Positions 1-64,000 of a stretch of DNA of 64,000 nt are shown piece after piece; the stretch's first letter is position 1, and each line of letters starts with the position of its first letter. The DNA is from Pseudovirgaria hyperparasitica (taxonomy: Eukaryota; Ascomycota; Dothideomycetes; Acrospermales; Acrospermaceae). The notes below the pieces were generated by a model. It made no database searches and was not told the DNA's origin. It saw only the letters and a list, made by a program, of their open reading frames with translations. Made by a program: the position numbers and the translations under genes. The DNA is taken from positions 744,001-808,000 of the forward strand of contig NW_022985552.1 in the NCBI RefSeq assembly GCF_010093815.1, given 5' to 3'.

Positions 1-968
1 ATCAGGTTATAGGTACTAGAATTCTCAGCAGACTATAGAACCCGACATGTGCAGAGCGTAGTTATGCCTCGCTGCAAAGAACACCATTGAGTGATGATGG
101 ATGAACAGGTGCCAGAGCACAGGCAGCACGACCTCGTGGACGACGCGTGGAGAGTCTTGGCTACGTGACGGAGGTTATCTTTCTGATCTTGAAATGTCCG
201 AATATGGATGTCGCATGGCTTGACCGTCTTGGCGCGTTTAACCTGCAGGTCTCTTTGACACGGGCATTCAATGTTATTGAAGGCACTAAACATGGGCTGA
301 GGTAAAGACAACAACCGGAAAACAACACAAGCCATCACACAAAGGCACAGCAGCACAAGATAGATGCTCAGTGTCAATTGAAAAATCAGACTACTTTGTG
401 AGCAATCGAACAGCTACATACATACTTTCACATTCCATTCCACCACAACAAGATCCCGCGGCTCGGACTGGGGAATAAAAAATAAAAAGTGACCAAGCCG
501 CTCACCGTACAGGTATCCACCTCACCTCAAAATGCCAAATAAGGGATTGAAAGAGGATTGAAAGAGTTAAAAGGGGTAAAAGTGTGGTATCTCAACAAAC
601 GGCCATGACATGCGTGACGACGTGAATCGGCAACTCTGTGGAACTCCGGCGCTTAGATAGAAAGGGGGCGTGAAAAACGCGCGACGTGAAGAGACAAGAT
701 AGAAAGAAGAAGCCCTGACTACAATGTCCACCGCCGCGCAATCGTAAAAGTGGTTTAAAAAAAGAGAGAGAGAAATCCGTCCTAGTGAAACTCTTATCCA
801 CCGTAGATGGTTTTATGAGGACACCCAGGCCAATGCGCAAGTTGCGAGGTATGAGTTAGAGTTGTGTGTGTGTGAAGATGCTCTGCAACGTGTGGTGTAA
901 TATTGACGTTGAATGGTAGCGCGTAAAGTCCAGCTCGCTTTTCAGATGATTTGAAGCGCGGAGCAAGC
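1..968. other. Intergenic, no supported gene
   Basis: This stretch lies downstream of the minus-strand GPI-protein gene. The only notable open frame is on the minus strand (33-377) and has a hydrophobic start, but it lacks an upstream ATG at its full length and resembles nothing I know. A short GT run lies near 866-875. It probably holds 3' untranslated sequence and spacer. Confidence 0.5.
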
Positions 969-1331
969 CTATAGCGCGAGCATTGCCAGGACTACGGCAC
1001 CCACTGCAACAGCCGGAGCTTGTAGTGCGACAGCGGCACCCTGTGAACCAGTTGGCGCAGGAGCTGATGAACCATTTGGCTCGCCGGAAGTAGGGGTGTG
1101 CATTGTTGAGTTGCTGCCGTGCGAGGGAATGATGGTCTCGATGGTGGTAACGGGAGTGGTGATTGGAGTGGCTGGAGGAGTGCCAGTCATGGTCTGCGTG
1201 ACGACGCGGAAGACGGTCTTGGTGACATAGTAAGTGGAGTAGTCGTCAGCGGGAGGGGTGTTGTTGGCAGCGACAAAGGCGGAGAGGAAGAGGAGGAGGG
1301 ATGCGACGATCTGGCTGAAGGAGGAGCGCAT
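969..1331 (-). CDS. Small Ser/Thr-rich GPI-anchored cell-wall protein
   Basis: Single-exon gene for 120 residues. Residues 1-22 form a clear signal peptide (hydrophobic core SLLLFLSAFV, cleavage near VAA-NN). The middle is rich in Thr, Ser and Pro and contains YYVTKTVFRVVTQT, which resembles the TVTKTVYR-type motif seen in many fungal wall proteins. The C-terminus has small residues near 95-98 that could be the anchor site, a short spacer, and a hydrophobic tail ending AVVLAMLAL, as in GPI-anchor signals. The expected location is the plasma membrane or cell wall, with a structural or surface role. It has no catalytic domain. The ATG is the first in frame, and the sequence upstream becomes purine-rich and non-coding. 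The secretion and anchor signals are visible; the wall role is inferred. Confidence 0.8.
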   Translation of the reverse strand: MRSSFSQIVASLLLFLSAFVAANNTPPADDYSTYYVTKTVFRVVTQTMTGTPPATPITTPVTTIETIIPSHGSNSTMHTPTSGEPNGSSAPAPTGSQGAAVALQAPAVAVGAVVLAMLAL

Positions 1332-4130
1332 TTTGAGTTTTTGGTTATCCGGAGATTTGATTCTTGATAGGAGAGATCGGAGGAAGCTGAAAAGCTGGAG
1401 ATGCGACTACTGCGACGTTGCAAGTGGTGCTTTGGTGCAGAGAATGCGACGATAGGATGTCTTGTAGTGATATCGATGCGCGCGATCGTGCGAATGCTTG
1501 AAGAGCAGATCTAGCGATTTTCTAGAAGGACGACAGGGTATGTCTTTTGGGTCTTTGTTTGTATGGATGAATGAGCGAGACGGCGTAGGCCTTTGTAAGA
1601 ATAGAGAACGTTGGTTGGATTTAAAAAGAGTGACAAAGGCAGAGAGCCAGTGAGATATTTTGCGTGTAGCAGAAATGTGGGTTTTGATGAGGCACAGGGA
1701 AGAAACGAGAGCAAGAAGAAGCAGAAGAAGAAGAGGAAAAGGGCAGGCATCCGGGGGATAGGGAAAATAGTAGAGCGGCCAGTTTGATTGCGGTCGTGCT
1801 GCAGAGGAATTAGCGGAGACGCCTTGTTTGTGTTATTTGGGGGGGAACTAACCTACCGGGGGGCAATTGGTTGTCTCATTTCCGCGTTCCTGACTAGAGT
1901 GTTACTTTAGGGGGGGTGAATCTAGCCTTGGGGGGTCCACAAGGCCACGCGCTAGGCTGGAGAAGCTATCTGGATCCCCAGAAGTCTCTGCGCATCACCC
2001 GCTAAATGTTACGATGCAGCGCCCCGAGAGACACAGCCCAAGCAGCCTGATAAGCCCCCAAAAGAGGCCCCGACCAGCGCCCAACAAGCCCCCGACATCG
2101 CCGCCAAGCACGCAGTAACTTTATGTCTGTCACCCCGTCCCAGGATGTGGAGGATCGCGATTGTACCTTGCAGACTTGCACCTGCCCTGCAGCCAACGGA
2201 GCAACACATGGATGAGCGGATGAGGAAAGGACGACAAGTCACGCACCGCACATTGGCCCCCTTCTCCCTGAATGACATTCTTCTACTTCTGGTTAAACAC
2301 CTTGCCCCGTTGTTGCTCGAGAGACCTTTTCATGCTTCATACTGGGCCAGCCAGGTACAGTAAGTAGATGAGCGAGTCGCAACGACGCTATTGAAACCAA
2401 GACTTTTGACGTCTGGGGCTTGTTACCACTGTCCACTCACACCTCACCAGATGCCCCAAGATGACACGCGAAAGGAACACGCCCACCGCGTCCAGATCCT
2501 ACATGGTACACAGCGCGACAAATCACAAGAGAACACATTCGTGCGACGTGGAATGGAAATCTTAAGGGACAAAGAACTCATCGAACTCATCAATCTCATC
2601 ATCCATCATGGCTGTGCTCCAGATGCGCCAGTCAGTCTCGTCTATTCCAGGACCCAACTGATCTGGTGAGAGCAACGGCTCGAGCAGGGCGTGAAACACT
2701 CACAGACCCTGTCCAACCCCAGCTATCCAGGCCTGCCTGCCCTGTCGATGATGCAACCGGCGCCTCCACTCTGGTTGCCTCAGCTGCTGTTGTGCGTAGG
2801 TAATGATGACCTCCTTCTTCATGCTGCGCTGCTGCGGTCATCTCTTCGTGTTACTACGCCACCACCCACCACCCATCAATATTCGCGTCAACCCAAGCAA
2901 CTCTTCTTCATCATCTCGCCTAAGCCGGCCATCTGCCCAGTGCCGTCGCAAGAATCCAGCCTTCAAGCGCATACCAAGCCCACCCTCCCCTTCGGCCAGC
3001 ACGAGCACGAAATTGTCCAACGACTAGCCGCCTAAACCTAATCCTTTGGGAAGGACTCATGAAGCGATGGACATCCACGGTCCGTCTAATTTAATACGAT
3101 CATACTAATCCAAGACCAGTTAAGCGTCAGGTACAGCTCGACCTCACTCGATGCGGATTGGCTGCGCAGCGTTTGCAACATCAGAGTTTTAAAATGAGAG
3201 CTCTTGCTGGTCGTGTTGCGTTACGAGTTTCGATTGTTCATCGGCTGTATGCTATTGAGGTATGTATGTGCTGCTTTGCCGGGGTGAGTGGTGAAACGTG
3301 TGATTGCCGAGACACCGGCTTTCTTGCTAGTCTACGACGTGTGCCGTTTGGAAAGAGGTGTTGTCAAGCGGAGCAGTCGTCAGTGAACATGCATCCTTCG
3401 TGAGTCCAAGATATCGTCGTGTGTTGTCACCCTTCAAGTAAGTTCAATAGAGTCACTGCATCTGACGTCGTCATACACACAGTGGACAAGACACAGTGGC
3501 CCTCTAGACACTCGCAACAACAATACTGTACCACCTTTCTAGATCTACAGACTACACATCACTCGATCAGTAGAATCTCATAACCCAGAGACGAGACTTC
3601 TCATGCAGCCAGCGGGCAATTCCGCCACTCCTTCTACCTCGATGTCAATATCTGATACTCATTCTCGCATATACAAACAATACAATACACGCAGATCATT
3701 ATGCGTACAGAATATGGTTTCACGCGACGGTACCCATAACATGCCATGCATAATTCCACCGAGTGTGTGTGTGTGTATTGTGTCGTGTCGCGCACACTGT
3801 CAGATATCAATGATGCTCACCACCGCAGGTCAGCGGTCAGATTCTCGTAAGGTTACAATCCAGCAGGGCCAGAACCGATCCTGCATCATCATCATCTCAT
3901 TAAGTTTAGTAGGAAGACCCCAGGAGTACGTGAGATTCCCGCAATATCGCTATACGCCATAAGTTATTATCCTGCGTGCTATTTTATCACACGCAGTCAC
4001 CAAGTCACGTCTCGCGAGGGACCCTCGATCCAAGAAGTAGTATTCGCCCTGCCCATCACCCAAGAACCGCCCAACCGTCACATTACGTACCCTACCTTCC
4101 CTCCGTCCCTACTCTACTTCGCATAAGGCT
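1332..4130. other. Intergenic, promoter side of the GPI gene
   Basis: A 2.8-kb gap with only short overlapping frames on both strands. The part near 1680-1745 is GA-rich. Four runs of six or seven G lie between about 1839 and 1936, roughly 500-600 bp upstream of the GPI gene start. A short GT run occurs near 3763. The rest, up to the end of the Tco89-like gene, shows nothing I can support as a gene. Confidence 0.5.
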
Positions 4131-5783
4131 TCAATCCTCCTCCACAACCTCCGTGCTCTCCCACATCCGCCGACATATCTCCTCTGCCTCACTCCTCACC
4201 GTGCCCCCATCACTCTCGAAGCTCCTTCTCCCATCTCCCTCTTCTTCCATCTCGTCCCGCTCCGTCCGTCCATTCATTCTACTCCGAGCACTACTAGTAC
4301 TTGTCAAGTTCTTCTTCGTTGCCGTAGGTAGCTTGTCCAGCCGACCGAGCGCGTCTGCGAGTGGGTTCCTGTACCGATGCACGACGGTGTACTCCTTTGC
4401 GATATTCTCAAACAGCTTCAGTAGTCGGGGATCGACCCGCCCTTCGCTGTACCCTGTCGAGAAGTTGACGCCTGCGGTGAGCAGTTGAGGGCCACCGGTA
4501 CGTGGTAGGATGACCGGTATGAGTTTCTGCGGCTCGACGTTTGAGGATGCGCGCTGGAGCCAGAGTTTCTGCTGTGTACGGCTGGGGTTGAGGTCGCTGG
4601 ACGGGGTGTTCGTGCCCGAGCGCCGTGAGGTGGCGCGGCTGGACATTGTGCTTGTTGGTGTGGTCTCTCGTGTGTGTCTGTGTGCCATGTTTGGCTGTGA
4701 CTTGTTGCGCCTCGGTGCGTGATGCTCTGCTTCTTGACTGTGTTCGGCGTCTTCTGCGGGTGTTAGGAAGTTGCTGTTGCGCGGAGTGCCTACGGAGCCA
4801 TCTCCGTCCATAAAACGCGACACAAGATCCCGACCTGGTGTCTCGGCGAGTGTAGACCCTTGGCTTTGACTTAGTGTACGTGCATCATGTGAATCAGATA
4901 GGCCCGTTGCGGATGCTGATGCGAGCGATGTTTCGACTTTCGCTGTATTTGAGGCGGTACGGCGGAGGAGGCGTGACGTTATCATATCAGCGTCTGGGGG
5001 TCTGCTAGGGGTATAGGAGCTTGCGCCGTTGATCTGCTGGGCATCTACGACTTTGCGAGTTGCTTGCGCAAGTCCTTGCTGCGACTGTTTCCGGCTTCCT
5101 GTGGTTGGACTTGTAAACCCCTCCTCCTTCTGTGTCGCATGGGGATCTAGTATCACAGAGTTCGATCTTGTGTTTGAGCGGGTTGTGTTTGGTGATTGAG
5201 ATGCGCTCTCTTCGGTCCAGGCATCCTCTTGTGTGTCGTCAGCGAGATCTGGATCATCGCCGATATCAAAGTGAACTGTCGGGTGGTCCGCCTCTCTAGA
5301 GGCGGGCCTCGACCTCCCTGGTTTCATGAGGGAACGCTTCGCCGGCGCGACCTCGCTCTTGCTAGGCTTGAGCATGTTCTTGCTAGATGAATTTCGCGGG
5401 AGATGGCCACTGGAATGATTCTTCCGTATCGGAGCTTGTGTTGTGTGTCGCACGATCCCCACCGTCGAAGCATTTCGCCTTACATTCGGTCGTTGTGATT
5501 CAGTCGGAGTCGAACCTCCTGAGAGGACACGTCTGTGACCCTTCGTAACCGCGCTCTCTGCTGCATGTGCCACTGCCTGCTTGCCCAGTTTGTTCAGATT
5601 CTTGCCGAAAGAGAGGTTACGCTGGCCCAGTCGAACGTGCTTCTGCGCTTTGTGAGATCGATGCTGGTGAGGAGTTTCGGTAGGAGACTGTAGGAGGGTT
5701 GCGGCCGATGAAGCTGAGGAGGTTCGAGTGGTCATGGACGGCCGCTTCGTATGCGGAGGTGAGCCTTGATGTGAGGAGGGCAT
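4131..5783 (-). CDS. tco89: TORC1 subunit Tco89-like protein
   Basis: Single-exon gene for 550 residues, mostly disordered and Ser/Thr-rich. The N-terminal part has the block seen in filamentous-fungal Tco89 proteins: a basic start, FGKNLNKLGKQA, then RKNHSSGHLPRNSSSKN, KSEVAPAKRSLMKPGR, and an acidic stretch ending in EDAWTEESASQSP followed by TTRSNTRSNS. The C-terminal part has LFENIAKEYTVVHRYRNPL and ends with an acidic, Arg-containing helix (EEICRRMWESTE). Tco89 is a non-catalytic subunit of TOR complex 1 at the vacuole, linking nutrient state to growth. I recognise the family from these blocks rather than from an enzymatic motif. The length fits the family. The long poorly conserved linkers are normal for it. 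Confidence 0.75.
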   Translation of the reverse strand: MPSSHQGSPPHTKRPSMTTRTSSASSAATLLQSPTETPHQHRSHKAQKHVRLGQRNLSFGKNLNKLGKQAVAHAAESAVTKGHRRVLSGGSTPTESQRPNVRRNASTVGIVRHTTQAPIRKNHSSGHLPRNSSSKNMLKPSKSEVAPAKRSLMKPGRSRPASREADHPTVHFDIGDDPDLADDTQEDAWTEESASQSPNTTRSNTRSNSVILDPHATQKEEGFTSPTTGSRKQSQQGLAQATRKVVDAQQINGASSYTPSRPPDADMITSRLLRRTASNTAKVETSLASASATGLSDSHDARTLSQSQGSTLAETPGRDLVSRFMDGDGSVGTPRNSNFLTPAEDAEHSQEAEHHAPRRNKSQPNMAHRHTRETTPTSTMSSRATSRRSGTNTPSSDLNPSRTQQKLWLQRASSNVEPQKLIPVILPRTGGPQLLTAGVNFSTGYSEGRVDPRLLKLFENIAKEYTVVHRYRNPLADALGRLDKLPTATKKNLTSTSSARSRMNGRTERDEMEEEGDGRRSFESDGGTVRSEAEEICRRMWESTEVVEED

Positions 5784-7845
5784 TTTGCTTATTACTAGGG
5801 ATCCAGTAGGCCGGTCTATGCGAGATTGTGGCGCCTGCTCGGTGATCGCAAGAAACGTAACAGATCTCGTTGGGTGGGCTGGGTGCTTGGACTACCCTGC
5901 AGTGCGGCAAGCTGCAGATCCTTGGCTCCGGCCTATTCCTCTCTGAGGACGTGTCGGAGTCGGGGTGGTATGGGGTAGAGTGTAGGTTCGTGAAGCTGTA
6001 GCGAAATCGATTGCCAGCAGAAGGTCTTTCCGGTGACTGAGGGTGAGGATGCGGAGTGAAGTCGGAATCTGGGAGAGACTTTTAACCTTAGGGCGGACGG
6101 GAGCTGCGAGGACGGGAAGGTCATCGGTCGGTCGCCTTCCCCACCTTGCGCGCTGGCTGCTGCTACTCAGGTGGCTAGAGCCGGAAACTGACGATTTATT
6201 TACTACTGCCCTGATTGCAACACCAGAATTCCCGGAAGCGGGAGGAATGCCGGCCCTATCCGACTACGGTCCTGGCTCTGCTGGTCCAATATGCGTGGAA
6301 CATGGGGCATCTGCATCGCTTTCTTTCCTCGACCTTGTTCGCAGTATGCCGGCTGTTCAAAATCGCTCACTTGTCTTGGTAGCGGTCCTCTTCATGGGTT
6401 TCACTCTCCTGCTATTTCGCCCTTTCTCTTCACGCTGCATCGTGTTCCCGAGTTTTCCTCATCTCCTAAGATGCCGTGCCTATACAACGAGTAACCTACA
6501 TTCTCCTGTTGCGCTGACTGGACGGCCCTCTGCTTGACTCGATTCCCCTTGCCTCATGATCCCTTGTCTGTCTCCCAGGTATGTCGTTTTAGGGTCTGTA
6601 ACATGCGATTCCTGAGTCAATGATGAAGTAGCGTTCCTGTACGTCGCTTTCTGGAGTCGTAATGTCCTAGCATCTGTGTTAGCGTCCATTCAAGCACTTT
6701 ATAGAAGTCTATTCAGGTACATGATGTGGGTCATCTGAACATTCAACACTAGCCATATAGACCCGAATATGAGCTTGTTGATCACGGCAAAAACACCTTG
6801 TCGGACATTGTGTATCAGACTATTCTACCCTCTTAGGCAGTACGACTGTAACATCTTATAATGGGTAGCAAGACCTTAAGCCTGCTCAAGCAAAAGAATC
6901 GCAATATCACGTTAGTCATATGTGGGTGGTATGCCTTCCACTATCACAAGTTGCTATAGCCTGATTCAACACATGGATATTTGACTTGCTTACTATTGTA
7001 CGTGAGCTATTTAGTGAGAATCGCAATATAGAAAAGAATTTTTGGCAGGTTTCTAAAGACACAGAACAGCTAATACACAAAGATCGCAGTTGACAAGCGC
7101 CTTACAATGAGTCTTTTATCCAATTTTGCGGATACCACGCGGGAAATGTGCCAGACCTAGAGAACCTCTACTGCCCTGGCATCATGATAGTATCATATCA
7201 CGTTCTAAACGCTTTATCACCGATGATATCTTCTAGAAGTAGAACACCCGGAATCGCGAAGTCGTGTCATCATCGAGTACCTATGGTGTTTTCAACGACA
7301 TATCTCAGCAAGAACTACAATTTAGTGAAAAGTCTATCAAAATCGCGGTCTTCAATACAGCAAAGAACTACCAGATCATTGGCAGCCTACCATGAAACTG
7401 GCTGGATGACTAGCATCGAATAAGGATCCCTTACTGGTCACAGATAAACATCTATCCACCCAACGCAATCAGCTCTCGATTCCTCCATTAGACATCGAAA
7501 ACCCTCCTCCCCTGGCCCTCTCTATCATGTAATCACGGATCAGCCACTATGATTACCGCCATGTCAAACACATCGAGCAGCAGATACTCAAGGATCGATA
7601 AAACCAAGCCTGCCTCATCCATCGTTGTCAACATTCAACCCTTCTACTGGCTATCAAGAACATCGAACCCTGGCATGCTTAATATCACCATCTTGCCACC
7701 ACTGTATCACAGTCACGGACACGATGAACAGATCAAACTCGAAATCACTTTTGATTGGAAAATAAAAGCCGGCCAGATAGCAGCGGCCAGCCTCTAAGCC
7801 CTCTGATGGGCAATGAACAACCTCCACCCCCGCCCAACCGGGCCC
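5784..7845. other. Intergenic, Tco89 promoter side
   Basis: A 2.06-kb gap. The half next to the Tco89-like gene carries a 164-codon open frame on the plus strand (6043-6537) with no recognisable domain. The half from about 6700 to 7800 is AT-richer with stops in all frames. The short plus-strand frames at 7148-7423 and 7549-7797 look random. Confidence 0.45.
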
Positions 7846-9368
7846 TCACTCCTCCTCACTCTCCTCCCCCCTCGTCAACCGCACAAACGTGCGCACCCGC
7901 CGCAAAACCTTCTCCCCCCTTCCCCTCTCCCTCTCCTCCGCCCTCTCGGCCGCCTTCCTCGCCTCCTCCGCCTCCTTCTCCGGGTTCCGCATCCCATCGA
8001 CACACCCAAACGACTCGTCCGAGTCCACCTTCCTCAGCGCCCGACGGCCCGAGTTCGGCTTGCTGCTCGCAAGCGCCTCAGAGAGGTTCAGCTTGGAGGC
8101 GCCGAACTCGAGTCGTTGGAGCCTCGGTGTGGACTCCTCGCGCGTGAGAGCACGCCGGGTGGCAGGACGCGGGCCGGGCCCAGAAGCGGAGGCGGCGAGT
8201 TCGGCGGCAAAGTAGTCTGCCGAGATGCTGGCTGCTCCTGGGGAGCGGCGAGCGAGCGTCTTGAAGCGCAGGTTAGCAGGGCTTGCAACAGAGCGTAGGT
8301 CCGAGAGGACGGAGCGTGAGCGGGAGAGAATGCGGCCGATACTGCCTTTTCTGCTTACCTGGTGCGAGAGAACTTCGACGTTCTCTGGTCTGGCAGGAGC
8401 AGATGGTGTCTGGTGCGAGGGAATCTCCCAGGTGCCTTGTTGCTGGTAGGGGGATGGGGTGGTGAAGCTCAGCTGCGCTGGCTTCTGGTCGACGCTGCCT
8501 TGCTGGGGCTTGTTCGATTGCTCAGAGAAACTTCTCTGTTGCGAGATGGATGATGGTGGTGGTGCGTGCGACCCTGACCTTGGATTGGTCGAAGGGTATG
8601 GCTGAGGTCTGTTCAGAAGATCAATGGTAGGGTGAGCGTATGGCTTCTGCTGAGCCTTTGCGGAAGAGCTGAAGGGTGGAACATGAGGCTTGGACCGTGT
8701 CGTCCGTGGCGTGTCTGCTAAATGACTATACGGCTTCTGCTGAGTTTGCTGCGCTGATCGGAACGAGTGAGCATGAGGAGCTTGCTCGATGTAGGGAGAG
8801 TGCTTTTGCTGCTGCTTGAAGCTAGTCTGCTGATGGTAGGGGGAGCTGATAGGAGAACTCGGAAAGCTAGACTGTTGTGTCTGCGGTGACATGAAAGGCG
8901 ACGAGTAAGAGGAAGGACTCCATCCGGATTCGTTGGAGGTTGTACTGATAGGTGACTGCATAGATGATCCTATTGGACTACCATGAATTGGATCCAGATG
9001 CTCACGGGGACGTGAGATGCTGTCCTTCTTCACCGTTTTCGGTGTTGGTCTGACGGTCGAGTTCAGAAACTGGTGAACAGCCTCTATCTGAAGCGCATTT
9101 GGACGTTCTGGACGTGGTGGAGCTGGACCTGACCTCAACGGCAACGGCGGAGGAGAAGGCGATTTTTCGGTCTTGTCATCGTCGTCCTCTGAAGAATCTA
9201 ATCCGAGTTAACTGAATGCCACCTTTTCAACGAAAGGAACGTACTACTGTGACGTCGCTGCTGTCCACGCTTGCGATCATCCTCCTTCGACTTCGATTTC
9301 GAAGTCTTGTTGCCGCCAAATGCACTACGAAATGCAAGCGCTGCGTCCATAGCGTAGCTATCAGCCAT
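7846..9368 (-). CDS. Unknown low-complexity protein, two exons
   Basis: Predicted 491 residues from exon 1 (9245-9368) and exon 2 (7846-9197), joined by a 47-bp intron with donor GTACGT and acceptor ATTAG. The first ATG is at 9368 and gives MADSYAMDAALAFRSAFGGN followed by a Lys-rich stretch. After the splice comes a run of Asp and a proline-rich segment. Residues around RPNALQIEAVHQFLNST look like the only helical, conserved-type block near the start. The middle is rich in Ser, Pro, Gln and Tyr. The C-terminal 60 residues are charged (a Glu/Arg coiled-coil-like helix, then VLRRVRTFVRLTRGEESEEE). I do not recognise the family. It could be a cytoskeletal or signalling scaffold, but nothing shows this. 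The reading phase across the splice is intact. Confidence 0.7.
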
Positions 9369-10540
9369 GTTGCAAAAATTTGCCGTTAGCTACACGGTTC
9401 TTGCTATCGAAGCTATCTGAACGTCTCAAAGGCAAATTGTTCGAGTCGTGATTGAGCTAGAACCTTGCGAACTGCAGTGAGCTTGTGGATACGACAGATC
9501 TGGGTGAAAAAGCTGAGAAGAAGTGACGTCCTGAGTGCGAGGAGCTTGAACAGCGATGCTGATCTGGGCTGGTTATCGATGGGTACAATGATGAAAATGA
9601 TGAGGGAAAGCAGCCACAAACACCAAAGGCAAGAGATCAAGTGAGGTGTTGCGGTGTAAGCAAGAAACGGCGAGAAGAGCTCCATTTATAAGGAAATGAC
9701 GCGACGTGAATCGGCGACTGAGCCCAGGGCAGCGCTCGAAGTGAATCTCAGGAAGCGGGGGAGTCATACGATAGCACGCATCCAAGTGATATGGAAGTGA
9801 TCGGTGGGTTGTGGTGGTTTCGCAAGTCAAATAAACAGACGTGGCGCGGGGGACCTAGCGGTGAACAGTGTTATTTGCGGTTCAAGTAACCCCCTGGACA
9901 GCCCAGTCACCTTGACAGATCTTGTGAGCGCACCAGCTCGACTCACAGGAGTAAGTAGGTCTGAACGGAGCAGATCTTGCGCATAGCCAAGTGGCATCTC
10001 AAGAAACTTTCTTATAGATCTGCATTTTCCATTAATCATCATCAGCAAGAGACATACAAAGGTACACTGGCACGATTTACTACGCCCTATGCTCTATATA
10101 GGGCGAAGATTAGAGAGCTTGTATCGCCGTCAAGCTCGCCAACTTTGAACTAAGGTAACATGATGCAGTCAACTCCGGTCGTAAACTGTGGTAGCATCAA
10201 GCAAGCAGACGTTGCGCCAGGTAAATCTAAAGTCCAAACTTGATTGTCCCCCTATGCGTTTGGATTTTGGGACAATAGTGATTCGATTGGTCTTTTCGGT
10301 GCTTGGTCAGTGTGTATGTACCCTGAGTCGATCTTCTGCTTAGAGGTTTGACTGGGGGCATAGGGAAGAATGAATATAATCTCAGGGGGATGCGATCACA
10401 GCACTGCCTCCTGTGAGTAGTTAGCACATCTCGACGCATACATGCATCTCATCTCTCAAATGTATTGAGTAACCTTCGAAATCCAGTATACAATCGCCAA
10501 TTCGTGTGTATTTCCAGCTCTCCACCCGTGTTACTTGAGA
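9369..10540. other. Intergenic between two minus-strand genes
   Basis: A 1.17-kb gap. The first 300 bases upstream of the 9368 start contain a minus-strand frame (9413-9685) with hydrophobic stretches that is more likely 5' leader than a gene. The remainder has no open frame above about 70 codons that looks coding. Confidence 0.45.
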
Positions 10541-11097
10541 CTAGCTTCTGCATAGTTGACCGAACAAATCAAAGACTGCTTCTTCTTGGGCACCTGTCAT
10601 ATGGTAGTGATGAGTTTATGATGTAAGCGCTCCTAGCTCACGTCCGAACATATATGTCCTTACCTATGTTTGGACGCAGAGCGCCCAATGATGTCAAATG
10701 GGTCAGCCTGTGGACACCCTGGATGATTTCGACCGAGAGATATATCGAATAGTTTGAAGTGTGCGAGACTTCAGTACTAACCTTCCTATTGCTTTCTTCC
10801 TGTCAAGGGTGGAAGACAAGGATTGAAGACACTTCTATACACGTGTGGGACATTGCGAACCATTGTTGATATATTGATCGCAGCTGTAGTTGATACCCCT
10901 ATTCCTACATACATGAGGAGCACTGCTCGAGTATTCCTATCCAAATTCTTCAGAACAGAGGAGTGAACGTGGCTCTGGATGTAAATGGCTTCAACACCTG
11001 TCGTCGGCAGTGTAAAGTCCGACCAACCCGGCACGCTTTTCCAAAATGATTTTAGTCTGCGTCCGGGCGAGGCCACACAACACATAAATTTTCCCAC
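10541..11097 (-). CDS. Possible small spliced gene, unknown product
   Basis: Weakly supported. The 3' part has two exons with good signals: 10664-10718 (after acceptor ATCCAG) and 10541-10593 (after acceptor ATGACAG), separated by a 70-bp intron with donor GTAAGG. Together they encode GVHRLTHLTSLGALRPNIG followed by AQEEAVFDLFGQLCRS and a stop. A further small exon with donor GTTAGT may lie just upstream (about 10782-10799). The 5' part probably falls in the open frame 10900-11097, which includes HSSVLKNLDRNTRAVLL. I could not settle the splice between that frame and the 3' exons in a consistent phase. The product would be about 100-110 residues, perhaps a small helical complex subunit. Family unknown. 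Confidence 0.3.
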
Positions 11098-11609
11098 GCT
11101 TCACCTCTTCACTTCTTCACCTCAACGTTTCTCGCTCGCACCGTCGCACCCCTATCAGAAGCAGGTCTGGAGCATAGCTCCGATGCTCGCGGCTCTTTAT
11201 AATGTCTTTTATTTTTCCATCTTGAGCACGAGACACTTAGCAGCGTTCATCCTTGGCACAAGTAATGTACGTGTTCTTCAATCTCTTTCATTCTTGTCTT
11301 CCTGCAATGATGAATAGCCTCTTTCTATAAATTGTTTCAACCCCTTCTGATCTACCTTGATTAGAATTGTGCTTTTGACACACTGAAAATGACTTCCGCC
11401 TGATGTTCATACCTCTTAGCTCAGTACTGTCGCGCGCTAATAGCTATTTAGAACTAGGTGCGAATCCGCGAACGTAGAACTGCGAGCTCCTACGACGTCT
11501 ATTGCATACAAAGCTCGTACATACATAGTCTGTCAGATGTTCGATAGAAATTCATCGTTTATCTCATTTTCGTGTCACTCTCGTGCTTTGTCTACAAACT
11601 TCCATACCC
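11098..11609. other. Short intergenic gap
   Basis: About 510 bp between the doubtful small gene and the 3' end of the next minus-strand gene. It has pyrimidine-rich stretches on the plus strand and no supported feature. Confidence 0.4.
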
Positions 11610-13793
11610 CTAACCTTCCTCTTCTTCATCACTGTCCAACGGCGGAGGGGCAGGTAAGCTCCAGAGACCCAGACTGGCTGGTGCCATGGAACAACGTCGA
11701 CCCTTGTCAACTCCGAATTGTGAGTCCTCAACTAGCTCGATCGGAGGGGATGATAGTGGAGGTGGGAGTATTTGAATCGGAGATGAAGGTATGATCAGAT
11801 CGGGCGGACGTGCAAGAGACTCTCCACTGTTTGCTGCAGTGCTTAGAGGCGGGACTTGTTGGGAAGAGTTGCATGTCACAGTTGTAGTGACAAGAGACTG
11901 CGTTGCTTGAGTGATGTCGATAGTCGTGGCTTGTGATGGGTATCTCATCGCGCGCTGTTTGAGATGTCTGCCTGCTTTCCGTTGACTGTAAGTCTTCATC
12001 TCTTCGTGCAATTGCGCTTCTGCCTGCGAGCTTCCGCTACCTTGGGATTGCTCCTGAACACTTCTGTTTTCCGAAACGGGCATACCCTTTTTCTCCGCGA
12101 TGGGAAGCCGCGGTAAAGGATCTGGACCATGCCATGGGCAGGCAGGAGAATCTAGGTCAATGGAGTGAAGTTCTGACTCGTGGTGACAAGCAGCAGAAAT
12201 ATCTTGCACCTGTAATCCATACGTTGGTTTCGAACACGCAGTTGAAACACAGACCGGATTGGCCCTGGAACTTCCATTCTGTGACCCTTGCGTTTGTGCT
12301 AGCTTTGAGAGCCTGTCTCCGTCTTCCGATCCTACAATTGCATTACTATTGGAGCCCAGGTCTGCTTCAGAATCCTCATCCATCGTGACCAAGTTATGGC
12401 CTTGCGACTCATCTACAAGTTCTTCGTCTTGTGACGGTGGAATGACATTTCGGAACATGGTGCGCTTGTTGACTTGCGTACTGGTACTTGTTCGTTGGTT
12501 AGCCTTGGGAACCGCATCAACCATCTGCAGACTTTGCGGCGCAGGGGAAGAGACTGTGATATTGGCTGAGCTCAGAGGCTCATCTTTGATCTGAGTACTG
12601 CCACTAGAAGAGCCTGACGCAGAGTCCGCGAAGAGCACTCTTTGAGTTCTTCTGCTCTTTGAAGGAGTTTCCTGAACGATTTCTCGTACCCGTGCATTGA
12701 CCGGCGAGTCGTAGAATCGATCTGTTCCTAGCGTTGTGATCGCAGAAGATGCTGGTGACTGCGAAGACGGAATTTCTCGTCGTTTAGATTTCTGCGGAGT
12801 AGCAAGTACATGGCCGGTGGAGTGCATAGATCGTCGTTTTTCGGGTGACACAATATTGGGATTAATGTTATCTTGATTCTGAGTGATTTGGGTAGCCAGT
12901 AAAGCTCGCCTTCGGGCATGTCTAATATCATCTGGTACTCGAAGAGCATCTTTTGAGGCCGGACTCCAGTCGGAAGCCATAGGTATGGCATCAGAGGCGA
13001 CGCTGTGTGTATCGTCCTGAGTACCCAGCTCAACATCGGTGCCAGTGCCCTGTACGGCCCATTCATCCTGGTCCTCAGCGTCATTCATAGCCATTTCCTC
13101 ATCGTCCGATGCAGGGACTTCTAGCATCTGCGTCAACGTGCGCTGCTTATGCCGTTGTAAACTATCTTTCTTCTTCCTCCGTGTGGCGGCAGAGCCTGCT
13201 GGGGTCACTGAACGGGCTGAAAGGACAGTATCCTCAGTCAGAAAGTCTTCCAGTTGAGTCAGGGTGCTTTGACTCCTAGAGGTATGCCTTCTTTCCATAG
13301 CATTACGGGAGGTGTCGCCGTGTGCACTGAAATCGTCATCGTCAGATGGGGTGGCTATAAGTCTAACTCGTCTTCGTCTTGGTCCTCGATTATTGCCTGC
13401 CCTTTGTCCGTCGTACACGGTTGGGCCAACAGCCGGCGTGGGACCATCAGTATCACCGAACAGCAATGTTCCTTCTCCCTCCTTTTCTTCGTCCCCTTCT
13501 TCTTCTTCCCCTTCTTCTTCTTCAGATTGCACTTCACGTCCATTCTCGAGCCATTGCGCCTGTGTCAAGGTCTTCTGTCTCTTCTTCTCCGGCGTTTCTG
13601 GAATAACCCTGCGTATGCTCCTTCGTTTCGGACGGAAGCGTCGTTGTCTCTTTACGGTGCCAGATTGGTATACCGTAGATGAAGAATTAAGTCGACGACG
13701 TTTGGAAGATTGAAGCCCTGCTTCTGACATGGCGTGTTTGGTCAACTTGTCGTCAAGCGGAGAGCTCTTGAACAAAAGACTTCGGACGAACAC
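11610..13793 (-). CDS. Unknown nuclear-type protein with three QxTLTQ motifs
   Basis: Single open frame of 727 residues. A second Met at 13730 (MSEAGLQSSKRRRLNSS) may be the true start, giving 706. The N-terminus has basic clusters (SKRRRLN, KRQRRFRPKRRSIRR) that look like nuclear localisation signals, then VIPETPEKKRQ. Three short motifs recur near residues 73-78, 175-180 and 217-222: QKTLTQ, QSTLTQ and QRTLTQ. Each is followed by a hydrophobic or acidic residue set. Acidic runs separate them. The middle has SP/TP sites and KSRRTQRVLF; the C-terminus has a run of Ser-Pro and Pro-rich blocks and ends in acidic residues. The QxxL core recalls half of a PCNA-interaction box but lacks the aromatic pair. 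There is no catalytic domain. I would expect a nuclear scaffold with phosphorylation sites, but the function is unknown. Confidence 0.7.
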   Translation of the reverse strand: MFVRSLLFKSSPLDDKLTKHAMSEAGLQSSKRRRLNSSSTVYQSGTVKRQRRFRPKRRSIRRVIPETPEKKRQKTLTQAQWLENGREVQSEEEEGEEEEGDEEKEGEGTLLFGDTDGPTPAVGPTVYDGQRAGNNRGPRRRRVRLIATPSDDDDFSAHGDTSRNAMERRHTSRSQSTLTQLEDFLTEDTVLSARSVTPAGSAATRRKKKDSLQRHKQRTLTQMLEVPASDDEEMAMNDAEDQDEWAVQGTGTDVELGTQDDTHSVASDAIPMASDWSPASKDALRVPDDIRHARRRALLATQITQNQDNINPNIVSPEKRRSMHSTGHVLATPQKSKRREIPSSQSPASSAITTLGTDRFYDSPVNARVREIVQETPSKSRRTQRVLFADSASGSSSGSTQIKDEPLSSANITVSSPAPQSLQMVDAVPKANQRTSTSTQVNKRTMFRNVIPPSQDEELVDESQGHNLVTMDEDSEADLGSNSNAIVGSEDGDRLSKLAQTQGSQNGSSRANPVCVSTACSKPTYGLQVQDISAACHHESELHSIDLDSPACPWHGPDPLPRLPIAEKKGMPVSENRSVQEQSQGSGSSQAEAQLHEEMKTYSQRKAGRHLKQRAMRYPSQATTIDITQATQSLVTTTVTCNSSQQVPPLSTAANSGESLARPPDLIIPSSPIQILPPPLSSPPIELVEDSQFGVDKGRRCSMAPASLGLWSLPAPPPLDSDEEEEG

Positions 13794-14164
13794 AGCATTT
13801 TCTCAATCTATGAGATCATAAGAGCAATATGCTTGGGAAACGGATTGTATCCTTTGCCATGTAGGCCAAACTGCTATCGACAATTGGCGTGATTGATGAT
13901 TGAAGACGCGTTGTGTGTTTGGGCCACGCATTGGCGGTTGGACCAGGCCGGCCTAGGCGGCCCCAACGCACCGCCAGCTGTGACATCACTTCTCTGGCTC
14001 GTATAGTATAGTCCAGCACCCATTCATATAAGCTACTTATGTTCGACTTTGTACATTGATTTTCACATGATGGTTCTTAGGATTGAATGACGCGGACGAC
14101 ATGAGCTAAGTAACACTCTGCGCTGAACAAACTAGGTGGTGAGGCGTTCAACCCAGATATAAAG
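13794..14164. other. Short intergenic gap
   Basis: About 370 bp between the start of the QxTLTQ gene and the end of the metal ATPase. It is the promoter side of the former. No specific element recognised. Confidence 0.4.
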
Positions 14165-16825
14165 TCATCTTCCGTAGTTGAAGTACTTCATCGTGAACGC
14201 GATCACTATCACTGGGAGAACACTCGCAATCTCTCCTAAACCGGCAAACTCTGGTCTTATCCTTGCCTTGTCAAAAGCTGCAACAAATGCTCCCGCAGCC
14301 AGAAGAATAGCAAACACGTTATATACCGCCGACCACCCAAAATTGAAGAGAATGCGACGGAACGCACTGCGAGAAATGTCTATAGCAGTGATTACGCCTT
14401 GGAGATCAGGGCGCACAAGCACCACATCCGCTGCGGACTTAGCAACTTCAGTGGCTGATCCAGAGTTAATATGTATACCCAGAGTAGCTTGTGCCAAAGC
14501 AACTGCGTCGTTTGTGCCATCACCACAGAAAATCACCGTTGACCCAGGCTTTTTCTCCGTGAGCGAACGCACATAAGCCTGCTTATCGGCAGGCCCTGCG
14601 CCTGCCACAACATTTTCACTATCGATATTTAGAACAGTCGCTGTATGTCGAACAGCAATATCGTCATCTCCGCTAAGAATATGAACCATAATACCTCGCT
14701 CTTTCAGCTCTCGGACCACTCTGGGAGCTTCAGGACGAATAGTATCCCTCAGACCGAAGATTGCGACCAGATATTGATCATATTCGACGCAGAAGGTTGT
14801 CAATCCTTCACGGAGCATGGCTTGGACGTGAGTGTTGGTTTCAACATGAAGCCAGCGTGCGTTACCGGCACGTATCTGAGAGTCCTGGACACGACCTTCA
14901 ATGCCACACCCAGGTATGACATCGATGGAGTCCAGTCTGTTGGGCTTGACGCCGCTTGCTGCGAGAGCTTCCGCGATCGCAATCGAGACAGGATGCTTCG
15001 CGTCCTGGGTCATTCCCAGCAGGAAGCCCTCTGTCATGGACTTCTCAAAGCCAAGGTAGAACTGCCGAACAACGCTCATTCGTCCTTGAGTCAACGTGCC
15101 AGTCTTGTCGAAAACAACATCCGTAGTCTTACGCGCGATTTCGATCGTCTGCGGCGACTTAAATACCACTCCATACTTTGCAGCCACGCCACCTGCAATA
15201 ACGACAACCATGGGCACTGCAAGCCCAATCGCACAGGGACAAGAAATGATCAATGTAGCGATCGCATAGGTCAGCGCATTGACGGCAGCGCTCTTGTGAG
15301 ATATGTGCTGGATAAGGATACCGACTAGAACCCAGGTGACAAAGACAATCAACGTGATCGCAACTATTACTGGAACGAAGTATCCCGCGACAGTATCTGC
15401 AATAGCTTGGGATCTGGGCTTTGTAAGCTCGGCTGCATCTACCATGTCTGCTATTGCACTGATTGTGTTCTGTCCTGGTAGATTTACCAGCTTCACATCA
15501 AGGTTGCCCGTTCCATTCATCGAACCGGCAAGGACGTGGGAGTCTTTTGCCTTCGCCACTGGTATTGGCTCCCCTGTTACCATAGACTCATTGACTTCGG
15601 AACCGCCGTATACGACAATACCATCTGTCACGACACTAGAATGTGGCATAACCCGAAACGTATCACCGAATTGGAGTAGTCTTGCGTCAACAACTCGGAT
15701 GACGTTGCGGTTTCCATTGTCAATCAAAATGGCAGTCTGAGTCTGGAGTGATCTTATTGATATGGACTCGGTTGCTTTCTGCCGTGCAAGCTCACTGATG
15801 AAACGTCCGAGTAAGATGAGCGTAGCTAAAAGGGTACTTGTTTCGAAGAACGTTCCAGTCTCCAATGCATTCCCTGAGACCATGAAAGCGAAAGCAGTCA
15901 CCGAGAAAGCATAAGCTGCCGTGGTGCTCAACACTATCAAGAGATCCATCTCGATGACCCTTGACCGGAATAGGGATTTGAAGGCGCTTGGATAGAATTC
16001 GAAAGCCACACCAACTTGTATCAAGCTTGCTGCAACCAGTGAGACAACCTGATACACAACAGAGCCTTTATGAGGTATTGGCGCCCATGAGAATACAAGC
16101 ACTGGTAGGGTGAGGAAAGCCGAAATGAAGAACAGCCCGCCATCTCGGCGAACTTGTTTCTTTCCTGCTATTAGAGAGGGGTGAGCTTGAGGAGGAGCTA
16201 GCCTAGGCTTTATATCCGCCAGGCGGTGCTCTAAGAGGTCCCTTGCGCCGACCTCAGCAGCGTTATAGTAAATTCGCAGCAGTTGTGGATTATTATTGTC
16301 GGGTCGATCCACGAGCTGCACTCCTGGACACTGTCCGACTTTCATGAGCGCGTCGGGATGTCCAGACAAGATCTCCAAGGCTTGCCCAATGTCGTCGGCC
16401 AACTGCTCAAAACTGTAACTCGTGACCCGCTTCAATTGGGATATAGACTCATCGATCGAGATTACAGATATATCAATTTCGTACTCGGCTCTTGCCAAGA
16501 CCTGACTTGTCTTCTCATTGCGAATCGTAGGTATCCTTCGAAAGGCTTTGATGAGTTTCTTTTCGCATCCACTGCAAGTCATGCCCTGGACGCTAAGCAC
16601 AACCTTCTCGAAAGCACCAGATCCTCTTTCTGTGTCGACCCCGACAGGTCCAGAATCGAGTATGTCTTCTAGAAACATCGAGCTTTGCTTATCGCTGCAA
16701 CAGCTTTTCTTCGAACCGTGGCTGGAATGATGCGAGTGCACATCTTGCTGATCATTGTGTATATGAGGAGGTTTTCGCTTGCACGGACGCTCATTGCGTC
16801 GATACCAAAGGCCGAGACTGCGCAT
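14165..16825 (-). CDS. P1B-type heavy-metal (copper/cadmium) ATPase
   Basis: Open frame of 886 residues for a membrane pump that moves copper or a similar soft metal using ATP. The N-terminus is rich in His and Cys (HIHNDQQDVHSHHSSHGSKK then SCC). A metal-binding HMA domain follows, with GMTCSGC near residues 81-87. Several membrane segments start near residue 235. Key motifs in order: TGEP (actuator), SCPC in the sixth membrane helix near 530, DKTGTLT (phosphorylated Asp) near 574, the HP dipeptide (HPVSIAIAEAL), and GDGTND near 768. The last helices have FNFGWSAVYN, then AGLGEIASVLPVI; the MxSS signature typical of CopA/ATP7 copper pumps is not seen in the final helix, so it resembles the fungal Pca1/CrpA branch. 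The start at 16825 is the first clear one, but an upstream exon adding more cysteines cannot be excluded. A role in metal detoxification is inferred. Confidence 0.9.
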   Translation of the reverse strand: MRSLGLWYRRNERPCKRKPPHIHNDQQDVHSHHSSHGSKKSCCSDKQSSMFLEDILDSGPVGVDTERGSGAFEKVVLSVQGMTCSGCEKKLIKAFRRIPTIRNEKTSQVLARAEYEIDISVISIDESISQLKRVTSYSFEQLADDIGQALEILSGHPDALMKVGQCPGVQLVDRPDNNNPQLLRIYYNAAEVGARDLLEHRLADIKPRLAPPQAHPSLIAGKKQVRRDGGLFFISAFLTLPVLVFSWAPIPHKGSVVYQVVSLVAASLIQVGVAFEFYPSAFKSLFRSRVIEMDLLIVLSTTAAYAFSVTAFAFMVSGNALETGTFFETSTLLATLILLGRFISELARQKATESISIRSLQTQTAILIDNGNRNVIRVVDARLLQFGDTFRVMPHSSVVTDGIVVYGGSEVNESMVTGEPIPVAKAKDSHVLAGSMNGTGNLDVKLVNLPGQNTISAIADMVDAAELTKPRSQAIADTVAGYFVPVIVAITLIVFVTWVLVGILIQHISHKSAAVNALTYAIATLIISCPCAIGLAVPMVVVIAGGVAAKYGVVFKSPQTIEIARKTTDVVFDKTGTLTQGRMSVVRQFYLGFEKSMTEGFLLGMTQDAKHPVSIAIAEALAASGVKPNRLDSIDVIPGCGIEGRVQDSQIRAGNARWLHVETNTHVQAMLREGLTTFCVEYDQYLVAIFGLRDTIRPEAPRVVRELKERGIMVHILSGDDDIAVRHTATVLNIDSENVVAGAGPADKQAYVRSLTEKKPGSTVIFCGDGTNDAVALAQATLGIHINSGSATEVAKSAADVVLVRPDLQGVITAIDISRSAFRRILFNFGWSAVYNVFAILLAAGAFVAAFDKARIRPEFAGLGEIASVLPVIVIAFTMKYFNYGR

Positions 16826-18049
16826 TTTGAGGTAACCTGGTTATGATTTAGCAGAGATGGAGGATTCTCAATCTGTTTACGTGGTACGAGAAGTCGGCGT
16901 GGGTCGTTATAAGGATACAGCGTATGAGTGATTTTCAAAAGCAATGTTGAAGGATATTGTTCGAACGCGTTAATACCGCTTGCGTACATAGAGCGTCAGT
17001 AGGTCTTGCAGCGAGTAAGGAGTACTTTCATCCGAAGCGGACTTCAGAGTAAACATGTAGTAGCCTCCAACTGCCACTACCGGGCACCAGCATAGCACTT
17101 GGATCACCTATTCATCTTCCTAGCTCTTGTTGTGTGACCTACCTAGGCAGTCTCATGGTCCGCGCCTCCCCATAGTTGACCCAGGTATCCCCGTACTAAG
17201 ATATTATCCGCGCTGATACTTGCCATCTTATCATGTTCATGCACACGCTATCGGCAAGAAAGAATTTCGCAGGGTGGACGGGTGGTCACACTGTCGGAGA
17301 GGTAGTAGGCTTTCGGCGACATGAAGCACAGCAAACCATTTGGAATCCCGACGGTTACGCAGACGACACTTGTATGGGAGCATGAATTTGTATCATGACC
17401 TGCCCTATTTCCACAATCACACCAATTACTCTGGGCGAATCACTAGACGAAGCTTAGAGCCAGTGCAGTGCTTTTGTGAGTCTTGGTGGCACCCAGGTGT
17501 TCGACTCGACCTCAGAGTGCCGGTGTCGAACTCCAAGAACGCATCGTCACCAACCCTTTTTCTATCAAACAACAGCTATGGGGAGAGAGGCGGCTGTATC
17601 ACTGTAAGGGGTCCGACCCTGGCACATGATTGATGAGGGGCTGCGCCTGATTGGGATTATCATCCGATAGATGTTAATTATCTCGAGTCCGAGAGTTGAC
17701 GTTGAGTCTCTGGTGTTAATTAGTGCCTTAGGCAACATAATATCGGACCGACCTACCTAGACACGTGATAGTGTGCAACATAGACCGAAAACGTCATGGT
17801 CATTCTATTACCCGCGTTCATTCACCTTTCTACTTTCAGCGGCCCGTGCAGGGTTCTTCTCGTCCACCCGGTCCATCAGCACGTCGCGCTGTTCGAGACT
17901 TGATGTCCTCACCTCCAGCAGACCCCCGACGAGTCTATAACTACTGTGGGATGCGCTGATAATGCGGCACCGTGCCCACCTAAAAGCTACGCTTGATGCG
18001 GACAACTAGTCTTGGATACCTCATCGGCGCGCTGCGTTCGGCCGCATAG
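16826..18049. other. Divergent promoter region, ATPase and rad4
   Basis: About 1.2 kb between the divergent metal ATPase (minus) and rad4 (plus). Only short frames are present. Two CCTACCTAG-like sites occur (near 17140 and 17752). No gene is supported here. Confidence 0.45.
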
Positions 18050-21000
18050 ATGGCACCTGGCAGACCTATGAAAGGCAATGCGAAAAGAGCACGTAGTATC
18101 GCTCGACACCTAAAAAGACCGAGAAATGAAGACGTCCCAGATGTGTATCAAGGACTTCTTGAGGAAGCGTCCATGTCTTCGACTTCACAGGCGTCGCTGG
18201 AAAGCGATAGGCCATTGAAGAAGCGCCGCTTTACGAAAAAGAAAGCCTCGAACTTCGCGACCCCTACTCTGCTCAAATCGCAACAGCTAGATGATCTCAT
18301 GTCTCCTGCTACGCATATCAAAGACAATTCTGATCTCCATGTAGATGGAAGGCGGTTGCAGACAGTGCTCGACGACTACAGTGACTCAAATGACAGTGAT
18401 ATGGAATGGGAAGATGTTGACCTACACCCACAAGCACAGTCAGATGAAGGAGCTCAAAATGAAGAGCCAAATGTTGTTGACATATCTATTGTTCTGGGTG
18501 CTGAACAGAATGCACTTGAACGAAGGAGACCTAAACGCAAAGGTATCACCGCAGCGGAACGTAGCTTGAGGCTCGATATCCATAAGATGCACGTATCGTG
18601 TCTCATCTACCATGCTTATCTGAGAAACTCATGGTGTAACGATTGCGAGGCCCAGGTACGTACTGCTCAGCCCCATACCCCTGTATACACTGACGCAAAT
18701 CTAGGCTGTGCTAAAGGCCCTTATACCTCCCAAGATCGTAACTTTGTTACTCCCTGATCCAGAATGGCCCCAAATGCGTATGTCGCAGTCTTTCCGCGAG
18801 GGCTTGAATACCTTGAAAATCTTCTGGAATTCTACATTTCGTATCAATGCGCAAGGGATGTACCGACCCCGTTGGTACACATCAGGGCAAGATACCCAGC
18901 CTGTCCGTCACATACTGCTTTATCCACAAGACAGGACTAATTGGGACTAGGTCATCTCTTCCCAGAGTGGCGATCCACCAATGGATCGTGGGCTCTTCCG
19001 CGATGCGGCCCTCAGACTCAACGGCTCGCAAGACATTGGTGCACAGCTCCTTTGCACGCTTCTACGCGCCATCGGTGTAGAAGCACGGCTAGTCTGCTCT
19101 CTGCAATGTCTTCCGATAACTGCAGGACTGCCTCAGACAGCAGCATCAAGTCCACTCAATGGCAAGGAGACCGTCTATCTCGACACTGCAACGGATATTA
19201 AAAGACCATCACAGGAAGATCAGGAGCTACAACCTACTCCTAACAAGTCACTATCGACATCAACACCTATTAAGAGAATCAGCAGGATAGGACGCCCAAC
19301 CCAGGCCGCCACTACGATCGACAAAGGGAAGGCCCCAAAAATCACTGCGAGTGAGTAGTTATACTTGGACCAATTACATTCCGCTTATAAATTCAGTACC
19401 AAAGTCGAAACCCCTTGTGAAACCACACTATCCCGTCTTCTGGGTTGAAGCATTCGACGCAGCACACCAAAGATGGATATCGGTCGATCCTTTGGCAACG
19501 TTCACGTTGGATAAACCAATGAGACTCGAACCTCCCCTCCAGTCGCATTCCAACGTGATGACTTATGTCATTGCCTACGAAGAAGATGGCACAGCTCGAG
19601 ATGTGACCAGGAGATATGCCAAAGCCTATAACGCTAAGACACGTAAGACCCGCGTGGAGAATACCGATGGTGGCATCGACTGGCTTAGGCAGGTTATGAA
19701 ACCATTCAAGAGGTCGAAACCCCTTGACCGAGACCAGTTAGAGGATGCGGCGTTAGCTCGACAAGAGGCGGCAGAAGGCCTCCCTAAAAACATACAAGAC
19801 TTCAAGGACCACCCGGTCTATGTTCTGGAGAGACATCTCAGACGAAATGAGGTCCTCTATCCAAAAAATGAAGTTGGAAAAGTTAACGTAGGCTCAGCCT
19901 TGTCAAAAAAGATAGAGAGTGTATTTCGAAGGACCAATGTGCATGTGGTCCGCAGTGCTGACAAGTGGTATCGTCTTGGAAGAGAGGTTATACCCGGAGA
20001 ACAACCCCTTAAACACGCGCTTCCTCGGCCCAAAGGAGGTATGGCCAGAGACGAGAATGATTCTGATGACAATCCAATTTCAGAGATTGGATTATATGCG
20101 GCCTACCAGACCAAATTATACGTTCCACCACCCGTTGTACGAGGCCGAATACCAAAGAACACTTTTGGCAACCTGGACATTTATACCCCTACAATGGTAC
20201 CGCCAGGAGGTATACATATACTGCATGCCGATGCAAGTAAAGCTGCTCGTATCGTGGGCGTCGATTACGCTGATGCTGTCACGGGGTTTTCTTTCCATGG
20301 GCGCGTCGGTACAGCGGTGATCCAAGGTTGTGTAATTGCCGCTGAATATCGTGAAGCCGTGGAAACCGTGATCGATGGGTTGGCCTATGCTCAAGAAAAG
20401 GTAGAGATGTCCAAGCGCGTCTCTCATGCTCTATATCTGTGGCGTCGCTTCCATCTAGGTTTGAAGATCGTCGAACGGGTCAAAGCATATGCGAGTGACG
20501 AAGAACATGTTGATGTGCAAGCTCAGATTGATGTCACAGAGCTGCAGCAGGCTGCACATGATGCAACAGAGGCTCGATATGTGGAGGCATATGAGGGTGG
20601 TGGATTTTTTCCCGGTGAGGCTGGAGATGAAGAGATGGCGTTGCCTACATCTCATCGAGCCTCCTCCAGACTCATAGATAATCACGAAGACAATATCGAA
20701 GAGGAGGCTGCCAATGACAACGTATTGAACGATGAGGATGAAGACATCGGTGGCGGGTTCTTACCTGATGAGATCCAACATGATAGTGGTGGATTCTTTC
20801 CTGACGTTAATGTTACCTATGATGGCGGCTCTATTCTCAAGGAGTCAGAAAGCGGCCCGGCACGTATGCACCTTACCAGTCGCATGGAAGAACCTGTGCG
20901 TTCCCATGAGCATAGCACAAATGACAGCTTGCGATCGCATACTCAGTACACAGATCCGAAGCCCAGCAAACCCGACGAGCATGCTGCGGACGCCTCCGTG

Positions 21001-21381
21001 ACTTCGACTTTGCCTTTACAAGATAATAGTGCGCTACAACCTGAGAAAACTGGAAACCCCATGGCCGACCAAGTTTTGACAGACCAGACACAAACCGGGA
21101 AAGATACATTGATGTCTGGGGCTCTTGACATATCATACCTCCACTTCGGTCCGAACGTTACCCTCTGCCGAGAAAATAACACTGAAGAACTCGGACCAGA
21201 AAGAAGTGACTTGCATAGTCCTGAGGCCAAAGAATACGAGGACAGCGGGTCTACTACTTTCCCCCGTTCCAACCCGAAGGAAGAGCATATGCCGGTTTCC
21301 AGCCCTCCAGATAGTGACCAAGGCTCACTACTTTCTCACGATCCAGAAGATGAAGATGCGGAGCCCGAGTGGCTCTATTAG
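18050..21381 (+). CDS. rad4: DNA damage recognition protein Rad4/XPC
   Basis: Four exons: 18050-18655, 18705-18902, 18951-19350 and 19397-21381, giving 1062 residues in one frame. Introns are 49, 48 and 46 bp; the second has a weaker donor (GTCCGT) and an alternative acceptor at 18965. Rad4 with Rad23 recognises helix-distorting lesions and starts global nucleotide-excision repair in the nucleus. The N-terminus is basic. The transglutaminase-like fold is visible as GSQDIGAQLLCTLLRAIGVE ARLVCSLQ, and continues through YPVFWVEAFD and RWISVDP. BHD1 starts near residue 537 (HPVYVLERHLRRNE), BHD2 follows, and BHD3 (about 642-731) has GNLDIYTPTMVPPGG and the FHGR/AVIQGCVIA region. The C-terminal tail has three GGFFP-like repeats (near 802, 853, 866) and ends in EPEWLY. 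Fungal Rad4 proteins commonly carry such tails. Longer than yeast Rad4 (754 residues). Confidence 0.93.
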
Positions 21382-22228
21382 GCAGAAAATCCAATGACGA
21401 TATCATAAAAGCCTATCCAATTGCTTCAATTCGTGATATTACGTGTTCTTGATCCTTCCTCGTATCGTATACGTGATCGACACACTCCCACTCGTCAGTG
21501 GCAATTTTTGAGCAAGGTGAATTTCGCAGCAGTCTTCATACAATGAATGCTATTTACACATACTCATGTCTTGTATAGCATAGATGTACAGTAATAACTC
21601 GAAGACGTAGCACCAATATTACAAATATTCAACGGTATACCTGCCTGTAGAGATAGCATAGCGAAACCTCGCTACCACCGTTACCCTCCATTGTCTCTCG
21701 TATTTGGCGTCTCAGAACCCGTTGGCAAGGCTACTTATGGCACTAATATGTATGACACAACGAAAAGCCTGCTACGTCAGCCACCACACAACTTGAGTGT
21801 AAGGGTGATTTTTTCCATCGCCCCACCGAGCTCGTGTAGTTGTGGCCAATGTGGTTAGATTTGACTATCATGAACTGTTCTATCTCGAGTTAGTCCCAAT
21901 AAGGAAGGTCAATCATACTTGCATAGCTGAGGTCGATAGAGTGATTCCCTGTGGTTTCGAAACGTGTCTCGCATGCTGAATGGATATTGGAGTGCCCACC
22001 CACTAATAGACTATTCATAGCACCATTGGCTCACATTACACAACGAGGGCAAGCGAGAAGGCGATGATGTCGGATCTCATCCCAATGGTCCTCAACACGG
22101 TCAAGTAACGGGTATTGGAAATGTAACTTCTCGTATTCTCTGGACATATAAGACCCCCTAATTTTTGAAGGACCTAGGTGCTATCCTCCACTTTCAGCTT
22201 CACATCATTCGTAAATATAGCACTCAAC
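21382..22228. other. Intergenic, rad4 3' side and lysozyme promoter
   Basis: About 850 bp between two plus-strand genes. The first part is AT-rich, as expected for rad4 3' untranslated sequence. The last 100 bases form the promoter of the lysozyme gene. No other feature seen. Confidence 0.5.
22147..22152 (+). promoter_or_regulatory. TATA box of the lysozyme gene
   Basis: The sequence ACATATAAGACC places a TATA-type element about 78 bp upstream of the ATG at 22229, a usual distance for a highly expressed secreted protein in fungi. Confidence 0.5.
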
Positions 22229-23056
22229 ATGAGGTTCTCCACGGCCCTTTTCGGACTTTTGTCCGCCCTATCGGTGGCTTTGGCGTCGCCAGTTGGCTTC
22301 GAAAAGCGTGCAACCGTAGAAGGCTTTGACATCTCCCACTACCAAAGCTCAGTCGACTTCGCTGGAGCGTACAATGCCGGGCTTCGTTTTGTATTGATCA
22401 AGGCCACGGAGGGCACTACATACAAAGACCCTGCAGTATGGCAGCAACCTCCCCGTCTGTTGTAGTACATCTTGTACTTGTGCGTCTGTATCATCATTCT
22501 AACAAGCTAACAAGCTGTATAGTTCTCCTCGCATTACAATGGCGCGACTACAGCAGGCTTTATCCGTGGCGGTTATCATTTTGCCAGACCTAGCTCAAGC
22601 AGCGGTGCAGTTCAAGCCTCTTTCTTTGCTAAGAACGGGGGCGGCTGGAGTAACGACGGTCGGACTCTTCCTGGTATGCTCGACCTTGAGGGTGACTGCG
22701 CTGGCAAGTCTGCCTCAGCCATGGTATCCTGGATACAGGACTTCGTGGAAACTTATCTCAGTGAGACGGGTCGTCACTGCATAATATATACTAACCGCAG
22801 CTGGTGGCAATCCTGCACGGGTGACTCCACGGCCTTTAGCAACACGAGTCCATTGCATCTGGCGAGCTGGAACAACTCACCAGGAACGATTCCTGGAGGC
22901 TGGGGTGAGCTGATCCACTTGGACTGTAACCATAAACCTAACATCTGTATAGGCTACCAGACCATCTGGCAATATAATGACCACTCTTCCTGGGGAGGCG
23001 ACTCGGATAGGTTTAATGGCGATGCGACACAGCTTCGAAAGCTTGCTATGGGATAG
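22229..23056 (+). CDS. Secreted GH25 lysozyme (Chalaropsis type)
   Basis: Three exons: 22229-22435, 22523-22904 and 22953-23056, giving 230 residues. Introns of 87 and 48 bp have donors GTATGG and GTGAGC and acceptor TATAG in both. Signal peptide is about residues 1-19, then a Lys-Arg pair at 26-27 that could be a kexin site. The family fold starts with GFDISHYQSSVDF (Asp34) and continues with FVLIKATEGTTYKDP, FIRGGYHFARP and MLDLEGDC. The DxE pair is Asp123 and Glu125, the expected catalytic acids. HCIIYTNRSWW and LASWNN follow, and IWQYNDH near the end. GH25 enzymes cut the N-acetylmuramic acid bonds of bacterial peptidoglycan (beta-1,4). A secreted fungal enzyme probably acts against bacteria. 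A clear two-step processing route and complete catalytic set suggest it is active. An upstream ATG at 22178 is in frame but adds a non-signal segment, so I chose 22229. Confidence 0.92.
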
Positions 23057-23909
23057 AAAATGCTGGCTGGAATATGACTATGTCAAGAAGAAGACCACTT
23101 CGTTCGCTATGTAGATCAGCTGAGATGTGTAGATTGCATAGACTAACTTGCAATACATACAATTGCAGACAGTCTGCGCACACAAAGATATCTTCTAGCA
23201 GCAAAGCACAAGTTGAGCTATCAAGGTACAGAGAACGTCAGTCATGGCATCGTCGAGGCCATTAATTAGACTACCAAACGATTCAATCATATTCCGATAT
23301 GCTTATGCTGAGCGTAATATCTCTTCGGCAGCTATCGAGACAGGAACAGATATTTCCCGACTGAAGGCTACATGCTAAATGCCTAAAACCGGCCGATAAG
23401 ACAGTGTTGGCCATTCCAGCCCAGAAGAATTCATACACGCTGCCATTTCCATCAGTGGCACAATACTAGCTTTATGATTGAGATCATGCCTGATGATAGT
23501 TGTTGATGTTTTGTGAAAGAGTGGATCTTTGTTTGTTGTGAGCATACTGCGAAAGGAAAGGGCTGCGGCCAATGGCGTTGCCAGAGAGGCGGGTGCGGCT
23601 AACAACATCGCGACTTTCGCCGGGAGCTCGGACGTTAATACCTGCCGCCTGTCAACAATCACAAAACACTTTGCTACTCCACTACTTGCAGACCTTTCAC
23701 ACAACGGTCGATTTATTCCCTCTCCTACATACGTCCGACAAGCTTAATTGCTCTCGACCTCCTCCCCGCCAACAATTGTCCCCGTTCACCAACATGGCGT
23801 ACTTCCTCTCCTAAGTGTATTGGACGTGTCTCAAGTCGCGTGCAAGCTGTCTGAACCTGCCCCTCCGGTCTTCAGAGAAGAGCTTTACGCGCCATAGACA
23901 CGTATCCAT
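23057..23909. other. Intergenic, dbf4 promoter side
   Basis: About 850 bp. Short overlapping frames on both strands near 23375-23814 have no recognisable product. The 300 bases next to the dbf4 start are its promoter. I found no perfect MluI cell-cycle box (ACGCGT) there. Confidence 0.45.
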
Positions 23910-26006
23910 ATGGCAGCAGTCTCTATACCACCTTCACCCTCGGTACTCTCCAATATGACGAACCGAAGAGTACCTCTCGCCAACAACCCCAATGCTGCCA
24001 ACTCGCCATACCGCGCTGTCACGGCCGCTGCAGGCAAACGGCAACGAGCATTTGCCGCAGACGTGAGAGAAGCTGCGTATGGCCAACCACCCCCAGCAAA
24101 AAAACAGATTATAGAAGTCGAAGAGACAGATTCTCGTCGAGGTGCTTCCCGTCGGTCCGCTCAGAGCACTACGCCTCTGACGCGGAGGTTTGAAGCCGTA
24201 CGCGATAAAGCTGTTGCTCAACGTAATACGAAAAGTCAGGACGATGTTCGCATGTGGAGAGAGCACTACAGGAAGATATTCCCTACTTTCGTGTTCTACT
24301 TCGAAGGTATTCAAGATGATGTCCGCCGTAATACAGTAAGACAAGTTCGGAGCCTGGGATCGGTATGTGAACCTCCATCTCTCTGCGGCACACCAACAAG
24401 AGCATGACTGAATGTTACACAGCGAGATGAAAAGTTTTTCTCTAGAACCGTAACTCACGTTATCACAACGCGCGATATACCGAAGGCAAAGGACTTAGGC
24501 ACAACTGATGCACGGGTCACTCCTAACGAAGAGAGCCAAGGACAAGACGCGTCTGTCAAGACCATAAACCCGGTGTTGCTGAAGCCCGGAAATAGTTCGC
24601 GCAAGAATCTTTTTGATGATGCACTGCACAAGAAGGCTAACGCCCAGGGACAACCGTAAGTTAATCGCAATTGAAATGATCTACGTCAGCTAACCGAGCA
24701 CAGCATGCCCACAGATGTTGACACTAGGCGCCAGCAGAGTGGACAGGGTGACATCTTATCGAGGGCGAGAGATATGGGCATGAAGATATGGGCTCTGGAG
24801 AAACTCGAACGCATGCTTGAGACGTTATTTGCCGGTAATGAAAATGAGCGGCCTAGCAATCACAACCTGCGAGGAACCCGCATTACGGCTGTGCCTTCTC
24901 GTGGAGTAGTGTCACGCGAAGCTGACCTTTCGCAGCTGCTGAAGAAGGAAAAGATCCAAGGTCCGGCCGACCGTGACTTGACTGTGGCTACGCAAGAGAT
25001 GGTACCACTGCGAGGATGCTACGTTTATGTGCACGATATGCTCGGACAGACGAGGCCGGTCATGGTACGAGATTACGCCGTACCAACAGTGAAGGAAGAC
25101 GGGAAGTGGCCACAGTTCCGCAACACAGGCCCGGGAAAGTGTCCATTCATAGAAGACCCAAATCACGTCAGGAAACAACAACTGCAGCAACGTGTCCAAG
25201 CCAAAACGGAGACGACTGCTCCTAGAACGCGTGCTACCTCTAACATAGGAGTATCAAAGAGCATGGCTCTCGGCAACGTTGACGGGGCGAGGGCTCTTAC
25301 AGAACGCAACAGTAATCTACCACTTCGTCAGATGACTGTCGATTCAATGGAAGAAGACAGCCTTAATAAGCCCCTCGAGCCCCCCAAGGTCATTCCTGCT
25401 AAGCGCAGTAATACTGATGACTTGCCGCCAATGTACACCAGTGCACAGGCGAACCGAAGGCCCTTGCCAACATTCGCAGGAGGCCAGCCCATTGCGTCAG
25501 GGATGCAGCCTTCGAACATAACTTCAGCCATCAGGTCTAACTATATTTCCTCGATATCTTCGACAGCTCCAGTCCCTGGCGCCTCTCGAGCCGGAAGCAG
25601 CAAAGAGATCAACCAATTGAAGCGTAAAGTCTTTGAAAGGACAAGTGCCCCCTCGGCAAACAGTGCGGGTTCATATGCCAATGACGTGCGAGCTGCGATC
25701 AATGACGATCGGGCTGTACCCTCACGGGCTGCCAAACGCAAAGCACAAGAAAACCTTGCTGGCATCATAGAGGAAGAAAGCGCGTGTGGCCGAGGGCAGG
25801 CTCCTCGTCGTGCTGCTCTGCAACGCAAGCGGTCTGCTGACAGGGATCCAAAACCCGGCTATTGTGAGAATTGCCGTGAGAAATTTGATGACTTCGAGGT
25901 TCATGTCGCAACATCGAAACACCAGAAGTTTGGTCGAGTGAAAGAGAATTGGAGAGAACTCGATGACCTCTTGTCACAGCTCGTTCGCCCAATGTTGAAA
26001 CGCTGA
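23910..26006 (+). CDS. dbf4: Dbf4/NimO-like activator of Cdc7 kinase
   Basis: Three exons: 23910-24362, 24423-24655 and 24704-26006, giving 662 residues. Introns of 60 and 48 bp have donors GTATGT and GTAAGT. Dbf4 binds and activates the Cdc7 kinase, which phosphorylates the MCM helicase to start replication. Motif N, a BRCT-like fold, spans about residues 108-260: FPTFVFYFEGIQDDVRRNTV, then FFSRTVTHVITTRDIP and, after the second intron, DILSRARDMGMKIWALEKL. Motif M, near 330-370, has VPLRGCYVYVHDMLGQTRPV and the WPQFRNTGPGKCPFI block. Motif C near 611-636 is the DBF zinc finger: GYCENCREKFDDFEVHVATS then KHQKF, with the C-C-H-H set complete. All three conserved motifs are present, so the protein should be functional. 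The upstream in-frame start at 23910 is kept; a second ATG 15 codons on (MTNRRVPLANNPN) is also plausible. Confidence 0.92.
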
Positions 26007-26775
26007 TACAAGATTTTCGGACGGACCGAATGTCAAACCCGAATCAAAAGTACTTTGACGCCCGATACCGTTGCAGATGACATTTGGCCGCAGTAGCTTA
26101 CATTCTTCCCGCTTCATAGCACTCCAGCATTTTGGCGTTTTCCAACCGGTTGCACATACCCATACGCGACCGCTGCATTGCTTGCATTTGAGGCGCTCTG
26201 GTGCTTTCTTTTCTTCATAGCTTTGAATTACTCTTGTATATTTCACGACTTATATTTATTACGTGGCTTCGGTGCGCGGCTTGGGCCTTTTTAAGGAATG
26301 CAAGGACATGACTCCGCATGAGCTTACGTCTAGACATTTACAGTCCATGGCGTCCAGCAGCAAACAGTATAGTTGCTTTAGAGAGAGGGTCCATGGCGGG
26401 AGCATGGAGTATGGCTGAATGCGAACATAGGATAAACACGGATATGACTTGAACTAAATATTGCTCCTAATAGTCCAAGATTGAAGTAACGATCATGGTC
26501 CATCTTGACTTCGCTCGTACTGACAAGGTCTCGACACGATGCATGTACGTATCCAGTACTGTTCCATTGAGTTAGGACCTTTTTCTTTGACCAAACGTGG
26601 GTTTCGGATTATTCATGCACGACGATTTGATATCTCCATGTTATTCTCCGCTGTGGCGCAGTGTTTGGCTTTGCCCCACTTAGTACTTTCCCACTAAGCG
26701 GCAGCTGTCATACATCGATACGTACAAGAACAACTCTCATATGATTCAAAGCAACTGGCAGCTGTATTGGTCACT
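26007..26775. other. Intergenic, atg12 promoter side
   Basis: About 770 bp. A minus-strand frame (25974-26246) contains two CxxC-like pairs (KCKQCSGRVWVC) but overlaps the end of dbf4 and has no start context or known family. The rest is spacer and the atg12 promoter. Confidence 0.45.
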
Positions 26776-27312
26776 ATGGCTTTACCACCCTCAATCACAT
26801 CTCCAGCTCCAGTAAACATGCTAGACGACGAAGCCGTCGACGCGGACGCGGATGCAGGCGACCTTCCCATGACGATGGCCGCATCAGTAGTCCTCACGAC
26901 ACTCCCCAAAGACGCGCATGCAGCACTAGAGAAGGCAGGAGATCTGGATGTTGAAAAGGGTACGTCGGTGACCTGGGACTACCTTCTCTCTTTCACTCCC
27001 TTACACTGTCTCTACAGAACCACGGAAACTAATACATCGATATGGTCGACAGTGACTGTGCGGTTCAAAGCACTCCCTTCCGCACCCGTATTACGGCAAA
27101 ACGCTTTCAAAGTCAAGAGCTCGCACAGATTCGATTTTGTGGTTCGTAGTCTGAGAAAAAAATTGGGTGTTAAGGATTCGGAGAGCGTGTTTTGCTATGT
27201 CAAGCAGGTGTTCGCGCCCGGGTTGGATGAAGGGGTGGGAAACTTGTGGAGGTGCTTCCGTACAGATGGTGAATTGATCGTCTGGTACAGTGTCACGCCT
27301 GCATTCGGATGA
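26776..27312 (+). CDS. atg12: Ubiquitin-like autophagy protein Atg12
   Basis: Two exons, 26776-26959 and 27053-27312, giving 147 residues. The 93-bp intron has donor GTACGT and acceptor GACAG, and splicing yields the family sequence [18 protein letters not shown]. Atg12 is joined through its C-terminal glycine to Atg5; with Atg16 the conjugate drives Atg8 lipidation on growing autophagosomes. The ubiquitin fold covers the last 90 residues: [20 protein letters not shown], then [20 protein letters not shown], and the end TPAFG with the conjugating glycine. The N-terminal region is Asp-rich and variable, as usual. The alternative acceptor at 27017 would hit a stop quickly, which supports the chosen site. 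An in-frame TTG nine bases upstream is not needed as a start. Confidence 0.93.
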
Positions 27313-27505
27313 GGCAATGAGAGGAATGAGAAGGCACGTTGGTCATGATAGGTGAGGCCCGCGATGAATATATGGTGTGACATATTTGATTGACTATGTG
27401 ATGCAGAATATGGCGGAGTTCGAGAACCTCCGATGACAAGAATGATTGGGGGTATATTTGACACGAAGCAAAATAATGAGATCATAAAAGGCCAGAGGAA
27501 GTCGT

Positions 27506-28590
27506 CTATGCGCTAGTGTCTGGTGGCGCGGCTTCCAAAGAGGCGATAAGTTGCTCGAACTCCTCCAGCGTCTCTTTGGGGATGGGATAGGTGTGCTCAG
27601 GCGCAGGATACGCCCTGGACTTGACCTCATCCCGGTATGCAGTGATGGCTTTCATGCTTTCACCCCACACGTCTCCGTATTGCTTCACAAACTTGGGAAT
27701 CTTACGACCTGGAGGAAAGTAACCGGACATATCGACTTGAACCAACACTTGCCCGGAGCAACCGTTACCTGCACCGATACCAATCGTCGGTATCCTCAAT
27801 TTCTTTGTGATCAGTGCGGCAACTTCCTGTGGCACAGCTTCCAGCACTACACCGAATGCACCGGCCTCTTGCACGGCCAAGGCATCTTCGAGCACCTTCA
27901 TGGCGCTAATGACAGACTTGCCTTGAACACGGAACCCTCCTAGAGAATTCTGGCGCTGTGGTGTAAGGCCGACATGACCAAGGACAGGAATTCCAGCGGT
28001 CGTGATACGTTTTATGGTTGATGCCATTTCAGCACCACCTTCGAGCTTCACGGCCTGGACTCGTCCAACCTTGACCATACGTATCGCAGATTCGAGGGCC
28101 TGTTGTGGATCGATCTCATAGCTTCCCAAAGGGAGATCACCGACCTGAATAGGTACGTCAGGTGGACTCTGAGATATCAAACCAGACCGGAACTCACTAT
28201 GAAGGCCGACTTTGCCGCCCGAGAGACCGAGCGGCAGTGCAACAGCATCTCTTCCATGATTATCTCACTGGTGTCCTCCATACCCAAAGCCACCATGGCA
28301 AGGCTGTCGCCGACCAATACCACATCCATGCCAGCATGATCCGCGACGTGAGCACTCGGGAAGTCATGCGCCGTAATCATTGTTATGGGCTCGTTCTTAT
28401 GGTATAGGGAACTGATGGTGTTGAGGGTGACTTTCTTTCTGGTCGTGGTAGCACCAAGGGGCGAGTGTGAGGACAGACGTGTTTGAATCGCTGGTACGGA
28501 AGCGCGCGACAGTAGTGAAGAGATGGGTGTCGCTTTGAATACATGGATAGACGTGCGGATCAGGTCCACACGACTCAAGGCACGCGACAT
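27506..28590 (-). CDS. panB: Ketopantoate hydroxymethyltransferase
   Basis: Two exons, 28198-28590 and 27506-28144, giving 343 residues. The 53-bp intron has donor GTGAGT and acceptor TTCAG. PanB transfers a hydroxymethyl group from methylene-tetrahydrofolate to alpha-ketoisovalerate, making ketopantoate for pantothenate and coenzyme A. The N-terminal 50 residues are basic and Ser-rich with few acids and look like a mitochondrial targeting peptide. The barrel starts at ITMITAHDFPSAHVAD, then DVVLVGDSLAMVALGM (metal-binding Asp), LHCRSVSRAAKSAFI-VGDLP across the splice, AVKLEGG, VLGHVGLTPQ, and VVLEAVP with the catalytic Glu. RIPTIGIGAG and QVLVQVDMSG follow. Convergent with atg12, with 193 bp between the stop codons. 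Length fits fungal PanB. No missing residue noticed. Confidence 0.93.
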
Positions 28591-29672
28591 GATGGGTCGG
28601 CAACGGGTATTGATGGAGGCTTCAGTCTATAGATGAAGATTGATGGAATTCTTTGGTAAGAGATGAAAGTGACAAGATGAAAGGAGTCATTCTGGACTGG
28701 CGGCAAGCGTTTTTAAGCAAGTGAGGTTCGTGATGATTGATGCCGCGCACAAGTGAGAATGGGATTATTCTGGTGGTGAAAGTCGGGGTTTGAGTTTGAA
28801 TCTCGGCCTGACAGTCCTACGCTCTGACGTGTGGGGCGGACCCGCTCGCAGACGTTTGCCGTCAAAAATGATTGGCGCCTGAGGCCGAGGCTGTCACGGG
28901 CTCCGAATTGATGTTCCCCAGAAGTGGTGGATAGCCGATACACCGTGGGAAGGGTGTATGATGCGCAATAATCAGATTGGAGGTATCGAAACATCTTCTT
29001 GTATCTATATGACCACAAGAGATAGCGTATCCACGTGCTATTTCCTACTTGCAGGCCTATCTAGTCACACATGTGGTCGTCATTGAAAGCGTCAGCATCG
29101 ATGTTCTTTGAGCTCAACACCATGTAAGTGCGATATCGAGTACGGCCAGCCTTGTATGCAAACACATCTATGGTCTGGTAGCGCGGTCCAGCGGCCTACA
29201 GAGACGAAAATGACACCTCAAATGAACATCGAAGTGGCCCTGATGGCGCAGCGAGGTGAGGCTGTTGTGTTTTGCTAGCACCATGACTTTGCGAAGATAC
29301 TTGACAGAGGATCACTCATTATCCTCAGTTGGTGTAGGAGACGCAGCAGGATCCGCCAACCATACTTCGTTGTTAGCGAGACGCTGCTGCAAGCCACCGA
29401 TATTGGACCCTATCAAGATGCCGTGTGTGACGCCCGACTTACAAGTGAAGAGACAGCTGCCCCTCAACTCGTTCGCATGAAGGAGACGATCGTATAGAAC
29501 GGGGCTGGACATCTGAGCCACGGTGTGTTGAGCATTGAAACATTGATAAAGAGTGTGCGTCTCTGGTCTCTATCGCTTTCGCTCTCCTCTGCGACCAATA
29601 ACAATTTTCAGGTGCTTTATGATCAATCTTCATTTCTTTTACTGTGTCTGCTTTGGCGTCTTCACCATCAGC
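28591..29672. other. Divergent promoter region, panB and zinc-ribbon gene
   Basis: About 1.1 kb between two divergent genes. Short frames only. There is no gene I can support, and the plus-strand frame at 29256-29480 looks random. Confidence 0.45.
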
Positions 29673-31030
29673 ATGCCGGCTGGTCTAAAGAATCCGTTCT
29701 CCCGCAAGTCCACACCGAGCGAGCCTTCGAAAGATGTGGATGTCGATATCATATCAAGTTGTTTGACTGGGCTCAGCGTACAAAGTCAGCTGGCAAAACT
29801 GATTCGGTTGACATGAGTCTGACCATTTAGAAGAGAAGCACCTTGACGATGACTTGCTTGAGTCGAACCTCTTGAGACAAGGCATGATACATTCATGAAC
29901 TTCACGAGACGAAGCTGACCAGTCGCGACAGACCCTCATCTATGGGCTGCTAAAGCGGTTCTGATGAATCTCCTGCTGCAGACTATGCAGCAACAGAGAC
30001 TTAGTCCAGTGACTGTGAACCCAGAGGTACGCAGAACCGTGTCTACTTGGACTTTAAAGACATGTCTAATATATCTTAGTCTATTCTTAACCAACTGGTC
30101 GTGGCATACCAAGGAAATGGCAGCGGCCAATCTGGAACAAAGGTCGCGTTCGTCAACTCTGCATTATACAAAGCCTTCCCATCTCCACGCGACGTCGACG
30201 ATGATCTTACAGCGCAGCTTGCAGCAATGCTAACAGACATCTGTGGAACTGAAAGTCGTGATCAGATTCCTGAGTTACACGCAGTCTCCTCGCAGAACTT
30301 GGACGTGTTCTCAACCCAATCGACAAACCAAAGCTCAAAGTCCAGCTTCTATCAACCATCTCAAAGCGTCAAAGTGGCGGCGTCCAGTAAGATGCCGCCC
30401 TCGACGCCCGAAATGAACGTCGTATGGGCCCACGAAGCGTATCGAACGACTGACGGAAGCGTCTTTTCGGCTGGTAGCGTTTCTGCATTTTCAGGGTACA
30501 ACACGCCTTCTCGAGGACCACCACCATCAGCACAGAGCAACGCTGCAGAACTAAGGACCATGTCGACGCCTTCAAGTCAGCCTCTTGTGAATAGTTTTCC
30601 CTCGAACCAAAGCTCGCCTTCTCCTTCCTACCCGTCTCCAGGCGTCAAAGACAGTCCATCACCGGTCACATATCCAGGTTTACATAACAGCTCTACCTCA
30701 GCTAGTAGATCTCCCCCAGCAACCGGTAGCATCAATAGTGGAAGCCCGCTTTGTCTCTGGTGTGAGCGCAAGACAATCAGAAGACCAACCCAGTCCAATG
30801 CCAATGGAAATGCGGGCAGGTTCCACTTCAAGTGCAGCAATCCGGATTGCATGAAATGGATGGGGTGGTCTGAAAGAGACGCCGGTCAAGATCAGGGGAA
30901 TATCTGTCGATGTGGTCATCAGGCACGCGGGCAGATCGCTCCCCACGACTCGGTCAATGCTGGAACTTTTCGTTACATATGTAAAAAGGGGCCATCGCCT
31001 AGGGGATGTGGGTTTGAATCTTATCCCTGA
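29673..31030 (+). CDS. Tandem GRF-like zinc-ribbon protein, unknown role
   Basis: Predicted 393 residues from four exons: 29673-29757, 29831-29881, 29932-30026 and 30080-31030. The phases fit throughout (1, 1, 0). The first donor (GTTTGA) is weak, and the second intron would be a GC-AG intron (donor GCATGA); the third is standard (GTACGC, CTTAG). The N-terminal part has a helical block, PHLWAAKAVLMNLLLQTMQQ, followed by NQLVVAYQG. The middle is Ser/Pro-rich. The C-terminal 92 residues hold two zinc-ribbon units. The first reads CLWC, then N-x-GRFHFKC and a second C before a Trp pair; the second reads CRCG, then NAGTFRYIC and CGF. Both fit the GRF pattern (Cys pair, N-x-G-R/T-F, Cys, Cys), which in other proteins binds nucleic acid. 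The 3' exon is certain; the 5' exons are an interpretation. Confidence 0.6.
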
Positions 31031-31434
31031 TGGAGGCATGAAGGTAATGCATCTGATATAGCCTGGGGAGTTACGATGTGCCTGCGTTGATATCATTGTT
31101 GTTTATGTCCTGTAGTGTAGTCACGTTATTGTTTGTTTAATACACCAAGTATAGAGTTACTTTAAAACTGCTTCCGCATCTAGGACTGGTCAGTTGAACA
31201 TGAATGTAAGTAATCATGACGCAAGCATCCGTCGCACAGTGCTCGAGCGCGACGAAACCCAAATTCCAGCACGTGTTCGTCACGTATTCTGCTATTCATT
31301 CTATGTAACTTCTTCGATATTCAAATCTGCACAACTACTTCACATCTATCAGTCCAACAGCCGCTTCCACGCACTAATTTACTCCAGTCCTCTCTCTCAC
31401 AGTGCATCTCTGCTCCCCCTTCTGCTCCACACCC

Positions 31435-31454
31435 TATATATATATATATATATA
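31435..31454. repeat. (TA)10 microsatellite
   Basis: Perfect TA dinucleotide run of 20 bases just upstream of the small ORF. Confidence 0.9.
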
Positions 31455-31485
31455 CATTCCACCATCTCCTATAACCCGACGGAAG

Positions 31486-31719
31486 ATGAGCACTCCTACC
31501 TACCTGACATTTCATCCAATCTCTAATCCCACTCCCATACCCCCAATCCACCAAAAGCCGTACAAAGAAGAGCTAGTTCCCGATCCACCGGGAGGAGGTG
31601 CGCGTCCGAAGGAAAACAGTCAACTTACTTACGAATCAGTCTGGAGGATGTACAAGAAAGCGACACGACAGATACGAGGGAAAAGGTACTACCTATACTC
31701 CGGCCAAAAAGCGTCATAG
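31486..31719 (+). CDS. Small basic unknown ORF, weak support
   Basis: Open frame of 77 residues starting MSTPTYLTFHPISNPTPIPP, with a Pro-rich first half and a basic, Tyr-rich end (SVWRMYKKATRQIRGKRYYL). An upstream extension is open only because a TA repeat encodes alternating Tyr and Ile. There is no signal peptide, no known family and no intron evidence. The 455 bp before it, after the zinc-ribbon gene, hold 3' sequence, pyrimidine-rich tracts and that TA repeat. It may be a real small gene or chance. Confidence 0.25.
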   Translation: MSTPTYLTFHPISNPTPIPPIHQKPYKEELVPDPPGGGARPKENSQLTYESVWRMYKKATRQIRGKRYYLYSGQKAS

Positions 31720-32368
31720 TTGGTTGTGCTGTTGTAGACGGGATATACTGCATTGAAGGATAGGAGGATGGTATGTGGGAAATGATAATTGATAGGAGAC
31801 GGATTATATAAGTTTTTGTACGTATCAGAGAGACACATAGGAGCCGAATAAGTAACGATGGTAAGGCAATGATGTACACGTTCGTGCTCTCCAGTTGCGG
31901 TTTGATGTGATGTTCATTTCTGATTACCAATTCGGACAGTCTATAGGCTCAAGTGACTGGTCTGGACTGTTGTTACCATCTTATATACCCCTATTTAACT
32001 TCTAAGCGGTGCAACACAATGAAAGAAGGAGTACAAACTGCTCACTTCTCATCCTGATATCGATTTTTCGGTGCTACACAACTATTTGGCGCGATGTTCT
32101 TTATTTCTTGCAGCTCAAGGCTCGAATAACCAAGCTATTGGTATCTTGAGTTCTTAGAATCTGACGGGGGATGAGAGGCATGTAGTCAGGCTAGACGTTT
32201 GGCATTGCGTCCTCTGCGTTTGTTGTGTGAACGTGTAAGATGACTGCCTTAGAACATGTCTCATGCTTTCCTTGAATGGGAGATTGGTAGATAATGACGA
32301 TCTAGCTCTACGCAGTCGAGAGGATCATACGTGCTGAGCAGCGGACAATACTTCACTGTAAGAGAGAT

Positions 32369-32369
<1 letters not shown>

Positions 32370-32418
<49 letters not shown>
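32370..32418. repeat. (GACA)n microsatellite
   Basis: About twelve GACA units with a single interruption (ACAAACAG near 32391). Confidence 0.9.
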
Positions 32419-32419
<1 letters not shown>

Positions 32420-32587
32420 AATAATCTTGAATGTCAGCGAAGAAAACATATTATACTATTCACTGTACTACCATGCTACACCACTAAGAAATCAACCTGG
32501 GTTTCCGAGGACAGAGAACGTATTATCATCTTTTGATACATGAAGAAATAGACAGTATTCTCGTAGTTGGCTGTCGAGCGAATACGA

Positions 32588-32625
32588 TACTACTACTACT
32601 ACTACTAACTACTACTACTACTACT
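32588..32625. repeat. (TAC)n trinucleotide run
   Basis: About twelve TAC/ACT units with one extra-base interruption in the middle. Confidence 0.9.
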
Positions 32626-32681
32626 GCGCCTTCTCTCACCTACCAAAAGAGCACCCTCGTACAGTCCCCCATGCACGCGTC

Positions 32682-32701
32682 ATATATATATATATATATA
32701 T
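32682..32701. repeat. (AT)n microsatellite
   Basis: Dinucleotide run of about 20 bases, the second TA-type run within 1.3 kb. Confidence 0.9.
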
Positions 32702-32774
32702 CCATATCCACATACATACATCTCAGAACTCCTAGGACACACGCATCTACAACATCTCTCACGGATGAAAACCG

Positions 32775-32808
32775 GGTAGGTAGGTAGATAGGTAGGAAAG
32801 TAGGTATG
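32775..32808. repeat. (TAGG)n-type run
   Basis: GGTAGGTAGGTAGATAGGTA followed by related units. Similar runs recur at 44389-44402, 46516-46544 and 47090-47106. Confidence 0.8.
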
Positions 32809-34004
32809 CAACAACCACAAAGCTATTTCCGTCTCTAGCTACTAACCAACCACTCACTCCGGAACCAGCTTCCTATACCGTCATCCAAGACAACACAAGA
32901 CAAGCCAACACGACAAGGGAGCATAGGGGAAAAGTAAGGCAGAAAACACAGAGCTCTAACGCTATCATACGGCTGAACCTATGTGGGGATCTTAGTTCAC
33001 AGGCCCGTGTCTGTGTCTGGGGTATAGCAGTGAATCATTCATGGGTGTGATGGGTGTGTGCTGCTACTTCGCATCCCATACCAGGTATTCGAAAGGATCC
33101 CCCCCTTGACGGACGTCGTATCAATGTCAATATGCTGGACCCAGCCTCCAGAGCAAGCAAGGGGCGTGAGAGACGGGGTGCAGCTGCAAACATGACAAGA
33201 CGATGACAAGACAAAGACAAGACAAGGGCAAAACGCGACATTTCGGGCCAACGGGATGGAGAGGGAGGGAGGGAGGGACGGGATAGGAGGGAAGGGTTAA
33301 TTAGAGTGCAGGCCATCATGTTCAGATGACGAGTGATTATATTTAGGTTTTGGCAGGCTCATGCTTGCAACTCAGTATATATATATGTGTGTGTGTGTTT
33401 TGTTTGCCTTGCCTCGCGCTGCGCTGCGCTGTCGTAATCGTATCAGTCCGTCCGTCAGTCCGTCAGTCTAGCATCAATGCATCATTCCAGCTTGAATGCA
33501 AAAAAGATCAGGCGCGTACTTTGCGCCGCTACGACTTGCACTTTGCAGTGCGTGTGAAGAGGAAACAACAGGTCTCGGACAAGACATATGAGAGGAAGGG
33601 TGCGACGAGGGTCGGGCTTCTTCAAGCTAATAATGAGTGCGCACTACATGTCTATTGCGATTTTTGTTTCGATATAATGGTTGATCTGGAAGAGGAGCAT
33701 GGACTGACCAACTGACAGTGACGAACTGAAAAAACTGCTATTTTTGTTCTTTGGTAATAATTAATTAGCTTTGATGCCGACGTTGCGAGTGTAGGTGGTG
33801 TATTGCCCATGCATCCATTCATGCATCCATTGCTGCGCCTGCCCGCCTTGCCATACCTTACCTTACTAGCCGAATTCTGGGGGGCACGTGGACGCAAGAA
33901 TCGGGAAAGGGGAGGCGGAGGCTGAAGAGGCTGAGGCTGAGGCTGCTTGCTAATTAGTTAGCGATACAAGCATGCGAGACGAACCGCCATCTCTCGCTCC
34001 GAGT

Positions 34005-34035
34005 CCTTCCCTTCCCTTCCCTTCCCTTCCCTCCC
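34005..34035. repeat. (CTTCC)n pentanucleotide run
   Basis: About six CTTCC units ending in CTCCC. Confidence 0.9.
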
Positions 34036-37000
34036 ATGGCAACGGCATGGGGGCTGACGAGAGATATCCCACGAACACCTAGATGATGTTGGACCGACTG
34101 GCCCCCTCCCTTAAGAAAATGGCGTCGATCGGAAACGTGTTCTGGGAGGGTTGTTTTTGCACAAATATATTGGCCTTTTTTGCTTTTTTGAAACCGCCTT
34201 TTGGCTTGGTTTTTTTTGGGGGGGCCTGAAGGGCGACGACACGATTGCCGGCCGACCGGCCGTCCGCTTCCGTTCAACGTTGCCAAACGATCGAAGCGGG
34301 CGGCTGGGCAAAGAAAGTTGGGGCGCTTCGCTTTCATGATAAACGTTGATTACGGCTGGCTAAATGATAAAATGATAACGGCCCGCCCAGGGGGGGTAAA
34401 GGGCAGGATGTCGGACAACGGAGAAGGCCGGAAATGGACATTCTAGACTGCTATGTAATTATACAGTATGTGATAGAGGCGGACGTATTAAGTCTTTGCC
34501 TCTGCACGTCTGTGATACTACGACCGACCACAGAGGATGTGTGCGTGTGTATACTGTTATTGCAGCAATGTCTGGAGGCAGGTGGGTAAGTCTGTGTATG
34601 TGCGCGGCCAAGTCGAGTCGAGTTCATTACTATAACACAACACAAATTCAACACCTAGATCACGCGACTGACTCTATTGCGTGTTACTCGGTCTATCCGA
34701 GCGATGTCAGCAACACTGACCCTTTTTTCACTGAGCCCGGTTCCTGGTAAAATAATGCTGTTGCTGCTGCTGCTGCGGCGACGTTGCCTCCAACTTTGTA
34801 CCGCATAGCTCTCTGATCCATTTCGATGCCGTGCCAAGGTAGCACGGAGCACGAGAATTTCAGATGACCTTAGCCACCAGAGGTGCCGTGGAACACGAGC
34901 GTATTCTGGCTGAAGAGCGTGATGGCATTGTAAGCGTGGGGCCCCGGACACTTTGCAATAAGGGTTAATCTCGGTGTCAGTGCCAGAAGAGTCCCGCGTC
35001 AGCTCGGCGCGGGCTGTGTGGGCTGTGGTAATAGTGGTGGTGATGGTGGCTGACTGTAGACGTTGGAGACCCGACGGCATGGATGATGCTGACCATACAC
35101 TATAATAACCATGTCCTCCAGCTTGGACGAGGGCTGCCATAAGCTCATCTACCACCCTCAGCGAGACAATATCGCTAGGGTTTCGTGGCAGGTCGGACGC
35201 CGACGCAGCAGAGTTGGTGACGATAAGAAACAAGACTCAGAATGTCTCACGATGAGGTGAGCGTTAGCACCGATGCTCAGCGTTGCAAGCGATTGCTGAG
35301 GAAGGGCAAGCGTGAAGGTACTTCGAAGTACATGACGTCCAAGGTCTTTGCTATGCTTTGCTAGGCTATAGTGATACGAAGGAGAACAAAGCGTTTTGGA
35401 CGCGCAAGGCAATGGGATGATATGTTAGCGATTACACGTCAATCTCTCTTTTACCTGCCGCTTCGAGCGTATACTTTTACTTCTGCTGTTGCCATGGTCT
35501 TTCGATCGCGAGGAAGCTCGGTTGTTTTTTTAAATTCATGGGCAAGTGTGATTCCGCGGCCGAATTGGATGATCAGATACCTCATGGAGAAAAGATGGAG
35601 TCGAGAGAGAGCCAACAAGAGGCGGGGGGAAGGGGGTGGAACGGCACGCGCCAGCACCGCTTTACCCCAAACGGGCGAGGGGTACCGTTCTGCCGGGTCC
35701 CGATACACAGGACTCAGCACGTGGGTGTGCAAGCGGAGGAGGGGGTTCCGAGACAAGGCCAATCACATAGATCAGAATGCTTGCGATGGCGTTGGAAAGT
35801 AAGAATCCTATAGGCGTGGGGGACCGACCATCCATCAAGTTTGTCGAGGCCACATGAGCAATGCTAACCTGACCTGCCCCTGACGTCGGCTTTGTGCACT
35901 CGACTTGTCGACGCGATCGATGCCCACGACACGACCCGCTGACATGCTTTTCTTTGATGCCATCTCGAAGCAGCACGCCCATGTCCATGTCTGTATCCAG
36001 GTCTCGCGTCGCTGCGTCTCCCAGTTTAGCTATTCCCCTCGAACTGGCATTCGCGCCGTATACCCTGCGGCGTCCTGGCGAGCTTCGCTTGCTAGGTCAG
36101 GAAGTCCTGGGGCACAGCCATAGGTCGGCCGAACGCATTGGATTTCCAGAAGCATTTTTTTATTATTAATCTGGAGAGATAGATAGAAAGACAGCTGGTT
36201 ACGAAATGAGATTAGGCCGCCATGGCCCACTCGTTAGGACTGAGATTAGCCCGGGTATCATTGGGATGCGACACGGTCAAGGGTACTTTAGAATGCTTTT
36301 GATGATGGAATAGTGTGGTGAGAAAGCATCCATGCCCCTTCCATAAGCCTACATAGTACAGTATGTATGATAGTTGGACTGGTTTGAGGGGTGGGTAGAA
36401 GTCGTGATTGGGTGTGCTGTATCGGACGGCTTTCCACCTTCCACCCGTCACTAAAAACCAGCCTTCCGGGATTCCGTTGACCGCTTGTCCGTGTCTGGTG
36501 ACTCGTATGCATTTTTTGTTCTTCACCACGCCTGCAGGGTCTGCGATTCACCATTGCGAACCTCGACGTGCAGGCTGCAAGACAATTCAAGAAAAGAAAG
36601 GGCTGCAGCGCCCCAGGAATAAGGGTACGTACGGTGCGCAAGCATCTGCATATACCGAACAAAGCGTCGGGGGCCAGGCGTACGGGAGCACAGTTCATAG
36701 CGTTTGAGCGATGGCTGGTGGGAGAGAGTCATTTGCCCTAGCAGTGCTTTTGGGAATTGGCCTCCAGTGCTAAATTACCAGGAGTCTGGAGATTGAAGTG
36801 CCCCGCGTAGGATCCTACGTGGGATCTTATGCTAATGCTGACGCTGATGTCGCAGCCTGTATAGCCGATAACTGTCCAGCCATCCACGATCGTTCGCTCA
36901 TAGATGAGACAATGCAGTCCCACGAATCAATATGAAAGTGTATTATTGCTAACGACTCAGCAGACCTTGCCTGCTACAAACATTGCGTATCCAAAGACTT

Positions 37001-40000
37001 CTGATTTGACGATAAAGCCGGCGACGCTGGGCTGAGCATTATTTAGTGTCGAAGCCATTTCTTTCGTATCGTCCAAAGTGGCCAAGTCGGGGCGCCGCTC
37101 CCGATCGGTCGGGCCGCTGGCGTTGAGCCTCCCACCTCCCCCGGCACTGGCGTTGGCGACTTAAGCCGGAAATGCCATGGTCTGAAGCATCCGTCTTGGT
37201 GTGCAACTCCTCAAATTAGTAATATCAGCGTTTTCTGAAGGGGTGTCCACTATCCGGCAAGGCGGACGCATGGCAATCTGGCCACACTCTCTCTTCAGGT
37301 ATAGAAGTAGTAGTTAGGGCTGCCAAGTGTACGCCCCCTGACCCAACGTAACGGTTTGTGAGGATCGTTGTTGATGAAACTGGGAGAAATAGTAATTAGC
37401 GACTTTAAAAGATGTGCGATCGGTAGCGTTGGAACAATCTCATCATAGTCTACGAAGGTGTATGGTGCGTACCCATCGTACGGGTAATGGAAGGGTTCGC
37501 CCCGGATATTCCATCATGAATCGTTTGTTGCACACGGTGTATACTTGGTGGACATACTCTATTTCCAGCACTTTAGTAGACTTATTAGATCTGGCCTGTA
37601 ATCTGCGAGCAAAATTTGGTGACAAGACGAGCCGGTGATTTGCTAGGAATTTCACCGCTTTTGTCTGGAGCTCAAAGTTCAATGCGTTCCACTACAGGGG
37701 AAGCGGTGATACGGTACCACCTGTGTGTTACGCGTACAGATGATTCCTTCCCAGTCATACCACCGCTCTTGTGCTCGAAAGACTATTACTCTGTACAGGC
37801 AGGATTCTCGAGAAGTGCACATATCTCGCACTCCGTAAGACGAGCATCCGTGCTTCTCCGACCAAGTGGACTTCTGTCCTTAACGTAGTGACCGTTAGCT
37901 GAGGATTTGCTAGTGATGGTTGGCTATACGATGACCTGATATGCGGTTACTATTCGTTGGTGTTTGGAATTCAGAAGCATTATATGCTTCCCTTCTAGGA
38001 TGAAACAAGCTAGCTCGAGCAATCGATGACAGTCCAAGCGCGTGTGAGCCCTCTCCTGGCTTTCTGCTTTGGTGCGCCAAGTGCTTAATTAAGGTTACTG
38101 GCAAGTGTAGCAAGTATCACTGTAAAAAATGTGTCTTGCGAAATGACAGAGTAAGAATGGTACATCCAAGTCACAAGGGGCACATCAGGTCGGTCGCAGC
38201 CTGGACAGACGGCTGGAGAGGTAAGGATTGGCACTAAGGAGGCGGGGGGTGTTGGACAGACGCGCGTGAAGTTCTGGCAAAAGAATGAGGATAAAGGCAA
38301 ACAGTAGGCAACTATGGGGGAGGATCCTAATCCGGCACTGTTTGGCGCGAAAAGGGTCATCTGCACGACAAAGTTTGGGAGCTCGCTGCATGACATGGTT
38401 GTGCCCCTTGCTGGTAGGTGGTGCAGTTGGACTTGCGGACCAGGTAACAAGGCAGCTGAGCATGGATAGACATGGAGAACAGCATCACTGGCATGAAACG
38501 GTTTGTACAACTCATGAAACAGAGCTGTGCCTTGCGATGGGCCATGTAGCACTTGATTTGGCGGAAGTCGGCGAAGCGATTGCAGATGACCTCGCGGACA
38601 TCATTCACTGCACAGATCCATGGTGGTGACTGTGAACGAGCATCGCTCATGACCCAACATACATTGCACATTCCACGTTCTATATTCACCATAATGATCT
38701 AGATACAATCAATGACTCAGTCATCATCGTTAATTACTGCACGTAAGAACGGAGTGTATCGGTGAGCAACGTTGCAGACGGCGGAGAAGAAGCTCGATCA
38801 TCTCCCACAGGGTCCCAGTTCGCCCGGCCGCGATAGGCCAAGACTGTTGCAATTGCAGACGCAGTGTTGGAAAAGGTGAGGATAGGCCAATAGGGAGCTA
38901 AGGTAGACATTGTTTTGTTGATATCCGCGATATGTTTTCTGCCTCATGTGACGATTGCGAAGTGCGTGCGTGCGTGCGTTTCATGTGGGGGAGAGAGCGT
39001 TGCAGTGCCCCCAATCGGAATGACAAGCCGTATCTCCGTTGCAGTCTCTGCAACGCTCACTCACTCTCTGTTGACTCCCTGATCGCCCTGGACTCCGGTT
39101 CCGGTTCCGGTTCCTACAGAAGCTCTGCAAAAGCAAAAAGCGAAAAGTAAAGTGGAGTTGTTGGCTGGAAGAGACATTGGGGGCATCGAACCAACAAGGA
39201 CTTCCTGGCCAGACCGCCTCACACAGGTCACGAGTCACCCGGAAGACAAGGGCGTGGAAGATGACTAAGGAGGGGAAAGAAAAAGGGTGACGGTATCAGA
39301 AGTGCGGTTACTGTTCAGATAGCTGCGCATGGGGTGGAGTGGATGAGCACGTGTGCATGGCAGCTGCTGGGTCTGGTTGTGCTAAACCAACAACAGTAAA
39401 CACTCGCCACTCACACCGTCACATGGTCTTGACTTGTTCTCGCCGCCAAAGCATCCTTCGTCCTTTGTCGTCGTCTTGTTCCGGCCATGCCATGCCATGC
39501 CATGACTACTGATTGCTATTCTGTCCTCGACTAGATGGATGCACATGCTTTACTTTGCTTGCTTGGCCTATAGGCATGAGTTGGCATGTCGACTTCTCAC
39601 AAATCATAGCTGACAGGTGTGACACTGTCACTTCCGCCTGTGAGTGAAGGATGCGCGCGGGTCATAGAGACGAGGCATGACCATGAGCCAGAACCATGTC
39701 GACGGAAGTTTCCTCCAGTCGATGAAGCATCTTCGTTCTCTCCGATCCTAGCTCTCTCATTCCCCACGCCGAGATGTGTTCGTGGCCAGTTAGTAGACAG
39801 TACTATGATATATATATATTATCAAGGTGTCAAGGGGGATCCGTCCAGTTCGGAGCCCAGGGCGGCCAATGTACTCTTGTCCCGTGAAGGTTTAATTGAC
39901 TATTGACTTTTGTCGTTCGTATTGACAAGTCTGATGAGACGATGCTGGTGGTCTCGATGACAACAGACGTGGCTTCGAGATGGCCCATCGCACGAGTAAG

Positions 40001-40199
40001 ATGAACGGTGAGGCTGTTCACGAGCAAGCGGTTTACCTGATCGTCAAAGCACCGGACCAGATGCTATGTTGCCAGCGCAAGAGACATGCATTCCAAAGTA
40101 GACGGAACTGGAGTAGTCAGTCTCAAAAGGCAGGGCCACGACCCAAGGCCCGAATGCCCAGAGGAGCGCCCTCCATTCCGGAGTGTTTCGAGACTGAGC

Positions 40200-40875
40200 G
40201 CGTGGCTCTCCCTCTCTCTCTCTGTCTCTCTCTATCTCTCCACGTCAAAGGGGGGGGACAAGGGAGAAGGTATTAGTTAGAGCTCGACCGAAGCACGGAA
40301 TGCTCTTTGGCGGAAAGTAGTAGTAAAGTAGTCTGTTGTACCTTTTGGCTGCCAACCGTGACCAGAACAGTGTCAGGACCCCCCTCCCCCCCCTAGCCCT
40401 CCATAGTCTGTCTTTCTCTTCTGGCGGGTCCTGTTCCCCCATTCGCGCGTCCGCTGTGCACAAGTTCCGGCTACCCCCTTTGCCCTTTTTGCCCATAAAC
40501 CATAAAGATCTAGCGACTTCACAGCCTGCAGCAGCCCAGCCGGCCCCCCAAGTCCAGCCCATTTGCGCCCAGCAAGCTTAAGCTCTACCCCCCCCTCTCC
40601 CCTCCATTCTTCCCCCAGTTCCACTAAACTTGGCGTGCACGCTTTGCTTCTGGCTGCCCAGGATTGCTTCCCTCCACCCCCCCTCCCCCAAAAAGAAGTG
40701 GCTCCAAGTGCTTTCTCTGCCAGTTTTACTGCCCATACCGACTCGCCCTCGCCCTCTTCTAGGCTTGGGGCTTGTCCCGCAGTCGTGGTGCTGCTGTCAG
40801 CCCTCCTCGCCATATTTACCTGTTCCCACCCCCATCCATTATCTCGCAAAGGCCGCCTCCCCCATCCACCACACT

Positions 40876-40929
<54 letters not shown>

Positions 40930-41244
40930 CACCATCACACTGATCCAACTTTGACCTACACGACAACTACTCTCATACACTCTCACTGCTGTCGACAACA
41001 ACTTCAACTGCAAAACCTACACTTCGCACCTTCACAACGCAAAGTGAACTCGCCTGAGAACAAAGCATGCTTCGTCATTGACACTCAACTGCTCTTCTCA
41101 CTCGCATCTCGTCTCTTCCACCTCCACCTTGCTCGCTTCTGGCCCTGCCGATCCTGCAATCGCTTGACGCAACCCACCACCAGCACCAGACGACGTTAAC
41201 ATTGCAATTGCTACCTCTCGCAATCCCTTAGACACGAGGCCACG
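40200..41244 (+). promoter_or_regulatory. Pyrimidine-rich promoter and leader of the AreA-like gene
   Basis: The kilobase before the 41245 start is strongly strand-biased to C and T on the plus strand: a CT run at about 40208-40240, C-runs near 40379-40394, 40586-40618 and 40673-40690, then a long CA repeat and CT/CA-rich sequence up to the ATG. CT-rich stretches are common in strong fungal promoters. A short upstream ORF of four codons (MLRH, stop) lies at 41067-41081. The transcription start is not visible. The layout suggests a long, structured or regulated 5' leader. Confidence 0.45.
40877..40923. repeat. (CA)n microsatellite
   Basis: About 23 CA units, the longest dinucleotide run in the window, 320 bp upstream of the AreA-like gene start. 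Confidence 0.95.
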
Positions 41245-43020
41245 ATGCCATTCGCTTCAACAAATCCAATTGTGCGCGTGGAACCCGACTCCATGCGCAC
41301 AATCGACACATCTAACGTGGAGAATCTGTTTGGGCTGTGGTCAGGTTAGTTTTGACTTGGTGGACTGCGTGATGCGTTGGCTGACAGCATCCTTCTGGTA
41401 GTCTTCTCAAAGTGCGCCGGAACCATGGAAGACGGCAAACGCCTGGAGAACATGAGCTGGAGACTCTGGAACCGGGAGACGTTTTGCTGTGCACCTGACC
41501 TGTCACGCCCCAGACGAATTCCTCTCCCGCGGCAAGACACGGCTGACTCGTTCGGCCTGCCCGAACTGTCTTCCAGTGTCGATTCTCAGTCTTCTGTCAA
41601 CGACCAGCTCGCCACCTGCCCTACACGCTGCGCTCGTCCTGAGCTTGACCGCGTCACTACTTCCAAGGGTCGGTCCTGCAGGAGGGAAAAGCACATCACT
41701 CCTGGTGATTTGCAAGAACTGGTAATCTCCATCAAGGAGCAGCAAGATCTAGAGCCTCTAGCACCCCTGCCTCTCTCTCTTCAACCAGACACTCGCCCAC
41801 AATCGCGACGAGAAGACATCACTCCTCGACCATCTTCTCCTCCGCTACACACCATTCCCGAATCCTCGTCCTCTACCGTCGCCACTGTTTGCGACAGTGA
41901 GCTTGACAACATGTCTCCTCCCGTCGGTTCCGATGTGAGCACCTCGACCGATCTTAGCTCTCACAGCGTAGTCCGTGGCTTCTCTCTGGGTTGTGCTTCC
42001 TCGTCGCTCCGATCTAAGACCCAGCTTGCTCCTCCACCGTCCATCCTCAAGAACAGCCCACAGAAGGTCGAGCTTCGAAGAATGGAGTCAAAGGCAGCCT
42101 TGGCTGAGCAAAGCAAGAAGAAAGGTGCCATGTTTCAACTGGGTACATCGTCCGACGAAGATGCTACCAGTTCCGTCGAGACGTCTCACATGAACCACAG
42201 TTCCTTCGCAGAAGGCTTCAGGAGACCGGCTCCAACACGTAAGCGTGCTTCGTTCAAGATTGGCGCTGATATTGCCACTACACAATCCGAGGAGGACGAA
42301 GAAGAAGAAGAAGAAGAAGAAGAAGAGGAGGATAATGACGAGATTGACAGTGATGCCATTGATACGGACGACGATCCTTCTGAGAGCGCCATTGACGACG
42401 ATGACGATGACTGGCTAGATGAGGAGGACGAGAGTGGTCCTTCCAGTGTCAATCCGAGCGAGCTGTTCCAGCGAGTCGATTCTAGACCGAACCTCACTTC
42501 CCGCCGCTCTCTCATCACGTCCGCACTCCACGAGGGTGACCGTGTCAGAGCGCTACAGAACGACGCTTCAAGGTCCTCCCCCGCCATAAGGCGATCACGC
42601 ACTTCATCTCCCAATGGGCCCTCAATCGCAGCCTCCCCGAAAGAGAATACTACACCACATCATCCTCTAGAACAGCGTGGTATGCTTATTCCATCAAAGC
42701 CCATTATCATGACCACGTCCAACACGCATCCTCCCGCTCTATCACCGCGCACTACGCGACGCAACATGTTATCAACCGAGCTTACCGAGTCTCTTCGGAA
42801 GCATCTTCTATGGGAGCGCCAGCAGAAGAATGCGACGTCCAATGCAGCGCTAAAGCGACGACACACATCCACAGACATGAAGAATCTGAAACAGTATCCC
42901 GGCCAAGGCGAAGTTAAGGTGACACCACTGGCGCCGATTCGGGAGAACGCGAAAACGACAAACTCGTGGAACGCATACTTTGATCATGGCCTGCAAGAAT
43001 ACCACATCAAGGGCTGGTAG
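41245..43020 (+). CDS. AreA-type GATA-like domain and DUF3295 regulator
   Basis: Two exons, 41245-41344 and 41402-43020, giving 572 residues. The 57-bp intron has donor GTTAGT and acceptor GGTAG, and splicing restores LWS-VFSKCAG. The N-terminal block, NVENLFGLWSVFSKCAGTME followed by DGKRLENMSWRLWNRETFCC, is the fungal domain first seen at the start of AreA (PF08550). The C-terminal 80 residues (LTESLRKHLLWERQQKNATS, LKRRHTSTDMKNLKQYP and the end SWNAYFDHGLQEYHIKGW) match DUF3295 (PF11702). Between them are KKGAMFQLGTSSDED, KRASFKIGAD, a run of 10 or more Glu, an Asp run and WLDEEDESGPSS. There is no GATA zinc finger, so it is not AreA itself. Relatives with this pairing are thought to act in nutrient or carbon-repression signalling; that role is inferred. 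Symbol unknown. Confidence 0.88.
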
Positions 43021-44307
43021 CATCTACCATCTCGTCCCAATTTTTCTCAATACTTTTAAGCTACTTTACACCACATAGCGGTACGGCGTTTACATTCGAC
43101 GGCATTCTGATTGGGACCCATTTCGGAACATACATCCTGGTCCGGCGTTGGGATCCCCACCATGACACATTTGATTCCTGCACTGAAGACTTATCCTTGC
43201 AACTATTGGTCGATACCACCCTTTGGCATTGCGCGGGCGGCATCAATGAAGCTTACGACTTTTCGATTCTATCTTTACATCAGCGACGGCCTTATCGACG
43301 ACGATCAATCATATCGTGGGCGGCATCTGCTCGGAATACGGTGGCGCATCTTGTTTTTAGGCATTCTAAAGATGGCACTACTGGCTCACGCCGAATGGGA
43401 CTACAACGCACTAATGAAGGGATGGGGCACAGGGATGCGTGGTCGCTGGACGGTTGAGATTTTCACATGCCCTCCTCTCCTCACCGCAACGCCACCCAAC
43501 AGCCTGTCTCTTCTTCTTCTTCGGCTTCGTCTTCTTCATCTTCTTCGTCGTCTTGATCATTGTACCATCATCTTTCAACACTTCAGGCGCGCCTCATTCT
43601 GTACTTGTATCCCGGATCGTGAGGCCGCCTTTCAGGGCATCGACCCCAGCAACATCCGCAAATACACATTTGGAAGCGAATGCGCTTGCATGATACGTTT
43701 TGGGCGGCGCGGCTCGCATGAAGAGTGAGCGCGCCCCGGTAGACATGATAACTACGTACTATTTAATTGAACAAAAAAGCGGCATTGAACTAGACAACTA
43801 TCGCTGTGCTGTACATGTGTACGTGTGACGAGAAAACGCTTTCTTGACGGGCCGTGTGTGTGTGTATGTGATATGCAACAAATGTGCGTTTTCCTATTTC
43901 ACCTGATTGGATGGTAGGTAATAATAGGTGGTGGCATCGCGGATAACCTTCTGGGGCAGTAGACGGGGACGGGACGTGGACGTGGTGGACGTGGTGGACG
44001 TGGCGGTGGGGGAGGGAACAACCTTACCTTTTCCCATCATTTCTAACCCCCAATTCCCGAGGAGAAGAAAAAAATGCTGTTTGGTACTACTATTACTACT
44101 CTATCTAGATTAAGAGATGGCCTATAACCACACACCATCATTCATTCACCGTTCATCAGGCATTCTTTGATTCTACTGCTAATTACTTTACTTACGCTTG
44201 CTTGGCTAGCCATTGGTGTGTTGGTGTGTGTGTGTGTGGGGTGCCGAGGAAAGTGGGCCGCGCCGCGGGGTGTGTGAGTAATTAGGGTAGGTAGAGTAGG
44301 TGAGAGG

Positions 44308-44325
44308 GTGTGTGTGTGTGTGTGT
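44308..44325. repeat. (GT)n microsatellite
   Basis: GT run of about 18 bases, followed at 44362-44380 by an ATGG tetranucleotide run and at 44389-44402 by GTAGGTAGGTA. Confidence 0.85.
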
Positions 44326-45066
44326 TTGGTTCGGTTTGAAAAGGCGGTCTGACAGGAGGGAAATGGATGGATGGATGGATAGGCGATAGGTGGTAGGTAG
44401 GTAATTAGATAGTCAGTCTTGAAGCTTGCTCGCTTTATCGGGGTGTTTTTTTAAGAAACTGTTTGAGTCGGGGTTGGTTGGTCGGTCGGGTAGGGTGTTT
44501 TCCGGGTTGTGTTGGTTGTGTGTATATGTGTATATGTGTGTATGGATATTGATAGAATGGAAGAAGTGTACGATGGTATGTATGGTATATGGTAATTAAT
44601 ACTTCGGTATGTCTTGCTCGTTTCGTTGGCACATACGCAATAACATCGTCAAGCTTGCTCTTCTGCTATGCTATGCTATGCCATATGCTCCAGCTATGCT
44701 ATGCTACATCATAATTACACCCGCTATCGAAAACTCTCAACTCAAAGTCCGTACAATAGCTAGACAGACGATATCGACATTCAGTTTAGTAATTATCGAT
44801 TTACAAGACATTTCATTCCTCCTTCCGCTGCATTTCCTACCTTTCTTTCCCACTCAAGCCTCCTCTATGTCCTACCACCCCAAAAGCTCCCCACCCCCGG
44901 CTCCCTATTAGCTCGGAGCTTTCTAGCACAAAACAACCCATGGATGTTCCACGACCCTACACACACACGCACACACGCGCATCCATACATACGAAACAAA
45001 TGTCGCACTGATGGGGTACATGGGTACATGGGTACATACGTGAGGAAGGAGAATTATGTACAGTGC

Positions 45067-45106
45067 TTCTTCTTCTTCGCCTTCGCCTTCGCCTTCGCCT
45101 TCGCTT
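45067..45106. repeat. (CTTCGC)n hexanucleotide run
   Basis: TTCTTCTTC leads into about five CTTCGC units. On the plus strand it reads as Ser-Pro or Leu-Arg repeats in short open frames, which I take as chance. Confidence 0.85.
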
Positions 45107-45890
45107 TTCTTGTCCGTCCTATTCGTTCTTATTCAGTCTCCCTGCGCGGATCTTTACTATTGCACTAATTACTGTACGTACATACATACCCCTAATTCTC
45201 CATACATATATACATACATACATGCAAACACACCCGCCCTTCCGCGGCATGCAACATACCCCCAAAGAAAACATCCCTCCCCAAAGAAAAAGTGCTTTCC
45301 AAGGTACTACTGTGTAGAGATGAAGGTAACATACAGTAAGGTATATCCCAGCGGACAGCCCGGGGTTTTGGGGGGGGGGAGGAGCAGGAGCAGGTGGCAG
45401 CGTGTTCGCCGCGGAACCGGGCTTCCGTCTTCCACCCGGAGGGCGGGGCGGCGCATGCACATGACATGACTCCTTTTTTTTCTCTTTTTTTCTTCTTTTC
45501 TTCTCTTTTTGGGTAGTTTTCTGCGCGCTGCTAATTTATCTTTTGCTTTCTTTCTTCCGTGGGCGCTTTCTTTGGGGGGGGAGAGGAGGGGAGTCTTATG
45601 ATTATAATTATAATTATAGTAATTATGTATTTTCTTCTTGTGGGCTCGTGCGCTCATGTATGCGTCCTGAACATTCTTGCGGAGGCTGGGTCGCGGGGAG
45701 AAAAGAGAGAGAGAGAGTCCCTCATGTCTTGCTTGAATGGGCACGGTATGTAAAGATCGATGACATCCTGGACGTCCGTCCTTCCGTTTGTTTTAGATGA
45801 TATCCCCCGGTGTCAGAGAGATCCTCCGAGGGGGGTAGATAGTAGATGGGATCGCTGTCTATGTCTTGCATTGTGACCGGGCATTTTTTC

Positions 45891-45924
45891 CCTATCTATC
45901 TATCTAACTATCTATCTATCTATA
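45891..45924. repeat. (CTAT)n microsatellite
   Basis: About eight CTAT units with one CTAA interruption. Confidence 0.9.
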
Positions 45925-46958
45925 CCTTGGTGGAGCACTGGACTGTTAGTAGCAGACAGGACACGGAGACCACTGCATGTGCGGAAAGTCGGAGGAGAAA
46001 CAAACGGTCGGGATGGGATGGGTGGATGTAGCTAGCCCTCGTCTCGCAACACGCAGTCAGTCATCAATATCGTGATTATCAGCAAGCATTAGCATCATCA
46101 TTATGCTCGCGACTCGCGGCCGGTGTGCAAAGTTTGTATGTCATCGTTTCAGACTCTTCTTTGCTAAACTGCTATACAGCCAGCTAGCCAGCTAGCCAGA
46201 CTCCAGGCAACGTGTTTCTTTTTAAGGTTCGAGAGACACAGGGACGAGCCCGCTTGCAAACGCGTCACGCGCGAGAATGATACTTTTTGCTCGTTTTGAT
46301 GTTATAGATGGGCTATCCATTACTTGGCCGTCGGATATGACCACCTCACTCACACCGACGTCCTACGTATTTGGCAAGTACATAGATAGTGCGAGGTAAT
46401 CAGGTAGGAGGTTTAAATCCAGTAATTAGCGCGGCCGTTTTGACACTTGACAGACACACAACGATAGCGTGCTTGCTGGATCACATCACATCACACATCC
46501 CGCAGAAGTCTATCTTGTAGGTAGGTAGGTAGATAATTAGGTAGCAGAAACCAGTCAGCAGTTTTCCAAATGATTGTATGGTATCATCCACCCCATCCCA
46601 TCCCATCTCATCGCTTTTTACGCGGCCGCACTTCCCTCCGTCTGTTCACTGATCACACGGCCAATTTTCCCCCTTCTCTCATCCTCAAACTGTTTATTTA
46701 CCCTATCATCATTCCTCCCTCCAACTTAGTCACTAACAACAACGCTCCGATCTCGCGCTCCCCAGATGATCTGTGCCAGGGCCTAGGGCCTAGGCATCGC
46801 CTCGCCTTGCCTCGCCTTGTTTGGTCGCGCGCCTCCCCACGTCCTGTAAACGTCGTTTCCATCCCCAATCCCCATCCCCATCACCCCTCCCCCGCCCCCG
46901 CCATGCAGGTCGAAAATGTTGGGGAGGCGAGCGACGACGCATGCAGCCGGGGGGCGTG

Positions 46959-46979
46959 ACACACACACACACACACACA
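46959..46979. repeat. (AC)n microsatellite
   Basis: AC run of about 21 bases following a G-run. Confidence 0.9.
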
Positions 46980-47269
46980 AGCATACACACACTTTGTATA
47001 TAGATGCTGTTGATTTGCCAACTACCACACACGGTACAGAACAAGGCAGCTTTCTCTGCCGTTTGGCGCGCAAATTCGCTGCATGGTAAGGTAGGTAGGT
47101 AGGTAGTGTTGGCAGCCTAGCCGCGCCCCGCGCAGCGTCTGTCTCCCAATGAGCGCGGAGCGGCTATGGGGATAGATCAATGGGAGCAAGTGATGATGGG
47201 GCATTTAGGGCATGTGTTGTGTGCTGTGCTGTGCGAGTGATCTATTGATCGATGCGCTGGCAGTCGTGG

Positions 47270-47294
47270 GGCTGGCTGGCTGGCTGGCTGGCTA
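47270..47294. repeat. (GGCT)n tetranucleotide run
   Basis: About six GGCT units. Confidence 0.9.
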
Positions 47295-47477
47295 TGAAAT
47301 GGGGGGATTCCCCAGGGATGGGGCGCATCTCGCGGGGTCATGCGGTGTGGTGAGCCTTGCCGTCGTTGGGCAGATATGATGTTTCGGCTCGCGTTTGGCC
47401 CCTTGCGGAGAGACGGGTGACCCCCCCCCTCTCTCGCTCTCAGCCTCATTGCTGCGTTGTTGATCGGCTTTGTTTTG

Positions 47478-47500
47478 TGTATGTATGTATGTATGTATGT
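47478..47500. repeat. (GTAT)n tetranucleotide run
   Basis: About five GTAT units. Confidence 0.9.
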
Positions 47501-50500
47501 GTTGTGTTTGGGTTAGACCTTGTGGGTGGTCTTAAGGCGATTGTTTTAGGACCAGGTTGGTAGGTGTATGCGCATTCTGATCACGCTGCCTCGTGAGGCT
47601 GCGCGCGTAGCGCTTACCTTGCTAGGACATGGTATGGTAGGTGTTGTTTGACCTTTCAAGAACGAAGCTGAAGAAGCAAAAATAGGCTTGTGGTGGTCAG
47701 TCTTACGAAAAGCTGTTGGGTGTGTGCGTGGGGGGGAGCATGCTTGTTGTGCGTTGTGTGATGAAGAATGCTCGATTCTACCTATCCCCATGCCTGCGTC
47801 CTGATCTGAATCCTGTTTGGGCGATGATAACAATGAATCACTTCCTTGGGAGAGTCACGCTGGTCAAGGGACCTCGAGCGGAGGCATGTATTGGATAACG
47901 GTAATGGATAAGAGCGGTTCCTTTGATCGCAACGACATTCTGAGTCACTCGTAGCGCGAGGTAAGGATCTAGGATGATGCTGTGTTTGTTCGCCGACCGA
48001 CCATACATACCATCATCCTTCATTGTCGAGCTCTCGATTCGCCCTGCATGCACAGAACGCTAAGGCTTCCAATACGGAGTGCAGAACAAAACAACTGATT
48101 ATCATTCGAACACTCGTATGTAGTAGACGCCGTGCAGCTCACATCACGCGGCAACAGCATCATCAACCTGTCTTACTCTTCCATATCCAGACACAGCACG
48201 AATATAGATGGATAGGTCAATCGTGCAGATGCTCAGTTCTTGGCTTCAACATCCATTCAGCAAACCGCATCCCTCGATAGGCCCTCCTGGGTAGGTCACA
48301 GTCAGATCGGGAACCAGGCGGGCCGTCACGCTCACCGCCTACGGATACGCTCGCCATAGTCAGATCAGGACAATAATAGTCTCACTATCATGATGTTGGA
48401 GGGGGGCCAGCACTCTGTTCAAGCAGTGATGACGACTGCGATTCGATCGCGAAGCGCCTCACCCAGACGCCACTACGAGAGATCCTGCAAGAGCCTGCGA
48501 ATCAGGGCCGTGTGATTGCGGGGGACCTATCGCACACACCGATAGAACTTCGTGCGACGGTGATGATACATACATAATGATGGAAACCGAGAATATGATA
48601 GGGCTCACTCATGTGTGCGTATATGTGCGAATGGGAAGCTGAGGAGGTTTTTCCTGCCAATCTGCTGACTTCATCACGTCGACTACCTAGGTATGCAGTG
48701 TGCTATGTGTATGTATATATACACATGTGAAAACTACGCGTCATTTGCTCCCGACGCGCCTGCGATTGTGACAGCTCCTCGATATGGGTGTCAATCTCAG
48801 ACATAGCACGAGCAGGAGCTTAATGTCTGATTCATCAAACAATGCTGCGCCATTCACAACTGGTCGTGTCTGTTCTTTCTAGGAAAGGAAACCAAGCAAG
48901 GAGCTCCTATTGGCCCGCCAGCCAATAAGATCGCCTGACCGTTACCTGCGCGTATTTATCAGAACTTATATTGCCAAAAGTGTATATTTCAGACCGGCTC
49001 TTTTAGCAGCTGCTTGGCCTTTCCAGCCTTTCAACGTTCCCAGTTTGGTGCTGCAGAAGACTCCAGAAGCAACACATGATTGACAGATGTTGTGTTTGCC
49101 TTCTTCTTACGCATTCCAAATGTAGTTTTAACCAGTCCATCTTCGGCCCTCATGCTACCTCGGCTAGTCGAACCATTCTACAACGGACGGTACGCTTGAC
49201 AATCGTGTCCCAACGCCAGTCCACGTGGACAGCTCTATTGATCGGCACCTGTACAGCCCTAGACGGTCGCATATTAGGCCTCAGCTGAGGCAGCAGTAGC
49301 TAGTATTTGAAAACCCTTTTTCCCAGTACCCCGGATTAAGGCCAAGAGAAATGAAAGGTCTAGCGCCGTGTGGGGTAATAGCCGAATCGGGGGCGCGCGT
49401 GCCAATATCATGCATCTGACTGCATTTGACGCCCCCAGAATGGGCATCCCAAGGTTCATGTATGCCGAAGTTTGGTTCCCGTTAATAAGCAGGGACTTTG
49501 TCGCGTGCCTTGCAGAGACTTTTGCTGCTGCGAGAGCGAATTGTGCAAGAAACCTCGGAATCGGCATATGTCGTGAATGTATCATGAGCAGGCACGCGCA
49601 GCTGAGACAGACAGCAGCGATGAATTATCCGAGGGTGATTTCTTTGGAGGCTGTCATCACGCTCACGCCGTTGATGCTGCTTGTGACGAGCAAAACTTTG
49701 GCTCAATTGCCATGCGCTCAGCGATGGCTCAACGCCCAAGCACGGAATGGGATATATCATATGCAACAAACCAACGTTAGAAGAGTATCTCAAATCCAGC
49801 CCTGTGCATGCGTGGTGTGATGTCTCCACTTCTACCATCCGTCATGGGTTTTTTATCTCCGTCAGACGCTAGACACCCTCTCAGTCATTCGAAGTTCGGG
49901 TCACCCCATCAGCCCGTCTCGAGAACGCGATAATTAGCGCGAACGGCATATTTCACCGCAGCGGAGCTGTCCATGCTCTGTTCTGTCGTCCAGAATATCA
50001 CCATAGAACAAGAGTGGGAAGGGGATTAGAGACGCGTCGATGCAGCCCTGTGGATATCAAACGTGCATCTTCCGCGTTACAAGAAAGAAAAGAAAAAAAA
50101 CACTGGATCCTCGGGGCATCTCTCCCCTGCATCGCGCATAAACTTACACGCGTCGCGATCCATTCATTCTTTCGTTTTTCTGTTGCTGCTTCGCCACGGC
50201 TGGTCAAAACGGCGCTGCTCGATACCTCATAGTGTCAAGTGTAATGTGTGTCGTCGCGCCATGGCCTGGACTTTCACGTGTGACGGCGCGCTCGAACTCT
50301 CTCCTGAAATTATGACTCTTTGCTCTCCGTGCGTTCTGTCGCTGAATCGTTCTCTTGCCCCTCCCTCCCTTTTCCAGCCGACCGTTCTTCACACTATACC
50401 GACTGTCCGCTCATCCCCGTCACCGGCGCGATGAACGAGTCGATGCCCAAAACGTCAAACACCAGAGAGAGGCCCCCCCCTCCTGTCTCCTTAAAATGAT

Positions 50501-53500
50501 CTAATGTCGTGGCTAGATGGGCTTGTCTCCTTATAGAAGCGCCGGGTTGCCGATTGACTGGTCCGTGGTAAAGAGCTATTGTGCATTGGGCTGTCATGTT
50601 CCGGTTCCCCGCTGAGCTAACCGTTTTGGGAGAATCCGGATGGAAGCCCCCGTGGTGGAGTACTGAGATCTATGCTGCGGTGCTCGTGATGGAAAATGCG
50701 CACGTTGGCCTCATATCGCTGAGCTGCCGTCGCGTGTTGCCGTGGCGGTCAGCTGTCGTGAGACGGGCCTTCTGGCCAAAGTATATTCATACTTTTGCTC
50801 CCTTGATGCTGGCTCTGATACTCGGTCTTCTGTCCTTGAATAAAGAGGTCACTGGATTCATTCATTATATTGTGTAAACAGTAGTAATTACTGGCAAAGT
50901 TACGGAATATGCCCGTATGTATGTCTAGTATCTCGGTCCTCTTGTCCTCTTGTCCTCCCCCTCCTCCCCCCTTCACATCGTCCGATCGCCACCCACGCCT
51001 CATCCCAGCGGACCGGCCTAGCCTTGCGCTAAGACGCCCTGTCTAACGGTTCCTGAGACTGAAGAAGGGGGTCCCCATGCTGTGCTCTACGCTAGGTAGG
51101 ACGCATGCGTGTAGTGTATCTTCAAGGGCGGGCTTCTAAAATATCCTGACACAGATCGTGATGCACTCTTGCTCTATCTCATAACATCTCAACCTCAACA
51201 AAGCGGGTACTAAGACGGGCCTAGCACGTGAACAGCAGACTGCTGGACACGAACAGCGTCTCTGTGGCCGCTGATGCGACCTCGTGGCCGTTGGAAGGAT
51301 CAACTAACGCGCGGCGTACGGCGGGAAGGATGGAGAGGCTCGAGAGGATGAAACTGGGCACGGAGGAGAGAATGAATTATTGCCCAGGCATGGCATGGTG
51401 CGGGGGGCACGCTTTCAAGCTTGAGATGAACGGTAATTATCTGTAACTTGTAATTCGACGCGAGAGGCGTAATACCGCTGGAGAATCTACTCCAATGGTA
51501 TAGAGGAGGTTGGTTGGTGTTTGTGGTGAGAGGAGAGAGGCACCAGGCGTTTGTGGCTGTAGTGTGCGCCACGTTTGCTCCAGCATTCTCAGTCTGGACG
51601 AGCGAGTGTGGACTTTGACTCGAGGCTTATTTGGATTGAAGCATCCACTTCCATCATCCATGGTCGATTCTTCGTGGTCTCTGTCCGAGCTATGGATAGG
51701 CCAAGGTGCAAGGATGAGGACTCCAGATGGCTGCAAGTACAGTACCCCACGCACGTGGAGGCGCAGATGTGGATGGTCGTCGGATATCCATTCTCCAATA
51801 GGCATTACACTGTTTGTTGACCGTGGCCCAGCATTTGTTTTTGCTGATGGATCCGTTGCCTCATATCTGTGATCGAAAAAGTAACATTCTCTGCGCACAA
51901 TGACGAAACATTCACTCCGTACGCCTTCCCCGCTCTCACAGGACAGACCTCTCCGGACAGGCGTCGGTAAAGTTCACATCATCATGCGGCTCGATGACGT
52001 CGGAGGCCTCACTTTTACAACCCCGTTAAGGATGGACCTGCTTGTCCAGGACTAAGATTGGCTCTGATGATGTGCAGAACGAGCCTCCCCCGGTGAAAGT
52101 AATGCAGGAACATCGTTGGAGGGACCCCCGGCTTGATGCATCATTTACTTGATCGGACGCTTTTGCTAGCATGTTTTGTTTTGAATGTGTGAGTTACGCA
52201 GAGACTTGACGATGATGGCCGAGGTGCAGAGCCTGAGGTGGTACGTACCTACGACCTTCAACATGATGTCATCAAACATCAACAGCTCCTGCATTACATT
52301 GCATGTGCAATGGTGTACATGCAATGCGCTGCGACAACTTCATCGCGTCGAGTATGCAGCTGAGTAGCAGTAAGCAGTATGGATATGAGGGGAAGTGCGT
52401 GAAACAGGGGTTGCAATGTTGCCAGAGCACTTGACATGTCTTGTCTTACTTGGAGCGCCATTATTGGGACAACAAACACACCCTCTCCACAGGCTTACCA
52501 CTCCGTCTCTCCATCCATGTTCCATGTCATATTCTCTTCACGTTTGTCAACTCCAAGACAATATGTCTTGTCTCATGGCGTAACAATTCTTGGACTGACC
52601 ACCTATCGCCTCACCCTTCACCACCAAGCTCTCCTCCTTTTGGCCGACGTATCCCCATCAATCCTCAAGGCTCATCCCGAACCGCATGCCATCGATCCCC
52701 GCACACAAATTAATTGCAAGTTCGGCCTAATGGTCACACGATGAACACTCCTTCCAACTTCCTTAATATCAAGATGCTTTAGCATAATTCACTCACCGAG
52801 TTCAAGCCATTCACCACTGTCCTCGTATGCTATCTCCAGCCTGCAGTATTCTAGAACGCCTCGCACGTTCCTGTCAATGCCCGTGCGACGCGCGGGAAGA
52901 TGGTGTGCACCTTTCAGCTTCCTCTTTTAACACCGAAAGCCGTGATAGATTAACGTCAGGTATAGGTTAGGGAGCACCCACGGTTCACGCCATTTACGCA
53001 TGTAATCAACCTCTGTACTTATTGCTAGCGTGTCCTTGATGTCACGTACATTAAACTTTATACTCGACGCCATGACTAGCTATGATATATGCTGCAAGTC
53101 AAGTATGCTGCAAAAGGCTGACAGCACCCGCTAAGACGCTACCAATATCAAACGTCTCCACCGTATGCATGTCTATCTCTGACAGCAGGTCCTAAGAATA
53201 ATCAATCGGTCCTAGCCGCAAGGACTTGTTATCAGAACGTCCCAAGATAACTATGCAACGAAGCGTACCGCGCGCATGCGAGTGTGAGACGGCTATGCCG
53301 AGAGCGAATGTCGCTGATGCAGTACCATAGCACGGAGGGACACAATTCTGTCTCGTGCGGGGCGGTTATTGCGGCCGCGACGGTGCTATCGCAGGCGGCG
53401 CGTGAGACTTGCAGGTTTTTAAAATCGGTCCGGAATGGACCTCTTGATTGAGGTAGAACGGCGCGAGGAGCGCGGCCTTGTCGATGCGTAAGCTTTGAAC

Positions 53501-54349
53501 CATCTCATCTATGCCGGTATAGCCTGAACTCTCGACAACTACAGCCCCCTCCATCGGATGCGCTACCTTTGATGTGCAACAGCTGGCCAAGAGGAATGGT
53601 ATTGCTACCCTGGGTGTGCGAGTCGTCGAAGAAAGACTGCCAAGCACTTGGAACTCGCGGCAAGAAAGTCTCCGCTCCTTGCCCGTCCCGCAATCCATCT
53701 GGAAGAAACACCTGCCAAGCGTCGTCGTAAGCACCGAAAGAACCTTTCGGCTTTGCTTATCATCAACCCTGTTCGCTCCGTCGCGCTCCGGCTTCCAGGG
53801 CAAAGGAGCATCTCGTGGCTCTTGGCTGAATGATTTGACGTCCAAGTCTCACGGTACTGGTTGTTCCGGACCTGGTTAAGAAGACATGTTGTTATCTCTT
53901 GACGTGGAGAAGCTCGAAATTATACGCTGTTGCAGCGTCATATATAACGGTCTCGATGTAAATGCCCAATAAAGCTTGCTAATATCAAGCACACATGTAA
54001 CGTGAAGTCCATCGAGTATTGAACCACCGAAACTGCCAATCTTAAGACTGCCAAACGGACCTACGAGTCCCCGATACGAAAATACAACAGTGTAACGACG
54101 TACTCCCATGATGACCTCAGGTTCGACTGGGTACGTTCGATGTTGGCTCTCGATCCGTCGGATCATCTACTTATGACGGCGTAAGGGCTAATAATAAATA
54201 ATGTTGTGGTGTAAAGCCTTCCTCTTCAATCCTTCAGGCACACTCTTAGAAACCTATTTGGTTTGTACCCGCGGATGTACATTGTAGAGCACAACATTAT
54301 AAGGATGATTCTATGTGTAAGTAGGCTGTCGATCAAATGTTTTGTCCAT

Positions 54350-54357
54350 TATATATA
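54350..54357 (+). promoter_or_regulatory. TATA-type element of the first secreted gene
   Basis: TATATATA about 160 bp upstream of the ATG at 54517. It is a plausible core element, though slightly far. Confidence 0.3.
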
Positions 54358-54516
54358 CGCTAGATCTCGTCTTCCAATAGCTCGATACTCAGCAGAACAC
54401 TGTCGACTCCATTACTCCTCCTTGCCATTAAAATAATTGGATATAAACAGACAAAACACGCCATCGCAACGGCATCGCACAACTTGAACCCAAGTCCAAC
54501 CATTCCAATTTCCAAA

Positions 54517-54885
54517 ATGTACGCTATCACTCCTATCCTCCTCCTCGCCAGTCTCTTCAGCACCTCGCTGGCTGCCGACATCTACATCCAAGGCAGGCAT
54601 TTCGGCGGCGACGACCGGATCCAGATCGGCAATACCAACTGCGGGCAGGATGTCTACCACTACTCCGACATCACCTGCGATGGCAACGCCAGAATGCATC
54701 TCGGCAGCGTCGTACCCCATGACTGCAAGGCCGATGCTCCAGGCAACACATACACAAACATTGTAGCGTCGGGCAAGTGTAAGGCACACCTTGGAAACTT
54801 TTATCAGCAGGATGACGATGCGGATGATAACGAGGAGGATTATGAAGACTTTCTTGAGAGTGATGATGACACCAATGAGGACTGA
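54517..54885 (+). CDS. Small secreted protein with four Cys and an acidic tail
   Basis: Single-exon gene for 122 residues. Start MYAITPILLLASLFSTSLAA is a clear signal peptide with cleavage near SLAA-DIY. The mature part, DIYIQGRHFGGDDRIQIGN followed by TNCGQDVYHYSDITCDG, has four cysteines (two more in PHDCKAD and SGKCKAHL), enough for two disulfides. The last 27 residues are almost all Asp, Glu and Asn (QQDDDADDNEEDYEDF and on). No known domain recognised. The same promoter-proximal region continues into two other small secreted genes that also have acidic tails but a different cysteine pattern, so I do not claim homology. Small size, secretion and cysteines fit a surface or effector-like protein; this is inference. 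The longer in-frame TTG start upstream is not used because the signal peptide begins at this ATG. Confidence 0.8.
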   Translation: MYAITPILLLASLFSTSLAADIYIQGRHFGGDDRIQIGNTNCGQDVYHYSDITCDGNARMHLGSVVPHDCKADAPGNTYTNIVASGKCKAHLGNFYQQDDDADDNEEDYEDFLESDDDTNED

Positions 54886-55840
54886 GTTATGGTTAAAGGT
54901 ACCGAAGATGATAAGTGGTGTTCAGGCAGTACCGGGTAGTTTGGTTCCTACGCGGTAGCAAAAACTCCTTTTTAGTCGAAAACATACTCTCTTACTCGAT
55001 CCAACGTAAAGTATCTCTGTGACTGTAACAATGGGTTTATAAAGCTCACTCGCACGTAACATTTCAGGGCTTGTTGAGAAGTACAGCACAGACAGTCCTG
55101 TGAGCATCCAATATCAATACGACGTAGTACCGAACTCGATATATGAGAACGCACTCGGGTCCCAATACCTATGTATATCTTCCACGGCTAGATTCCGGGA
55201 TCAACTCCGATTCGAATGGCTTTGAAAACCTGCAGCGTGCGAAGGCTTCTTCTGGCGTCTAGTATCCATTTGTCACCAGATCGCCAGCATCGCTCCAACT
55301 CTACCGCTGGCATATTGAATGGTCAATTCCTTGCGATGCCGTGAAATTGCGTGTGGAGTGCTGTAATATGGAGGACAGGAGGTTTTATGATCGCCTGTGC
55401 AGCGTATGACGCGTTGTGGTACGACATACTTCTAATGTCCAGTATACGAAGTCTGGTGTCACTGTAATAAGCGCCTGAATATGTACTAAGGTAAGGCATT
55501 ATTCAAGGACGACAGAGTATAGACGTTTTATTGACGACGAGTTACGTAAGTCTACGGTGATCATTCGCCTAACTCTCGTACAAAACGTTTGCGGCTGTCC
55601 AGCTCCCAGGGGATGACAATCAAAGCCCTTGTCAAAATAGGCGAGTCGATACATGTGGCACTCCACAAATTACCAAGCGCGTCGTATACTCATGTAGAGC
55701 CCCCAAAGTGGTTCTTTGTGGCTTCTTTTCGATAAACAGTTATTTGTTCATGGGACTACAAAAGCTGCATGTTGGGTCGGACCCAGAGGCAGGTTTTTTT
55801 CAAAAGCCCTGATAGAGTATTACGAGCAGTCTACAGCACA
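54886..55840. other. Intergenic within the secreted cluster
   Basis: About 950 bp. Minus-strand frames near 54922-55154 show no family. The last 100 bases are the promoter of the next gene. No other feature seen. Confidence 0.45.
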
Positions 55841-56298
55841 ATGCTCTACTCTACCCTTATTTCCCTGCTACTACTGGGTGTAAGCACTACAGAGGCCCGA
55901 CCTCCTACACTGGTGCAGCTATCACGCCGCGAACACGAGACGTGCTACTCGGAAACAGACATCTGGTGCTGTACCAAGAACAAACCTCTTAATAGCCTGA
56001 CAGACTGCTATACCGATGATGACGAGGATTGGGTAAAAAGGCGATGTAGTTCGTGGGTCGAGTGGTATCTAGTATGTTGTACGGAGGATGAAGATGAAGT
56101 GAGTTCTCCAACTATTGCGTAAAACTGCGAGAATACGAGCTGACTATGAGGTAGAATGCGACCCCTGGTGCTTTGATCTGTTCAGATGTGGATTATGATC
56201 ACGACGATGACGACGACGATGATGATGATGATGATGATGATGGCGACGATGATGACGATGATGACGACGACGACGACGATGACGATGATAAGGCTTAG
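55841..56298 (+). CDS. Hydrophobin-pattern secreted protein with poly-Asp tail
   Basis: Two exons, 55841-56098 and 56155-56298, giving 133 residues. The 56-bp intron (donor GTGAGT, acceptor GGTAG) is phase 0. Residues 1-18 are a signal peptide (MLYSTLISLLLLGVSTTEA); Arg29-Arg30 may be a kexin site. Eight cysteines follow in the order C35, C43-C44, C56, C69, C79-C80, C95: spacing 7, 11, 12, 9, 14. This is the C-CC-C-C-CC-C order of hydrophobins and is close to the class II spacing (9-10, 11, 16, 8-9, 10), but the chain is hydrophilic. After C95 the tail is 13 Asp, one Gly, 15 Asp, Lys, Ala. Without the splice the frame would stop early, without C95 and the tail. Its neighbour at 56570 is a paralogue. 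Hydrophobin membership is inference; secretion, cysteines and tail are direct. Confidence 0.75.
56203..56289 (+). repeat. GAY trinucleotide array coding for poly-Asp
   Basis: 29 codons, 28 of them GAC or GAT for Asp and one GGC for Gly, in the second exon of the secreted gene. GAC and GAT are mixed, with a pure run of seven GAT at 56221-56241. It is likely to vary in length between strains. Confidence 0.9.
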
Positions 56299-56569
56299 AA
56301 GGAGCTGCAGCAGCACTGATGTCAAGATGCAGAAAGAGTATGTATGATGTTAAGCAAACTCATCCTTACAATTTCGCTTGACTGTCTGTCCAACTCAAGA
56401 TGTATTCATTGGAAAAGCCATCAGTAGCACAAAGAAAACTCTCGTATTCTCTAACACGTCCCTTCCGATGGCGCCTTTCTCGGTTCTTATATCGCATAAT
56501 TGCCCAAATATGCATACACCAAGACTTACACACCCATTTCCCACACCATAACCTTCAAGATCTACAGCC

Positions 56570-56952
56570 ATGTACTTCGTCCCTTTTGTTGTCTTGTTGC
56601 AGATCGTCGTATGCACCTGCACCACATCCCTCCTGAACAATCGAGCCTCAAAACCAAGATGTCCTACCCACGACAGCACCTCACTGTGGTGCTGCGTGGA
56701 AGAAAGAGACAGTGATAGAACATACTACTGCTGGACACAGCCAGATCCACATGCTCTGGAGCGACTTTGCGCAACTTCGGATGCGTGGGAGTTGCAATGC
56801 TGTAGTCGACCTGATGTATGTGATCTCGAGACTACTACTGCAACAATATATACTGATAGCTATATCATCAGCCTACGGACAGCGTCCTTGACTGCTCGAG
56901 TGTATGTGATGATGACGATACCGAATATTCTAAGGATGGGGACAAAGAGTAA
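56570..56952 (+). CDS. Hydrophobin-pattern secreted protein, paralogue
   Basis: Two exons, 56570-56815 and 56872-56952, giving 108 residues. The intron is 56 bp, phase 0 (donor GTATGT, acceptor ATCAG), the same length and position as in the gene 270 bp upstream. Signal peptide about 1-20 (MYFVPFVVLLQIVVCTCTTS), then a short basic stretch. Cysteines C31, C41-C42, C54, C67, C77-C78, C90 have spacing 9, 11, 12, 9, 11; the three central spacings match the neighbour exactly, as does the aromatic Trp before the first CC. CPTHDSTSLWCC recalls the start of class II hydrophobins. A ninth cysteine (C94) precedes an acidic tail (CDDDDTEYSKDGDKE). If unspliced, the frame continues into a basic, non-family sequence, so splicing is favoured. 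Role unknown; a secreted surface-active or cation-binding protein is one guess. Confidence 0.72.
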
Positions 56953-57330
56953 GAGAGAAGAGCTTTCAAGACATAATACCATCGGAGAGACAGATTATCT
57001 ACCTAGACCGCCCTGCTATCAGACTTGAAATTCATTATAATGTATAGGAAGACTCACATTATACCCACAATCTAGCTCAAAACCAAAAAGACTCTATGAG
57101 GGTCCTCAGCATACCCAGCAACAAGAGTAGTGATTGGTCGATAATACGCTACTAACCCAATCAGGAAAGCTACCCTAATCATCCAGCGTCATCGATCCAT
57201 GCCAATGTTGCGAGATAACCACCAAGCTACCCAGTCTGCCATTTTAGTGGCTGTGCAAATACCGAATTCTTCCGTTTTTACAGTCCTCTGATGGGCTATG
57301 CTTCCGTATACTGCCTTCACCTTCGACAAT
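56953..57330. other. Intergenic before the amidase
   Basis: About 380 bp, AT-rich, with 3' sequence of the small secreted gene and the amidase promoter. No other feature seen. Confidence 0.4.
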
Positions 57331-59341
57331 ATGGTCGCGCTCTCGAATTTATCTCTGTGGCTAGGCCTCGGAGCGGCCGTGGAAGCGGCAGGGAAAGGAG
57401 ATACCCATATGCCTATAGTTGCGCAGAGTAGGGGTCAGACGGTAATGGTGGGGAACGATGCATATTACATTCCTGCTGCGCCGGAGGTGTGTTGTTTTCT
57501 TCGAGATGAGGGTCACTGAGTGGGTTGGACTGATGGATACGAAGTTAGTGTTTCCAGCTCCTGACGCACTCGGGGTTGACTTTGAGGACGCATATGTTCC
57601 TGTTACATTGATTCATGAGGAGCATGTACAGAATTACCAAAAGACGATTGAGCGGTTTGGGAATGAAGATGATGTGTGGACGACAGCGTTTGCGGACTTG
57701 ACGATTGTTCACTCGCCAGATTTGTGTCACCAGAACGGGTCTGCGGGGATCGATTCCTTTCTCGTTCCGCTGAATGTACAGCAACTGAGTGATCTTTCGG
57801 AAGGGCCATATTTCCTCATGGCAGGAGCAAGGAACTGGAAGATATACAAAGCGTTCCGGCTGTACAACGACCACAATTTCTCATTCTATTACGGCGTCAT
57901 AGATGAAGGAAGCGGGAAATTTAGCACCCTGCCCGCAACACACCCATTCACAGACGGTTCCGCCACCATCGCGGTACCATCTCGACTATACTATGCAGCT
58001 CCATCATCCGAGAAGCCCCTTAACGGCGTCCGCATCGGCCTGAAAGACATCTACGACCTCGCCGGTCTCAAGACGAGCATGGGCAACAAAGCCTGGTTCC
58101 ACCTGTATCCACCTGTCAACACCATCGCATACTCAGTCCAACGCCTCATCGACCTGGGCGGTATCATCGTCGGCAAAACACGCACCAGTCAGTTCGCAAA
58201 CGGCGAAGCCCCAACGATCGACTGGGTCGACTACCACGACGCCTTCAACCCTCGTGGTGATGGCTACCTGGACCCCAGCTCTTCATCCGCAGGCGCTGGA
58301 TCCGCAGAGGCATCGTACCCCTGGATTGACATGAACATCGGCTCCGACACCGGCGGCTCTGTGCGAGCGCCCGCGGGTGTCAGCGGTGTATACGGGAACC
58401 GTCCAAGCCAGGACGCACTGGATACATCAGGCGTCGTGATACTCTCGCCTGAAATGGACACACTGGCATTCGTCGCGCGTTCTGCCTCTCAGTTCGCTGC
58501 TTGGGGCAAGGCATGGTATGCCGCAAACCCGCTCTTCAAATCCTACCCTGCCCTCCCATCAACACTGCTATACCCACTCGACACACCTGATATAAACACA
58601 ACGGCCTATCCCAGCCCAGGTTTCTTTCCCTCAACTAACATCTCTGCCCCCCTATACGAAGCCTTCGTCGTCGCGCTCGAGCGCCTCCTAAACACCACCC
58701 GCACTCCAATCGACATCTACACCTCCTATAAACAGACCTCCGGCACAAACCTCTACCCGCCCGACCACGTCGGTGAGGTATGGAGCAAACTGACCACATA
58801 CGCCCAATCACGCCTCGTCTTCCCGGCCTTCTTCCGTGACTACGCCGCCGCACACGACGGCGACAGACCCCATCTTGACCCACCAGTCGCACGCAACTAT
58901 GCGTTCGGACTGAACCAGACCGACGCCGACGCTGCGCGGATCCGCGCGTCAAAGGCTGTGTTCCAGGACTGGGTGCGCACGCGTCTGCTCAAGTCTGACT
59001 TCTCGTCTGCTTCGTGCTCGGATGCTGTCTTGGTGAGTCCACTCGTGCAGGGCGTGCCGTCGAGTCGCGAGACGTATGGCGTGGAACGGCCAAGTGGCGA
59101 GGATGTTTACTTGGGATGGAACAAATACGGTATTGCGCAGTTGGCCGGGGTGCCGGAGGTAGTGATACCACTTGGGAGTGTGGATTTTGAGAGTCCGGTG
59201 ACGGGAACGGTCAAGAAAGCGCCGGTCGCGGTGAGTTTGTTAGCAGGATACGGGTGTGACTTCATGCTGTTTGATTTGGTGGAAAGGTTGGCGCAGGAAG
59301 GGGCCGTGGTGGCGGAAGTGAGGACTGGAGAAGACTTGTAA
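57331..59341 (+). CDS. Predicted secreted amidase-signature enzyme
   Basis: Two exons, 57331-57486 and 57545-59341, giving 650 residues; an in-frame ATG at 57298 would add 11. The 58-bp intron has donor GTGTGT and acceptor CGAAG, phase 0. The N-terminus (MVALSNLSLWLGLGAAVEAA) looks like a signal peptide. About 150 residues of less familiar sequence precede the amidase domain, which begins near GVRIGLKDIYDLAGLKTSMG: the catalytic Lys is in GLKD. The Gly/Ser loop has SSSSAGAGSA with the cis-Ser, and GSDTGGSVRAPAG gives the nucleophile. The family cleaves amide bonds through a Ser-cisSer-Lys triad; the substrate is unknown. The domain continues to VPEVVIPLGSV, a typical end block. Several Asn-x-Thr/Ser sites fit secretion. 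The gene lies next to the small secreted cluster, which may be chance. Confidence 0.88.
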
Positions 59342-60279
59342 GCGATACGACGCTGATTACTTGGGTAATTGAAAGTGACAATGGTCAGATGTCGTTTCTG
59401 ATCTATATAGATACGCTATGTGGGTAAGAAGACGGCCGAGTGTGACGGGTTGTGAACCTCATATATATATGATATCTGAAAATAAGTGATTTCTCGGGAT
59501 TGAAAGCAGGAGGCATCACGGGGGGTAATGAGCCGGAGCAAGAAATGTGATAGAGATACCTGTCAAGTGACACTGGAGGCCCAACAGGAGCAAGTCCTCG
59601 TTTAAGGCGGGCAAATTGATAATCACGGGCAGATGTTCTCACCACATTGGGTGCTGATAATACTTACGATATTGTTAGTCGTCCTATAGTTCTGTACTGA
59701 CATCGATTTAGACATCTCTAGGTGTTCTATTACGTTCCCTGTTTTAACGAGCTTCTTCAAATCTTTACTTAGGCTACACAAAAGGCCGCAGTGACTCGAA
59801 ACGTCCTATTCTTCCGTGCTAGAGGTTCTGTTGATTTCAAAAAATTCCCGATAGGTGTACATGAGTGTTGCTGTATTCGATGAACCTCTGGTCGTATGAT
59901 TGAATTGTATCTAAGCCCAGATAGGCCCAGCACTGTGAACTGCTGTGCTAACGAGCTCACAGATACTAGTCGAGCTTTATAGAACTTTAAAGTTTTCGTG
60001 AGATGTCCGGAATCGCGATCATATAAGGATGAAGAGACATTGGAGCAGCATCAAACTTCTTAGTATAATAATTCCGACTTTGTAAAGACGTCAGTCAAAG
60101 ACGTCGTTTATGGCTTGAAGGTTCGCATTTTTCTATTCGCGTACAGTGATTCACTATCTTTGTACCTGCTCAAGGGCGCATAATCCGTGGATCTGGCCAT
60201 TATACTTAACAATTCGTTGCGAATACTTGGGATTTCATCAATCCGGTGTCAGATACTACCCAAGGTTCTATTTGTGGGC
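59342..60279. other. Intergenic between convergent genes
   Basis: About 940 bp between convergent amidase and lysyl-tRNA synthetase genes. AT-rich with stops in all frames. No gene or RNA recognised. Confidence 0.5.
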
Positions 60280-63023
<2,744 letters not shown>

Positions 63024-63629
63024 GATTGTTAGTCGATTAAGGAGTCAGGAATTCTGATCTCGAGAGGTATTTGACTTGCGACAACTGACTAACTCATACT
63101 ACCTTCGAGTCATCACAATAGCACCCGCACAAAATTGTTCGGCACCCGGAGAAACCTAGCTGCCGTGCCCCTCCTAAGGCCCCTCACCAGGAGATGACGG
63201 CTAGCCTCATATATACTGCGGCTGGGATGCAGATTACGTAGTTGCGTGCGGGTAATTAGTGGAGTCTGCCCGCCACAGAGCGTCAATCGTGTTCTAGTTG
63301 GCTGCCTGAGGCTCCTCACCCGGAAAGGGATGGTTATTTATATGAAGTTGAACCACGCATGGATATATATACGTGGAGCTCTTATCACTTACGTCTCATA
63401 AATTGGAACATTATCCATCTCAACTCTCCCGGCATATATTCACTCCTATGTACCATACGTATTGACGCTATCGTATTCTGTCCATGATCCATCACATATT
63501 CGTCACATGTTTGTCAGACAGCCTACCTCCACACATATCCATCGGTGTCACACTCCTCCCTGACTGACCACTCATGTCGATACAATGAGCGATTTCGATA
63601 ATTAGGATGCGACGAACAACCACGGCGCC
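63024..63629. promoter_or_regulatory. Divergent promoter, KRS1 and F-box-like gene
   Basis: About 606 bp between the two divergent starts. A run of TATATATA-type sequence occurs near 63362-63372. No other element recognised. Confidence 0.35.
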
Positions 63630-64000
63630 ATGATGGAGATTCACCACGGCACAGCACGAGACCTTGACGCCCAATGCGACCACGAATACGTCCACACCCT
63701 GTTCAGAGGCCCCAGAGCACCGCCGTCTCAGACTTCCCTTCATACATCTAATCCCAGCGACGACCCTCCAAGTTACGTGGGTGACTTGAAGGAACACCGC
63801 GATTTCCTAATTGACTTTGATGCTCCTGGCCCTGCTTCTGCTCCGCCGCATTCGCCCACGACCACGGGCAGCACCTCCCTGTCAGCATCATGGGATGAGT
63901 ATGCGGCCTTTTCACTCTTTCAACTACCACGAGAACTTCGAGATTTTATCTACGGGCACGCTCTAACCCCATCGAACCATCGTGTTCTGGTTGAGATCGA
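63630..64000 (+). CDS. F-box/2EXR-like protein, runs off the right end
   Basis: Partial gene; the 3' end is outside the window. The frame opens after a stop at 63603, and the first ATG is 63630 (MMEIHHGTARDLDAQ). The first 85 residues are Pro/Ser-rich and acidic in places. Then WDEYAAFSLFQLPRELRDFI runs into YGHALTPSNHRVLVEI. The block LFQLPRELRDFIYGHAL matches the start of the large fungal F-box-like (2EXR) families, where a short helix is followed by a beta-rich segment. Such proteins are often of unknown function; an F-box role would be in ubiquitin ligase substrate choice. Confidence in the family is moderate because only the first strand and helix are visible. Confidence 0.6.
   Translation, partial: MMEIHHGTARDLDAQCDHEYVHTLFRGPRAPPSQTSLHTSNPSDDPPSYVGDLKEHRDFLIDFDAPGPASAPPHSPTTTGSTSLSASWDEYAAFSLFQLPRELRDFIYGHALTPSNHRVLVEI

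Follow-up and report, generated by a model that had tools for sequence, protein, structure and literature searches.

Gene pair and its surroundings

The window, by which we mean the whole 64,000-nucleotide stretch of Pseudovirgaria hyperparasitica DNA that was analyzed, holds two adjacent forward-strand genes for small secreted proteins, here called A and B. Gene A has a first exon at 55841 to 56098, coding for a signal peptide of about residues 1 to 19 (judged by eye), an RR site before the mature part, and cysteines C1 to C7; a candidate intron at 56099 to 56154; and a second exon at 56155 to 56298, with C8 and an acidic tail after it. Gene B is laid out as a first exon at 56570 to 56815 (a signal peptide of about residues 1 to 20, likewise by eye, and C1 to C7), a candidate intron at 56816 to 56871, and a second exon at 56872 to 56952 that carries C8, a ninth cysteine (C-x3-C), and an acidic tail. 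The spliced models give 133 amino acids for A (55841 to 56298) and 108 for B (56570 to 56952), each with a hydrophobic leader at the N terminus. An earlier note on this DNA had described adjacent genes that both encode the order C-CC-C-C-CC-C behind a leader, and all of these features were found. The 56-bp, phase 0 introns that it had drawn in both genes are candidates with good donor, branch site, and acceptor on a consensus basis, reading GTGAGT...CTGAC...TAG in A, six residues after the C6C7 pair, and GTATGT...CTGAT...CAG in B, four residues after it. These two are the only strict candidate introns on the forward strand between 54400 and 57400; the same strand of the whole window contains 20 of them, and base shuffling leaves an average of 9.2 per strand. 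The copies of A and B in the public database are unspliced (93 and 152 amino acids).

Directly downstream of the pair lies an amidase gene (PF01425; E value, 1.7e-27) at 57446 to 59341 on the forward strand. The window also contains a heavy-metal P-type ATPase with a PCA1-type HMA domain (14165 to 16840, reverse strand) and an exon for a lysozyme-like glycosyl hydrolase of family 25 (22523 to 23056, forward strand). Upstream, at 54517 to 54885 on the forward strand, is a third small secreted protein, of 122 amino acids, with four cysteines and a C-terminal acidic D/E tail; its cysteine frame differs from that of A and B. A search of the same genome with part of its sequence returned no relative, Pfam gave no match above the cut-off (TIG; E value, 0.013), and the best PDB match had an E value of 0.52.

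Cysteine frame and kinship of A and B

The gaps between successive cysteines are 7, 0, 11, 12, 9, 0, and 14 residues in A and, from the first mature cysteine, 9, 0, 11, 12, 9, 0, 11, and 3 in B, where the ninth mature cysteine had been absent from the earlier note. The shared spacing CC-x11-C-x12-C-x9-CC and the Trp ahead of the first CC, both pointed out there, are seen in both proteins. The cysteine order is that of the hydrophobins, which have been picked out by the same order in other work (PMC12675215). Genes A and B were the two matches to a tolerant CC-C-C-CC pattern across all six reading frames of the window. Residue shuffling of the 460 stop-free stretches of at least 60 amino acids gave the exact spacing in none of 300 rounds and the tolerant pattern 87 times in the same rounds, or about 0.3 per window. 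A scan of viral contigs for the cysteine pattern matched 47 stretches, none of them a relative.

A and B are homologous, and their likeness extends past the cysteines. Their local alignment scored 92, against 42.5 ± 10.3 for shuffles in which the cysteines were held fixed, and 1 of 5,000 such shuffles was as good; the exon 1 parts alone scored 88, reached by 4 of 5,000. In searches of the same genome, B found exon 1 of A at an E value of 0.0057 and A found exon 1 of B at 0.00595, and among the best candidates, which were the ones scored, neither had a match beyond itself and its partner up to an E value of 10. The duplication was not recent, because the two introns are dissimilar, with 16 of 56 bases identical in register. 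Protein database searches with A and with B returned only themselves (four candidates each), by a method that needs shared five-residue words and that distant relatives may escape; within that limit the absence of relatives carries weight, since fungal proteins are present in the database. PDB sequence searches with A and B gave no useful match. Passages from papers that name Pseudovirgaria had nothing on these proteins, passages of PMC5412055 had nothing on their cysteine spacing, and a literature search for hydrophobins with acidic tails brought up a mollusc shell protein alone. As far as can be seen, the family is restricted to P. hyperparasitica.

Acidic tail of gene A

The acidic run of gene A occupies 56203 to 56289 on the forward strand and comprises 29 codons, 28 for Asp (GAY) and 1 for Gly. 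Its third codon positions are 16 T and 13 C, with a single change among the other 58 positions, and the placing of 13 of 14 changes at third positions has a P value of 6e-6 under equal rates and with repeat slippage ignored, a slippage that weakens this arithmetic. Such silent third-position variation speaks for selection on Asp, and the acceptor at 56154 is thereby favored among the three candidates that were read out in the sequence. A GAG acceptor at 56150, a less favored but possible alternative, would give A a short tail with C-x3-C, as in the tail of B, and leave the Asp run untranslated; an acceptor at 56185, which was rejected, would lead into a Met/Thr run. A plain microsatellite was also considered; it is a possible origin of the poly-Asp run, but the variation is nearly confined to silent third positions. 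Outside A, the sole other run of at least 10 D/E residues in a six-frame reading of the window is EEDEEEEEEEEEEED at 42289 on the forward strand, within a long open reading frame.

The tail bears on whether A and B are decaying or mis-modeled genes, that is, copies of hydrophobins on which constraint has been relaxed, or genes whose splicing differs from that drawn here. Such a reading would fit the lack of relatives found and the unspliced database copies, and two Trichoderma class II genes that had lost part of the helix to deletion were deemed likely pseudogenes (PMC2253510). Against it, both copies retain eight cysteines, open frames, leaders, and splice signals, they have non-cysteine residues in common, and changes in the Asp run fall almost entirely on third positions. 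We regard decay or mis-modeling as improbable.

Class II hydrophobin genes of the same genome

Over the genome, PF06766 matched four class II hydrophobin genes (L003, L004, L005/L006, and L007/L008), together with a weak candidate, L009, below the cut-off; A and B were not listed. PF01185, the class I model, matched nothing in the genome in a search in which no positive control matched either, so that absence is not shown; a class I reading was set aside for want of a PF01185 match. The four genes were spliced by eye and by script, the C4-C5 intron of L007 being read by eye from the DNA. The database protein P0003 equals the spliced L004 model letter for letter, and the public Pseudovirgaria "hydrophobin 2" (P0004; L003, 1381 to 1728) continues through the intron that follows C6C7 and so lacks the exon encoding C8.

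In all four own-genome hydrophobins the C4-C5 gap is 16 and the C5-C6 gap is 8; the C3-C4 gap is 11 except in L007, where it is 14 and the C1-C2 gap is 7, the same as in gene A. A wider class II set came from an alignment of A, B, and the four own-genome hydrophobins, with 1,004 matches of which the best 120 were listed, the unspliced P0004 being left out of the spacing count. The 119 listed relatives have gaps of 11 (C3-C4), 16 (C4-C5), 8 (C5-C6), and 10 (C7-C8), each in 118 of 119, and a C1-C2 gap of 8 to 10; because they were taken from the head of a list ranked by similarity, typical members are favored among them, and the other 884 could include atypical ones. The C4-C5 loop of A and B, at 12 residues, is shorter by four than the class II loop of 16 in 118 of the 119 listed relatives, just as had been claimed.

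The introns give a second point of comparison. Three of the four own-genome genes (L003, L005, and L007; not L004) have a phase 0 intron exactly four residues after C6C7 (CC+4), with lengths of 149, 49, and 64 nucleotides and, with a slash marking the intron, the junctions CCVAPV/LGQDVLC, CCVIPV/AGQAVLC, and CCAVPV/AGQSLVC, respectively. The junction of B, CCSRPD/PTDSVLDC, is identical to these in place and phase. That of A, CCTEDEDE/NATPGALIC, is also in phase 0 but at CC+6, two residues later. By hand arithmetic, a single randomly placed intron in a 327-nucleotide coding sequence has a chance of about 1/326 of falling on precisely this position, for a comparison made after the hydrophobin idea had been stated and with A and B counting as one event. 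A phase 1 intron in the C4-C5 loop is present in three of the four (L004, L005/L006, and L007) and absent from L003; it is absent also from A and B, whose loop is four residues short. In three Trichoderma/Hypocrea species, all chromosomal class II hfb genes have two introns at conserved positions, with the helix and the third strand encoded by exon 2 (PMC2253510). One of these intron sites is probably the same as the CC+4 site here, the passages of that paper that concern it being without coordinates.

Residue similarity and predicted structure

The earlier note had taken the pair for a divergent hydrophobin-type family, and here the evidence divides: the cysteine order, the C3-C4 gap of 11, and the place and phase of the B intron, a point of support new to this analysis, agree with that assignment, and Pfam and profile similarity is lacking. 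Pfam gave no PF06766 or PF01185 row for A or B up to an E value of 10, with filters that drop most matches above 0.1. Neither home-made profiles nor hhalign gave the class II profile match that had been looked for. Against a profile of the four own-genome hydrophobins, A scored 1.4 bits, with 1,973 of 2,000 cysteine-fixed shuffles and 999 of 2,000 full shuffles as good; B scored 8.7 bits, with 453 and 37 of 2,000 as good, respectively. B thus beats full but not cysteine-fixed shuffles, which means that its cysteine placement fits and that its other residues add nothing. The own-genome hydrophobins, each left out of that profile in turn, scored 70.3 to 110.4; the best of their shuffles reached 27.5 to 33.0. 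With a profile built from 123 class II cores, to which both hydrophobin controls themselves contributed, 1,983 of 2,000 cysteine-fixed shuffles were as good as A and 941 as good as B. The eight pairwise comparisons of A and B with the own-genome hydrophobins were equaled by 553 to 1,878 of 2,000 shuffles. Profile-profile alignment with hhalign gave a probability of 0.18% over 20 columns, out of register, and 139 of 200 column shuffles were as good. Hydropathy along the anchored chain was uncorrelated with that of class II, at r values of 0.03 and 0.10 (2,136 and 1,298 of 5,000 shuffles as good), against a minimum r of 0.57 when 121 class II sequences were left out one at a time.

AlphaFold2 models of the exon 1 parts, in which C8 is missing, predict the elements strand(CC)-strand(C4)-helix(C5)-strand(CC) for both B and A, with pLDDT values of 70 (B) and 66 (A). 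The order of elements in these low-confidence partial models is the hydrophobin order, but the models are too weak to settle the fold. The best Foldseek E values were 2.8 and 2.6, and no hydrophobin stood among the best 50 of 60 matches to one model, the 22 matches to the other, or the 4 and 7 rows of a second look. A missing match does not count against a hydrophobin fold here, since no solved hydrophobin was run as a Foldseek control.

The main rival explanation is convergence, whereby A and B would be an effector-like secreted family on an unrelated disulfide-stabilized fold, such as a KP6-like alpha/beta sandwich, and the cysteine order and intron site would be coincidental. Convergence explains the missing residue similarity, the Trp residues, and the altered spacing; it has to pass over an intron in B identical in place and phase and a C3-C4 gap of 11, and KP6-like proteins are described with two helices, against one in the partial models of A and B. 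Against descent from a hydrophobin stand the lack of residue similarity beyond the cysteines, a C5-C6 gap of 9 rather than 8, a C4-C5 gap of 12 rather than 16, and the intron of A at CC+6. Descent accounts for the order, the C3-C4 gap, the intron, and the predicted order of elements, and we rank it ahead of convergence, which we nonetheless hold to be a serious possibility.

Hydropathy and charge of the surface loops

The hydrophobic patch of class II hydrophobins is formed by the C3-C4 and C7-C8 loops. In A and B, respectively, the C3-C4 loop has a GRAVY of -1.32 and -2.08, against 0.06 to 1.90 in 123 class II sequences, and the C7-C8 loop has -0.89 and -1.14, against 1.05 to 2.54; both patch loops of both proteins are thus below the class II minimum by this sequence measure (n = 123, including one duplicate, P0003 and the L004 model). 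The C7-C8 loop contains five charged residues in A and four in B, against at most two in class II. For the C3-C4 loop, the six charged residues of B exceed the class II maximum of three, and the three of A equal the class II median; with that ordinary count, only the hydropathy of the loop departs in A. The claim that the proteins are not hydrophobic holds for the cores as a whole, with GRAVY values of -0.63 and -0.72 against 0.15 to 0.78 in the 123 class II cores. Trp occurs four times in A and three times in B and in none of the 123 class II sequences; it is rare in hydrophobins and present in some (PMC3020181).

One could still take A and B for a working but divergent class II or intermediate hydrophobin that coats interfaces. 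The cysteine order, the leader peptide, and the size would suit this, and very divergent "intermediate" hydrophobins have been reported, 5 of 50 Aspergillus ones being without a Pfam classification (PMC3020181). The patch loops, however, are the least hydrophobic in a comparison with 123 sequences, the C7-C8 loop is charged, the core GRAVY is negative, and A ends in poly-Asp. We therefore judge such a function very improbable, and a functional hydrophobin was ruled out as the main reading on the patch loops, the GRAVY values, and the profile tests.

Proposed origin and role

With the cysteine order and intron kept, the greasy surface lost, and acidic tails present, A and B probably do a different job. 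Our preferred reading, to which we assign a probability of roughly 45%, is that the pair are soluble, acidic, disulfide-rich secreted binding proteins, probably descended from a hydrophobin and unable now to act as one. The most likely ancestor would be a class II hydrophobin gene, of which an old tandem duplication would have given A and B. The eight-cysteine order would have been retained together with the intron that follows the second CC, the C4-C5 loop shortened by four residues, without its intron, the two hydrophobic-patch loops replaced with polar and charged residues, and Trp gained. In hydrophobins the disulfides pair C1-C6, C2-C5, C3-C4, and C7-C8, and by analogy the same pairing is expected in A and B, whose products would stay in solution outside the cell, built on a frame of four disulfides like that of hydrophobins. 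With an acidic tail and this charge, binding of cations or of a cationic polymer is the most natural guess. Cations, or a partner that is itself cationic, for example chitosan or basic peptides at a fungus-fungus interface, would bind to the tails, with the Trp side chains adding to the contact; this putative role remains at the level of a guess.

P. hyperparasitica (Dothideomycetes, Acrospermales) is a hyperparasite of rusts. Its transcripts have been reported from rust-diseased crabapple leaves, where opportunistic colonization was suggested (PMC12542627). A bolder version of descent, which we think rather unlikely, is that, in a fungus whose name marks it as a hyperparasite, a class II hydrophobin gene was duplicated and turned inside out into a soluble polyanionic protein acting on a cationic target where the two fungi meet, the hydrophobin frame now serving an anti-hydrophobin function: the surfactant loops would have become polar and charged, the helix loop would have shrunk without its intron, and a poly-aspartate tail would have been added.

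Among the small secreted proteins of fungi are many orphans whose sequence does not reveal where they came from, and here an intron that shares its codon boundary and phase with introns in hydrophobin genes of the same genome offers a handle that residue comparison does not give. Should descent be true, hydrophobins would have given rise to soluble secreted proteins, and other eight-cysteine orphans could be sorted by the position of their introns.

Comparison with known systems

KP6-like effector candidates (PMC9632046) are, like A and B, small and secreted, with two to four disulfides and a mixed alpha/beta structure as described in the sections concerned; they differ in having two helices, and the structural match of A and B to them is insignificant. 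OmSSP1 (PMC5938622) is a secreted eight-cysteine protein without a Pfam domain that was proposed as a hydrophobin-like effector, but it is hydrophobic (GRAVY, 0.53) and clusters with class I, whereas A and B are strongly hydrophilic. The Aspergillus intermediate hydrophobins (PMC3020181) likewise keep the cysteine order with spacing and hydropathy outside both classes, and none in the portion of the table compared has CC-11-C-12-C-9-CC. From class II hydrophobins (PF06766; the HFBII/cerato-ulmin kind), A and B differ in their C4-C5 gap of 12 rather than 16, C5-C6 gap of 9 rather than 8, and C7-C8 gap of 14 or 11 rather than 10, as well as in the missing C4-C5 intron, the non-hydrophobic patch loops, the Trp residues, the acidic tails, and the lack of a profile match. 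With the same class II proteins they have in common the leader, the size, the cysteine order, a C3-C4 gap of 11, the strand-strand-helix-strand order predicted by the weak partial models, and, in B, a C1-C2 gap of 9 and the place and phase of the intron.
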